Assembly (NCBI GenBank): GCA_021292105.1
Contig: CM037862.1
Location: 33,446,245 to 33,510,244, forward strand
Direction of reading: 5' to 3'
Length of the DNA: 64,000 nucleotides
DNA from: Anadara kagoshimensis
Taxonomy: Eukaryota > Mollusca > Bivalvia > Arcoida > Arcidae
Part shown: positions 1-64,000 of the stretch, piece after piece
How positions within the stretch are numbered: the stretch's first letter is position 1
Layout of the letters: every line of letters begins with the position of its first letter
Program-made: the position numbers and the translations under genes
Notes under the pieces: model-generated
What the model was told of the DNA's origin: nothing
The model's database searches: none
Seen by the model: the letters and a program-made list of their open reading frames with translations, nothing else

Positions 1-998
1 TATGAGGTAAACATAAGGATTAATCAATCATAGATGTGAAAATAATGTTTTTGAGGTTGATAAATCCTTGCGGATATTGAACCGAAAGTCAGATCTGGAT
101 TATTAAAAGATAAATGCTGTTATCAGCATAATTTAATTTTTCAAATCATAAAATCTTTTGGAATTATTCATATATATATATACACAATATATACATATAT
201 TTTAATAATCAAAAGAGAAATAGGACATTTAATTTACATATAAAATATGGTGAAATTGTCACTTTTATGGATTTAATATCCAGAAAATTGCAATTGGGTT
301 GTAACAATGACGTTAACGTAGAAGTTGTTTCAGTTGAAGTGACCTATGCTATGTTTTTTCAGCCTTACGTTACCGTCTGGTGCGTTTTGCGCGGTTGACT
401 TATCGATTAATTTATGTTTGTATGCTTAACAAACGCGTTTTAGATCAGAAAAGTATAAAATCAATGGCGATAAATATTACCCGTTGTTCTACCCGTGATT
501 CATGTCAGTACTTCCTTGTATATTTATATGATGTACAGATGAAACAACATGTTTTGAAAAATAATTATTTATTTTTCATTTGTTGTAAAATGAGTCATCA
601 CTTATTCATAATTACACTGTTTCAATAATAAATCGGATAACACCTTCTAAATTATTCATACACATCTCTATATACCATAGGATAAATATACGAAGAATTG
701 TACCAAAAGCAGAACAGAGTGCTTAAATATCTTTGTCAATATGTGAAAATAGTTTTTTATTTTGTTAGATTTTGTTTCCTATTAAAAATGTATTCAAGAT
801 TCAAATTTGAAATTCATAACTAATAAAATAAAATCACACTTGAACAATATATATATATATCCATAATGAATCGATACACTTAATTGTCTATTCACGAATC
901 TTTAAAAGATAACCAAAGTAACTATAAACAATTAAAAACCATTCAGCCAATTTCTCGTTAATTAATAATATGAATTTTAAAAACATTACAAATTTTGC
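1..998. other. AT-rich sequence downstream of the CAP gene
   Basis: No coding pattern, repeat family or RNA gene is recognised. Short TA runs lie near 172-200 and 848-860. The short ORFs here have no recognisable domain. Confidence 0.5.
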
Positions 999-1045
999 TT
1001 AGTCAGCAACTTTGAGGACATCTCTTACAGTAGAAGGATATTTAT
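999..1045 (-). CDS. CAP gene probable terminal exon 9
   Basis: A strong acceptor (TGTTTCTTTTTCAG) at 1046 is followed in the required phase 1 by NKYPSTVRDVLKVAD and a TAA stop. A short tail after the last ShKT cysteine is common. Another exon outside the window could be used instead; this is an inference from splice signal and phase only. Confidence 0.4.
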
Positions 1046-4000
1046 CTGAAAAAGAAACAGAATGTTTATAAATGTCATATCAAGTCAGATTATGAAGTGT
1101 TTGAAGCTAAGTGACAAAGTTATTGAAACAGTTAAATAGGAAGAAACAACAGTTAATATGTTAACTAAATAGCTTATCTTCACCACTGGTTTTATTGGAG
1201 ATACTCATCTACTTGGTTCCTATGGAATTTCCGATCAATCTTATGTAAATACATAGAAAGCGATTAGACTGTCTAACCTTGCAAATTAAGCGGCACTGTT
1301 AGCGTTAGTTTAAAAAACATGTTTCATATCTTTTTTTAACAACACTGTATTATCAAATTCAGGCAAGACAGAACGACTTACAAAGTGCAATTTACATCAA
1401 AATTGGGCAAATTTAATAGAACACAGACTTTATGAACATAAAATTAAAATTTGTTGGGTTCAGCTTTGACGCTGATCATCCAAAAATTTACTATACTTTT
1501 GATAGCAGGAAGATTCATTACAATCTATCACAAGAAAAGACATAAATCGCTCTTATCACTGAAAAAAGCTATAATATTTACAATTGATAATGAAAAAAAG
1601 CTCACGAAATATATCAGAAAAAAATCGCATCAAGCTGTAAGTCATAAACCAAAAAGGGCAAATGACAATAAAAATTATACTCATATTGCTGAAATGATGT
1701 ATATGCAATTTAACAGTACAAATTTCTAAAAATAATCATTAGAACAAAAGCAAATGTTTTTCATGAAGGAAATAATCTTAGTAAAATCATTGAAAAATCA
1801 TTTAATCAGATATAGCATAGTTATGTCTACATAGATTCTATTTCTCATGTCATAAACAACAACCATACCAAGGAATTAATATGATCTGTTTTGTTCAGCT
1901 GTTTATCACTGATGCATTATAGCAAGTTTTTAATTATGTTGGCCAAGTAAATATTTTAAGTTTTCCGATACACGACACGTGTATTTAATTAATACGAGGC
2001 ACAGCGCCCTTTGCTTTACCACCACGTAATATTGTTTTATATCTTTGTCTAATTCCAATGAATTCATGACTGTTGAGTTGAGTAATGGTGTTTAATGTCC
2101 AAGTCAAGAATATTTCACTTATATCGAGACGTCGCCAGCTATAGGCGAAGGTGCAGAAATTTTGCGTTGCGCTGATGGCATTATACAGCAGGGTTCGTTA
2201 GCGTGCCAAGCCCACCGTGACACGGGACCTCGTTTATTTTAAGTTTCCAACCAAAAGAAAACCGTGACTTTCATTTTGCAATGCCGAGTCACTACCCACT
2301 TTCAAGTCTTGGGTCAGACCCGGCCGGGGGTCGAACCCACGACCTATCACGAATTCATGACTGTGCTTTATTAGATATACTTACTACAAACACCACATGT
2401 TTCTGGACAAAATTCCTTAAATATGCCTACGTCATAATCATATTCTTCACTTCCAGTAACGGCACAATCTTCCTTTGTTATAGTCCCACAGACATCATAA
2501 TCTACATATTGTTCTTTATTTGAGCATTCCTCTGGAATATAAAAAGTTTGTTTATAAGAAATTTTGGTGACCAAAATGTCAAAGAAAAGTCTGATGTCTC
2601 TGGATATACAATGCTGTTGAAATGGTAACCGAGTTATATAGTCCATATCGGTTCATGCCTAATTCATATCTACTCATAAGAGTTATTTCCATTGACCATC
2701 GTTAACGTCAGTGGCAGAAAATTAGTAGTAAACATATCATAATAATCACAATTATTAACGATAGATATTAACACTAGTAAAGACGTGGTAATATCGAACC
2801 AAATATTTCCAGAAAAAAAGTGAATTTGCTTTCATTGACGGAAAATGCTAGTACGCCCATGTTCGGTTCTTCAAACCCAGCATCAGTCTTATATCGTCGT
2901 GAGCACATAATCATTGATATTGCTGTGAACATGCATCGAAAGTGGTTCTTCAAAGTGATTGGTGGGATAACCATTACACATCGCCTTCGCCTGACATGAA
3001 GTTTACTGACCTGTTTAAACCAAATTAGGTCACACTGTGTAACTTAGAAAAACAGGAGGTGCTTCCCCTTTCGAACCACTTCTCCGGTGAAAGTTCATAT
3101 GTTTTATTGAAATTGCCAGTTTTTAATTGTTTTGAATTTGCTAGGTGATAGTTATCTAGATATGGATTGGTATGTTTGTTTTCAATACCTATCGTGTACC
3201 AATTAAAAATATAAAAATACTTTGATGAAAGAAACTGATTTCAAATTTGATCTGATGACGACATACTTACCATCACAGTTTTCACCCATTCCATAAATAC
3301 AAGTACAAGTACATGTTGTATTGTTTAAATTACCATAACCAACGTTTTGTTTCTGGCATGTTTTTCTGCATTCTGATGAAAATAAAAAATACTGATGTTA
3401 ATGATTTTATGGCGTTAAAAAAGGATAAAGTGTATCAAAAGAAATTTCTAACTATCAACAGAAGTAATTAAAATTTAAACCAAAAAACAATAACATAGCG
3501 TACAAATAAACTTCCGTCTAAATTTGCACTTTACGATATGTAATTATAACCACTTGGTTGGTATCTCTGTTGGTTGACTACTAAGCCTCGCATAGGATAT
3601 CATAAACTCAGCAGACATTAATGTTTTACTGTCAGATAAATATTATACTGTCTAAATTTTCTGCTAATTAAAATCTTAAATCGAAAAATACTAAGGTATA
3701 CTTCCTCATGCATAGTATTTCCTTAGCTAACTAAGTTTGTTAAATATATTTTGGTCCTCTGTATTTTTTTCAAGCATTTGAAAAACGTTTGGTTTTAAAA
3801 TTTTAGTCCAAGCACTACTGCCATGAATTTATATTCCGAAACCACCATTTAGTGCTGGAAATTAACACTGTATAATATGTAATAACAAATAGAAAGGATA
3901 TCGGACTTTAGATATTCAGTAAATTAAAGTTGAATTTAAAATCAAACTTACCACATTGATCTGATGTAGATTTGTCGCAAGGCACTAAAATGAACAAATA

Positions 4001-5597
4001 TCTTGTTTAAATTTAAATGTATGGCTGTGACTTATGCAATCTCGTCGAAAATAATGTTTTATATGGTCCTTGGGTGACTTTGTAAGTTCGACAGTTTTCA
4101 ACTTTCCACTAGTCAGTGTTTGAGTCGTTATAACAAAATTAAATACGTTTGTTTTATGTATAGAGAATTGATGTAAGTTATCAATCCGTCATTTTGGAAT
4201 TTATTTATTAAATGAGCAAAATAATCCAAAAGCAAACTCGCTAATTTCAATTGACATTAGGTAGATGTTCCGCATGTTTTTAATTACTAAAATGAGTTTT
4301 GCTTTAAGGAATTTAAGTTTTAATGTAAAGTCCTTCAGCGTTATTGTGAGTATTTCAAAAACATGGAAGAGCCTATATAATATAGATAGTCTAAGATTGG
4401 AATATATAAAGCTGGAGTTGACAAATAAACGCATAAAGTCGTGAATTTACGTATACGATAACACGGTATTAATACCTATTGGCGTATAATAAATTTTCTG
4501 CCACAATATCGCTGACGGACTATACAGGCAAGCACTTCTTTGTTTATTTTATAACAAAACAACTATAACAATAAAAAATGTTGCTATAAAAATAAATTCG
4601 TCTAATCTTTCCTTTCAGGTATTCTTTAAATACAAATATACGGTCCCTATTCAAATCAAAGTCCAAAAAGCTAAAATAGACCCCTTGAAAGCTTACACAT
4701 TTTGTTTATCGTGAGCTTCGAATAAGGATTCGGTCTCATATACATATACTTGTCCAAATGTTACATTATGGAGTTGCCAGCCTCAATCCATTATGCTTCC
4801 TTTAAATTGCGTTTTAACTGAAGACAATTTTGACTGAAAATGATATGAAAAAGATAAGGTACTTTACCACACAATCCATCCTCGCAAAATGAACTTGTTC
4901 CGTCACATTTTGTACAGGGTGCTCCTATTTTAAAGGCTGGTGCTATCACGTCTCTAAAGGATAAATAAAAAATATATTTTGTTAAATTATAATTCGGAAA
5001 GAATGTTCTTTTTTATCAATTTCATGCACTATTTATGGTTTTTGATTAAGATGAATAATTTTTTTATTTTAAAATGAACGTGTTTGGGAAAGTTCTTGTT
5101 AAACGGTTACATCCAATCCCTTTTGAACGTATTTAAAACGCATCAAATAATAAATATTTCATACAGATCCCAACCTTAACTTGAGCAAGTTTAAATCAGT
5201 TTTAGCGAACTACATCTTGAAGCGTTTTCCGTATTGTTTGAAGTTTATTAAACTTTATTCAGAGATGTTTAAGAAGCTAAAAGCAATAGAATTGTTGATG
5301 AGGGGCAGGTGGTAACAAGATAAAACACATAAAAGGGTAGTAATCCCCTGACTTTGTAAAATATGGATTAATACAGTGGTATACTCATATATGTATTTTC
5401 TTTAAAGTATTTCTTAGCTTAATTTGGTAAAATATATTTTGGTCCTTTGGGTAGCTTTTCAACATCTTCAAAATAATTTTGGTTTCATAATTTTGATCAA
5501 AGCACAACTGATGAGAAATGATGAATTCCGAAACGGCCGTCTAGTGCTGTAAAATTAAAACTGGTATAATATGTAATTAAGACCTAATCATCTCATT

Positions 5598-5670
<73 letters not shown>

Positions 5671-8600
5671 CAAAACGATTAACTATCGACCCGCACATGT
5701 ATATGTTAAAGTTACACTGAAGAAAGCACATTGTATTACTATTGAATTTCTACGAACAGAGATGTTTCAAGCAGAGTCGGGCTTTTCAATCCCATTTTAA
5801 TTTATTATTTGATCCTTCCTTTCAATACATATACGGCGGTTTTTTTTAGTCATAAATAAAACTGGCACAAAGCATGAAAAGTCTATTGAGAAAAAATCAT
5901 GGAACACTGGATCCTAACAAAATTTAGAAAACTTGAATAACTTAAAATTTCAATATTAATCTTGGTAGATATTTAATCTACATTTCTTAGAAATTCAAAA
6001 CAATTTAAACTTAATTAGGTTTGGTAATACAAGTGATCAGTGATGTATATATTACACGACTGATAAAATAAAATGTAAAAATGGTTTCAAATTAAAAATG
6101 ATATATTAAGCTTTTTAAATTGTCATTTCCTTCTTTCGGCACTGACATAAAAAGAATATTTTCTTTTTTATGTTTGAAATAGATTAAATAATTTGATCAG
6201 GGTGCACCTTAACGGCAACAATGCTGTAGGTCACAAAGTGTATCAAATTAAAAAAAATATTGAAAACCAAACAACAGTCAACGCAACTAGAATCAACAGA
6301 CAATACAAGTTAGAAAGATACAAGACAGAAACTACCAAATCAGACAATAAAATTGTACTTTATAAGATCTTGTGAATAAAAATGCACTTTACTTTCTAAC
6401 AGACATAAAAACAGATAAAGAAAAAGTATGCGATAAATAAAGTAATTTGTTGCTAAAACATTGTAGCCAATGCAATTCTACATTCTAGAAACTTTAGAAA
6501 GAGAGTTTCTTTTTTATATAATTATAAAATAAAAGAGACAAGGTTAGCTTCGCAGAAAGTGTTACAAAACCCACATTTTTAGCGTTCACCAAATGAATTT
6601 CTAATTTATGTCAGTTCAATATACTGGTAATACTAATTTAAAAGTTAAAAAAAAACTAATATAGTTATCGTACTGAAAAAATTACGTTGAAAAATATCAG
6701 TAGGTGTACTTGGTGCCATGAATTAACAACAAAAACAAAATGGTACAATACTTATTTGCAATAGGTGTGCGGACAAATAAGTTCAAATTGAGAGTGTAAT
6801 TAACATCATGTATAAGCATTCGAACAAAAATCAGCAGTGTTAAGGACAGAGAATTTGATAATGTGTGATGTATTTAAAAACATATAAATACTTAAGTTGT
6901 TTGGGTCAAAGTAGATGTGTGAAGTAATTCACCTACATCTTAAATATGATATCACATGTTGTTATGTCAAAAATGTAAATACATCATTATATTTGATATT
7001 CGTTATATATATTTCATTTCCAAGTATGCGTCTTTTTCGCCTTATTACATTTCAAGGTATCATGAATCGCACCCCATTTCCTTTTATATATCAGGAATTA
7101 CACTTCCATGATAAAAACACTTTAATAATAAAATACAAATACGGGCTTTAACACGTTTTGTGGATATCATTTTTATTTTTCTTGTAACTCAGTGATTGTC
7201 TATAGTATGCTTTGCAAAATATGTTTCAGACAATAATATTTGTTATTGATAAGATATGTATGCTAGGGTTATTAGGTGAAAAAGATTATTTTTATTCATT
7301 AATGTGCTTTTTTCGTGGGTTTCAGGTTAAAATAAATAGTATGATCGAGGGCCCTCGCATAGAATCGAATTACAATCACATTCTTGAACAATTGGTTCAG
7401 TGCCCGTCTAAAGTAGGAAGTTTTTTAATTAGTGGTTCTAATATGGGTTTCCCTTTTCTTTTCTGTAAGGTCTTTTTTGGCAGCTCATCATTAATTAATA
7501 TAGTTTTGTGTTTTGGCTGCATTGATTGTTTTATAGTTCATTTTTTTCAATTCTGTAAATAGCAAACTTTCTTCTTCCATTACAAGCAGGGTTATTGCCT
7601 TCTGAGAAATTAAATGCTTATGCCAATGGTGCATTGCTAGTGAAATGTATGGGGTGGCTGAACTATATAAATATACTTAAGCCATGCAATTATGTACAAA
7701 TTTGTTTTATATTTTGTTCGCAGTGGCATTAATAAATGAGTATGTCATCATCGGCTGTCGGCGCTTGTTATTCAGTCATACGCTGTGTGTAACTTCTTGT
7801 TGGTCGATTTGACTCTTGCAAAACCCTCGTTTCTCAAATTCAAATTTACATATTGTTTATTTATGGCATAATGGTATTCCCATTTCCTGTAAAAGAAGCT
7901 ATTTATATGACATTACTTAACTTACCCGCCTTCATATAAACATAGAAGTGACGTTGTATTATCATTACTACAGCTTTCTCCCACAGCACATCCAATATAA
8001 TGATGCTTTGAATTGATCATCTGTCAACATAAAGAAATGATCAGAAGTGAAGCTTTGGTTGACTGTTTACTAAATTACTTTATATAATGGAACTGTTTGT
8101 ATAATCCAAGTATTAATGTATAAAATTCAGAACAATTGAAACCAATATAAAATTTATTTGTCTCAAATAATAATTTCATTCCTTTTAATTAGCTACATAA
8201 ATTAATTAACATATTGAAGATATTGATATGATATCATATATTTGCATCAAATATAAATGTTTTAAACAATGTGAAGATGTTTCGTGTGTAATTATTTGAC
8301 AAGTGTCAAGAAGGTATAATAATCAATGTACGTCACAGTAAGAAAGTAGGATATCACAAATCAAGCTAAAATGTTACAAAACATTTGATAACACACACAC
8401 ACACAGTCTGTTATTTTCTCTAATATTTGTTAGTATACACTTTATATATATCAAAACACTGAGTCTCGGTAATTCATATCACTTTAAAAACTGAGAAATT
8501 TGTGAATAGTTTTATTATATAATGTTAAAAAGGCTATGGTAGGCTGGACATACACCGTCACTCAAATTTAAAAAAGTCATTGGCACTAAAGATATCATAA

Positions 8601-11600
8601 GAAAGTTAAAAGTGAATGCCTACCCTTTTATGTTTTTTAGAAACCTAAATGTGGCATAAAACTCTGTAAAACTTTAATGAATCCTTAGAGAAACAACTTA
8701 GGCACCATCCAATCCTGGTAGTTAAGTCTGGGCATAAACATCTAATATTGTAATCATACTCACCGTTAAGAAATGTTTACATTCGTCTAGGTGCAGACAG
8801 GTAGCATAGTATGGTAAAAAGCTAGTTTTTACTTCACTTGTCCAATTGGCTATTACATAATATGGATTATTATTTTGACTAACACCAAAGTTATAACTTG
8901 GATCAAATTTATTTTTGTTTGTAAGTGTAGAAATCTGGTCACATGATATACGTGCTTCAGCTTGCAATTGTAACTTGCGACTCCAATGCTAAAAATAGAA
9001 TATTTATTCCTATTTTAATTACCTAATAATTACTATTTGCATAATCGTTTGACGAAATAGAACTAATTAGCACATGTGTAATTTTTTACATATCATACAA
9101 GTGTTAATTTACAGCACTAGACGGTCGTTTCAAAATACAATTCCTCATCAGTAGTGATTTGACCAAAAGTAATTAGCTTCCACATTAGAAGGTATTTAAT
9201 ATCTATACATTACAAGTAAGTACAAATTTTATTAAAAAACCTAATCAGTCTCAGTTTCAAGCTGTATAATCTTAATTAATATCCAAAAATCATTCTATAA
9301 TATAACATCTATAGTTATTCGGCTAAGCAAAAACTGTGAATGCGTTAAACTCTTGTTGCCTAATATCTAAGAAAATTACTTCAGTCCAAGGTTACTCTAA
9401 ATGTATTAATGTGTCAATTTTAGCAATTTTCGCAATGATACAGTAGATTAAATAAATCACGAAATCAAATCGGATCAAAGTACGCAAGGGATTCACGCTA
9501 ATTAAAATTTATGTGTATTTGCCCTAACTGTAGTATACGCTAAAATTAGTAAACGTAAAATGAGTACATTACTGTATTTGATAGATCGCAACTTTGTGAT
9601 TTAGACTGGGCATGGTGTATTTGTTTTTATAAGTGTCATGTTGTTATCACATATTCACAATGGATGTTCAATATCTTAAGGGATTTATTTCAGCATAAAC
9701 GCTTGCAGTAAGTTCTTGTTTGTACATTAACGAAATAATGACATAAATATTAATTATCGTTCATATTGAAACAGAATGCATTGGAGAGAGTTTATGATTT
9801 CTAAGTGACCAATAAGATGAATGTCTCATTAGAATATTTTGTTTACATTATTATCTACGATAATGATCCATCAAATATTTTAACACCGTCTTGATTATTC
9901 AATTACTTTTTCAGAGTGACAACAAAAGCAGATCTAGAGAATGATTCCAAAGTATTCTGTTCATAAAACAATTTTTCCATATTAAAGTAATGCAATTAAA
10001 ATACGTTGCGTACAGACAGGCCACTCCTAAGGATGTACTTTGCTGGATGCAACATAATTGCTCTTTACAAATCGGTGTAAATCAAATCTTAGTTAAATAA
10101 AGACTAACAACAACACAACATTCCAATTACATATTATACCAGGCTCCAGTTTCACAATCATTCCTTGGCTAAGATTTTCCTTAACTTCAATCTTGCAAAA
10201 TTTCAAATCTTTATAATTTTGTTAATTTTCAAGATATTAAGGAATTTAAGGTGTTATTTTAAAGATCATTTCTAGATTAAAACATTTGCATTTAGTTTTG
10301 ACAAAAATACTCACTAGTAGTTCCAAAAAAGAGATTACAAAAATATTCTTAGCTAAGGAATGATAGTGAAACTAGGGCCAATCTTAATTTTACAGCACTA
10401 GACGGTCGTTTCGGGATACAATTCCTCGTCAGTAGTGCTTTGACCTAAATTATGAAACCAAAACCATATATTATTCATAAAGGTTACACAATACGATACC
10501 TTCAAAAATGGAGAAATGAACACTAAAAGACAACTACCTATAACCTTATCAAAATCGTAAAGTCCTTCGACGATCAGGGATAGGATTTTGAAACCTTAAT
10601 TGTACAAGCTTTGAATATCAAAGAACACAATTACATGTTATTATTCGTAATCATAAAATAATATCATATTTTAGAAGTTTGCTGGACATTTCATGACGAT
10701 GAAATGACAATGGTTATATTCGACCCAGCAGATTTTGTAATTTTACGGATATACAAACTCTAAATAGAAAAAAATGAAACATGCATTAAAAATTTTGGGC
10801 CAACAATTTCATACGGATTATTTGTGCCTTGCTGTATCAGATAAAAAATGGAATAAAGATATATTTAGAAAATAAGCTTTGTTGTTTAATATATTAAATT
10901 ACAACAGGAAAAAATAACCGATGAAACACACTTAAAATCGAAAGAAGCAACCTATATAATCGTCCTAACCTTTTTTATGGGTGGCATAAATAATCACTAG
11001 TTTTAGCTTCATTCATTGGTAAACTAATAATAGTGATTTTTAAATTTTAAATGTACGTTTAATGTACCAGTGATTGTAAAATAAGCAAGTGAGATGGTTG
11101 GAGTTTTCCAATGGTGCTATTACTATTACACACTACTGGACATTTGAAAGCTTGTGCCTTCCAACGTAGGAGATTTTGTAATCAGTGGTTTAGTATGAGT
11201 TAGCCTCTGTCTTGTTTAGTAGTTTTTTTTTTTTACTTTCATTGTGTCGCGTTCTTGTTTGCAATGATGCTGTAAAATAAACACTTATACAATATTAAAT
11301 TCTTTCGAAGTACATCACTTAGTTCTTCTTAGTTGTTTTTGTAACTGAAAAAGATATGTAATTTCAAAAGTAATTGTAAAAAAATTGAATATTACAAGCA
11401 ATGTAGACACAATTGGATTATTGATTATACGCACTTAAATCAGAACGTTTCCAAATTGTTTCATTGACCAGATGTAAATCCCAAAGATTACCGTCTCAGG
11501 TTTGATTGATGATTTTTTTCTAGACGGTCAATGTGAATTCTCAAATACATATAAGTGTATACCGTCCAACCTGCCTTAAAGACCACCTCTATATAAGGGT

Positions 11601-14600
11601 CACTGATTATAAAGGCCAGTAGAATTGTATCCCAATTCTTCTTTATTCAAAATTTTGAACATCATATGGCAAAATCATGGTCAGTTTGTTAATTTGCATA
11701 GCGGCCATATTGGATTCATAATATGGTTGAAACATAAATGACTTTATATAGACCAGTGATGATAAATCGGTCCTGTACAAGTTTTCTCACAAGTAGGATA
11801 AAATTTACTGATACATACTTCGACTGTACACCGCCTGGCATTGTTTGGGTGGTAACAACATAAATTACTTAATTAAAAAACCGGCCCTTTCAAATTAAAA
11901 ATCCGAAGCGTGTTATAATTGAGTTCTCATTATAAAACATGTTAATCTAATTCAAAATCTAAATTTTCTACAAATTCGAAGCACAATTTCAATTCTTAAA
12001 CTAAAGATCTTACTCGATTTGCTGATGACGCCGGTGACTACGGAAATTTTTCCACTAGAATATAATGTCCTTCTCCTGGGAAGATTTGACAATTTTCGGC
12101 CCGGGTAAGTTAAAAAATGGATAATTTGCGTGACCGGCATCACGTTTGAATGGAGGCGCGTTCAAAACTTTGCTCATGAATATTAATGAATCACGGTAAC
12201 GTGATTGTTAGCTCATGAATAAATTGTTCACCATTGTGCCATATGTGTATATAAAAGCTACCAGCCCATAAAGGCTACCTTTACTGGTTCCCTTGGGTAG
12301 CCTTTATAGACAGGCTTGACTGTAATTGAATAAACGACCACATCCTTTAAAATTAAACAGAATGTCATTTTAAGCCATCATTTTTACATTCTGAAATGGC
12401 TGTATTTTCTCTTGATATTAAGTACAATCACTATGTATTCCCTACTTACCATTTTTTTCATGTCACCTGCACGACGATTGTTAGCAAACCATCGCCGAAA
12501 TTCATTATGGAATCTTAAAATAAAAACTTTATCGATATGTCGAATTCCGTAGGCACTTTGAAGTTCTGAAGTTAATATCACTACAAAAACACAAGATAAA
12601 ATTATAAATGTTTGTAATTAAAACAAATATGTAATTGACAACAGCCAACTCAACAAAGGCCATGGGGAAAAATAACCGAAGAAGACAAAAAGAAAAGTTC
12701 TTAAGTTGGTGGAAGTTCAAATTAAATTCAATTTTTCTAAGTATAATATGTTATTTAAACCCACGAGCCGGTATCTCTACTTGTGGCTGGTGCACTGAGG
12801 ATATCACAAACTCTGTAGTCAATAGGTATGTCAGAAATATACTGTTGTCTAACTTTGCTGTTAGTTGAAATTTGAATTTCCTAAAAATCTAAGGTGTACT
12901 TTCACATGCAAAGTATTTCCAAAGCTGATTTTGTTTAAATTTATTTTTGGTCCTTTGGGTTTCTTTCAAAGATCTTAAAAAAAAGTTTTGATTTCATAAT
13001 TTTTATCCAAGCACTATTGATGAGGAATTGAATTCCGAAACGGTCGTCTTGTGCTGTAAAATCAGCTAAGGAAAGACTTTGCATGAGGGTAAAAATAATT
13101 GACAGAAACGTACAAAACGAGACAAGAAAAAATTAAACTAGTAATAGATTCAACTGATGATTAAACTACCGACTTTGGACGTACACTGGACTTAAAGCAT
13201 AGTAATGTGGCTTTAGTACTTCTTTAGGATCATTACCACAAATACTACAATTACCAACGTCATGATAAAGTATAAAATTTGATAACTGGTGAATTATACT
13301 GTCAAAAAGCTAAACTTGTTGACAGTGATTTAATTATATTTTATTTATTTTCCTATAGTTTGAACATTTATTTTAATTTTTCAAAGAATTTTGTTAAATA
13401 ATGAATTAACTGGAAAAATATTGACATAACATTCTCATTCTATTTTGATATTTTTAAATTACAGACACTTATCTCAATATATAACATTTAGTAACTCAAT
13501 CAACTTAATTTCACATGAAGTTTAATTAATAATTCACAGTAAGATAATCTCATTACAAGACTAGCGCTGTGACAGGTAAGTTACAGTTGTCAGTTGTAAT
13601 TAAGATAATTCGTTGTCATTTTATGTAAACTTATATATATGGGCATGAGATGGTACAATATACACAGATATAAGACCATAAGGTACAGGATGGCAATAGG
13701 TGTGGTTTTGGATTAACCAGAATCTACCTACCTACCATAGTGAAATTAAATTATTTTAAAGAAGTGCAAGCTTCAAGTTATATATCTTTTTGTAGCCAGC
13801 TTTCCCATTTGGTTACAATATACTACACAATGGCTTGAAGATTTAAGATCAAAGGTTTTATAGTTAATTCTAATTATTGAAGTTAGTAATGGTCGTTATC
13901 TGGTGTTATTAGAATCTAAATGTGAGTTGTAGGTGTTTTAATGGGTTTCTGTTATGTAGGATAATTTTTTGGTTTGAAACCTAAAATTAAGATATTTATC
14001 ACTAGAACTCTAACATAAAAACTACAACACAATTGAATAAAACACATTGTTGTAGAATTACATAAAGACTTTGATAACATAAATAAGAAACTTGTATACT
14101 ATTTCTGCATTATAAATTACAAAAATGCAGATCAACTTTCCATTTATTGATTGACTATTTACATAAAAAGGTTTTATGTGGCTGGTGCCCAGAGGATATA
14201 AAAAACTCAGTAGGCAATAATTTCGTATTATTGTAAGAAATAAACTATAATTGTCTAAATTTCCTGCAAGTTAAAATTTGAAATTTCTCAAAAACTTAGG
14301 TATACTCCCTCATGCAAGGTATTTCCTTAGCTTAATTTGGTAAAATGTATTTTGGTCCTTTGGGTAGCTTTTCAACATTTTCAAAATAATTTTGGTTTCA
14401 TAATTTTGGTCCAAGCACTACTGATGAGGAATTGTATTCCGAAACGGTCGTTTAGTGCTGTAATATTAAAACTGGTATAATATGTAATTTAAGCTAGAAT
14501 AATTATGCCTGTAAGAATGTTATTCGCCTTTCATATACCAGAAAAACAAACCATGGTAATTTTTTTGCAAACCAAAGCAAAACACAATGTATCCAATGAC

Positions 14601-17600
14601 AAAAAACTAGTTTTACTCAAATTTAATATATATAAGTTGATAAATGTTCTATTTTGGACACAGATAATAAATGATATTTCTAATAATCACATAAAACAAC
14701 CTTGTTTACTCAAATATATTTGATATCAATTGACAAAGTCTCTAATTTCATTCAAAGTTAAGCGTTGTTTTAATGTTATAAAAACATTATTAGCTAGGGG
14801 CAAGTCTGGCAATCCTTGACTTATCAAGTTTTATGGCCATCGCCCTAATATTGTTGATAAGTATGACGTGTATATGTAAAAATTTATCTTATATTTGACG
14901 TCGCCTCTTTTTATGTTTTCGTTCTCAATTTTAATTTTACACACGGTGGGTGTATCTAGCTAAACAGGAGATTTTTCCCTTTCATTGCAACCTGGCCTTT
15001 TTCCCTTGTTGATTTTTACATGTTTAACTTTGTCATTTTTTAAATCCTGCTTTTTGATCATGTTTAAACATGGAATGACATGCTTTTGTTTGAAAACTTA
15101 GTTTTTAATGTCATTGATTTTATCTAAAAATATGAAAATAAAATTTGTAGTTTGAAATATGAGTGTAATTTAATACTTGATGGTAGTCTTTAATGTTTCA
15201 AACTTAAATTCCTGGAGTTTAAATTTTTCATTATCATATAAAAATTGCAAAATTATCCCTTTTCATCATCGGTTTCCCAATGACTGCCCCTTTCGAAATA
15301 ATAACAATGTTTGTTTTATTGACATTAATCATTAATTTTTGTCATCGAACTGGAGTTAGTTGATACTTTTTTCTCATTTTTTTTATATTGATTGTATTGA
15401 TTTGTCTGTTACAAAGTTCCATTTTCCTTTCATTTCCAATTTTGAATACACATGTTGAGGTTGCAGCTAGTTAAACAGGAAGCGTTTATCCTTCCGTAGC
15501 ACCCGGCCTTAATTTCCTGGTTGAATTTCTCGTATTGAACTTGATTGGCGTGTTTTTAAAGTATTAACTTTGCTTTTGGATTTGATTTGGATGTGGATAA
15601 GTACATTTGTTTGCTCGTAATGTTAAAGATATGTCGGATATTGAAAAAATTAAAAACATCTAAGATCCAGATTTGGCTTTGCGAACGACAATAGTGATTT
15701 TTCTATCATTTAACACTGACTCCCTGAAGCTTTTCTTATTACATAATACACCTTACATGACTACAGATCATTGAGACACCTAAATCCATTAATCAGTAGC
15801 GCAGTTATTCAATCAGATAAAATTCCTTATTTTCCAAATACATGTGTATCTATATAACTCATTTAATGGTTATTTCTGCCGTAACAATAATTTAATTACA
15901 GGGATATTGCTAACCTAGGCTTATCAATGCCCTCAAAAAGTTTTATGTCCGTCATCACAGTATTTTTGATAAGTTCGATGTATTCGTGTCCTGGATTGCC
16001 CTTGAAATATTTGACGTTCCATAGTTCCATGTCCTTTTACACAATTTTGATTTCACACGTGGCAGGTGTAGCTAGCTAAACAGGAGGTGCTTACCCTTCC
16101 TTAGCACTGGCCTCACTTCCCTGGTGGATCTTCACGTGTCTAACCTGGTTTGTCAGTTCCAAAGTTTTGACTTTGCTTCTTAATTGTGATTTGGACATGG
16201 ATTATTATGTTTGTTTTTTATTTTTGTTATTTAATCACAATAAATGTTTCATTTTACTTAAACATAATCTCTTCTTTAGATTTGATAATTTGTCAAGAAC
16301 TTAATAAGGTTACCAAACATTTTAACAAGATGTAATTATTTTACAGAATTAGAAGACTTCGACTTGTGGCATTAACGTTCTCGAGAAGCTATGATTAAGA
16401 AATGGAATCCCTGGGCGACATGTTATGGCACAGCACTCTAATTAATATATCATGTCATCATTACACAATGCAGTACTTATAGACTTATTTTATCTTAAGA
16501 AAGAAATCAGAAGTATCGCCCGGGCAGTATTATACATTATACCACTAGTTTCAATACAACAGAGATTACGATTACGCATTCAAAACACCGGTATTATTTT
16601 ATGTTATAGTATCACAATGATCGTATTTGTCAGACACATGTAACAATATGTGGAAATTGATTGTAACAATTATCGACAGCATTAAATCTTAATTCTACAC
16701 ACGTCTGTTATATCAGGAAATAGCTTCAAGCAAGCAAGCAAAACTTGTTAAAATGCGTCGTAAGACTTAATCAAGATATCAGAATGATTTGTACAGATTG
16801 GTCCCTTGGTGATACGTGGGCTATTTATACTAAACCAAAAAATCTAAATATACACCTTTGACGTACCAAAATATATAGAACACATACTATAATGAATATG
16901 GTTTTAATATATTATTTATAAAGTAGCTATGTTGTCACAATATGAATTCACAATGAACCCAACACAGTAGACAAACAAACAATCAGTTGTCCTTTGTGTA
17001 ATACTAAGTCAGGAAAGTTAGTATGTCCTTTCAATTTTAACATCTGCTTATTTTTTTGCAAAATTTTATTTGATAAACATGTCTTAAAAACATCTAAAAC
17101 AAATCCATTCTATACATTTTATTCTATTAGTTATTAATAGTAACCATAATACATGCAAGATACATAAATGTTTTATTTTTACTAAAATATTATACAAAAT
17201 ACTAAAGCCACCAATAAATGATTATTTAAAATTATAGGCAATTAAAATGTATAAGGGTTGGTGACGGCAATATGGCAGGTCTAGGCTTATAATGACATAA
17301 GGACATAAATTGGCTATCACAATTACGTTGAATTTTGATTCCACACATAGTGTGTGTAGCAGCTATCCAGGAAGTGCTTACCCTTTTGGATCATCCTGTA
17401 GACATTAAGTGTTCAATTGTGTTACTTATTTTTTTTATTTTTCAACATCGACTAGTATGTTTGTTTTTGAATCAAAGCGTGTAATATACTTAAATTCCTA
17501 GATATCTAAAAAATATTCATATTTTCAAGAAATCGTTAAAAATCTAAGGGGTCAAACGTACTACGTGCATTTTGTATTAAAACAGTGCTCGCATTAAAAT

Positions 17601-20600
17601 ACAACACGACTACTTGAAGACAAAAACACAAGTTGTATACTAGTAGTGTTTGTTATACCCACAAATAATATATGATGAAAAGGAGGTCAACTTTATATTG
17701 CAGTCATTAAAACAGTTAATGCTATAATTGTTTTATAAAAATTGCCCTTTTAAACTTTCTTTTATTGTAGAGCGTGTACATTGTATTATAATATCTGATG
17801 TCAATCCATAAAGCATTTGTAATTCTTTTTAGCTCAAGTACATCATCGCATTTGCCTTAGTTTAGCAGTGAAGTTAAAAAAATGCCTAATCATATTCACA
17901 AATGACACAAATAAAGACATTCTTTCATTTTCCCACGGAGCGTTCATTGAATACAAATGCTACTAGTTCTAGTATATATTTTTAACGTTCTTTATCAGCA
18001 TTTGTAAACGCAAATAAAAAATTTAGTTTTTAGTTTTTTTTCTGAATAAACAAACTATAACTTGATATTATTGTTAAAAATCACAAAAACACGATGTTTC
18101 GGCTAAAGTATACCATTTACTCATTAAAAGACATAATGGTTGTGAAAATTACCTGGCAATATCTATTTATGAACAATAACACGAACTGCAAATTATTTAT
18201 CATGATATTACTCAACAAATCAAAATTTAAACAGGCTATAATCTTGTTTTTTTTATTCCACACATATTAATTAATGACACACTAACACAATGAACCAAAT
18301 GGGATTGGTTTTTTTTGAAAGATTTTGATTGAAGAAAGTCTAAATATAATATTTTGTTCTTTTGTTAAAACAATGAATACATTTTCACAATAATATATAT
18401 GTTTACGAGGGGCGTGCAGTTGTTTCTGACAGGTTTGTCAAAACAGAACAAAAAATGACAGCATCCTTGACATTTTAAGAAGTATTTGTAACATTTTATA
18501 AATGCCATAAATTTGAAATAAACTAAGAATATTAATTGTAACAGCGGGTAGCACGTCAAGTTTAAATGTCAACACGAATCTTTAACTTTGCATTGTGAAG
18601 GTTTACTGACCTAAGCAGGAATAAAAAGCTGCAAGAGTGGAGGTGTGGTGTTAAGTAGATCTCACCTGCATAGTTATAACTATTTCTTGGAAAAGAACAA
18701 TGAACTATTGCAAACAAGCTAGGAAACTTTCTGGCACAATCAGAGGCATTGTTATTCGTTAGCCTACAGTTTTCTTATTTGGCTACTGAGGTCCTCGTGT
18801 ATAAATGCTACATTTGTAACGTTCTAAATCAGCTTTTGGTAGTAATCATAGGATGTTTTTTCTTTTCTGTATTAGAGCTAGTAAACGTTTTTGTCCATTA
18901 ACCTACATTATAGTCATTAGATCACTGATAAACCTTCTACATGAATGTTAAATTATAAGTGATCTTAACCAAGGTTTGGATAATTAATTAGAATTTTTCA
19001 AGTAAATGTTTTCTGAGGATAACAAAGTGTAAATTTTTCGAAAACACCATTAAAAACCAATGCAATCACCTTGAACTTATTATTAGGCACAAAATCCATG
19101 TGTGAACATGAGGTGTGAATCATTTAAAGATAAAAACACTTACTATGACGAAGACAAAATACAACTGAACCGAACTACATCTAAGGTTTAGACCATGTCG
19201 ATTTATCTGTAAATGTTTCTTTTTACATCATTTTATTTCAGAGTTTTTGTTTTTATTAATTTCGCTTATGCTGGCAAAAGGTTTGAACATTTGAACAGCG
19301 GCATTATTAGTGGATTAAATGTACTTTGCATTAACAAGGGTTTCAGTAATGACAAACATAAAAGGTCAATAGAAACTAAAAATAAGTTTCTCTTCCAGGT
19401 AAAAACTGTGATTGTAGAAACAATAAACAAAGTATTTTATTCTTTTGTTAAAATATGGAATCTTTTATGGCCGTTGTGCCAATATTGTTGATAAGTGTAA
19501 TGTCTTGTATCGATAATTACAATGGATAAATGTAACTTCCCATAGTCCAACTTTCATTCTGAATTTTGTTTGCCAAAGCGTGTGGTGGTTGTGGCTATCT
19601 AGACGAGAGAACCTTGCCCTTCCGAAACAACCAATTTTGTGTGTTGAATTTAATTTGTCATTTTAAAGTTTTTACTTTGCTTAAGATATTGCTATTTGGA
19701 CATTGCTTAGTACGTTTTTTGGCGGCTGATTGAAATTGACTAATTTGTTTTGATTGATAGTGTGATGCATAATATTCTAAACAAGTTTGGCATTTCCAAT
19801 GATTACCGTATGCTATAACGAGCACGTAAAGATATGTTTTGCAAGTCACTCTTGAGACATTAACGAAATGGATTTAAGTAAAGTCAACCGAATAACCTGA
19901 CCGATATTAAGGTCTTCATAATGAATTGATTAATTCATCCTCAAAGTTATCGACAAAACATAACAAAAAGTAGGTTAAACAAAATAAAAATTTTAAAAAA
20001 TAAAGACAAAAACCCAGTGCAATTATGGAGTCATTTGAAACATTATATATTATTTACAAATGGTTTTGACATTTAAAGAAATGGAGATATAACAAATTAA
20101 ATAAATACAACCATATGAAGATAAATTATTTGAAACATACAAAATTAAATCAGTATGTTCGTGTAATTGATGAAAGTGCACATTTAATTGTGATTGTTGC
20201 TAGTGTTTCCAGCACTGAAAGCCATATTGGTTTTTTTTCGGTGTATGCAAAATACAAGGTAATAACACAGCTCGATGGTAAAACAAAAACTAACAAAGGC
20301 GGAAAATAATTAAAATTAGGAACAGAAGAAAATAATAAAGTAAGAATTGCGATAACTTTTTTCTCATTTATTTAAAAAATCAATACATTTTATTGAAATT
20401 TTGGCGAAATAATAACTTGCATCAGCCAAGTTCACAATTATAAGGTTATATATTAATCAGTCCACAAGCCTCGCATTCACTACCCGGAGATATGCCATAA
20501 ATCTAAAAACTGTTCACACATTATACACGAATAAGAAATTTATAACCGCGTGTTTCTCGATAATTTTAGAATCCGTTACATCTTATTGGGGAAGGGTTAT

Positions 20601-23600
20601 TGACTTAAGCCGGGGCCAATACCTTGTCGGAGCAGAGTCCTTGTGTTGTGTCATTACTACCTTTTTGGATAATGGAGAACCCGTTACACCAAGAAAAACA
20701 TTCTAATTTTACAAACGAACTAGCAAACTGTCTTATTAAATGATTAAATGTGATGAAATTGAAATGTTCACGTTATCATTCTGAATTAGACCTAGTTAAT
20801 TTTCTGGCACCGCCGTCATCGATAAACATTTCAGTCAGTAAGCCATTTTAGAAACCTTCTATTTACTAGTAAATGTGATATCATAAATGTTTTAATCAGG
20901 TTTTTAATTATTAATTGATATTTGAAATATTCAAGTAAATTTTTTTTTCTTTGTTTCTACACACGTGACGGGTGTAGCTAGCTAACAGGAGGTGCTTACC
21001 CTTCCGGAGCACCCGGCCTCACTTCCCTGGTGGAAGTTCAAGTGTCTAACCTAACTTGTCAGTTTCAAAGTTTTTACTTTGCTTCTGGATTGTGATTCGG
21101 ACATGGATAAGTATGTTGTTTTTGATTTCTTTCTTTTTTCATTTCTTTCTTTCCTTCTTTTATCGCATTGTATAAAACCTCCACATTTGCTGCTTTTGTG
21201 TTTAAATCTTTCACAGACACATAGTTAGTGTAAACATTCGAATGAGTAATCTTTACGTGAACAACATCACGAAAGGTGTTGGCTTCAACTCAATATAACC
21301 GAAATAAATAACAATATTGTTTAGATGCGAAAAACAACATTTGAAGGCAACAAATGAAAAACATGACTATTATAACCTTTCTTTTTTATGCAAATAATAA
21401 GCAAATATATTCCAAATTGTAAAATGGAGCCTTTTAAATCCTGAACCATTTACAAGTTTGCTACTAGTTTAAAGAACGAATATGACAAAGCTTCCCAAAG
21501 AATATCATAAACTCAGTAGGCAATATTTGTGCATTATCAGAAAAAATACTATTGTCTAATTTTGCTGCTAACTAAAAATATTAAAATTGTCAAAAATTAA
21601 GGTATAATCCAAGAAACCAAATATTTCCTTAGCTAAATTTGGTCCTTTAGATATTTGTTCAGCCACTGGAAAAAGTTTTAGTTTCACAATTTTGGTCCAA
21701 GCCCTACTGATAAGGAATTGTATTTCTAAACAGCTGTCTAGTACTGTAAACTTAACACAGGTATAATGTGTAATTTAAATCACTGGATTAATATCTATGT
21801 CGTTGGAATAAGCATCTCCGATGATATCATAAACTCAGTAGGCAATAATTTTGTATTGTCAGGACAATATCAAAGTTTTAATTTGCTACAAGCCAAAAAT
21901 CCTCAAAAATTTATCATTACCCCTGGCAAAGGCTTTGGTTGTACTACTGAAGAGGAATTGTATTAAGAAACGACCGTCTGTAAAACGGCTGTAAAGTTAA
22001 CACTGGTATAATATGTAATTCAATAAATTGCATATGAAGCACCACGTGTATTTGAAACACATAGTTAAACCAGTAGGTTTGTACAATTGTGTTGAAAGTG
22101 CTTATCTCATTGCGATTTTCCTAACAACGACAGCCATGTTGTTTATCTTCAGTATGCAAAATACAATATCATAGCATCGCCCTATTAAAAGACGGAGCAA
22201 TAATTAATTAGTTTATTGTGATTATTTTTTCCAAGTTTTAGAAAAATAATGATTAAAATTTAAAAAAAAAACACCGTGAAATTGTTCCTGAATGTGTCGT
22301 AAATAAGATTGACAACGTTGCATAAACGTGACAACTGAATAAGCGAGTTTCCTCATTCAGGTTAGAGACCCTAACAGCTTATTGTTTATTAATAAAAGCA
22401 GGCCCAAATCGGGAAGTAATAACCTACATGATGTGCAGTTCGATGTCCTAAGTATTGATTTATTTTGAAAATCGTGATTTCTTCCTTTCGGGTGATGAAG
22501 GCAAGCGAGGATCCATACCCTACCCTTGACAAACGAACAAGCAAACTGTCTTTCACAACGAGAGCAGCTGAGTTTCGTAAGCCTATAGTTTAATAACTAT
22601 ACCTTAATCTATTAGGGTGAATTTTGGGAGTGTATATACAAAGCCAAGACTTATTTCCACTTATATCGAGAGCGCTAACATTTGGATGATGGAGGAAACA
22701 CGAGGCACCAAAGAAAAACAACAGACCTTAGGCAAACGAGTTAGCAAACTCTGAAAACAATGAGAGCCGTTTAATTCTCTAGACCAGTAAGGGGCTTTGT
22801 ATGTAATTATTACATTTTGAACATTTTAAACCAGGTTTTAGATAACCAAACAAAATTTTCCAAAAAATATTTTCTGGGAAAATCAAAAACAAACATACTA
22901 ATCCATGTCCGAATCACAATCCAGAAGCAGAGTAAAAACTTTGGAAGTGGCAAGTTAGGTTAGATACGTGACCTTCCAACTCTGTTTAGGTAGCTACACC
23001 TGCCACGTCAGTCATCAGAAAAAGTATTTCTATATAATTGTATAAGACCTTAAACATGATGTTCAACTCATCGAGGGACAAATTGTTTGTGCAGCAATCC
23101 GCATGAGTATTCTATATGTGAATAAAATCACGAGGTGTTAATAATTAATCAAGCTACAACTCAATGTAACCAAACAATAATTTGTTTTTATGTCTATTTT
23201 GGGTTCGTATATTTGGTCCTGGTCTTTTATCAGAAAAGTGTTTTATCTTTACAGGGTCTACGTTGAATTATTACAAAACAAAAACAAACATACTAATCCA
23301 TATCCGAATCACAATCCAAAAGCAAAGTAAAAACTTTGGAACTGACAAGTTAGGTTATACACGTGAACTTCCACCAGGGAAGTGAGGCCGGGTGCTCCGG
23401 AAGGGTAACCATCTCCTGTTTAGCTAGCTACACCCGCCACGTGTGTAATCAAAATTGTGTGAAAGGAACATGAAACTATGAGACGTCAAAAATATCAAGT
23501 GCAATCCTGGACACAGAGACGTCAAACTTGTCAACAATACTGTGATGACGGCCATAAAACTAAATGAAGTTTGATTACCTAGACGGTCTTATTGAAATAC

Positions 23601-26600
23601 AAATACCCAATCAGTACTAGTGGTGACTGTAGAAATCCAGATGTAATGAAAAAAGGACCAAAATTATTTTACCAATTGCACCTAAAGCAATACTTTGATT
23701 GATAGCATAGGTTTTATTTTGAAAAGAATTTAAATAGATTTTCAAAGCTTTATAAATTTTGGCGAAATACCGATAAAACATGAACAGACCTTTGCAATAC
23801 GACCTTGAAAACTTTCTGGCGCAACGAGAGACCATGTTTAAGCCTATCTTTACTCGTTACTCTTTACTCACGATGTCAATGAGCCGCGATGTTATCTTAT
23901 GAAATAGTAATGCATTATTAAGCGGCATTCTTTCAGCCGACAATGACTCTGCAATGCATAAATGACAGGTATTCTCATTAGCTCAGCCAATTAGGGAAAA
24001 TAAAAACATAGTGATAAATAACCATTATTATGTATTCGGTGTGACGCAGGGAATGTCAAATAAATAATTTTGATTTTGAACTTCTTTCTATATTAATATT
24101 ATTATTACTGAAAAAATTACTGTTTGTGTCATTATAACGTAACTTTAAACTATTTATATTCATCCTTGTTAGGGGACATTATAAAATGCCGTAACCTGTT
24201 ATTCACCTCCGTTTCTAGGCATATTTTGATCGCTGATTTCTAATTAAATAAAATGCTATTTCATGCCATACAAGGTAAATAATAATAATTTTTGAATCAC
24301 CATGCCGACAAACTTCAAACGTCGAACAATGACATAATGTCCAGTAACAAGTTTAAAACTGGAATTATAATTGTGACAAGCACAATGACGAAAGTCTTCC
24401 ACCACCCCGACAATTTTCACCCATTTGTGACCACCAGAAGTAGCTAGCACATTCCTAAAACCATTAAAAGTTCAAATGTGATAATTTTATTCACTTGAAA
24501 AATTAGGTTTTCAAGAACATCACATAACATTCTTTGAAGAACTTAGCCAATATTGCACAATATGTAGGGGTTTTTAAGCAAATACAATATGTAACTCAAT
24601 CAAAATTTTAATCAAAATTAAAGATATTTATTATTTAGTTTTTATTTCTTTATTTTTACTACAATTATATAAAGACTCTAGAAGACCATTCTACGAAATT
24701 TGACTTATTGTTCTAAAATATATTTGTTAACTTAAAAATTCTGTAAAATCTTTAGTTTATTATCAAACATTATTATCCATACATAGTGGATTTAAACTTA
24801 CAGCACAAGACGGCCGTTTCGGAAAAGATTTTCTCATCAGTAGTGCTTGGCCACAATTGTGAAACCAAATTTAGCGAAGGAAATACTTTGCATGAGGGAG
24901 TATAGTCTAGTTTTTGAGGATTTTTAGATTTTAACTAGCAGCAAATATAGACTATAATAAGTTTAGTATACAGTCACAAATGTTGCGAAACAATACCACA
25001 ATTTAGAATAATTATCTATGGCTAGTTCAGCATGACGATACAATTTTATCCCTTGGTTTTCAGAAAAGTAAGAAAAATAAAATATTTATATCTTGTTCGG
25101 TTACAAATGGGTTGTTAAGTTCTATTTAAGGAAATCGTGTGTTCATAGATGTCGTGTAAGCAAGCATAAGATCGAAGATCCCATGCTAACATCAATAAGG
25201 TAACATTGAATTATGTTCGTTACCGCTAATTACCTGGTCGCATAAGGGAATATTTCCATTGATATTATGATATATATAAATACGTCATAAAAAGTCAATA
25301 TCGCTTTTCATTCTTTATACAATACGGGCCTGTTGAAAGTTTAACACTATTCTAACGAATTAGTGTAAAAAAATCAGATCATCTCGGCGCCTCGTTAGCT
25401 ACGGTTATCTTGACAGCTTCTGTGTATCTCTCGTCTGCTTTCCAGTCACTGGATATCCGTATCTATGCCGCTCGGCAGCCGAGTATCGACTCATATTTGT
25501 TAATTTAGTTTTAAACTTTCCACATGTTTGTACTGTATTTGTTGTTCTTGGTGTCAACAAGGTTTTACCATCTTGCACAATACTCGGCCAAAAACAATTC
25601 AACGTGTGAAAACACATTTTTTGAATTGAAAAGAAGTAAGTTAATTGAAAAACGCAAAACAACAAACAAGAAATGGTGCGAAAATTGAAAATCCGTAAAA
25701 TAAACCTGTCAGAAATGAAACACTGAGCCAACAAAAAGGTGTCGAAACTTGTCTGCCGAGGAGCAAGATTCTGATAGCTATTACGTAGTGAGCGAAAAAC
25801 GGATCGAGACCTGCCGAAAAGCTGTCCAGGTATAGCTTCGTTCCCTCTTATCCTACAGAGGGCGCGGTGGCCTAATGGATAAGACGTCAGTCCTCAAGTC
25901 CAGGGTCTCTCACCGCTGTGAGTTCGAGTCCCGCTCGGACCACATGTGGGAAAGTGAATTTTCCTTACCGTTGGCCTTTACTGATTCACCTGGTATCAGT
26001 ATAATGGACTGGGAGAGTGGTACGCTTGTCTGCGGCGTACTGACTCTGTGAGCTAGCACGGTAAAGTCGCCCTGAGTGCGCGCTAGTACAAGGCAGACCA
26101 TACAACACATACGTACACTCGCACTTCACATGCATACACAAAAATTGTTCATAGATTAATCCATAGATATTAATTAAATAGTTCTTGTCGCGAATAGCTG
26201 AAAAATTGCTGATGCGACGTTAAGCAACATTCAACCAACCAACCATTCTATTCCTACATTTGATAAATACCTACAAATTTTAAGAAATTTCATGTATGAA
26301 TAAAAGGAATAGTACCTGATTGTTGTATCAGTTTTAAACTACCGTATACAGGTAAATAACATTCACCTAAATAAGACCCCTCCTAAATTCACCAGGATTT
26401 AGTGAAAAATAAAAAGGAATAAAAAGTTGTTGTGGTTTTTTTTTTTTTTTTTTAAATATTATTTGATTTGTTTTATAAATATATATTTTGAACAAAGCTT
26501 GCAAGACGTGCACAGAAATATTGTAAGTTACAGAACATATTAACCTTTTAATTGGCAGAGAAAGGATTAGAAAAAAAATTGCAAATACTGTAACACTTTT

Positions 26601-27222
26601 TATTTCAAGTTAAGAATCAATAATAAAAAAAAGAGGCGAAATGGGCATTTATTAGGTTGACCACGAAATTCATAAACTTAATTCTATAATGCTAAACTAA
26701 CACCTATTGTATTTTGCGTGTAGGAAAAGAGGGAATACTGTTTTTTTTTAAATGCAGGAATAGAGGGAAGACATCCAGATTCAAGTTAAGTATTAATAAT
26801 AAAAAAAGAGGCGAAATGGGCATTTATTAGGTTGACCACGGAATTCATAAACTTAATTCTATAATGCTTAACTAACACCTATTGTATTTTGCGTGTAGGA
26901 ATAGAGGGAATACTGTTTTTAAAGTGTAGGAATAGAGGGAAGACACCCAGGTAAAGTCAATGTGAGCCACTGAGATGAGCTGCCGATTCGGTACTAATTC
27001 GTTAGACTATTGATAAGTATTGAAAGGTCTGTACTGTATTAGGAATATTGATTGTAATGCTTCTGATTTTGGAATACGCCAGGTTGTGTAATTGTAGTTC
27101 TGGAGGCCCCAAGAACCACTTAAGTTGACCCTAACTACTCGCAGCATTATTTTAAATGCCCCTTTAGAGTTTTTAAGCCGTGGCTTTATTTACATGGATT
27201 GAAAATAAATATATTTTTGTAT

Positions 27223-27259
<37 letters not shown>

Positions 27260-27296
27260 TTTATTTATTTGTTTATTTATTTATTTATTCATTCAT

Positions 27297-27351
<55 letters not shown>

Positions 27352-28240
27352 TTGAATTATTTAGACGACAAACTAAATTAATTTATTTTAGAGATCATTC
27401 GAATACATTTTTGTCGCTTAAATACGTCTCAAGAATATGTACATCTTTACGAAAACTAATTTCAGCGTTGTTGAAAAGACACTATATTAAACTGTCGGAA
27501 TGCTAAATTCCCTGCTATAAAATTGCATTTCAATAATTTAAATAAAAAAATAAAAACGTAACAAAAAAAAGAATATTGGGCTCAATAAAAAACTTTAAAT
27601 GTACTAAATGTTGCAAAAGATGTGATAACATCAATATTTGAGTTTTTTTTTTAAAATGAGCACGTGCGAATTTTTGTGAAAGTATTAGTTTTAATTCTTA
27701 TAAAAGTTGATAAAAAACAGGTTTTTTGTGTTTAATTTGTGGTACCCCTACTTGCAAATAATTTCTTTCTTTAAAAATGCCGAAATATGAGTTTTGTAAG
27801 AAATGATTTCATTTAACTGGTGCTAGACATATTTTTTTTGTCTGTCCAAAATAAACAACAGTTCCTCAATTACTATAAAGATAAAAATTTAACGAACACG
27901 GTGAATAATTAATGACGATTTGATCTATCCGCTACGTTTGGATTGATGTTTTCTCATTTTATGAATGGAGGAACAGATATAGTCATTATCGATCTTTAAG
28001 CATTCAACTACAGAGAACTAAAATTAGATCGCACAATCTTTGATTTTCATATTTTAAAATTACCCAAAAGGCGATAAATTAAATTTGAATTTCGAAAATT
28101 AATTTTTCTAAGAATCATTTACTTTTTTATATTAAAAACAAATTTCTAAATTCTGGAAAAACAATAAAATCGGTAAAATCTGAATTTTTTAATATACTAA
28201 GCTTACCTGCAACACAGATGAAATATTTCAAAGATGTCAT
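999..28240 (-). CDS. Secreted CAP / EGF-like / ShKT cysteine-rich protein (whole split gene)
   Basis: Nine coding exons on the minus strand: 28240-28207, 12580-12450, 8988-8764, 8020-7926, 4953-4868, 3984-3952, 3372-3271, 2531-2385 and probably 1045-999. Every junction has GT-AG ends and matching phase (1,0,0,2,1,1,1,1), giving 900 nt or 299 residues. Domain order: signal peptide 1 to about 23 (hydrophobic YFICVAVIL), CAP/SCP domain about 27-165, Cys-rich CAP tail 170-190, short linker, EGF-like module 202-235, ShKT module 238-284. CAP hallmarks are FHNEFRR, CKHFLT and HHYIGC; H36, E107 and H127 fit the conserved CAP His/Glu positions. By family knowledge this is a secreted, disulfide-rich extracellular protein; its substrate or partner cannot be told. 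The three Cys-rich 3' modules sit on phase 1-1 exons, typical of module shuffling. The architecture is well supported; the last exon is the weakest part. Confidence 0.8.
1046..2059. other. Last-intron sequence of the CAP gene (3' part)
   Basis: No recognised feature before the SINE target duplication at 2060. The ORF at 1451-1729 has biased, low-information composition and is not supported. Confidence 0.45.
2074..2350 (-). mobile_element. SINE family S1 copy, 5'-truncated, 14-bp TSD
   Basis: The sequence reads in reverse as tRNA-derived SINE S1: B-box region (ggtcgaaccc complement) near 2330, body, then the tail with tataagtgaaatattcttga and gacgttaaaca-type sequence near 2080-2120. It is flanked by a perfect 14-bp duplication gaattcatgactgt at 2060-2073 and 2351-2364. 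The A-box half of the head is missing, so the copy is truncated at its 5' end. It lies in the CAP intron. Confidence 0.88.
2385..2531 (-). CDS. CAP gene exon 8 (ShKT module)
   Basis: A 147-nt phase 1-1 exon (acceptor TATATTCCAG, donor GTAAGTAT). It encodes EECSNKEQYV, then DYDVCGTI, and ends FKEFCPETCGVC. Six cysteines with the closing C-P-x-T-C-G-x-C mark a ShKT domain. ShKT modules occur in many non-toxic secreted enzymes and matrix proteins, so this does not make the protein a toxin. A SINE target duplication ends 20 bp downstream of the donor. Confidence 0.85.
3045..3195 (+). repeat. R2 interspersed repeat, partial
   Basis: Carries the R2 landmarks aacaggaggtgcttcccctt and atggattggtatgtttgtttt. 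Diverged partial copy inside a CAP intron. Confidence 0.6.
3271..3372 (-). CDS. CAP gene exon 7 (EGF-like module)
   Basis: A 102-nt phase 1-1 exon encoding a six-cysteine module that starts ECRKTCQKQN and ends TTCTCTCIYGMGENCD. The spacing C-x3-C then C-T-C-T-C and G-x-x-C is the EGF-like type often placed between CAP and ShKT modules in marine invertebrates. Acceptor TTTTCATCAG, donor GTAAGTATG. Confidence 0.8.
3558..3880 (+). repeat. R1 interspersed repeat, near full length
   Basis: R1 is a family of about 310 bp starting near ggatatcataaactcag and ending in a conserved box (dyad aattgtattccgaaac, then tagtgctgtaaa) followed by ggtataatatgtaat. This copy has lost part of the end box. Confidence 0.6.
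3952..3984 (-). CDS. CAP gene exon 6 (33-nt linker micro-exon)
   Basis: Acceptor TCATTTTAG and donor GTAAGTTTG bracket 33 nt in phase 1-1 that encode VPCDKSTSDQC, a two-cysteine linker between the CAP tail and the EGF-like module. Since it is phase 1-1 and 11 codons long it could be skipped without changing the frame. Confidence 0.65.
4868..4953 (-). CDS. CAP gene exon 5 (Cys-rich C-terminal end of CAP region)
   Basis: An 86-nt exon encoding DVIAPAFKIGAPCTKC and ending FCEDGLC. The pattern G-x-P-C-x-x-C ... C-x-x-G-L-C is the familiar end of CAP proteins. It enters in phase 2 from the exon at 7926 and leaves in phase 1 at GTAAAG, a slightly weak donor. Confidence 0.82.
5380..5580 (+). repeat. 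R1 repeat, 5'-truncated
   Basis: Aligns by eye with the 3' two thirds of R1, ending ggccgtctagtgctgtaaaa and ggtataatatgtaatt. Confidence 0.65.
5600..5666. repeat. (TA)n microsatellite
   Basis: About 65 bp of nearly pure TA dinucleotide repeat. Confidence 0.95.
5667..7925. other. CAP intron, nothing recognised
   Basis: AT-rich intron sequence between exons 5 and 4 of the CAP gene. Short ORFs (for example 6915-7151 and 7212-7562, plus strand) have no recognised domain or splice context. Confidence 0.45.
7926..8020 (-). CDS. CAP gene exon 4 (end of CAP core)
   Basis: A 95-nt exon, acceptor ATGTTGACAG and donor GTAAGTTA. It encodes MINSKHHYIGCAVGESC and ends LLCLYEGG, matching the CAP pattern in which a GC pair is followed by a short Cys-containing strand and a G-G turn. 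It leaves in phase 2, as the following exon requires. Confidence 0.82.
8764..8988 (-). CDS. CAP gene exon 3 (CAP core)
   Basis: A 225-nt, phase 0-0 exon encoding residues 56-130. It starts HWSRKLQLQAEARISC, contains the CAP Glu in WTSEVK (E107), and ends CKHFLT, the first half of the CAP signature; H127 is the conserved histidine. Acceptor CTATTTTTAG and donor GTGAGTATG are good. The signature continues in the next exon as MINSKHHYIGC, which confirms the join. Confidence 0.85.
9108..9180 (-). repeat. R1 repeat, 3' end only
   Basis: Reverse copy of the R1 end box (tacagcactagacggtcgtt and attcctcatcagtagtg). Only the 3' end is present, as expected for a 5'-truncated retroposon. Confidence 0.65.
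10142..10379. mobile_element. MITE with about 35-bp inverted ends
   Basis: The left end ggctccagtttcacaatcat and the right end, reverse complemented (ggccctagtttcactatcat), match closely through ...tccttrgctaaga. About 238 bp, no ORF; non-autonomous DNA transposon. Confidence 0.65.
10386..10460 (-). repeat. R1 repeat, 3' end only
   Basis: Reverse R1 end box directly next to the MITE at 10142-10379; starts ttacagcactagacggtcgt. Confidence 0.65.
11561..12324. mobile_element. R3 palindromic MITE, long or interrupted copy
   Basis: The left R3 end (cgtccaacctgccttaaaga) is at 11563 and the right R3 end (ggcttgactgta) at 12313-12324, but about 590 bp of other sequence separates the halves. Either an insertion inside R3 or a longer R3 relative. 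No coding sequence is seen in the middle. Confidence 0.55.
12450..12580 (-). CDS. CAP gene exon 2 (end of signal peptide, start of CAP domain)
   Basis: A 131-nt exon preceded by a T-rich acceptor (GTTTTTGTAG) and ended by GTAAGTAGGG after KKM. It encodes residues 12-55, including KVFILRFHNEFRRWFANN, the first helix of the CAP fold with its conserved HN and R. It enters in phase 1 and leaves in phase 0, so it joins directly to HWSRKL in the next exon, the usual CAP M-x-W-S pattern. Confidence 0.8.
12768..13066 (+). repeat. R1 repeat, full length
   Basis: Starts at ggctggtgcactgaggatat (12784) and ends cggtcgtcttgtgctgtaaa; the best complete R1 example in the window along with 14175-14490. Confidence 0.7.
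14175..14490 (+). repeat. R1 repeat, full length
   Basis: Begins ggctggtgcccagaggatat, includes ttggtcctttgggtagctttt, ends cgtttagtgctgtaatatta and ggtataatatgtaattt. Confidence 0.72.
14795..15130 (+). repeat. R2 interspersed repeat, near full length but diverged
   Basis: R2 is a non-tRNA repeat of about 340 bp. Order of landmarks: cttatcaagttttatggcc, tattgttgataagt, gacgtc block, gtgtagctagctaaacagga, cccttccggagcacccggcc, tttttactttgctt, tggacatggat, tatgtttgttttt. This copy keeps all of them in weakened form. Confidence 0.6.
15440..15625 (+). repeat. R2 repeat, 3' part
   Basis: gcagctagttaaacaggaag, cttccgtagcacccggcc and gatgtggataagtacattt match the second half of R2. Confidence 0.6.
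15900..16225 (+). repeat. R2 repeat, full length
   Basis: All R2 landmarks in order, including gtagctagctaaacaggagg and acatggattattatgtttgt. Confidence 0.72.
17265..17475 (+). repeat. R2 repeat, internally deleted
   Basis: Has the 5' part and gtgtgtagcagctatccagg, then a shortened 3' part ending tagtatgtttgttttt. Confidence 0.55.
19460..19720 (+). repeat. R2 repeat, diverged
   Basis: ttttatggccgttgtgccaa, tattgttgataagtgtaatg and tttttactttgcttaagat fit R2 in order. Confidence 0.55.
20955..21130 (+). repeat. R2 repeat, 3' half, well preserved
   Basis: Begins cacacgtgacgggtgtagct and keeps cccttccggagcacccggcc and ggacatggataagtatgttg; probably younger than the neighbouring copies. Confidence 0.7.
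21497..22020 (+). repeat. Two adjacent R1 repeats
   Basis: One R1 copy ends near 21765 (ctagtactgtaaacttaaca, ggtataatgtgtaattt) and a second, internally deleted one follows at once (gatgatatcataaactcagt) and ends ggtataatatgtaattc. They may be a tandem duplication or insertion of one R1 behind another. Confidence 0.65.
22880..23010 (-). repeat. R2 repeat, 3' half
   Basis: Reverse R2: aaacaaacatactaatccat, aagcagagtaaaaactttgg, gtagctacacctgccacgt. Confidence 0.65.
23272..23565 (-). repeat. R2 repeat, near full length
   Basis: Reverse R2 from aaacaaacatactaatccat through gaggccgggtgctccggaag to atactgtgatgacggccata. Close in sequence to the R2 at 20955, in opposite orientation. Confidence 0.7.
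24795..25000 (-). repeat. R1 repeat, partial
   Basis: Reverse R1: acagcacaagacggccgttt, tcatcagtagtgcttgg, aatactttgcatgagggagt. Confidence 0.65.
25857..26244 (+). mobile_element. SINE family S2, full length
   Basis: The head is tRNA-like (tRNA-Arg type): A-box tggcctaatggataaga and B-box gagttcgagtcccgctc. The body follows (cattatactg complement, gcgacttta) and the 3' end is gatgcgacgttaagcaac with a caaccaacc tail. Possible diverged target duplication: ttatcctaca upstream against tattcctaca downstream. It inserted into the large CAP intron. Confidence 0.85.
26605..26950 (+). repeat. Tandem duplication, about 175-bp unit
   Basis: Units 26605-26779 and 26780-26950 are almost identical (aagaggcgaaatgggcattt, ggttgaccacg, attttgcgtgtagga). 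Each unit also carries a smaller internal repeat, gtaggaatagagggaa. Recent by the low divergence. Confidence 0.85.
27217..27352. repeat. (TTTA)n microsatellite
   Basis: About 135 bp of TTTA repeat with a few interruptions. The LFIY-type ORFs over it are artefacts. Confidence 0.95.
28207..28240 (-). CDS. CAP gene coding exon 1 (start codon, signal peptide N-terminus)
   Basis: ATG at 28240, eleven codons (MTSLKYFICVA) and one extra base before a GTAAGC donor. Joined in phase 1 to the exon at 12580 it reads MTSLKYFICVAVILTSELQS, a normal signal peptide with a hydrophobic core. The exon is too short for ORF finders and was chosen because phase and hydrophobicity fit. The intron that follows is about 15.6 kb, so a cDNA is the real proof. 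Confidence 0.65.
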
Positions 28241-28561
28241 ATTCCCTGTTACTGATTAAATGTTGGCTTAGCACATAACTATAATTGTTACCTCCAACAT
28301 CGAAGATGTGTCTTACTTTATTTGAAGGACAAAGCTACAACATGTTGACTTGACTTGACCGTGGGTGTTAGTAGTCAGATATCTCATCAGCCAATCGGGA
28401 CGAGTTAATATGATAACTCTATTGACAATTGCTTTTGATATTATTGTTTTTCTTTGTCTGTAAGTTCTCAGATTTTTTTGATTTTTTTTTATATTATATT
28501 TTTTTTTGAATTTTCCAAAGAACAGTGCGTAAAAATCTAAAATTTATCATCTGAATGAAAC

Positions 28562-28726
28562 ACAGTCCAATCTGCCTTCAAGTCCATCTCTATATAAGGG
28601 CCACCTGCTTATAAAAGTCGATCAGTAGAATTGTATCGCAATTGTTCTTTATATTTTTTGAACCTGTATATAAAGGTGACAGTACTTGTTCCCTTGGGTG
28701 GCCTTTATAGACTCGTTTTACTATTA
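28562..28726. mobile_element. R3 palindromic MITE
   Basis: R3 consensus ends are acagtccaacctgcct and ggcctttatagacaggtttg-actgt, forming roughly 30-bp terminal inverted repeats around a core agtagaattgtatcccaatt. This copy is nearly complete, about 300 bp upstream of the CAP start codon. Confidence 0.72.
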
Positions 28727-28858
28727 AAAATTGTATTTGTAAATTCTCTGATTTTTATAAAAAAAAAATTCTTATAAGCATACTGTTATATTGCATTTTT
28801 TTTTAATTTTCCGATAAAATGCTTAAAATCTAAAATATGACATCTGCTCAAATGAAAC

Positions 28859-29203
28859 TCAGTCCTACCTGCCTTCAATGCCACCTGTATATAAGGGACA
28901 CCTACTTATAAAGGCCAGTAGAATTGACGTATCACCGGCAATGTTTTTGTATGTTCCGACACCGGTCGCCATCACAGTACCAAAACAGCGTCACGGCAAC
29001 AAAGGACGTACTGGTGTAAGTGACGTCATAAAATGGGATAATTCAGGCAGAGTTTTTATTCTTTGTGTGTGTAATTCAAGCATGTCGGGCCTTTGTTGGA
29101 ATATTGTGGGCTTGTCCGGCGATACGTTAATTGTATCATTCATATTTTTTTAACCTGAATATAAAGACCACTTTACTTGTTCCCTTGGGTGGCTTTTATA
29201 AAC
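28859..29203. mobile_element. R3 MITE interrupted by an R4 MITE
   Basis: Left R3 part 28859-28926 (cctgccttcaatgccacctg) and right part 29129-29203 (tgttcccttgggtggctttt) surround an R4 element. The R3 core sequence gaattgtatc gives the pre-insertion site. Confidence 0.75.
28927..29128. mobile_element. R4 foldback MITE nested in R3
   Basis: Ends acgtatcaccggc and gtccggcgatacgt are inverted repeats; the interior is also largely palindromic. The flanks are aattg on both sides (28922-28926, 29129-29133), consistent with a 5-bp target duplication judged against the intact R3 core. Confidence 0.75.
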
Positions 29204-29209
29204 ATTCAT

Positions 29210-29648
29210 AATTTTTTGTTAAGAAATTAGTTGGTAAGACGGGAATTTTCTGACTTTATATATTAACTTTAAAGAATACTTTTACCGATTTTTTAATTGT
29301 TGGGTTGATATAATTTTGATTTTATAAAAAATTGTAAGTCGGATAAAAATTGAAGCATAAATAAAAACGATATTGCAGATTTTACCTGAACTCGGTGCAT
29401 AACGATATCGATAAGCCGATATTTTGTAGATGCGGTGCTATGACGTCACAACAGTATCGAGCGAATGTGTAGTATTCTAACAAGTCATACAAGAGAACCC
29501 ATTTTTTGTTGACCCTAGATTTAGGGTATTCGAGCCATCAGGTAGTAGAAATAACCGCCCTTAAAATTATTTGGGAAAAAGACAAAATTGATCAAAAAAA
29601 TGCCAAGAAGCATACGACGGCAAAGAGAGAGAGAGAGAAGCATACGAC

Positions 29649-29691
<43 letters not shown>

Positions 29692-30260
29692 GTGGGATGA
29701 AATGTTATTGAAAAAAAACCGATAGCGTGGGAGGAAATGTTATTTCGAAAAATAAAAACGATAGCGTGGGATTAAAACTTTCTGACAGGAGACAGGTATT
29801 GAACAAATTAATCAGATACACGCGGCAATAGTAATCAAATTTATTAATTTTACACATAAATTTTACAACATATATTGTTAAATTCACAAGAACAAATTTC
29901 GAGTTAACCGACTGGTTAAGCTAACACGCAAGTCCAGAAGGATAACACCTCTAGTCCGAAATTCTTAATTTTTGGTCAGAAATTTCAGACTATATAACTC
30001 CCCGTATTATGTGCTCAATAGAGACACATGATAATGATTCCAGAACATGTAGTCCTCTCTAAAGTCCCGGTATCAACAAAAAAAGGTATTGTATGCATTT
30101 TTAATTTATTTTTAGTAATTAACAAAAGTCAGTTATCGTGGAAACGATAACAAAATTATTTATTACCTCACTCTGTTGGTCGCATTATTTAAATCTGACA
30201 TCGCAAGACTGTATGTGGTATTCACAAGCTGTAATTAAAACACAGATGTTTGTGTTGGCC
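29210..30260. other. Intergenic sequence without recognised genes
   Basis: Contains a short duplication (agcatacgacggcaaagaga twice) and a (GA)n run at 29614-29690. No supported coding region. Confidence 0.45.
29614..29690. repeat. (GA)n microsatellite with duplicated preface
   Basis: gcatacgacggcaaa occurs twice, each time followed by GA repeats; the second run is about 45 bp. Confidence 0.9.
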
Positions 30261-30267
30261 TCAACTG

Positions 30268-30462
30268 ACGTATCGCTGGCCACGCCCACAATGTTCCGAC
30301 AAAGACCTGGCATAGTTGAATGACACACAAAAAGAATGAAAAGTCGGCCTGAATTGCGCCGTCACTGACACTACTACGTCATCAGTTTCCGAGGCGTGAC
30401 GCTGCTTTGGTACCGTGATGTCGGCCTTTGTCGGAACAATGTGGGCGTGGCTGGCGATGCGT
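30268..30462. mobile_element. R4 foldback MITE
   Basis: Inverted ends acgtatcgctggccacgccc and gggcgtggctggcgatgcgt, inner match gttccgacaaag against ctttgtcggaac. Flanks caact and caatt. About 195 bp, no ORF. Confidence 0.8.
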
Positions 30463-31200
30463 CAATTAAAGGCATGAACAAAGGTATTGACAAACTGACA
30501 AACCTTGTGAAATCTTGGAAATCATTTGTGTGACTAAAACAAAAAAGTCGATGGGAGGGGGGGGGGGGGATGTTTCCTTACAATTAAATTTGTCTGAATA
30601 TGAAATCGAACCATTTTGAGAGTTTCTGCGAAAAATAGTTTTCAACAATTTTACATTCCTTACTAGATACTAGATAGACATCTTTGTAAGCAGTTCTGCT
30701 TCTGTGATGCTTCTTAATAGTTTTCTCTGTATGGTACGATTTGCTGCGAATGGTCATATCCTATATATATAGCAACTGGGATTGAATATGATTGGGTGTT
30801 TTGGTCAGAATTTATTGACATTGGATTTAAAAGCATTGACAGACGGGGACTTTACAACAAAGTTAGCAAGTGTGTTTCATCAGTCTATGACTACACGTGA
30901 GACCAGAGTACTCCACTGTGAAGTTCAGTTTTACACTTTTTTGGAATTTATCTGGTGGGTAGTGCAAAAAGAAGTCCTACCAATCTTAGTTCGTATTTCC
31001 CGCTTGTCTGTATTCAGTATTATTAAATCATATTCTTTCGTATTTCGTAAAACATGCCAAGGGCACCGAAACGTTTGAATACTGGCATTTGCTGCTTGTT
31101 CTAATAAACATGGAGGTGTTTAACAAGGCATACTATGGAGTAAGTTCTTTCCTAAGTATGACTTAGGAACAAATTTTTTCTAAGTCTGTTTCACGAAACC

Positions 31201-31245
31201 GTTCTTAGTTTAGGAATGTTCCTACTTCTTTCCTAAACTAAGAAC
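31201..31245. repeat. Perfect 15-bp hairpin stem
   Basis: gttcttagtttagga and its exact complement tcctaaactaagaac are separated by 15 bp. Nearby cctaag and cttagg words suggest the core of a decayed foldback MITE. Confidence 0.6.
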
Positions 31246-31663
31246 AGGCATAAGACACGTTCGTAAAACACAAGGGTTTGAACTTTGGAAACGTACGTGA
31301 AACCCGCCCTTGGTCTACGTGTTTCATTGCATACCAAATCCAGAGATACCCGTCTCATCTATGTACCAAATATCTTTTTCCAACTGAATCAGGAATGCGC
31401 ACGCGCACTCGCGTAAATGTTTTGAAAATGATAACAAAGTAATTATATGACGTGTTTTATCATTAGGTAACATATTTAGTGACTCTTATAAGGTTCATAT
31501 ATGAAAATAACTTGGCATTTAACTCTGCTAAATTTATCTTTAATTTCTTTTATTACAAGTACCCACCTATGATACAGATCTGTTAAAAGTTTAACACTGA
31601 GCTAACGAAAAGGAGTCAATGCTCGACTACCGAGGGCCAAGTGGTCGAAACGCTGCCGAGAGA

Positions 31664-32004
31664 GTTGAGTTGAGTAATGGTGTTTAACGTCCCAGTCAAT
31701 AATATATCACTTATATCGAGACGTCGCCAGCTATAAGCGAATGTGCAGACATTTTGCCTGTGCGTTGCGCTGATGGCATTATACAGCAGGGTTCTTTATC
31801 GTGCCAAGCCTACCAAGACACGGGACCTCGTTTATCTTAGGTTCCCATCCGAAAGAATCGTAACCTTCATTTCGTAATGCCGAGTGCTTGGCGAAAGAAC
31901 AGTCACTACCCACTTTTAAGTCTTGGGTCAGACCCGGCCGAGGTTCGAACCCACGACCTCCCACTTACGGAGCGAGCACTCTACCAACTGAGCTAATTAT
32001 ATAT
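31664..32004 (-). mobile_element. SINE family S1, full length, 16-bp TSD
   Basis: Reverse copy with tRNA-like head (A-box complement ccaactgagcta, B-box complement ggttcgaaccc), body and tail (ttgactgggacgttaaacac complement). Perfect duplication aaacgctgccgagaga at 31648-31663 and 32005-32020. The best-bounded S1 copy, 341 bp. Confidence 0.92.
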
Positions 32005-32020
32005 AAACGCTGCCGAGAGA

Positions 32021-33076
32021 TAGATAGCAACTGCCGAGATATACTACTGTATTTCCATAAATTGAGTGCACATGGTTTTTATTATTTCTTTAATTGAAAA
32101 TGTTTCCAATAAACTATCAATAAAATGCATTTAAAATGCACTGACCTAACCCAATTATATTTTTAATTAAAAACATTATTGTTCAGTTCTCTGGTAGATA
32201 GAAAAATTTTGCAAAAATTTTGGAAATTTGATCAAGTTTATACACCAATTGGGCCTCATTCAAAGTTACATCAGGGCATTTAGGGTCAGGTAGGTCACTG
32301 TTGTTCTGTTTTTTTTTCAGGTGTGATCATCTATGACATAACTTTTATAGTTGTTCCAAGTAAGAAGGTAAAGAAGGAATAATTTTGACATAGTCATATT
32401 TGTTTTTTTTTAAGTTAAAAAGTTAAAAAATTGCATTGTGTACAGAATTAAGTTCACTTTATCATGAATGATAAATCTTTTTTCCTATTAGGTCAGAATA
32501 TTTTGTATTAAGTTTTGAAAATTTTTGTGAGTTTGTTGGAAAATTCGACTTTATTCTTGCATTTTCCATGTGCACTGAATTTGTGGTAATACAGTAGTAG
32601 CCAACAAAAGTCCAAGATGAGCTGGCTTCTCGAAACTTTTTTTTAGTTTAGAGTTAAACTTTGGACCGGTCTGTATTGTATATACGGATACTCTCTCATT
32701 TGAGCTGTGTATCCCGTGACCAAGCTTAAGTGGGCAAAATGACGTCATAAACATTATTTTGGTTCTTGTATATGCTTCATGTCTCACCAGACAGTATATG
32801 ACACATGACTCGTGTTTCAACCCTTAATTCAGCGTGTGTAGAATATATTTTATCCATAATAAACGTGAAATATACTTTCTAGGCATTAAATAAGCTTTAT
32901 TTCCGTAATGTCAAACGTGATTCATATAATAACTAGATAAATGACAAACTGAGGTTTCAATTACAGAGCAATGAGTTCTTATTTTTTCTCGATATTTTGT
33001 TTCAATAAGAATTGGAAATGTCAAATTGGAGACCCAATAATTACGTTATGTTTATGTGTATAGATATAAAAGTATG
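32021..33076. other. Intergenic, nothing recognised
   Basis: AT-rich sequence without repeat-family matches or supportable coding exons. Confidence 0.45.
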
Positions 33077-33084
33077 TAACCCCT

Positions 33085-33191
33085 GTAGCAACCCACTTTG
33101 AAAAAATTACGCACTTTGAGCTTGTCCCGAATTTAACGCGATTTGAAATTTTTTTTTCAAAGTGCGTAATTTTTTCAAAGTGGGTTGCTAC
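33085..33191. mobile_element. 107-bp MITE with perfect 35-bp inverted repeats
   Basis: Ends gtagcaacccactttgaaaa and its exact complement; the match runs 35 bp without error (33085-33119 and 33157-33191). The 8-bp flanks taacccct and aaacccct differ at one base, which fits a hAT-like target duplication. Only 37 bp lie between the repeats. Confidence 0.85.
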
Positions 33192-33372
33192 AAACCCCTT
33201 ATGCCACAACTCCAAAGATTTCAACTAAAGTAATTTTACTCGAGAAAATAACATTGTTTAGAAATACATGTACCACATTTTAGCGAATTCACGATTGAAG
33301 GGACTTTCTAATTTTATTTTTACTACTACTAATATTACTAGAAAATATAATAATAATAATAATAATAATAAT

Positions 33373-33552
33373 GCAGTCAAACCTGTCTATAAAGGCCATC
33401 CAAGAGAACTAGCAAAAGCGGCCTTTATGACAGGTGACCTTTATATACAGGTTCAAAAATTATGAATAAAGAACAACTGGGATAAAATTCTACTGGTCTT
33501 TATAAGCAGGTGGCCCTTATATAGAGGTGGCCGTTAAGGCAGTTTGGACTGT
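33373..33552. mobile_element. R3 palindromic MITE, complete
   Basis: Starts gcagtcaaacctgtctataa and ends ggcagtttggactgt. It lies in a (TAA)n tract, so the target duplication cannot be read. Confidence 0.8.
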
Positions 33553-34099
33553 AATAATAATTATAAATATGTACATATCAACAATTCCTTGACGTACAAA
33601 ATTATCATTTGAAATGTAATTAATATCCAACCATTAAATTGGCTTATGAAACACTAAAAGACAAAAGAAGAATGTGTCAAAATCCACTTCTTGAATTTAA
33701 TCATAAAATTCATTAAAAATGTGGTACATGACAAATGAATCCAAAACCTAAAGAGCTGTTCATCGCTACAAAATTTTTAAAAAACATATTGATTATAAAA
33801 TCTTTTTCTCCTGTTAAATATATTGAAATTGAAAAAAATGGTTGAATGGGCACATTAAAATATTTGAAACTGGCATCTAAATTGAAATTACTGAAATCGA
33901 TTACTGCTTTGTGTTCGTTTTGATAAGAGTAAAACCGGAAACGGGGGACAGGCGGGGATGAATGTTTATTGTGTTAACAGAAAACGTATCACAGCATTGG
34001 GGAAATTAATTTAAAATGTTCATTGTTTCAAATAAAAACGTATCAGAGAATTGACATTATCTATAAACTATAAACATCGGCAGCTTTGATTTCATTTTA

Positions 34100-34380
34100 T
34101 GGTGTTCTGATAGGGCCAAATTTACATTATCCTTCTTCGACCTCAACGCAGAGAAACGAAGGGGCGAAGAAACGGTGTCAAAGGAACGAGGACACGATGG
34201 CAAAGGAATGAAGATTCGAAGGCGATGTAGCGAAGGTGCTGAGATACACAGGCGAAGCCCGGGTAGTATTCGCCATCGTAATTTCGCTCTTTTGATAAAC
34301 ATTGTATTGTTTCCCACATTCGCTTCTTCGCGTTTAGGTCAAAGGAGCAACAATGCTAATTTGGCCCTAAAAGTACACCA
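34100..34380. mobile_element. MITE with about 50-bp inverted ends
   Basis: Left tggtgttctgatagggccaa and right end complement tggtgtacttttagggccaa stay similar for about 50 bp. Flanks ttcatttta and tacatttta match at 8 of 9 bases. 281 bp; hAT-like by target-site length. Confidence 0.72.
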
Positions 34381-34389
34381 TACATTTTA

Positions 34390-35550
34390 GTATTTTTATT
34401 GTTTGTGTAACACGACTGCTATATCATTGCGAAAAGTAATAATAGAGATACCACGCCCTACATTTAGTAAAAAATATACACACCTCGAGTTAAAAAAACC
34501 AAAAACGTGATAAGTTAGGAGATATAAATTTTCCAATAAAGATAGGTTGGATAGTTGAATCTTGTTTTACGTCAAAGTAGCAAATTTTCAGCTATTCGTG
34601 ACGAGACAATGCTATCTTTTAATATCATGGATAATTCTAAATATTTTCAATACCTATTGAATTCCTATGATGCACTCATTGTAGAAAACCTGGTGCATTC
34701 GGTAATGACACGCCTTTTGATGTTTAAGTCGGGTTGTTTAAACATAACCGAAGTCTGAATATCTCTTAAATTGATGTTTATTCTTCGTTTCCTTCTATAT
34801 TAAATTCATTCTTGATATGGTCCTTGGACGACACACACTGGAATATGATCTACATTTTTCGTACACCTTGTATGTGGTGTATGCTGAATATGAGTTGAAT
34901 TTAAAGCTGAATATGGGCCAAATCACTTGTAAAAATCAAACAACTTCTTTACACTAGAAAATCAATGAATGGTCTGCCAAACAATAGATTTAAAAAAAAC
35001 AATCAGAAAGAACCTTTGGCTAAAAGGAAGTGACCAAATAGTGGACAGGTAACTCCACAACACCTGATTAACCACAATAATCAGAATTAGATTAGCCTAT
35101 ACAGGACATCACAACAAGTGTAGACACACAGAACAACACATGTTTACAAAATAATAACTCAATACACAAAGCAAAACATTAACAATTTTTACACTGCCAT
35201 TCACATACATTGTGTGTATGAATACACCTAAATTTAAGATGGGTATTCCCATGACTATACAATCGGGATTTTTAATAAATTCAATATTTAACAGTTGTAT
35301 TATGACAATTAATATGAACTTGTAAATTTGAATAAAATTTTATGAAATATTATTTTGTTTTCAGCTTTCTTTTTTAAGCTGCCTATTACCTCACATGATC
35401 AATGAGTGGGCAGGAATTATCTTGATTGCGATATTGGTTGTTTCCAGAATGTTTACATTGCCGACAGATTCGGTATTTACCGGTTTTTCATTGTTATTTG
35501 TATAACGCAATAGAGAAGTTTGTAAAAAGAATGTTAGTAAAAATATTTAC
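34390..35550. other. Intergenic, nothing recognised
   Basis: AT-rich, no supported coding exon or known repeat family; the short ORF at 34555-34758 has no domain. Confidence 0.45.
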
Positions 35551-35553
35551 TAT

Positions 35554-35690
35554 AAGAATTCACTTTCTTTTTATTCCGGGACATCAGGTGATGACCAAGA
35601 TTTTAAAACTACCAAATCTTAAATGAACTGCTTCGCAGTAAAATCTAGGTCATCACTTGATGTTCCGGAATGAAAAGAAAGTCAATTCTT
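35554..35690. mobile_element. MITE with 40-bp inverted ends
   Basis: aagaattcactttctttt and its complement aaaagaaagtcaattctt form the ends; the match continues to gacatcaggtgatgacc against ggtcatcacttgatgt. 137 bp, no ORF. Confidence 0.75.
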
Positions 35691-35703
35691 ATGCCCAAGT
35701 CAC

Positions 35704-36282
35704 ACATTCACGGATCACCTCGCCGGTACCACTACAGATTAAATTTCACGGATGATCCCGGAAAAGCCAATTTTAATAGTCCTGCACGGATCCGATACAG
35801 ACGCACAACGATGTGTATGATATCCTTAGCCAAATACGTAATGTAACCGCACTAGCACGTAGTTAACCGAAACTAACCGTATAATCCTTGACGAGTTCGA
35901 GCTTAGTAATAAGCACGGACTAATACGGTTTTGATAGGGACTAGAACGGATCAGTATACGTTCTAATACAGGGCTGGGTAACTCGAAGCGCTCTTAGCAG
36001 TTACGAACACTTAACTCCGTTGTGTTATATAGGCATTAAGTATTCGTAACTGCTAAGAGAGCTTCGAGTTACCCAGCCCAGTTTAGTAAGGATATACTAC
36101 GGTTGTTTGATCCGTGGTCAAATTTTGAACATGTTCAAAAATTGTCATGGATATAGAAATACTACTACGAATGACTACGTTTGACTACGGCTACTATACG
36201 GAAAGCTACGGACAACTACAGATTCCCACGAATGATGCCGGATCGTATCCGTAGCTAATCAGGCGAGGTGATCTAGGAATGT
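35704..36282. mobile_element. Larger MITE hosting a nested MITE
   Basis: Ends acattcacggatcacctcgc and, reversed, acattcctagatcacctcgc. The interior is rich in ccgtag, tactacg and cggatc words. The 109-bp element at 35971-36079 sits near its middle. Confidence 0.6.
35971..36079. mobile_element. Nested 109-bp foldback MITE
   Basis: gggctgggtaactcgaagcg and its near-exact complement define about 44-bp arms around a 20-bp loop. Almost the whole element is stem. Confidence 0.8.
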
Positions 36283-36825
36283 ATGAATACCAATTTATAT
36301 TGTGCTTGAGTTTAACAATATTTATGGTTTGCCTTGAACTGGCTAGTGTGAACTTTCACTCGCCAAAAATGCCGCAGGTAAACAGATCACTCAATCTATT
36401 AATGTGTATTGATCATCGATCATAATTGATAACTAGAAATACGATATGAATTTCGATAAAAACTGCGAAAAATTGACATGTCGGTACTTTGAATTCCAGA
36501 ACATTCCGGACTTGACCTTTATACATCGGAAACGATAGAAATGTAGTAGGCAACAAAACACGGTCATCATCGATCGAATAATAGATTTAAAGTGCATTAT
36601 CCTAAGTTTATGGGCTTTTGAATAGATATAATTGTGTCTTCAAACTCGAAGTCGGATGTCTGGGGGAGTTTTGGACATCCTGTATATAAAAGATCAGGCG
36701 GATACGAAGACGCAATATTTAACGTATGTCATAACATAAGTTATTATATGACATCACATTGTTTGGAAATTGAGATGATATTGCGGTTTAATGTACACAA
36801 ACTAAAATTGATTTGGAACATTGGA

Positions 36826-37157
36826 GAGTTGAGTTGAGTAATGGTGTTTAACACCCCAGTCAATAATATTTCACTTATATGGAGACGTAGCCAGCTTTAG
36901 GCGAAGGTGCAGAAATTTTGCCTGTGCGTAGCGCTGATGCCATTATACATGGTTTTTAGCGTGTCAAGCCTACCGGGACACGGGACCTCGTTTATTTTAA
37001 GTTCCCATCCGAAAGAACCAAGGTTTTCATTTCGTAATACCGAGTGCTTTGCGAAAGAACAGTAACTACCCGCTTTTAAGTCTTGGGTCAGACCCGGTCG
37101 GGATTCGAACCCACAACCCCCACCTACAAAGCGAGCACTCTACCAACTGAGCTACCG
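36826..37157 (-). mobile_element. SINE family S1
   Basis: Reverse copy with complete head (ccaactgagctacc at the end), body and gagttgagtaatggtg tail end. Target duplication not evident. Confidence 0.82.
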
Positions 37158-37864
37158 TAATTGTATTTAATTGAAAGAGTTTTATATATTCGTGTATTAC
37201 CAATATATCATATATCGTATCGCGGACAGTTTATCGCGATGCATATCGTATCGTTGAGTTCTGAGTCTGTATCGTCCAAGTTTTAACTGGTATCATTCCA
37301 ACCAGTAAAGACCTATGCACAAGGAAAATAGCTTTATTTTTTAACAATGACTGAGGTCGAAGTCTAAGCGATGAGAAGCCTTGCTTTTAAAGGCTAACGC
37401 CTAATCACTCGGCACTGCTGTCCCTTTTCCTGTAATAGTTGTTAAGCACATTATCTCGTCACAACTTCTTTATATTAAAGTCCATTCACAATCCTTAAGA
37501 CTCTCGGTTTTGTGTAGATTTCTCTAAAACGAAACTTTTTACTGTAAAATAAAATAGTACATTAATTATATAATTCATGCCGTAATTTTTAATATTTTTT
37601 AACTTTTCTCCTTTTTGCCCCATACACCGAAATTTTTTGTCAATTTTGAACAATTGCTATTTTTTCTCAGTCATACATACAGGTAATCATTTATCTCCCA
37701 AAGGAAGGAAAACCAAGATTTTTCTTAAAAATTGGAAATGGAAGCTGCTTTTGACGACTGTTATAAAACGTCACATGAATAATCTTCATGGTCAAATGGT
37801 GTGTCATGACCTTGCACCATTGTCATATCTGAAAAGTCAAGGTCGAAAGAAAACATTAAATGTT

Positions 37865-37866
<2 letters not shown>

Positions 37867-37924
<58 letters not shown>
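37867..37924. repeat. (GA)n microsatellite
   Basis: About 58 bp of pure GA repeat. Confidence 0.95.
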
Positions 37925-37928
<4 letters not shown>

Positions 37929-38671
37929 ACTCTTAAGAGACAGTTCTAGTTTTATTATGAGCGTAAACGAGAAAAGCAATAAAATAATTAAAAAAAAAAT
38001 AAAATAATATATTTTATTAAATTTTATATAATTAATAAAACACGAAATAAAATGTTGAAAAATATACAAGTGCTTTATATAGAATATACAAGGTTTTTTT
38101 TTATTTTAAAGCTGACAAAAATATAAAACAAAAATATGCATTGACAAACAACTATTGTAAACGGACAAAAGTCAATCAAGTACCAATATGTCATGGTGTA
38201 AATAGGTATAGTACTAGTGCTACACAATGTTTTAAGAAAATGGCGATGAAAGGAGGATGTTTAAGTGGGCGATTTCCACAAGTTTAACCAGAAGGTTAAT
38301 AAAAAAGCCTAACAAGTTCGAACTAATTTGTGATATATACAAGCTAATTAAAATTTGTTGTTATTTGGCCTATTTGATTAATTCTACGATGTCATGACAA
38401 AATGTGATATACGAGGGCGTATCAATAAGTAACCAGCCGAACTCGTTTCTGGATGTACCTCTTTTTGCGATGTAATTGCTCTTTCGTCTGTATGTATTAT
38501 TAATAAATATTATTAAGTATTATAATATAAAAAAAACTTCGATATTATTCTTATAAACCACTTGTATATTCTTCAACATTTTATGTTATACATTTGTAAC
38601 ATTATTTAACACACCATTGATGTTGAATGTATATCTTATAATGCCATGGGCTGGAGGTCTCAAAGCAATAA

Positions 38672-38701
38672 AGTTATATATATATATATATATATATATA
38701 C
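38672..38701. repeat. (TA)n microsatellite
   Basis: About 30 bp of TA repeat inside the composite element. Confidence 0.9.
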
Positions 38702-39133
38702 AGATCCTTCCACAAAATAAGATCATTCCGTAATTTCCATAAAGAAAGTTCACCCCCTTTTTAAAATACTTTTACCATATTTTCTTAGCAATTTAGCAAT
38801 GTAAAGCAAATATCTACACAGTTTGAAATAAATTTTATAAACACTTGTCTCCCCTTAAATCTTTTCTAAAGAAAATTAGACAATATTTCCATGGAGAGAA
38901 AAATTGCTGCAAACGTTTTCTATTGTTTTTTGCTATTACAAATATATGTTTTTGATATTCATAATACCATGTCTGAATATAAATTATATTGTAAAGCTTT
39001 TGAGAAAATTACTCATAAGTATTGTCGGTAACAATTTGATACAGTCGACAGATACAGGAATAGAATTTCCCACCAAACACAAAATCAGACAAAGCAATGC
39101 CATAACCAGATTGATTAAAACATTTCATTAAGA

Positions 39134-39790
39134 GATAGAAGGTTAAAACTTACACAAATAAAGGCGAAGTTGTACAATACATTTAAGCTGAAAGTAGGTA
39201 AAACAACAACATCAAAAAGGTTACGAATGTTTGCCTTAAAGAGTTATGTTCCAGTAAGAACACATATTTTAAATAAAAGACAGAGAATGCTATGGCTTCA
39301 TTGGGCACTCGGACATCGTCAATGGTCACAGAAAAACTGGAACATTGACATATTTTCCGATGAATCAATATTTCGGTCTTATAACAACAGGCGAAATTTT
39401 AGGGTTCGACGAAGGTCTGATGAAAAGTACTTAAATCACTACATGCAGTTTACTGTGAAAACCCCTCTTCATGTCCAAGTATGGGACATACTATCAGCTA
39501 ACGGCATTGGTATATTGGAAAAGATAAAGGTAACACTTAATAGTGAATGGTACCAAAAAAACCCCAGTACTAAACGATATCTAAATACAATGTAAATGTC
39601 TTGTTTTCCCTGAAAGAGATTTTATTTTTCAACAAGATAAAGCCCCCGCACATCCGTCAAAATCAACAAGAGGTTTTTTGTTTGAGAGACAGATATCGGC
39701 CGTTTGTATGGCCGGGAAATTTACCCGATATGAATCCAACGGAAAATCTATGGAATGATTTAAAAAAAGAACGTTGCAATGGGCAATCTG
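39134..39790 (+). pseudogene. Tc1-like (DD34E) transposase pseudogene
   Basis: The reading frame runs DRRLKLTQIKAKLYNT through NKRQRMLWLHWALGHRQW to DIFSDESIF, which carries the first catalytic Asp. A stop at 39593 and a frame change follow; the next frame has FQQDKAPAHPS (second Asp, about 39645) and a further frame has WPGNLPDMNPTENLW (catalytic Glu, about 39735). The distance between second Asp and Glu is about 34, the Tc1 spacing. The N-terminal DNA-binding region is scrambled and the C-terminus is lost where R4-like sequence begins at 39811. At least two frameshifts, so not functional. Confidence 0.82.
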
Positions 39791-39810
39791 AAGACATCCA
39801 TTTTGCCACT

Positions 39811-39842
39811 GTAGGCGTGGTTGGCGAAACGTCAATTGAATA
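39811..39842. mobile_element. Half of an R4 MITE end
   Basis: gtaggcgtggttggcgaaac then gtcaattgaa matches the right end of R4. It directly follows the Tc1-like fragment and abuts the tail of the S3 SINE. Confidence 0.7.
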
Positions 39843-40184
39843 AGAGTGTACATCTAAGTTAAGAGTGATAAACTTATATCGGGACGTCACCAATTATATG
39901 TGATATGCCAGGATTTTTCCTTTGCAGTGCGCTAAGGACCATGTGGAGGGAAGGTTCTTTAGTGCGTCACGCCTAACATGACACAGGACATTGTTTTTAA
40001 AAGTCTCCGCTGAAGGACCCGTTTACCATTTTAAACATTTTATGCTAAGTGATTTGCGATAGAACATCGACTATTTCCAAATCTTGGTTAGACCGGTCAG
40101 GGTTTTGAACCCCGACATTCCACACACTGAGCAGCCACTCTATCAACTGAACTACCCAAGTGACACTTCTAACGGATCTGTTGT
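39843..40184 (-). mobile_element. SINE family S3
   Basis: Reverse tRNA-headed SINE: A-box complement atcaactgaactacc, B-box complement gggttttgaacccc, tail gatgtacactc complement at 39845. Beyond the head it carries the complement of acagatccgttagaag (40166-40181), which also forms the end of laccase exon 1. It interrupts the right arm of the composite element. Confidence 0.82.
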
Positions 40185-40222
40185 GCTCGCCCACGTACAT
40201 ACCTGATTAAACAACGCAATTG

Positions 40223-40422
40223 ACGGATCGACGGCCACGCCCACTATGTTCCGACAAAGGCCCGTCATGCTTGAATTACAGGTAAAAAGAATGAAAACTC
40301 GGCCTGAATTGTGCGATTTAATGACGTCACTGACACTAGAACGTCATTAGTTGCCGTGACGCTGCTTTGGTATCGTAATGGCGGCAAATGTCGGAACATT
40401 TTGGGCGTGGCCGGCGAAACGT
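40223..40422. mobile_element. R4 foldback MITE in the right arm of the composite element
   Basis: Ends acggatcgacggccacgccc and gggcgtggccggcgaaacgt. Left flank aattg, right flank taatttg. The related sequence at 63880 (ccacgcagtttgtcatgtga) has no insert and serves as empty site. Confidence 0.82.
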
Positions 40423-41109
40423 TAATTTGTCATGTGATCATAGTAAAATTAATCAAATAGACCAAATCAACAAGAAAATTTACTTAATTAGCTTGACTTC
40501 ATCGCAAATTAATTAATTAAAAAATTCCCTTGATGAAAGGGATTTTATGACGCTTCTGGTAAAACTTGTGCCAATCGCCCGCTTAAACTCCCTCCTTTCA
40601 TCGCCATTTTCTATATATATTGCCTTCGAGAAGAATACTTTTTTAATATGATAGTAGGCACGGACTATGCTGAGAGCGCAGCGAAATGATATTATGCATA
40701 AAATTATTTTAATAGTTTTTATATTTTAAATGAAATTTAATTTTAGGCTAGTTGTTTATAAATTTTAAAAAATCCAATCAGTTCCAAGCATAGTACTCAT
40801 ATTATATTAAACTTATATTCGTAAAGATGGCATTGACTAATACATAATTACAGTAAGTCTAAACATAAAAAATCACCAAACTTTTTCAGAAGGCACTTTC
40901 TCATACTAGAATCTAACGGAGTGGTTGAAACTTGATAACCAAGTAGTCTTCTCGTTTTCAACGTCACGGGAGTAGACATGATTAAAATTACTGACTGACA
41001 GTTAAATTCAATTTAAACAGTTAAAAACCTTTTAATAGTGAATTTATTGTAATGAATTCTGTATTAGTTGAGAAAGGGATAAAGTTAAATGGAAGCCTAT
41101 CCAGTATCA

Positions 41110-41605
41110 TCGGGCAGCCATCTTAGGATCCAGTAACCGTCAGCAATGTCTATCGTAACAATTTTGGTAGCCACTTAATTCAGAGCCAGTAACAGTTATT
41201 GGCAGTGTCCCAGAGGACAGTGTTTGGGAACCACTTAAGACATAGTAACAATATTGTCAGCGACATCATAAAGGACAGTTTCGGAGAGCCAGGTCAGATA
41301 CAGTAACAGTTATCAATAGTGTCCCACAGGGCAGTGTTAGAGAGAGACACAACAGATCCATGTAATGATTTTCAACAGTGTCATACAGAGAAGTAGCGTT
41401 GACCCAAGAAGCCACTTCAAATCCAGTTACAATTGTCAGGAATGTCCCACGTGCTAGTGTTTGGGAGCCACACCAGAGATCCAGTCGGTGATCAACAAGG
41501 CAGTGTTGGGAAGCAGGGGTGTTATACAGAACAGTGTGAGGCAGCTATGCACATCATGTCCAGTAACAATTTCTAACAGTGTTCTCACAGGACCCAAGGT
41601 TGTTT
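41110..41605. repeat. Degenerate minisatellite, about 62-bp unit
   Basis: Roughly eight units share ccagtaacagttatc, cagtgtccca, ggacagtgttggga and gccac. Units differ widely, so the array is old. No continuous reading frame. Confidence 0.7.
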
Positions 41606-41674
41606 AAAGTTAAGAAGTGGCAATGTTTGAGTGGCAAAACTGTACCACTGAAAAATGGTCCTTTAGGAAAATGA

Positions 41675-41680
<6 letters not shown>

Positions 41681-41750
<70 letters not shown>
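41681..41750. repeat. (TA)n microsatellite, interrupted
   Basis: Two TA runs broken by a single ttatat. Confidence 0.95.
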
Positions 41751-41754
<4 letters not shown>

Positions 41755-41759
41755 TCAGT

Positions 41760-42012
41760 TTGCAGTGCAGGACGGGTTCAGTTAGTGTGCCACGCCTGGC
41801 GTGACCTAATTCTACTTCTTTGGCTGCGAAAAGGTCTTATAACCAATATTTCCAGTATTATACTGTTGTGGGACATCAAGTTTTAATGTCTGTTCCAAAG
41901 GAAACCGTGCCATTCATTTCATTTCTGATACCGAGTGCTTGGCGAAAGAACAGTCACTACCTATTTTCAAGTCTTGGTCAGACTCCAGCTGAGGTTCGAA
42001 CCTACAACCATA
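41760..42012 (-). mobile_element. SINE family S1, decayed
   Basis: The stretch gagtgcttggcgaaagaaca (41934) through gaggttcgaacctacaacca is the reverse S1 head and upper body. The lower body is scrambled and interrupted. Confidence 0.6.
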
Positions 42013-43927
42013 TTGACGTCATATTCCCGCCATTAACAAAATAACTTTCACTGGATCGATCTGTATACGTTTTATTTTCATGGCATGGAAACACGATTTG
42101 TCTCGGGTAATTGAAACATAAGGTTTTTCCCTATCCAGTATAGTAAACCTTTCATGTCTTTACAATGTTTTAGCATTATCACGATAGGTTTACAGGACGA
42201 AAACACCATCTCACTCCGAGTCTGACTATATTCATCTGAACAACAATTATCTGGCGTTGAATTAACTGCTGCAGTGCATGCAAATTTTAAAACAATGTGT
42301 GTTTACTGTTTCAGATCAGAAGTTGGCAGTTGTATCACATATTTACAGGTACACAGGCTGGCAAGGAGCATAAATAGTTACGGTTAAATTTCAGAAAGTT
42401 TGCAGAAGAGGAGAAATCATGATATGGAAAATTACATAAAATGTTTTAATTTACACTTTTCAGACAGTAAATTACATTTTTTTTTAGAAATTTGAAAAGT
42501 TTTGCCACTTCAAGGGTTAGAGGTGGATTTTAAAAGCTAAAGTTCAATTTAGTTATTCAGAAACAGAGCAGTATTACAGGAGATGTTGTTGGCAGATATT
42601 GTGGTCCAGGTTGTAAAAGCACAAATTGCAAAAAACAATCTTGATAACAAAGATTATTGTACTACATGTATTAAGATTTACATTCCATATTTTCAAAGTC
42701 AATACATGTACATGTATTTTAGCTTTTTATGAAATTGATCACAATATAACCCATTCACTTTTATTGTGCAAGAATCTATGTAAATATCTTTTACTGTATT
42801 TCAATTTTAGCCAAACTTTAAATCATGGATCATTGCCGCACACATCATAGCCAGTTCTGACAGTCCCACAGTACCACCCTTGTGTGGTGGATGATGTTAT
42901 ACTGGTACTACATGAAATTATTCTGTTTTAATTAATTTTTTTGTTTATTTTCAAGAATACAGAATATGTGTAGTTTATTTGATTTTATGATACATCATAC
43001 ATGTATAATGTATTTATTTCAGATGATTTTCAGATAGCCAATACCTATACAGTTTATTTTCAGATTATTTATTCCTACAAGTTACTTTTTAATTCATTTT
43101 ATTTTAAGAAAACCTTTTTATATTTTTTTACAGGTGAAATGCGTATTTCAAATTTTATTTACAGATTTGCCAACATTATATTTTCAGATTATTCATAGAT
43201 AACTTTTTCATTTGTAGATTAAATATTATTAATGCTATTGCTATGCTAAAACATTAGTACTTACATTGAATATTATAATGACTATGTTTTTTGTTATTAC
43301 AGATAACATTACATGGTCAAGACACAGTACAATGTCAATAACTTGAGATGTTTTGCTTGCATATTTAAATTACCATTACTTTAAGGAAAAATAAATGCTA
43401 ACTTGACATAATAAATGCATAATTATTTTTGTGCATTACACTGGCACCTGTCCAACATAACCTCTGAAATGTTGGTAGGGACATGGCCTCTTACTGTATA
43501 GGTTTGAATGTCATTTAGGACAGTTTTTGTTTGAGAAAGTTGGTCAGTTTGTTGTGGAATGTCGTTGGTTTTCTTTGGGCTCTACAGTTTCCTCCCCATC
43601 TCTATATATGTTTGATAGTTAAAGAATCTTGACTTTTACTCTACTCCTTACCCAAAAGACATGAAGTATCCTCTGGACTGAAGGTAGATACATGAACTTA
43701 ATCCATGTGATTTTGGAGACAGTCAGAATTAGATTAATATTGCATCTGCGCATTAGTACTTTTGCTGCAAAAAGTCTACCAGCAGCATTTGATCTGTGAA
43801 AAAAAACTACAGAGACTACAGAATAAACTGTTACACACAGTAAAACTGATCTGACCACCATATAGCAAGAGATTTTAATTTCTAGTTATTAACTTAGGGT
43901 GTGGAAACAATATTTCTTCATTTTCCA
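42013..43927. other. Intergenic, nothing recognised
   Basis: AT-rich; no coding exon or repeat family that can be supported. Confidence 0.45.
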
Positions 43928-44053
43928 CTGTCATGTGCTGATTTTGAATTTTTATTTAAATAATGCATTCAAAATCAGCACATAGCAACTAGTTGTCATG
44001 TGCTGATTTTGAATTCATTATTTCAATAAAAATTCAAAATCAACACATGACAG
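43928..44053. repeat. 126-bp near-perfect palindrome
   Basis: ctgtcatgtgctgattttga at the left is mirrored by tcaaaatcaacacatgacag at the right. Each arm holds its own smaller inverted repeat (gctgattttgaat / attcaaaatcagc), and the centre is caactagttg. Probably a MITE. Confidence 0.85.
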
Positions 44054-44477
44054 TCACACTAAAAGGAAAATTATGTAACTTTCTCTTGTGTATCAAATTT
44101 GAAGAAATATTTCCCATGGAAAATAATTTTATTTGATTAAGATCCAAATGTTAAGTGAAGCCAATTTTTTTACATAGATTTTAATTGCCATTAGATATTG
44201 CAAAATAATTGAAACAGTTAAAATTGTACCCTAATAAAACAGATAATAGTGTATGATCTACAGTTTTGGACAATTCTAGGAATTTTTAAGAACATTTTTG
44301 CATATGTTTCTAATTTACGTTAATAGTCATTCTACTTTTCCCCCACATTAAAATGAATATCAATCAATAAAACAGTAAACTCACTTTATTTTTATTCGCA
44401 TACGTGCGAGAGACAGCGTAAACAAGGGAGATAATCATCACGAAAAACAAGACAAAACAGAAGCAACACCCGCTGAT

Positions 44478-44835
44478 TTCTTAACTGACAGAATCGCATC
44501 CCACATCGATTTCGGACATGTCTTTCATATGAATGTGTTCAGAAATGAATATATTTTCAGAATTGAATTATTAAAACCCATCATTTGTCCTAATATTTTA
44601 ATAATTTGTGTCTAAAGCACGAATGTCGGCCGACAGGTGTGAACCAAACCCCGCAAAAAGAGCCATACCTGCCGTTTTCTCAACTGACAGAATCGCATCC
44701 CACACCGATTTCGGACATGTCTTTCATATGAATGTGTTCAGAAATGAATATATTTTCAGAATTTAATTATTTGAACCCATCATTTGTCCCAATATTTTAA
44801 TAAATTGTGTCTAAAGCACGAATGTCGGCCGACAG
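44478..44835 (+). repeat. Tandem duplication, 159-bp unit, 199-bp period
   Basis: 44478-44636 and 44677-44835 are nearly identical, both starting ttctyaactgacagaatcgc and ending gaatgtcggccgacag. A 40-bp spacer separates them. Confidence 0.9.
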
Positions 44836-45756
44836 CTATGAAGTAACCCCCACTTTCAAGACGTATTTCTCGTAATTTTCTGTATATATTTGGTTCTTTT
44901 TCAGATGAAATAAAAGGAAAAAATATTTATTGTTAAAAATATTTGGTCGTTTCAAGTAACAACGATCCCATTTAATAGTATACTTAAATTTTCGAAACCT
45001 ACTACCATTTCCGATCACGTAGCAAAATTTGAAAGTCACGTGACTAAAGTGATTAAAAATCAGCCATATTCGAAGCAGGCCTTTCGACTGTATATGTGTG
45101 TGTGTCAAGTATGTGATTTTCTATAACATTTCTAGCGGTATATTTATGTGTAATATAAATATGAAAACATGAATTTTGTCTTCTTGCTGAGCCCTATTTA
45201 TATCCACCTTAAATGAGATGTAATTTATGGGAATTGCACTTAATGATAATGATATCATTTTCTTATCCGATGGCATCACAAGTATATGAGACGGTAAAAC
45301 AAAACAAGACAGTAATCAACTGGACCTTCAAATGATAAATACTTGGAAATTTAATTTTCAGTGACGTCTTTTCCAATCCTTGTTTTCTTCGATGACGTTC
45401 GATCAACAAAAGATACTGAGAATAGAGTACTCCATCATAATTGAATGAAATATAACCAAAAGGAATATTAATTGTTCTTTTTCTCCATCCCCTATTTTAA
45501 AAAAAGGTATTAATAATCGTGGTTTCAGTAATATTATCCAGCTGACAAGCTTACAAAAAACATATCAACATTCATAGAGATTTAATTTAGATTTCTTTTT
45601 GAAGGTCTTTTTCAAAAAGATCCTATATTAAGCAAAGATGCGACTTTAAATTACGCTTGCGTTGTACTTTTTTCTCGTGTCTTAAATAACCTTCATTCAA
45701 GACAACAGTGGGATTACAAATTCCGCCACGTCATTAAAAATACATATACATTAAGA
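44836..45756. other. Intergenic, nothing recognised
   Basis: No coding exon or repeat family supported. Confidence 0.45.
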
Positions 45757-46118
45757 AGTTGGTTGGTTAGCTAGTTGAACGTTGCTTAACGTCGCATCAG
45801 CTATTCGCGACAAGAACTATTTTACTAATCTCTATGGATTAATTTATGATCAAATTCGTGTATGCATGTGAAGTGCGAGTGTGTTGTATGGTCTGCGCAT
45901 GCCTGGTACTAGAGCGCACTCAGGGCGACTTTATGTTGCTAGCTCACCGAGTCAGTACACCACAGACAAGCGTACTTTACCCCCAGTCCATTATACTGAA
46001 ACCAGGTACACCAGTAAAGGCCAACGGCAAGGAATATTCATTTTACCACATGTGGTCTGAGCGGGACTCGAACTAGCGGTGAGAGACCCTGGATTTCATA
46101 AGGCCACCGCGACCTCCT
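45757..46118 (-). mobile_element. SINE family S2
   Basis: Reverse S2: tail complement ggttggttagctagttgaac, gttgcttaacgtcgcatcag, then head at the right end (gagcgggactcgaact, about 46060). The A-box part is damaged (aggccaccgcgacc). Confidence 0.8.
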
Positions 46119-46489
46119 CTTTTCTGTGGATGAGAATTCTACATGCATTTCCACACATAGAAGAACATCTTAAATTCCACCCCAATAGCCTATAATTGTC
46201 TTATCGCGTAGCCTAGTTCTCACATGAACAGATTCTAGGTGAACAATTTGTTGGCTTTACGATGGTTTGTGGATTTCACTGAATACTGCGACTTCCTCCA
46301 CAATCTTAGAACTAACTGCCTGGATATTAGTGGAAAAATATTCAGCTTCAACTCAAGTAAATAATAATAATAATAATTATAATAATTATAATAATTTTTA
46401 TTCTTAACAACAAAAATAATTGTTGGAAATTTTTTGAGGAATTTAAACTTAATCTTCAGAATCCTTAAAAAAACTAATGTGTACGCCAT

Positions 46490-46620
46490 ATATCATGCAA
46501 AGTATTTCTTGAGCTAATTTGGTTTTTAGATATTTTTCTAACCCTTTGGAAAAAAATTATGGTTTCACAACTTTGGTCCAAGCACTACTGATGCGGAATT
46601 GTAATCCGAAACTGCAGTGA
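46490..46620 (+). repeat. R1 repeat, 3' part
   Basis: caaagtatttcttgagctaa, ttggtccaagcactactgat and gcggaattgtaatccgaaac match R1. Confidence 0.6.
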
Positions 46621-46794
46621 TGTAATTTAGTTTAGTTAAAGGCTACATTTAAAACCGTATGTCAAACTTCAATTTTCCTTTAGTCAACTTTCCTTTTTTC
46701 ATTTAATTTACTTCACAATTAACACGCTATTGTAGAGCTTGTTCTCACTACGGAACTTAATACATCCAAGCAAGCTGCTTACAAATAAATTGTT

Positions 46795-47580
46795 GATCAA
46801 GTGATATTGCAAGCCAAAGCTTATCAGACCCTCAAAAGTTCTATTGTCGTCATCACAGTATTGTTGAAGTATAATATCTTGTATCAGGGGTTCAAAATTC
46901 CCTGGGTCCAAGGTCCGGGACGTATTGATTTTACCGTGGGGCCATTAATATTTAAATTGTAAAAGTCCGCTGAACCTGCCATTTTTACCAGAATAATTCT
47001 ACTTTTTCAATATAATTACATAATTGCACATGGAACTTTCAATGTTGATATTGGACTTTCAAAACTTTATGTGGGACCTTCCAAAAATAAAGGCAAAAGG
47101 TCCTGGACCTTCCATTACAAAACATAATTTTGAACCCCTGTGTATCCACGATTACCATGGATATATTTGACGTCTCATGGTTCCGTGTTCTTTTTACTGT
47201 GAATTTTGAATACATACATGGCTGGTGTGGCTAGCTAAAGTATAATGTTTCTGTATCCACGATTACCATGGATATATTTGACGTCTCATGGTTCCATGTT
47301 CTTTTTACTGTGAATTTTGAATACATACGTGGCTGATGTGGCTAGCTAAAGTATATTGTCTCTGTATCCACGATTACCATGGATATATTTGACGTCTCAT
47401 GGTCCGGTGTTCCTTTTACTGTGAATTTTGAATACAGACGTGGCAGGTGTAGCTAGCTAAATAGGAGGTGATTACCCTTCCGGAAAACCTGGTCTTACTT
47501 TCCCGAGGGAAGTTCACGTGTCAGTTTCAAAGTTTTTACTTTGCTTTGGGATTATGAGTTAGACATGGATGGTATCTTTC
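46795..47580 (+). repeat. R2 repeat with an internal three-fold tandem
   Basis: The R2 5' part (46795-46890) is separated from the rest by a 250-bp insert. A 111-bp segment then repeats at 47142, 47253 and 47364 (gtatccacgattaccatgga to ggctagctaaagtat), and the last unit runs into a complete R2 3' half (gtagctagctaaataggagg to agacatggatgg). Confidence 0.75.
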
Positions 47581-47734
47581 TTGTTGATTTAATTTATATC
47601 TCATAATTCCTAATACAGTACAGAAAATCACCAACAAATATATACATGCAAATTACCATATCGACATAAACAAACGATACAATTAAGTAATCGGAAGGTC
47701 CGAGCCTTTCAAATACAATTTATTTTATATATTT

Positions 47735-47830
47735 GCAAACACAAACACACACAAACATCCCTATCCATGTTGTCATTACAGTCCCAAAAGTAAAGTTGAA
47801 ATCTTTGAAATATGGCAAAGGATCAAGCAT
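47735..47830 (-). repeat. R2 fragment
   Basis: acaaacatccctatccatgt and agtaaagttgaaatctttga match the reversed R2 3' end. Confidence 0.45.
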
Positions 47831-48414
47831 CAAACCCATTACCGGCTCTCTGAATCCCTAATGCAGTGGTCCGAGAGTGGACATGATACCCCTTTAATTT
47901 CTAATCTTTTTGTAGGCATTATTGTTCAGAATTTTAATATTTTAACCTTGATCACGTTATGCATAAGTCGACTGACTTGCTGTTCAACTTTATATGATTA
48001 TTACTCCTTGGATGAAGCTTGTTTTAGCAATTCCATGATATCTGCCAATTTACACAGTTGCTTCGGAATAAAAAGTGTCTCTGTTTTCCATTTATGAGGC
48101 CACAAGGTCACCGACCTTATCACTGTTGTTTGGCGTATGAATAAAAATGCACTTTTACCTTGCGTCATCATCAACAATAACAACAACATACTTTTTGACG
48201 TTTCCACACGTGGTTTTGTTTACAAATAAAATCTCGCAATAGCGTAATTTTTGTTGACTTTTAAAAACAGATTTTCATTTAAAAGATAAATTACACAAAA
48301 AAGTTAAATAATAAATAAGTAATATTAAAATAAATACATGTAATTAAAAAAATAATTTTATATTGCACATTCGGTCTGTGGATCGAATAACAATGCAGAA
48401 ACTTCGACTTAAGA

Positions 48415-49423
48415 GTGACAGATCCCGATTTCCAAGACATTTTAGATGGCTTTGGTTCGGATTTTGATGACTTTATAGCAAGTGATGGCATTGGGCATCA
48501 ACAATTGCTCAAAGCCAGAAACAAGACATTTTTAAGAGAACTGGGCATGGTTGAAGACCCTGGGATCCCACCAGCAGAAAGGCCCCATCCAATTCGGAAC
48601 CCATAGAAACAGCAACAAGCAAGCGACTCTAGCAAGAGATTTAAATCTATGTCAATAGATAATCTCAGAAAATTTGAAGAAATGAGCCAAAGCGATGCAG
48701 CAAAAAGAAACACACGATGGAGTGTGAAAATACTGCACGGTATATATCGGGTGTATATAAGTAAAACTAAAATAATTGATGAAATTAAATGAAATAATAA
48801 ATGGAATTTATGCCGTTACAGCAGGTTAAATGGGTGCAATTTCAAATTTTTGATGTTACTAATACAATGCAAAGGTACCAATTCAATGCAGACAAATTAA
48901 TTCATCACGTCTGACATCGTATTAGCACAATTGATTGTACAAATTTATGAATGGGGCATCATAATTTTTTAAATATTCTAAAGACTGGTTACAATTAATT
49001 ATTTAAGACCAGTCCTAATTTTACAACACAAGCTACTCATTTTTTAATTATAAATAAAAATAAAACAAATTTATTTCAGACTGGCATAATGAAAAGTTTG
49101 GTAGCGACATGGACATGCAAAATATTACAGTTGAGGAACTGGGCAACAAAATGGGTCAATTTTACTGCGAAGTTCGACCGCAGACGCAAGAAGAAAGCAA
49201 AGGATCGGTAGACAAGTCACCAACAGAATATCACAAAAATTTAAAAAACATAAGATATGCTATAAACAGACATTTGTCAGACTTGGGCCGACAAATTGAT
49301 ATTGTGCATGACCCGGCATTTAAAACTGCAAATAAAATATTAAATGGTTACTTAAAACAAATATGGCAATGGGGAAATCAAAACCTACCCAACACAAAGA
49401 GGTTATATCAAAGCCCGGTTTAG
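48415..49423 (+). pseudogene. KIAA1958-like / DUF3504 (Crypton-related) gene fragment
   Basis: Two exons fit together. 48415-48739 encodes TDPDFQDILDGFGSDF and later SIDNLRKFEEMSQSDAAKRN, ending TRWSVKILH before a GTATAT donor. 49080-49423 (acceptor TTATTTCAG) continues DWHNEKFGSDMDMQN, ELGNKMGQFYCEVRP, then NIRYAINRHLSDLG and FKTANKILNGYLK. The phase (1) matches. This is the N-terminal half of the KIAA1958/QRICH1/ZMYM type, related to Crypton tyrosine recombinases. An in-frame TAG at 48604 and a stop at 49421, before any catalytic domain, make it broken or strongly truncated. The true start is not seen. It may be a dead mobile element or the remnant of a host gene. Confidence 0.68.
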
Positions 49424-49462
49424 AGAAAATTTCTGCCTACCTTGATGGCGCCTGTCGGACCC

Positions 49463-49672
49463 CTATATGTAGTAACTACCACAAATGTAGTAACGGTCAC
49501 AAATGTAATAAAATAGTGTCACATATGTAGTAACGAACCACAGATGTAGTAAGGTTTTTCACATATGTAGTAAATGTTGGTCACAAATGTAGCAAAATTT
49601 TCCCACAAATGTAGCAACAAAATTTTACCACAAATGTAACAATTAGTTTAACCACAAATATAGTAAAATTTA
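49463..49672. repeat. Clustered short repeat cacaaatgtagtaac
   Basis: About ten imperfect copies of cacaaatgtagtaa at irregular spacing of 15-30 bp directly follow the KIAA1958-like fragment. Variants include cacatatgtagtaa and cacaaatgtagcaa. Could be subterminal repeats of a transposon; function unknown. Confidence 0.75.
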
Positions 49673-49989
49673 AAAAAATGATAAAAATTTTTTTTTCAAA
49701 ATGGGTAATATCTAGACTAGTGTTAATTAATGACAAGCACTGTGGTTTCTCATGTGATTTAAGGTATATCTGTCGGGTAATTTAAGGAATGAAACCCCAA
49801 ACCAATATTATGCCTCGGTTTCAACCATGCTGTTTTGGACCAGGATAGCCGCAAAATCTTATTGTGAGATGTATTGAATTTAGTTATATGCGTATGATCT
49901 GCTGAGATGACCAAGAACAGAAATGGGCAGGTAAAAACTGTCTTCTAATACCCCTGTATGCAGCACATGTAGGCACAAAATGAAAGTCA

Positions 49990-50286
49990 AGTGAGAGGTC
50001 GTCGGTTCGATCACTGGCCGGGTCTGACCCAAGACTTGAAAGTGGGTAGTAACTGTTCTTTCTCCAAGCACTCTGCATTACCAAATGAAAATCGCGGTTT
50101 TTTCGGATGTGTACTTAAAAATAAACGAGGTCCTGTGTCACAGTGGATAAATAACCCTGCTGTATAATGCCATCAGCGCAGCGCACAGGCAACATTTCTG
50201 TACCTTTCGCCTATAGCTGGCGACGTCTCGACATAAGAAAAATATTCTTGACTGTGACGTTAACCACCATTATTCAACTTAAGATA
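49990..50286 (+). mobile_element. SINE family S1, 5'-truncated, 15-bp TSD
   Basis: Starts inside the head (gtgagaggtcgtcggttcga) and runs to gacgttaaccaccattattc. Flanks acaaaatgaaagtca (49975-49989) and acaaaatgaaagcca (50287-50301) differ at one base. Confidence 0.88.
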
Positions 50287-50301
50287 ACAAAATGAAAGCC
50301 A

Positions 50302-51400
50302 TTTTCAACGTAATTTGCACAATTAAACGCCTATCAGGTGGAGTATTAGTATACCGGCCTTCTTCAATTAATATTCAAAGTTCCACTGCGTATAACTTGA
50401 TTGAAGTCAAAACTAGAGAAATTTTGATTTGTAACAAACATATGTAAAGACAGTATAGACATAGACGCATACCAGTTTTGGTAAAAGGTATAGAAAAAGT
50501 GCGAGCTGAGGTCAAAGGTAAATCCAGCAAAATATATGCCCAGAGAGAGGCATAATAGAGACATAAATTACCTATTAATCTTCTAAATTATAAGGCTGAC
50601 CAATTCGACGGATTTATCGGTTTTTGACGGATTTGTACCCTAAAAATGGATAAACGGACGGATAAAGTGAAAAGATCACATTAGATGCATTTTTCCCCAT
50701 TTTTGACGGTTGTGTTTAAATTGAACGTACTAAAATTCGGACTTTTTGTATGGAAATTGTACTAAAATCAAACACTTAACGATAAAAAGGTACCTCTGAA
50801 ATGGCAACCTTGCGCACTAAAAATTAATGTTCCTAAAGTAAAAAAATTTGAATAGAAATCATTCAAAAGACTTGTATATAACCATGCCGCAAAGGTCCAG
50901 TCATGCAAAAATTCTGGGTTTTTTTTGTATTTATTTGTTTGCTTTTTTCGTTTTCTTTAAACACTGTGAGAATTACTATAACATACCCCACCCCTCACCC
51001 CAAGAAATAACAGGTTAATGCTAAAATGTACTAAACGTCGCCTTCAATTGTGTTCAAATAAATAATATTTTACTTATAGGTTGTATTACCATGACGGATA
51101 TGGTCCGTAAAATTTGATTGACAGCGAGTATAAAAAATATCCAAGGTTTCGTCTAAGGAATAACTTAAGATGTTTTGTTATTTGTATAATATGTGACCTA
51201 TAAACGGTTGAGTTCACCGATAGTTTATAATTTTGTTTATCGTAATTTTGACCAGTCCAAGAACCAGAAACAACAGGATCTTACAGGAACAAAACATTAC
51301 TGAGGTAAGATTGAGATTTACGGTAGTAAAAATCAAGGTAAAATGATACACTGAAATAGTGCACACACACACATATATATATATGTGTGTGTGTAATTTA
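50302..51400. other. Intergenic, nothing recognised
   Basis: No coding exon or repeat family supported. Confidence 0.45.
51362..51394. repeat. (CA)n(TA)n(TG)n self-complementary microsatellite
   Basis: cacacacacacatatatata followed by tatgtgtgtgtgtg forms a short perfect palindrome just upstream of the miniature LTR element. Confidence 0.85.
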
Positions 51401-51404
51401 CTTG

Positions 51405-51668
51405 TGTAGCGGTGTAGGTAGTAGCTCAGTGGTAGAGCACTCGCCTATAGTGTGGGAGGTCCCGGGTTCGATTTCGATTCCCGGTCCGAACCTGCATTTT
51501 TTCTCTTTCCTGTTACGGTTGGTCCCAGGGTGGAACCTGGTGGTTTCGAAAAGGAAGGCAGGAATGTAGCGGTCTGGGTAACTCAGTGGTAGAGCACTCG
51601 CCTATAGTGCGGGAGGTCCCGGGTTCGATTCCCTGTCCGACCCTGCAATATTTCTTTTTCCTATTACA
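51405..51668 (+). mobile_element. Miniature LTR element with tRNA-like LTRs, copy B (primer site deleted)
   Basis: 5' LTR 51405-51516 and 3' LTR 51565-51668 both begin tgtagcggt and end in gttac(a)/attaca. Each holds a tRNA-like unit: D-arm/A-box ctcagtggtagagcactcgc and B-box gggttcgattcc, followed by a T-run. The 3' LTR is preceded by a purine tract (aaaaggaaggcaggaa). A 4-bp duplication cttg flanks the whole element (51401-51404, 51669-51672). Compared with copy A, about 40 bp after the 5' LTR, including the primer site and the last LTR base, are missing. Confidence 0.78.
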
Positions 51669-51702
51669 CTTGTTTTATAATGTTGTATCGGAAAAATTGT
51701 CT

Positions 51703-51873
51703 ACAAAATTAAAGACCATCCAAAGGGACCAGTAAAAGTGGCCTATATGGGCAGGTGACCTTTATATAGAGGATCAAATAATATGAATAAAGAACAATTG
51801 GGATACAATTCTACTGACCTTTATAAGCAGGTGGACCTTATATAGAGGTGGTCTTAAAGGCAGGTTGGACTGT
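51703..51873. mobile_element. R3 palindromic MITE, left end eroded
   Basis: tgacctttatatagaggatc, aattgggatacaattctact and aggcaggttggactgta match R3; the left terminal repeat is lost. Confidence 0.72.
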
Positions 51874-52027
51874 AATTCGCATATGCAGTTAATTCATTCA
51901 TGCAAGAAACTACTGAAATAACGAATCGAATATGTCTAAAATATTTATACAGGACTGACACAACAGCAATGTTAAAATATAAGTTCTATTTATTTGTTTC
52001 ATAAAGTAACTGCACTTGCAAAATTGA

Positions 52028-52103
52028 CTGACCGGATCTCGAACCCGGAACTTCCAACATAAATAGCATCATCTGCCGACTGAGCTACATAACCAGTTAT
52101 TGA
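52028..52103 (-). tRNA. tRNA-like sequence (pseudo-tRNA or SINE head)
   Basis: In reverse it reads atgtagctcagtcggcagat (D-arm, A-box), a weak anticodon arm, and tccgggttcgagatccggtc (T-arm with B-box). The anticodon stem pairs poorly and no SINE body of S1-S3 follows, so a real tRNA is unlikely. Confidence 0.45.
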
Positions 52104-52650
52104 ACCCTTCCATCATTTATTTAGTTGTTTAATCACATGAAATTTATTCATTTACATTATTTATTTTTATTTATTTATTTATTTATTTTTAAATACTGCA
52201 AAATTTATGATTCAGTTTAAATAAGTTAAAAACACAATCAAAGAAATGGAGTGCATTACATTAGTAGTCTTTCCGTTTATAAAAAAATACAGACATATTA
52301 CACACTTTCTTGTTGACATGTGGGCATTGTATAAGGTCCGCCTATTAGCTAACACCCACCGGGGTGAAAAATATTGCTTAAATAGAGAATAAATAGTTAT
52401 AAACCTGTTTTATAACAACACATGGCTAATTTGGTATTTTAATTTGAATGAGACATCAAAAAGTAGAGTACTTTACCTCGAGGGAAAATGATGTAACGCT
52501 ACATTATAAAATCATGGACCATGTCACTTTATTGCAGGGTAAAAGAATAAATTAGGTTTGGGCATGTTAGAACAGACATTTAAATCACTTTATAGATCTT
52601 TTAGTTTATTTCGGTTCCTATAGTTTATTTACATGTCACATGTTATGAAA

Positions 52651-53039
52651 AGAGGGCGCGGTGGCCTAATGGATAAGACGTTAGTCTTCAAATCCAGGGT
52701 CTCTCACCGCTGTGAGTTCGAGTCCCGCTCGGACCACATGTGGGAAAGTGAATTTTCCTTACCGTTGGCCTTTACTGATTCACCTGGTATCAGTATAATG
52801 GACTGGGGGATTGGTACGCTTGTCTGCGGCGTACTGACTCTGTGAGCTAGCACGGTAAAGTCGCCCTGAGTGCGCGCTAGTACAAGGCAGACCATACAAC
52901 ACACTCGCACTTCACATGCATACACAAAAATTGTTCATAGATTAATCCATAGAGATTAATTAAATAGTTCTCGTCGCGAATAGCTGAAAAATTGCTGATG
53001 CGACGTTAAGCAACATTCAACCAACCAACCAACCAACCA
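52651..53039 (+). mobile_element. SINE family S2, full length, 13-bp TSD
   Basis: Head ggcctaatggataagacg and gagttcgagtcccgctc, body, gatgcgacgttaagcaac, then a (CCAA)n tail. Perfect duplication acatgttatgaaa at 52638-52650 and 53040-53052. Very close to the copy at 25857, so recent. Confidence 0.93.
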
Positions 53040-53052
53040 ACATGTTATGAAA

Positions 53053-54296
53053 CATAATATACATATTAAAATATTACATAAAATAATAACATCCAGCCTT
53101 AAAAGACTTATGAGACACGAGTTACACAAAGCATAGTAAAGCAAAAATTATAAAGTAAAAATATCGGTTACAAGTTAATAAAACGCTTTCGTCTATTATA
53201 CATATCACAAAGTTTTGGCTAAGAGCGTTTGAACATCAACATTACACGTTATAAATAAAAACTTTTCATCATCATTTTAAAAAAAAACTAAGTAAAGTAT
53301 TTTACAGTTGCATAAAAGTAAAAATATCATGTCTTATATCAGAATAAAAGTCACACTCCATTAAAAAATGTTGTTCTGATTCTAGTTTGTTACTATCAGT
53401 CTATCACATAAAGCTATTTTTGGCCTGATGTATCGTGCAAGTTCAATCGCAAAGGGCAGACAACCACATCTAAAATTTGCGAAAATATACAGATGGCAAA
53501 TTATCGAAGGATGATTTATCTACATGTATTATAAAATCTCCGTATTTTTAATATGTTATACATGTATATATTAAAACAATATTAATTTTATTTAGATATT
53601 TACTTGCAACCCCAATACCAAAATGTTTAAATCACATTTAACCTTATTGTTATCATATTAGTGCGACGGTGAATATTTGTTCTGACGTGATACGGGTAAA
53701 GTGTCTAGCCGCCAACACTTCGAGTTTTATCTTATTTCTTTAGTTATTGTTTATTTTTCCTTCAAGTAAAATTTTTGCGTAGGGGTACCAACTCATTACA
53801 TATTTAAGTGGTTTTAGCAATGATTTTAGGAGCAACGGTAAAACCGGGTTTTCTACACCAGCTATCGGGTGAAATCCGTTTGCGTCATTTTATCGCCCTT
53901 TTCCGTCACAACCTTTTTGCGCCAGTATATATCAGTTACGCCACTAACATTAATTTAAAAAAAACCTTAGTCCTTTTGTGCCAATATGGTACCTTACTGA
54001 CTTAGTTTATTGAGTTGAGAGAGTGCGTCGTAAATATAATTTCACCACTGTTTTTGACAAATGTTTTTCACTTACGATTACTAATTTTCCTCCACTACCA
54101 AGTCTTTAATTTCAACATCCATGCTGTACTAATTTCAAAACGAAGACTGATGTATATTTCATTCGAGTGAGTACTTGTTTTATTTATTTACACGCAACTC
54201 TATCATGTGACTATACTCACTTATTTTGTTTTGTAATTATTTATTTTGAACAGAGAACATATCTCGAGATCACTACTCACTATACGTATTTTGACC
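53053..54296. other. Intergenic, nothing recognised
   Basis: No coding exon or repeat family supported. Confidence 0.45.
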
Positions 54297-54640
54297 ACTG
54301 CGGTAGCTCATTTGGTAGAGTGCTCGCTCCGTAAGTTGGAGGTCGTGGGTTCGAACACCAAACGGGTTTTACCTAAGACTTGAAATGGGGTAGTGACTAT
54401 TCTTTCGATAAGCACTCGGCACTACGAAGTGAATGTCACGGTTTTTTTGGAAGGGAAGTTAAAATAAATGAGGTCCCGTGTATTGGTGGGCTTGCAACGC
54501 TAAAGAACCCTGTTGTATAATGCCATCAGCGCAACGCACAGGCAAAATCTGCACCGTTGCCTATAGCTGGCGACGTCTCGATACAAGTGAAATATTCTTG
54601 ACTGGGACGTTAAACACCACTACGCAACTCAACTACTACT
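54297..54640 (+). mobile_element. SINE family S1, full length
   Basis: Head ccactgcggtagctcatttg (A-box) and ggtcgtgggttcgaacacc (B-box), body, tail tattcttgactgggacgtta then an actcaact-type end. No clear target duplication. Confidence 0.85.
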
Positions 54641-55097
54641 GAAAAGTAAAAAGGATAGGTCATTGTTGTTCCCATGTGACGTCACGCTGTCCTCTTTACA
54701 GGTAAAGTAGTGGCTATAGAAATTTAGTCATATTAACTCTTTCTAAAATAGGGTGTATAAGATTTATTGTCACATCGTTGTTATGGGAACAAAAATCTTA
54801 TAAGTAAACCAAATCAAAGTAAAAATATTGACGATTTCATAAATTTAAAAACTTTATTGATATCCTGATTACTTTTTGAAACACAATAATTTAAAAATTG
54901 CAAATCTGGTTACAATAGACAGATAAATGATATAGATTGCCTAACAAAATGGCGACCACTCTACTGAAAAATTCGTCTGCTAGAGGTCCATGGGAACTGT
55001 CTATGTTTATGTTTGACTGTTACGCTACATTTTATTATTCTGTTGATCAGAACCACGATGTTCTCAAACACTTTTTTAGATTCATTGATTGGATGGG

Positions 55098-55310
55098 AAT
55101 AAACGTTCCTGTCAAGAATATTTCACTTATAGGTATGTAGGCGAATTTGCCGCTGAGAATTTCTCACATTTGCATTGCGTTTAGGGTTATGGGGGTTAAA
55201 CGCCTACAGTGACACAGGTTATCGACTTTGAATGTCTCAGACGAAGAACCAGCGACATTCATTTAAAGTGTTTGACGAAAGAACGCCCACTACCCATATT
55301 TCATTTTCGT
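55098..55310 (-). mobile_element. S1/S3-like SINE body, decayed
   Basis: Reverse tail tcaagaatatttcacttata at 55112 and body words (tttgcattgcgtttagggtt, gacacaggttatcgactt) match S1/S3. The head is lost. Confidence 0.55.
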
Positions 55311-55454
55311 TGTTTGTTTTATGTAAACCAAGCGATTAAATGTCAAAATCAGAGGAAACTAACGCAAACTGATAGAAGCATGATAAAATACGGGGTATAT
55401 TATTAAATGCACGTACTTCAAATTCACGATGGACGCTATTCATATGTAAATCAA

Positions 55455-55545
55455 AAACAAACATACCCGTACATGTGTAAATCGCAATCCAAAAATCAAA
55501 GCAAACACTTTGAAATCTGACAGACATCAGTTACAACATTACTGC
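55455..55545 (-). repeat. R2 fragment
   Basis: aaacaaacatacccgtacat and caaagcaaacactttgaaat correspond to the reversed R2 3' end. Confidence 0.5.
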
Positions 55546-55950
55546 ATTTAAAATATCTCAAAATCCAAAATTCCGATTATAATTAAATTGTAATTTTAGC
55601 ATAATTATAATGAAATAATAATTTAAAGACGACAACACTTATCTGCACCCAAAATCCAAAATTCCGATCATAATGTATTTTAAGTATATTTTAAATAATA
55701 ATTTAAAGACGACAATACGTATTAGCAAATGAACTTTGAACTACCGGTTGTGAACACAAAGAGGTGTAGTTTTGTAGTGTATCCACTCCCGGAAAAAATA
55801 TCTTAAATATGATGAAACGGACTTATTTGTAGTACAAGGTGGGTAAACATTGTACATGTACATACGTAAGTCGGAGATTATAATTTTATGTAATTAATTT
55901 GATTAATATTAATTGGGAGAAAATGAATACGTAAGTAGGAGATTATTATT

Positions 55951-56265
55951 TGTAGCGGTCTGGGTAGCTCAGTGGTAGAGAACTCGCTTATAGTGCGAGA
56001 GGTTCAGGGTTCGATCCCCGGTTCGACCTTGTATTTTTCTCTTTCCTGTTACATTTGTGGGCTCGTCCGACCCTTGGAAGTAGTCGATCAACAGGTTGGT
56101 CCCAGGGTGGAACCTGGTGGGTTCGATTTAAGGGAGTTGAATCGAAAAAAGGAAGGGGGGAATGTAGCGGTCTGGGTAGGTCAGTGGTAGAGCACTCGCT
56201 TATAGTGCGGGAGGTCCCGGGTTTGATCCCCCCGTCCGACCCTGCATTTTCTCTTTCCTGTTACA
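55951..56265 (+). mobile_element. Miniature LTR element with tRNA-like LTRs, copy A (complete)
   Basis: Two direct repeats of exactly 103 bp, 55951-56053 and 56163-56265, each start TGTAGCGG and end CTGTTACA. Two bases after the 5' repeat comes tgtgggctcgtccg (56056-56069), matching the 3' end of tRNA-Pro as a primer-binding site would. Directly before the 3' repeat is a polypurine tract, gaaaaaaggaaggggggaa. The flanks are tatt on both sides (4-bp duplication). Internal region 109 bp, no ORF. Each LTR contains a tRNA-like unit of about 73 nt (A-box gtagctcagtggtagagc, B-box gttcgatcc) followed by a run of 4-5 T. The LTRs differ at roughly a tenth of positions, so the insertion is old. Size and structure match a TRIM. 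Confidence 0.8.
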
Positions 56266-56862
56266 TATTTATGCAAATCATTTGATTAACATTTAAAACG
56301 GGTATATTCTGGTTATATATGGTGGAATAATTCATACACGTGTCTTTGAAATTATTATTACGTATAAAATGATGTAAAAGATTTTTGGGTTGGTGAACAG
56401 AAAGTTCCAGTGTATGATTGAGCCAGGCAAAATAAGATACCGTGACGGAGTCTTATTATTAACTTTGACTAGATATTCTGATAACAACACAAATTCTGAT
56501 GTTGCATTTACTTTCATTATTTGACAGTATATAAATTGGGACGTCCTAGATACCCCGCCCGGAAAAATCTATCCTTATAGTAGAATGATGTTTTAAATTT
56601 TTTTTATAGGTTTTCAGTTTGTGATGATATGACTTTTTAACATGTATGGACAAACAACTTTGACCTGTCTGCTTGATCTTTCATTTATTAAATATATAGG
56701 GAGCACAGGTGCTTAATTTGTATACTCCAAGAAATATAATCGCCTATGCCATGTAATGTATTAACTTGGATCTTAACACTACCCATGTATTGGGAGCACC
56801 CACCTGTATGAATTGTGCTTGTAAAAGGTCAAGCGGGTAGATCAATGTTGTTTGCCTATAAC

Positions 56863-57594
56863 TTTAATAATAATAATTTTATTGCTCAAACACAGTACAG
56901 ATTATGGCAAATGACAAATAGACATACAACAGTAACATACATACAAATACAGATGCATAAAAAGAAATGTAATAAATTTCATATACTTGAAATTGTGAGT
57001 TTTAAGCAACATCCCTGGGTTCAATTACTTATATATTTACAAAGCAATCATGTTAAAAAAGAATTTCTTATCATAACAGGTACTAATATATTGCACAATA
57101 TTGTGAAGCAAATAAAAACTATTATTATTATGAACAAGTTTTAATTTAGTGAAATATGAGCATTTGTCAAAGCATAAATATTTCTCTTTCATCTTTGAGA
57201 ATAAGTTTTGTCTTTGTGGGTCATATTTTTTGTACAGGTGACAAGGAAGTGGAGTTCATCATCAATTGAGTCTGAATAACAACAAGGACAAATTCTGTCA
57301 GCAATTTTAATATTTGTGTATCTGCCTGTTTCTATTAAGAGTTTATGAGCACTTAGCCTAAGCTTAGCAAGAGCAAACCTTTCTCTAGTGTTTTTTTAAT
57401 TGGTCAATATATGCAGGACGAGAATATGGTGATATAAGTCTTTGAAATAAAATTAACTTTTTGAATGAATAAATATTACCGAGTTGATTTTGACTGATTA
57501 TGTCATTAATTCTTTGTTCAATTATAGGAAAGTATTTACTAATTAAAGATTCTGGTTGCTTATAATAATATGTTGATAACTGTGTTAATTTCAT
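56863..57594 (-). mobile_element. LINE 3' fragment (end of reverse-transcriptase polyprotein)
   Basis: Reading in reverse: ISPYSRPAYIDQLKKH, a stop and frame change, then RERFALAKLRLSAHKLLIE, GRYTNIKIADRICPCC and DDELHFLVTCTKN. This is the zinc-binding C-terminal segment of non-LTR retrotransposon ORF2 (R-x-L-x-K-L-R, GR, C-x-x-C, HF-x4-C). The 3' end is the TTATTA-type tail near 56863-56878. It is 5'-truncated and frameshifted, and ends 33 bp before the laccase start codon. Confidence 0.78.
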
Positions 57595-57626
57595 TATTTA
57601 TAATTTGTTTTTGTATCTCTTGAAGG

Positions 57627-59921
57627 ATGGTTACAGTGTCCATACTGATTCTGTGTTTGAGCTTTGGAAGGATTGTTAACGGATTCACTTGTGAGAGCAG
57701 CCGGACAGAATGCGAGACGTCACTGGTTATCTCCCATTACCTCACCATGTTACATCCAGTTCATAAGGCCGTCTATCCTTATAACGGAAAACTATATAAG
57801 TATGACGTCAATGATACGTCACGGGCAACGCATATTCCTATGGACGAGGTAATAACAGCTGACGGTTGGGAGGGCCAGCGACTGGTTGTTGTCGCCAATA
57901 ATACCATGCCGGGCCCTCCCTTTATACTTTATGAGGGCCAGAAGATAACCATACACGTCATCAACCATCTACAATCAGATACAGTATCTATACATTGGCA
58001 TGGTCTACCCCAGGAAGGGACACCTTACATGGATGGGGTAGGGTTCGTGTCGCAATGTCCTATCCAGCCCGGAGCATCATTTACGTACCAGTTCATAGCA
58101 AGACCTAAGGGAACATATTGGTACCATTCACATGTAGGCTCTCAAAGGAGTAAGGGTCTATTCGGAGCTTTTATAATAAAATCACGATCAGAAATGGCGG
58201 ACGATGTAGAGGACAAAATCATGTCCATTCAAGACTGGAATCATGATTGGGACGCAGATATGGACCACCAGAAAATGGTTTACGGGATTTATTATGACCG
58301 AAAGAAATACACACCTTCAAGGTCACTAGACGGGTCATATTTCAGTCTATTTAGGTTACAGTCGGGTCTGATTAACGGTAGAGGCCGCTACTACGATCCA
58401 TCGACTGGAGTACATAACGGGTCTCCGTTGGAAGTTTTTGAGGTAAAAGAAGGGAGAAAATATCGTTTTCGTATAATTGGGACCGGTGCCCTGTATCCAT
58501 TCCGTATATCTATCGATGGTCATAATATGTCGGTAATAGAATCAGATGGTTATAACGTGGAACCTATTACTGCAGACTCCATAATTATCAACCCAGGAGA
58601 ACGATATGATGTATTGATTCACACGGATAACCCTGTTGGTAATTACTGGATAAGAGGCCGGACATTGGAAAGTAACCGCAAACATATAGCTGAAGCAATA
58701 CTTCGGTACAGCGGGGCACCGGAAGCTGAGCCGGTAACTAGTCAACGGATCTGTACAGTAGACGACCGATGTCTTGTTCTAAACTGTCCATTTACATATT
58801 ATCCTGAAAATGAATACACCGATTGTCTAAGATTCGATCATTTAAAATCTGATTCGAAAAATGATCCAGCCCCGCCGTATATTGCGGGTAAATTCAAGGA
58901 ATATTTCCTAAATTTTGCTTTTCCTGGTACAACGTTCACTCCAGGTTCTGTGAATGGACGTAAATTCGAGTTATCGCCCGTTAGTGCAATATCACAACCT
59001 GGTGAAATATCAACGTCTTGTGCGGACAAAGATTGTGGTGAACAAAAACTTTGCCATTGCTCATTTACTTTGGACATTGAACATGGTGATACTGTACAAA
59101 TGATATTTATGAATATGGGAAAAGGCAAAGGTTGGGCTCACCCCATACACATGCACGGACATTCTTTTTATGTTCTCAAAATGGGATATGCTACTTATGA
59201 TAACATCACGGGTAAAATGATTGACGAAAATATGGACATAGACTGCAGAGGTGGAGTTTTTAGAAATGAAAGCTTTTGTAATGACGCAACATGGAGTGAT
59301 CCGACTTGGAAAAACGGTAACATACCGGATGTAGAATTGGAAAGAGCTCCACGAAAAGACACCATTATTGTCCCTAGCGGTGGATATGTTGTAACTAGAA
59401 TAAAGGCCGATAACCCTGGCGTTTGGATAATGCATTGTCATATAGAGTTACATAGTACGGATGGCATGTCTATGTTACTTAATGAATCGTTTGGGAAGAT
59501 TCCGTCTGTTCCTAATGGTTTCCCAACTTGCAAAAGTTTTTCACATTCTACGTCATTAGAGAAGTCAACTACAGATCCGTTAGAAGGTAAGTGTCACTTT
59601 GGTAGCTCAGTTGATAGAGTGGTTGCTTAGTGTGTGGAATGTCGGGGTTCAAAACCCTGACCGGTCTGACCAAGATCTGAAAAAAGGCGATGCTCTTTCG
59701 CCAATTACCTGGCATAAAGGTAGTTAAAATGAAAGTAACGCGTCATTCGGATGAGCTTTTCAAAACAATGTCCTGTCTTACTTTAGGCGTGACGAACTAA
59801 AGAACCTTCCCTGCACATGACCCTTAGCGAACCGCAAAAGGAAAATTATGTCATATCACATATAATTGGTGACGACCAGGTATAAGTTTAACATTCTTAA
59901 CTGAGATGTACACTCCCATTT

Positions 59922-59955
<34 letters not shown>

Positions 59956-61172
59956 GCTCATCTGATACGTTTTATATCTATTCAATAGATAGAAGCGTTT
60001 ATATTTGAGGTTTTATAAGCTGACATTTTCTTTATTCTTGATTAATGTACCACTGCCGTAGCTCAGTTGGTAGAGTGCTCGCTTCGTAAGTGGAAGGTCG
60101 TGGGTTTGAACCCCGACCGGGTCTGACCAAAGACTTGAAAGTGGGTAGTGACTGTTCTTTCGGCAAGCACCCGGCATTACGAAATGAAAGCCACGACTCT
60201 ATCGGATGGGAACTTAAAATAAACGAGGTCCCGTGTTACAGTGGGCTTTACACGATAAATAACCTTGTTGTATAACGCCATCAGCGCAACGCACAGGCAA
60301 AACAAATTTATGCACCTTCGCATATAGCTGGCGACGTCTCGATATAAGTGAAATATTATTGACTGGGACGTTAACCACCATATTACTCAACTCTTGATTA
60401 CTGTGAGAACATTTATTTCCGCTGTGTCCAAGTTTGATAGCGAGTTGTCAAACAGCTGCCATGTATACTGAGATATAGGTAACGATGAGTCGGAATGAGC
60501 TGCCGGTTCGATACCATATTCCTAGGTTAGTGTTCCACTTTTGACAGGTCTGTCCTGTATGATGTCTTCATACCATTCTCAATCTCGATTTTACGTATTG
60601 TATACGCATTTAATTTTGCGTGTATTTATTTTCGAAGTGTATAAAATTTAGACATATCCGCGTAGTTCAGTTTTCGCTATTTTTTAATGTACTATACATG
60701 ACGCATAATATTATTTTCGCTCTGTATCAATTCTCGCGCAAAACAAATGATCGCAAAATAAACGAAAATTAGCATACCGCAAAAATAAATACGTTTACAG
60801 TATGATGTGTAGCTTGTTCGACAGGAGGTATTTACCCTTCCGGGGAATCTGACCTCATTTCCTGGTCGTCGTTAAAGTATGTTTAACTACATTTGCCAGT
60901 TTCCCAAGTATTTACTTTTGTTTTATAGATCATGATTTGAGCATGGACTGGTGTGTTTGTGGTTGATACTACATAAGTAACATGTATATTTTATTTACTT
61001 TGTTATAGGTACATTTGATAGGACTACATTTTGGACAGTTGTGGGAGTACTTATAGGATTACTATTTATACAGTTCTTGATAATCTTATATGTGTGTTTC
61101 AAAACTAAGAATGGAGACGAGAAACAATATAGTGTGTCCTTTGATGGTAAAAGTAATCCATCCTTCAGCTAA
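57627..61172 (+). CDS. Laccase-type multicopper oxidase, membrane-anchored (two coding exons)
   Basis: Exons 57627-59586 and 61009-61172 join in phase 1 (AAG|GTAAGT ... TTATAG|GT) to give 707 residues. Residues 1-19 are a signal peptide (MVTVSILILCLSFGRIVNG). Three cupredoxin domains follow. Copper motifs are complete: HWHG (H123, H125), HSH (H167, H169), HPIHMHGH (H505, H508, H510, H512) and HCHIELH (H603, C604, H605, H609), with M614 as axial type-1 residue. By family it oxidises phenolic or similar substrates with reduction of O2 to water, here at the cell surface or in the secretory path. Exon 2 adds a hydrophobic helix (VVGVLIGLLFIQFLIILYV) and a basic, short tail. A pyrimidine-rich acceptor-like stretch just before the ATG suggests an untranslated 5' exon upstream. 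Physiological role (defence, pigment, shell or byssus chemistry) is not decidable. Confidence 0.93.
59571..59955 (+). mobile_element. SINE family S3 at the laccase exon 1 / intron boundary
   Basis: tRNA-like head: A-box ggtagctcagttgataga at 59600, B-box ggggttcaaaaccct, then body, tataagtttaacattcttaa and a long (AATC)n tail ending 59955. The 16 bases before the splice donor (acagatccgttagaag, 59571-59586) are also present at the matching place in the S3 copy at 40166-40181, so the SINE may begin inside the exon. Between that block and gtgtcactt the laccase copy has five extra bases that form the GTAAG donor. Confidence 0.72.
60049..60391 (+). mobile_element. SINE family S1 in the laccase intron, 13-bp TSD
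   Basis: Complete head (gtagctcagttggtagagtg, ggtcgtgggtttgaacccc), body and tail (attattgactgggacgttaa). Flanks tcttgattaatgt (60036-60048) and tcttgattactgt (60392-60404) differ at one base. Confidence 0.92.
60785..60975 (+). repeat. R2 repeat, 3' half, in the laccase intron
   Basis: tagcttgttcgacaggaggt, cccttccggggaatctgacc and gagcatggactggtgtgttt match R2. Confidence 0.6.
61009..61172 (+). CDS. Laccase exon 2 (transmembrane anchor and stop)
   Basis: The acceptor TTTACTTTGTTATAG is followed by GTFDRTTFWTVVGV, a helix of about 22 hydrophobic residues, then CFKTKNGDEKQYSVSFDGKS and NPSFS before TAA at 61170-61172. The topology would place the catalytic domains outside and about 25 residues inside. 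The final codons resemble the repeat unit of the array that follows. Confidence 0.85.
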
Positions 61173-61199
61173 CTACGAAACAAGCAATGCAACACTACA

Positions 61200-62321
61200 A
61201 TGTTTTCTATGACGGCAACGTAATTCAACCTTCAACTGATTAAACGGTTTTGCAATAACTCCAATACAGAGTTGTATGATGGCAACATAATTCAACCTTC
61301 AACTGATTAAACGGTTTGCAATAACTCCAATGGCAACGTAATTCAACCTTCAACTTGTTAAACGGCTTAAAATAACCCCAATACAAAATTGTATGATGGC
61401 AACATAAATCAACCTTCAACTGATTAAACGGTTTGCAATAAGTCCAATACAGAATTGTATGATGGCAACGTAATTCAACCTATAACTGATTAAACGGCTT
61501 AAAATAACTCCAATACAGAATTGTATTGACAACGTAATTCAACCTTCAACTGATTAAACGGTATGCAATGACACTCAATACAGAGATGTATGATGGCAAC
61601 GTATTCAACCTTTAATTGATTAAACGGCTTAAAATAACTCCAATACAGAATTGTATGATGACAACGTAATTCAACCTTCAACTGATTAAACGGTATGCAA
61701 CGACACCCAATACAGAGATGTATGATGGCAACATAATTCAACCTTCAACTGATTAAACGGCTTGCAATAACTCCAATACAGAATTGTATGATGACAACGT
61801 GATTCAACCTTTAATTGACTATACAACAACCTTCAACTGATTAAACGGTATGCAATGACACTCAATACAGAGATGTATGATGGCAACGTAATTCAACCTT
61901 TAATTGATTAAACGGCTTAAAATAACTCCAATACAGAATTGTATGATGGCAACGTAATTCAACCTTCAACTGATTAAACGGTATGCAATGACACCCAATA
62001 CAGAGATGTATGATGGCAACATAATTCAACCTTCAACTGATTAAACGGTTTGCAATAAGTCCAATACAGAATTGTATGATGGCAACGTAATTCAACCTTC
62101 AACTGATTAAACGGCTTAAAATAACTCCAATACAGAATTGTATGATGACAACGTAATTCAACCTTCAACTGATTAAACGGTATGCAATGACACCCAATAC
62201 AGAGATGTATAATGGCAACATAATTCAACCTTCAACTGATTAAACGGCTTGCAATAACTCCAATACAGAATTGTATGATGACAACGTGATTCAACCTTTA
62301 ATTGACTATACAACAACACTT

Positions 62322-62322
<1 letters not shown>
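61200..62322 (+). repeat. Tandem array of about 66-bp units after the laccase stop codon
   Basis: About 17 units of the form tgatggcaacgtaattcaac - cttcaactgattaaacgg - gcaataactccaatacagaa. A larger period is visible: the block ending gattcaacctttaattgactatacaacaac at 61800-61830 recurs at 62285-62315. The unit resembles the last laccase codons and following bases at 61142-61204. Confidence 0.9.

Positions 62323-62326
<4 letters not shown>

Positions 62327-62361
<35 letters not shown>
62327..62361. repeat. (GT)n microsatellite
   Basis: About 34 bp of GT repeat ending the regular array. Confidence 0.95.
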
Positions 62362-62363
<2 letters not shown>

Positions 62364-62768
62364 GAGTAATTCAACTTTGAACTGATAAAACAACACACAG
62401 AACAATGTGTTATGATGCAAAAAGTAATTGAACATTCAACTGATTAAACAACGCATGATGTAGTGTGTTGTTGAATGATGACAAGAGTAATTGAACCTTC
62501 AACTGGCTACACAGCAATAATATAACGTGTTCTATGATACAGTATGTTCTTACATGGTAACAGTAACCCAACCTTAACTAACGAAACAATCAATGCAACA
62601 CTATAGTGTTACCTATGATAGGAAACGTAACCAAACCTTTAGTTGAATATTCAACAGAAACTAGTGTGTTCTATGATGCTATGATTAAAATGTAGTCCAA
62701 CCTTAAACTGACTAAACAACAAAATTACGAGGCGTTTCACTGTGTTATATGATGGTTAAACAAATAAC
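62362..62768 (+). repeat. Degenerate continuation of the laccase-derived array
   Basis: Looser units (aactgataaaacaacacaca, gtaattgaacattcaactga). The stretch 62550-62612 (atggtaacagtaacccaacc, cgaaacaatcaatgcaacac) is closer to the laccase exon 2 end and its first UTR bases than to the array units. Confidence 0.65.
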
Positions 62769-62933
62769 TACGGCAGCAAGTCAATAAGTAAACCAGCCTA
62801 ACTTATTCCTGATTGTCCGACACGGTCGTGGTTTCCGTGCCTTGTGTTTATACATGTTTTATACCTGGATACACAATTGAACGCATATCGAGCCACTCTT
62901 TCATAATTCAGATATTGAATATCAAACATGGCT

Positions 62934-63186
62934 GAGTTGAGTTGAATAATGACGTTTAACGTCAAGTCGCCAGCTTAGGACAAAGGTGCAGAAATTTTGT
63001 CTGTGCGTTGCGCTGATGGCATTATAATTCCGAAAGAACCGTGACTTTCATTTCGTAAACCTCAGTGCTTGGCGAAAAAACAGTCACGACCCACTTCCAA
63101 GTCTTGGGTCAGAACCGGCCGGGGATCGAACCCACGACCCCCAACTTACGGAGCGAGCACTTTACCAACTGAGCTACCGCATTGGT
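62934..63186 (-). mobile_element. SINE family S1 inside mariner, 10-bp TSD
   Basis: Reverse S1 with a shortened body; head end ccaactgagctaccgca at the right. Perfect duplication aaacatggct at 62924-62933 and 63187-63196. Confidence 0.9.
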
Positions 63187-63190
63187 AAAC

Positions 63191-63765
63191 ATGGCTAGCG
63201 ATGCAAAGGCATGCTTTACGTCTAAAGTTGAGTACCGTGCTGTAATTCGGTACTTGTATTAAATTTTAAAAGTTGAAACGGGCAAAGAGTTAGCCGATGT
63301 TTATGGTTCTTCCGCATCATCATATAATCGGGTTAAATTCTGGGTAGGGGAATCGGTAAAACGTCTTTTGAAATAAAGCCAGGTCTGGACGCCTACTAGA
63401 ATATGATATGTTACAAAGTTCGGGATTTGGTATCTGATAGGCGTATTCGGGTGGAAGAAATATCACAGGCATTAGATATTTTACATGGTATCGTTTTCAC
63501 AATTTTACATGATCGTTTAGATGTGCAAGTTTTAACAACCCCGATTCTCTTACCGATGAACAAATGGCAACCAGAGCATCAGTTTGTAGCGCCTTGTTAA
63601 AAGCTGTTTAGGACACAGATGATTTTCTTTTGCGTCAGGTGACTGCAACTGAGACTTGGGTTCATTATCTTGAGCCAATAAATAAAGCTCAACGTCGTCA
63701 GTGGGTTAGACCTGGGACCCCGAGGCCAAAGAATTTCAATACTTTTTCAGTTCTTGGCTGAAGGC
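63191..63765 (+). pseudogene. mariner-type transposase pseudogene
   Basis: Recognisable segments in order: MASDAKACFTSKVEYRAVIR, then GKELADVYGSSASSYN and VKFWVGE, then KVRDLVSDRRIRVEEISQAL with ILHDRL, then TETWVHYLEPINKAQRRQWV and PGTPRPK. These match the helix-turn-helix and the first catalytic region of mariner (DD34D) transposases. The expected DETW aspartate is replaced (T-E-T-W), the second half of the catalytic core is deleted, and frames change several times. Not functional. Confidence 0.85.
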
Positions 63766-63854
63766 ACTTGATCGCCATTGGCCTATGTGTATCATTACAC
63801 CGGAAAAGGGAGGTGGATCTGAACGGGAAATGAGTTAGGCTGGTTACTTATCGA

Positions 63855-64000
63855 CTCGCCTACGTACATACCTGATAAAACCACGCAGTTTGTCATGTGA
63901 TCATAGTTAAATTAATCAAATCGACCAAATCAACAACAAAATTAAATTAGCTTGACTTCACCGCAAATTAATAAATTAACTTTATGAAAGGGATTTTATG
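63855..64000 (-). mobile_element. Right arm of a composite long-inverted-repeat element (cut by window end)
   Basis: cgtacatacctgataaaacc, ttgtcatgtgatcatagtta and tgaaagggattttatg match 40193-40550, but without the R4 insertion seen there. Confidence 0.75.

Follow-up and report, generated by a model that had tools for sequence, protein, structure and literature searches.

The 64,000-nucleotide stretch of Anadara kagoshimensis DNA analyzed here (the window) carries, at positions 55951-56265, a 315-bp sequence with the ends of an LTR retroelement and with terminal repeats that resemble a tRNA, and this raises the question of what kind of element it is and how a unit of this size could be transcribed and copied. 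The whole is very probably explained by a Helenus-type TRIM, a non-autonomous and non-coding element in which a tRNA-like RNA polymerase III (Pol III) unit makes up nearly the whole LTR, and which would depend on Pol III read-through, on priming by tRNA-Pro, and on a Gypsy element acting in trans. The element has two 103-bp LTRs whose termini read TGTAGC...GTTACA, separated by an internal region of 109 bp (Table 1). A preliminary description had proposed two direct repeats of this length with TG and CA ends, a primer site 2 nt inside the 5' repeat, a polypurine tract touching the 3' repeat, and a 4-bp duplication flanking the whole; all of these were confirmed, with a TT spacer before the primer site and TATT on both sides of the element. 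When up to three mismatches were allowed, the LTR-start motif was found four times in the window (0.18 expected) and the LTR-end motif also four times (0.04 expected); given these counts, far over expectation, and that the same anatomy is common to the copies in the genome, we conclude that it is not due to chance. None of the open frames of at least 120 aa in a program-made list overlaps the element, and no A-rich tail was seen when the sequence of this copy was read. The two LTRs are 88% identical by BLAST and 90% in a multiple alignment. The repeats had also been described as tRNA-like; ARAGORN makes a tRNA call in both LTRs, which agrees with this, but the cut-off of the Rfam tRNA model (29 bits) is reached in the 5' LTR only. 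In the internal region, RNAalifold predicted three hairpins from 21 of the 43 internal regions later counted, and in these no pair had changed on both sides.

Table 1. Coordinates of the element at 55951-56265 and of the second copy in the window
Feature	Position	Strand	Basis or remark
Left target-site duplication TATT, 4 bp	55947..55950	+	equals 56266-56269
5' LTR, 103 bp, TG...CA	55951..56053	+	sequence and BLAST
tRNA-like unit of 5' LTR	55957..56029	+	ARAGORN Tyr-ATA; Rfam tRNA 32.4 bits
A box TAGCTCAGTGG, 5' LTR	55965..55975	+	sequence reading; general consensus, and TRGCY in the sections used of PMC10886601
B box GGTTCGATCCC, 5' LTR	56008..56018	+	sequence reading; general consensus, and GGTTC in the sections used of PMC10886601
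T5 run, putative Pol III terminator, 5' LTR	56034..56038	+	alignment
tRNA-Pro primer-binding site	56056..56069	+	13/14 in this copy; 14/14 in commonest family form
Three predicted internal-region hairpins (56083-56100, 56102-56117, 56121-56147)	56083..56147	+	conserved, without covariation
Polypurine tract AAAAAAGGAAGGGGGGAA, adjoining 3' LTR	56145..56162	+	sequence
3' LTR, 103 bp	56163..56265	+	A box TAGGTCAGTGG, B box GGTTTGATCCC: each one change from 5' LTR
tRNA-like unit of 3' LTR	56169..56242	+	ARAGORN only; below Rfam cut-off
T4 run in 3' LTR	56247-56250	+	alignment
Right target-site duplication TATT, 4 bp	56266..56269	+	equals 55947-55950
Second copy	51405-51668		internal deletion removed primer site
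Left target-site duplication CTTG, second copy	51401..51404	+	
5' LTR of second copy, 113 bp	51405..51517	+	3- and 6-bp insertions relative to other LTRs; last base changed
Internal remnant of second copy	51518..51564	+	primer site deleted
3' LTR of second copy	51565..51668	+	
Right target-site duplication CTTG, second copy	51669..51672	+	

The genome (1.115 Gb in 36 contigs) was searched with the 315-bp element, the LTR and the internal region; the best 40 of 3072, 1340 and 1762 first-look candidates, respectively, were scored, and they gave 45, 41 and 40 matches. Since only the best 40 candidates were scored for each query, the resulting sample is biased to copies similar to that of the window. 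The 90 loci obtained, together with the window, were chained into 64 distinct elements, 61 of which are bounded by LTRs on both sides or consist of a solo LTR; 49 of these have complete ends, and they were reduced to 45 insertions by clustering their flanks and keeping the best member of each cluster. The counts of LTR motifs given below are based on 94 LTRs picked for near-complete alignment, which start with TG in 92 cases and end with CA in 93. The pattern formed by the LTR end, TT and the primer site was counted at 116 places in the genome as an exact match, and at none when the pattern was reversed.

Of the first 14 nt of the primer site in the window copy, 13 agree with the complement of the host tRNA-Pro, and of the four nt that follow none does; the host tRNA-Pro genes gave 21 matches in the genome, four of which were read to predict the site. 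In its commonest form in the family, TGGGGGCTCGTCCG, the site directly follows LTR-TT and matches the host tRNA-Pro over all 14 nt, again diverging in the four that follow. The single change of the window copy is common to its two segmental relatives on contig C6, described below, and to the copy L024. Among 43 internal regions, the site is exact over 14 nt in 16 and has at most two mismatches in 37 (shuffles, 0 of 8600); the polypurine tract GGAAGGGAGGAA is present in 30, with close variants in most of the others. A caution had been raised that gtccgaccc, which is part of the primer site, also occurs in the LTR, so that part of the match could reflect a duplication. The repeated word is real: 11 nt are common to the 3' LTR and the internal region, and a shared word of at least 11 nt appeared in only 8 of 2000 composition-resampled pairs, so it is unlikely to result from composition alone. 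Nonetheless, the upstream portion of this site (family form, TGGGGGCTC; window copy, TGTGGGCTC) is absent from both LTRs of the window element, and given that these eight or nine bases are missing from the LTR and yet match the host tRNA-Pro, the primer site stands. A further primer-like match, at position 29105 of the window, was set aside; it lies in the left arm of an inverted repeat (29095-29133 and 30262-30300) with 39-bp arms that are 82% complementary and 1.1 kb apart.

The promoter-like features of the LTR were analyzed using box patterns of our own definition. The A box (TRGYNNARY...G) was found in 78 of the 94 LTRs, the B box (GGTTCGANNC) in 65, and both in 54. At non-CpG sites the variation was 0.028 in the boxes and 0.044 in the rest of the unit (permutation p 0.036), a modest difference obtained from copies that are related to each other. 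The tRNA-like unit did not fold better than its shuffled versions in three of the four units evaluated, and for this reason it is better regarded as promoter-like than as a tRNA. Directly after the unit, starting at LTR position 79-87, a run of five or more T was observed in 78 of the 94 LTRs; a looser count, anywhere past position 70, gave 86, and in 50 of the 94 the maximum length is exactly T5. TATA-like motifs and the signals AATAAA/ATTAAA were found in none of the 94 LTRs, and 38 of the 43 internal regions carry no T-run above three. From these features we infer that the element is transcribed by Pol III; however, the T-run of the 5' LTR should stop this polymerase before the primer site, and therefore a full-length RNA made by Pol III requires read-through. 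Pol III would start at the tRNA-like unit, approximately 6 nt into the 5' LTR, and would sometimes pass the T5-T7 run of this LTR, cross the interior of about 109 nt, and stop at the run of the 3' LTR. The predicted RNA would have a U3 of ~6 nt, an R of ~80 nt that corresponds to the tRNA-like unit, and a U5 of ~15 nt; tRNA-Pro would prime the minus strand, the first jump would take place via R, and the purine tract would prime the plus strand. As a tentative proposal, to which we give somewhat less than even weight, the tRNA-like unit would be R itself, between the short U3 (~6 nt) and U5 (~15 nt), the 5' run of T5-T7 being read through and the 3' run acting as the end, so that an abundant tRNA-like RNA of ~80 nt would accompany a rare genomic RNA of ~300 nt, with the length of the run tuned between both needs.

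A different origin of the genomic RNA would be transcription by Pol II from an outside or cryptic promoter, the tRNA-like unit being a passenger that came from a captured SINE. The T-run, of at least five residues in at least 78 of the 94 LTRs, would tend to halt Pol III before the primer site, and this agrees with a Pol II transcript, as does the folding that is no better than that of shuffles in three of four units. Nonetheless, only about 6 bp of the LTR lie upstream of the tRNA-like unit, not one of the 94 LTRs carries a TATA-like or poly(A) motif, and the boxes are somewhat better conserved than the rest of the unit; hence we consider transcription by Pol II improbable, and Pol III read-through is retained as the preferred reading.

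The target-site duplications bear on the nature of the element itself. Perfect 4-bp duplications flank 31 of the 45 sampled insertions with complete ends, as compared with 22 of 1980 in a control in which flanks were cross-paired, and a 5-bp match of the flanks was observed in none of the 45. By type, perfect duplications were present in 25 of 35 two-LTR copies, in both three-LTR arrays, and in four of the eight solo LTRs. Three of the four solo LTRs scored as lacking a duplication turned out not to be true solos, as judged from their surroundings: L045 is preceded by a purine tract, in L090 a primer site follows the LTR, and L047, split in chaining, is really a two-LTR copy flanked by a perfect duplication; the fourth, L053, matches at three of four bases. 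Among the 14 insertions without a perfect duplication, L018, L044 and L045 are immediately preceded by a purine tract and resemble what is left of larger arrays, and L019, L024, L053, L069 and L081 match at three of the four positions. L090 (866-1100, reverse strand) consists of a Helenus LTR and primer site followed by AT-rich sequence unlike the internal region, and could be either a truncated copy or a member of a related family with a different interior. Thus the search proposed in the preliminary description, with the LTR and the full element, yielded the many copies, the 4-bp duplications, the solo LTRs and the conserved primer site and purine tract that had been named as support. At the level of sequence, these dispersed copies show LTR ends, 4-bp duplications, solo LTRs, a tRNA-Pro primer site and a purine tract, with no long open frame, and they support the original view that this is a miniature LTR element which is non-coding and whose LTR resembles a tRNA.

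LINE-mobilized SINEs produce long, variable duplications. The tRNA-like units could be ordinary SINEs, or two SINEs that landed side by side, given that they are tRNA-like heads with A and B boxes and that the window contains other tRNA-headed repeats, at 37095 and 60056; nonetheless, we regard this as very improbable, and a tRNA-derived SINE with an A-rich or LINE-like tail and long variable duplications was rejected, since the window copy has no A-rich tail and the insertions have instead TG...CA ends, perfect 4-bp duplications in 31 of 45 cases, and an interior with a primer site and a purine tract. A tandem duplication of genuine tRNA genes with a spacer between them would agree with the tRNA-Tyr (ATA) call of ARAGORN in both LTRs, but this reading is hardly credible and was also rejected, because the normal anticodon of tRNA-Tyr is GTA, Rfam gives a marginal score (32.4 bits versus 74-77 for the best-scoring tRNA matches of the genome), and the copies are dispersed with 4-bp duplications and LTR ends.

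The preliminary description stated that no case of this kind was known to it. This does not hold, given that TRIMs with tRNA-like LTRs were published as Helenus from fungi, plants and animals (Kojima 2024, PMC10886601); among the matches listed in a search of open-licence PMC papers, this was the only one in which such LTRs were reported for TRIMs. According to the sections of that paper used here, 51 Helenus families occur in pteriomorph bivalves, with the ark clam Tegillarca granosa among the hosts; animal Helenus elements have 4-bp duplications; the reported lengths of Helenus are 311-1263 bp; the primers of bivalve families include tRNA-Pro; and the boxes are described by TRGCY and YGG for box A and by GGTTC for box B. 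The element has every defining feature of Helenus that was tested, a placement that is based on described features and not on comparison with consensus sequences, and it is therefore a further, well-supported instance of an already published kind. Like Helenus, it has a tRNA-like LTR with A and B boxes, a primer site and a purine tract between the LTRs, no coding capacity, 4-bp duplications and solo LTRs; tandem arrays and a tRNA-Pro primer are likewise reported in the same sections, for a zebrafish family and for some bivalve families, respectively. It differs in that its 315 bp are near the lower end of the range reported there and in that its host is an arcid other than T. granosa. Transcription of Helenus by Pol III is, in those sections, also a proposal and unproven, and the word terminator appears once in the main text, about Cassandra. 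What is added here is the T5-T7 run that follows the unit in at least 78 of the 94 LTRs and the absence of TATA-like and poly(A) motifs from all of them, so that the puzzle of transcription becomes concrete: a terminator-like run lies between the promoter and the primer site. The analysis also provides an independent check, in a single genome, of the little-studied class of TRIMs whose LTR contains a Pol III promoter, and indicates that automatic tRNA annotation of such genomes may call these LTRs tRNA-Tyr genes, as ARAGORN did in this case.

Other miniature elements show partial similarities. The plant element Cassandra also carries a Pol III unit in its LTR and, according to the sections used of PMC7215508, has a conserved terminator and tandem arrays; its unit is derived from 5S rRNA, in contrast with the tRNA-like unit of the clam element, and the part used of PMC10886601 gives a length of 18 bp for its terminal RNA repeat, as compared with the R of ~80 nt predicted here. 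Ajax, a TRIM of nemerteans with a partial 5S rRNA in the LTR, belongs to the same proposed class, TRIMp3, but is 5S-derived, has 5-bp duplications, and is 421 or 434 bp long. The bivalve element biv-TRIM is likewise of the miniature LTR type, has a purine tract, and also occurs as solo repeats and in tandem arrays; as described in the portion of PMC6934838 considered here, it differs in its 202-218-bp repeats, its internal domain of 77-80 bp and the lack of an unambiguous primer site, and the first part of the Results of that paper mentions no tRNA-like unit in the repeats.

For animal Helenus elements, mobilization by Gypsy (Ty3) elements has been proposed, as stated in the sections used of PMC10886601 (Kojima 2024). 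A Gypsy element with the same tRNA-Pro primer and CA-TT spacing would supply capsid, reverse transcriptase and integrase in trans. Sixteen other places in the genome have CA-NN followed by the full 18-nt tRNA-Pro site, with a TT spacer in 15. The three of these loci that were read have LTR-like ends, GTGACA, and an AATAAA in the 124 bases that precede the site; their similarity to the element is confined to the junction (23 bp, 91%) and to 8-nt words. A 600-base piece located ~3 kb downstream of one of them gave weak matches similar to the integrase C-terminal region, below the Pfam cut-offs, in one of its three frame pieces; the other two matched no family, and the integrase-like piece matched no solved structure. 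No autonomous copy with the same interior was found among the 40 scored internal matches; 30 of these were taken as loci, and each internal region seen there adjoins at least one Helenus LTR. Since no internal region was found outside Helenus LTRs, a Gypsy partner rests on the primer site, the spacer and the LTR end, and the candidate loci fit mobilization by Gypsy without being a proof of it.

The window contains a second copy, which lost its primer site through an internal deletion and has a duplication of its own (Table 1). The duplication of the first insertion and most of its flanks (86-96% identity over the aligned stretches) are common to two other loci of contig C6, and judging from these alignments a single old insertion in this contig has given rise to three segmental duplicates, the window copy among them. 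One of the two relatives is a three-LTR array whose middle LTR is a hybrid, with a 3'-type start followed by 5'-type sequence, as expected from unequal crossing-over between LTRs; after insertion, recombination between LTRs would lose or add units, giving rise to solo LTRs and tandem arrays. In 28 two-LTR copies the identity between the paired LTRs is 88-99%; with 90% in the same alignment the window element is an old copy, and some of its relatives look young. In the left flank of L006 and L013 (positions 1-1416), local tandem repeats with a spacing of ~72 bp were observed beside the insertion.

Several other features were noted in the window. Two tRNA-headed repeats, at 37095-37157 (minus strand) and 60056-60120 (plus strand), have a downstream body that is similar by eye and unlike the LTR element, and they are probably copies of one SINE family. 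A remnant of a Tc1/Tc3-like transposase (HTH_Tnp_Tc3_2, just under the Pfam cut-off) is present at 39119-39595. Approximately 1.4 kb from the element, a single open frame at 57624-59630 encodes a multicopper oxidase (laccase) of 668 aa with all three Cu-oxidase domains, whose best match is a Tegillarca granosa protein with 91% identity over 464 residues.
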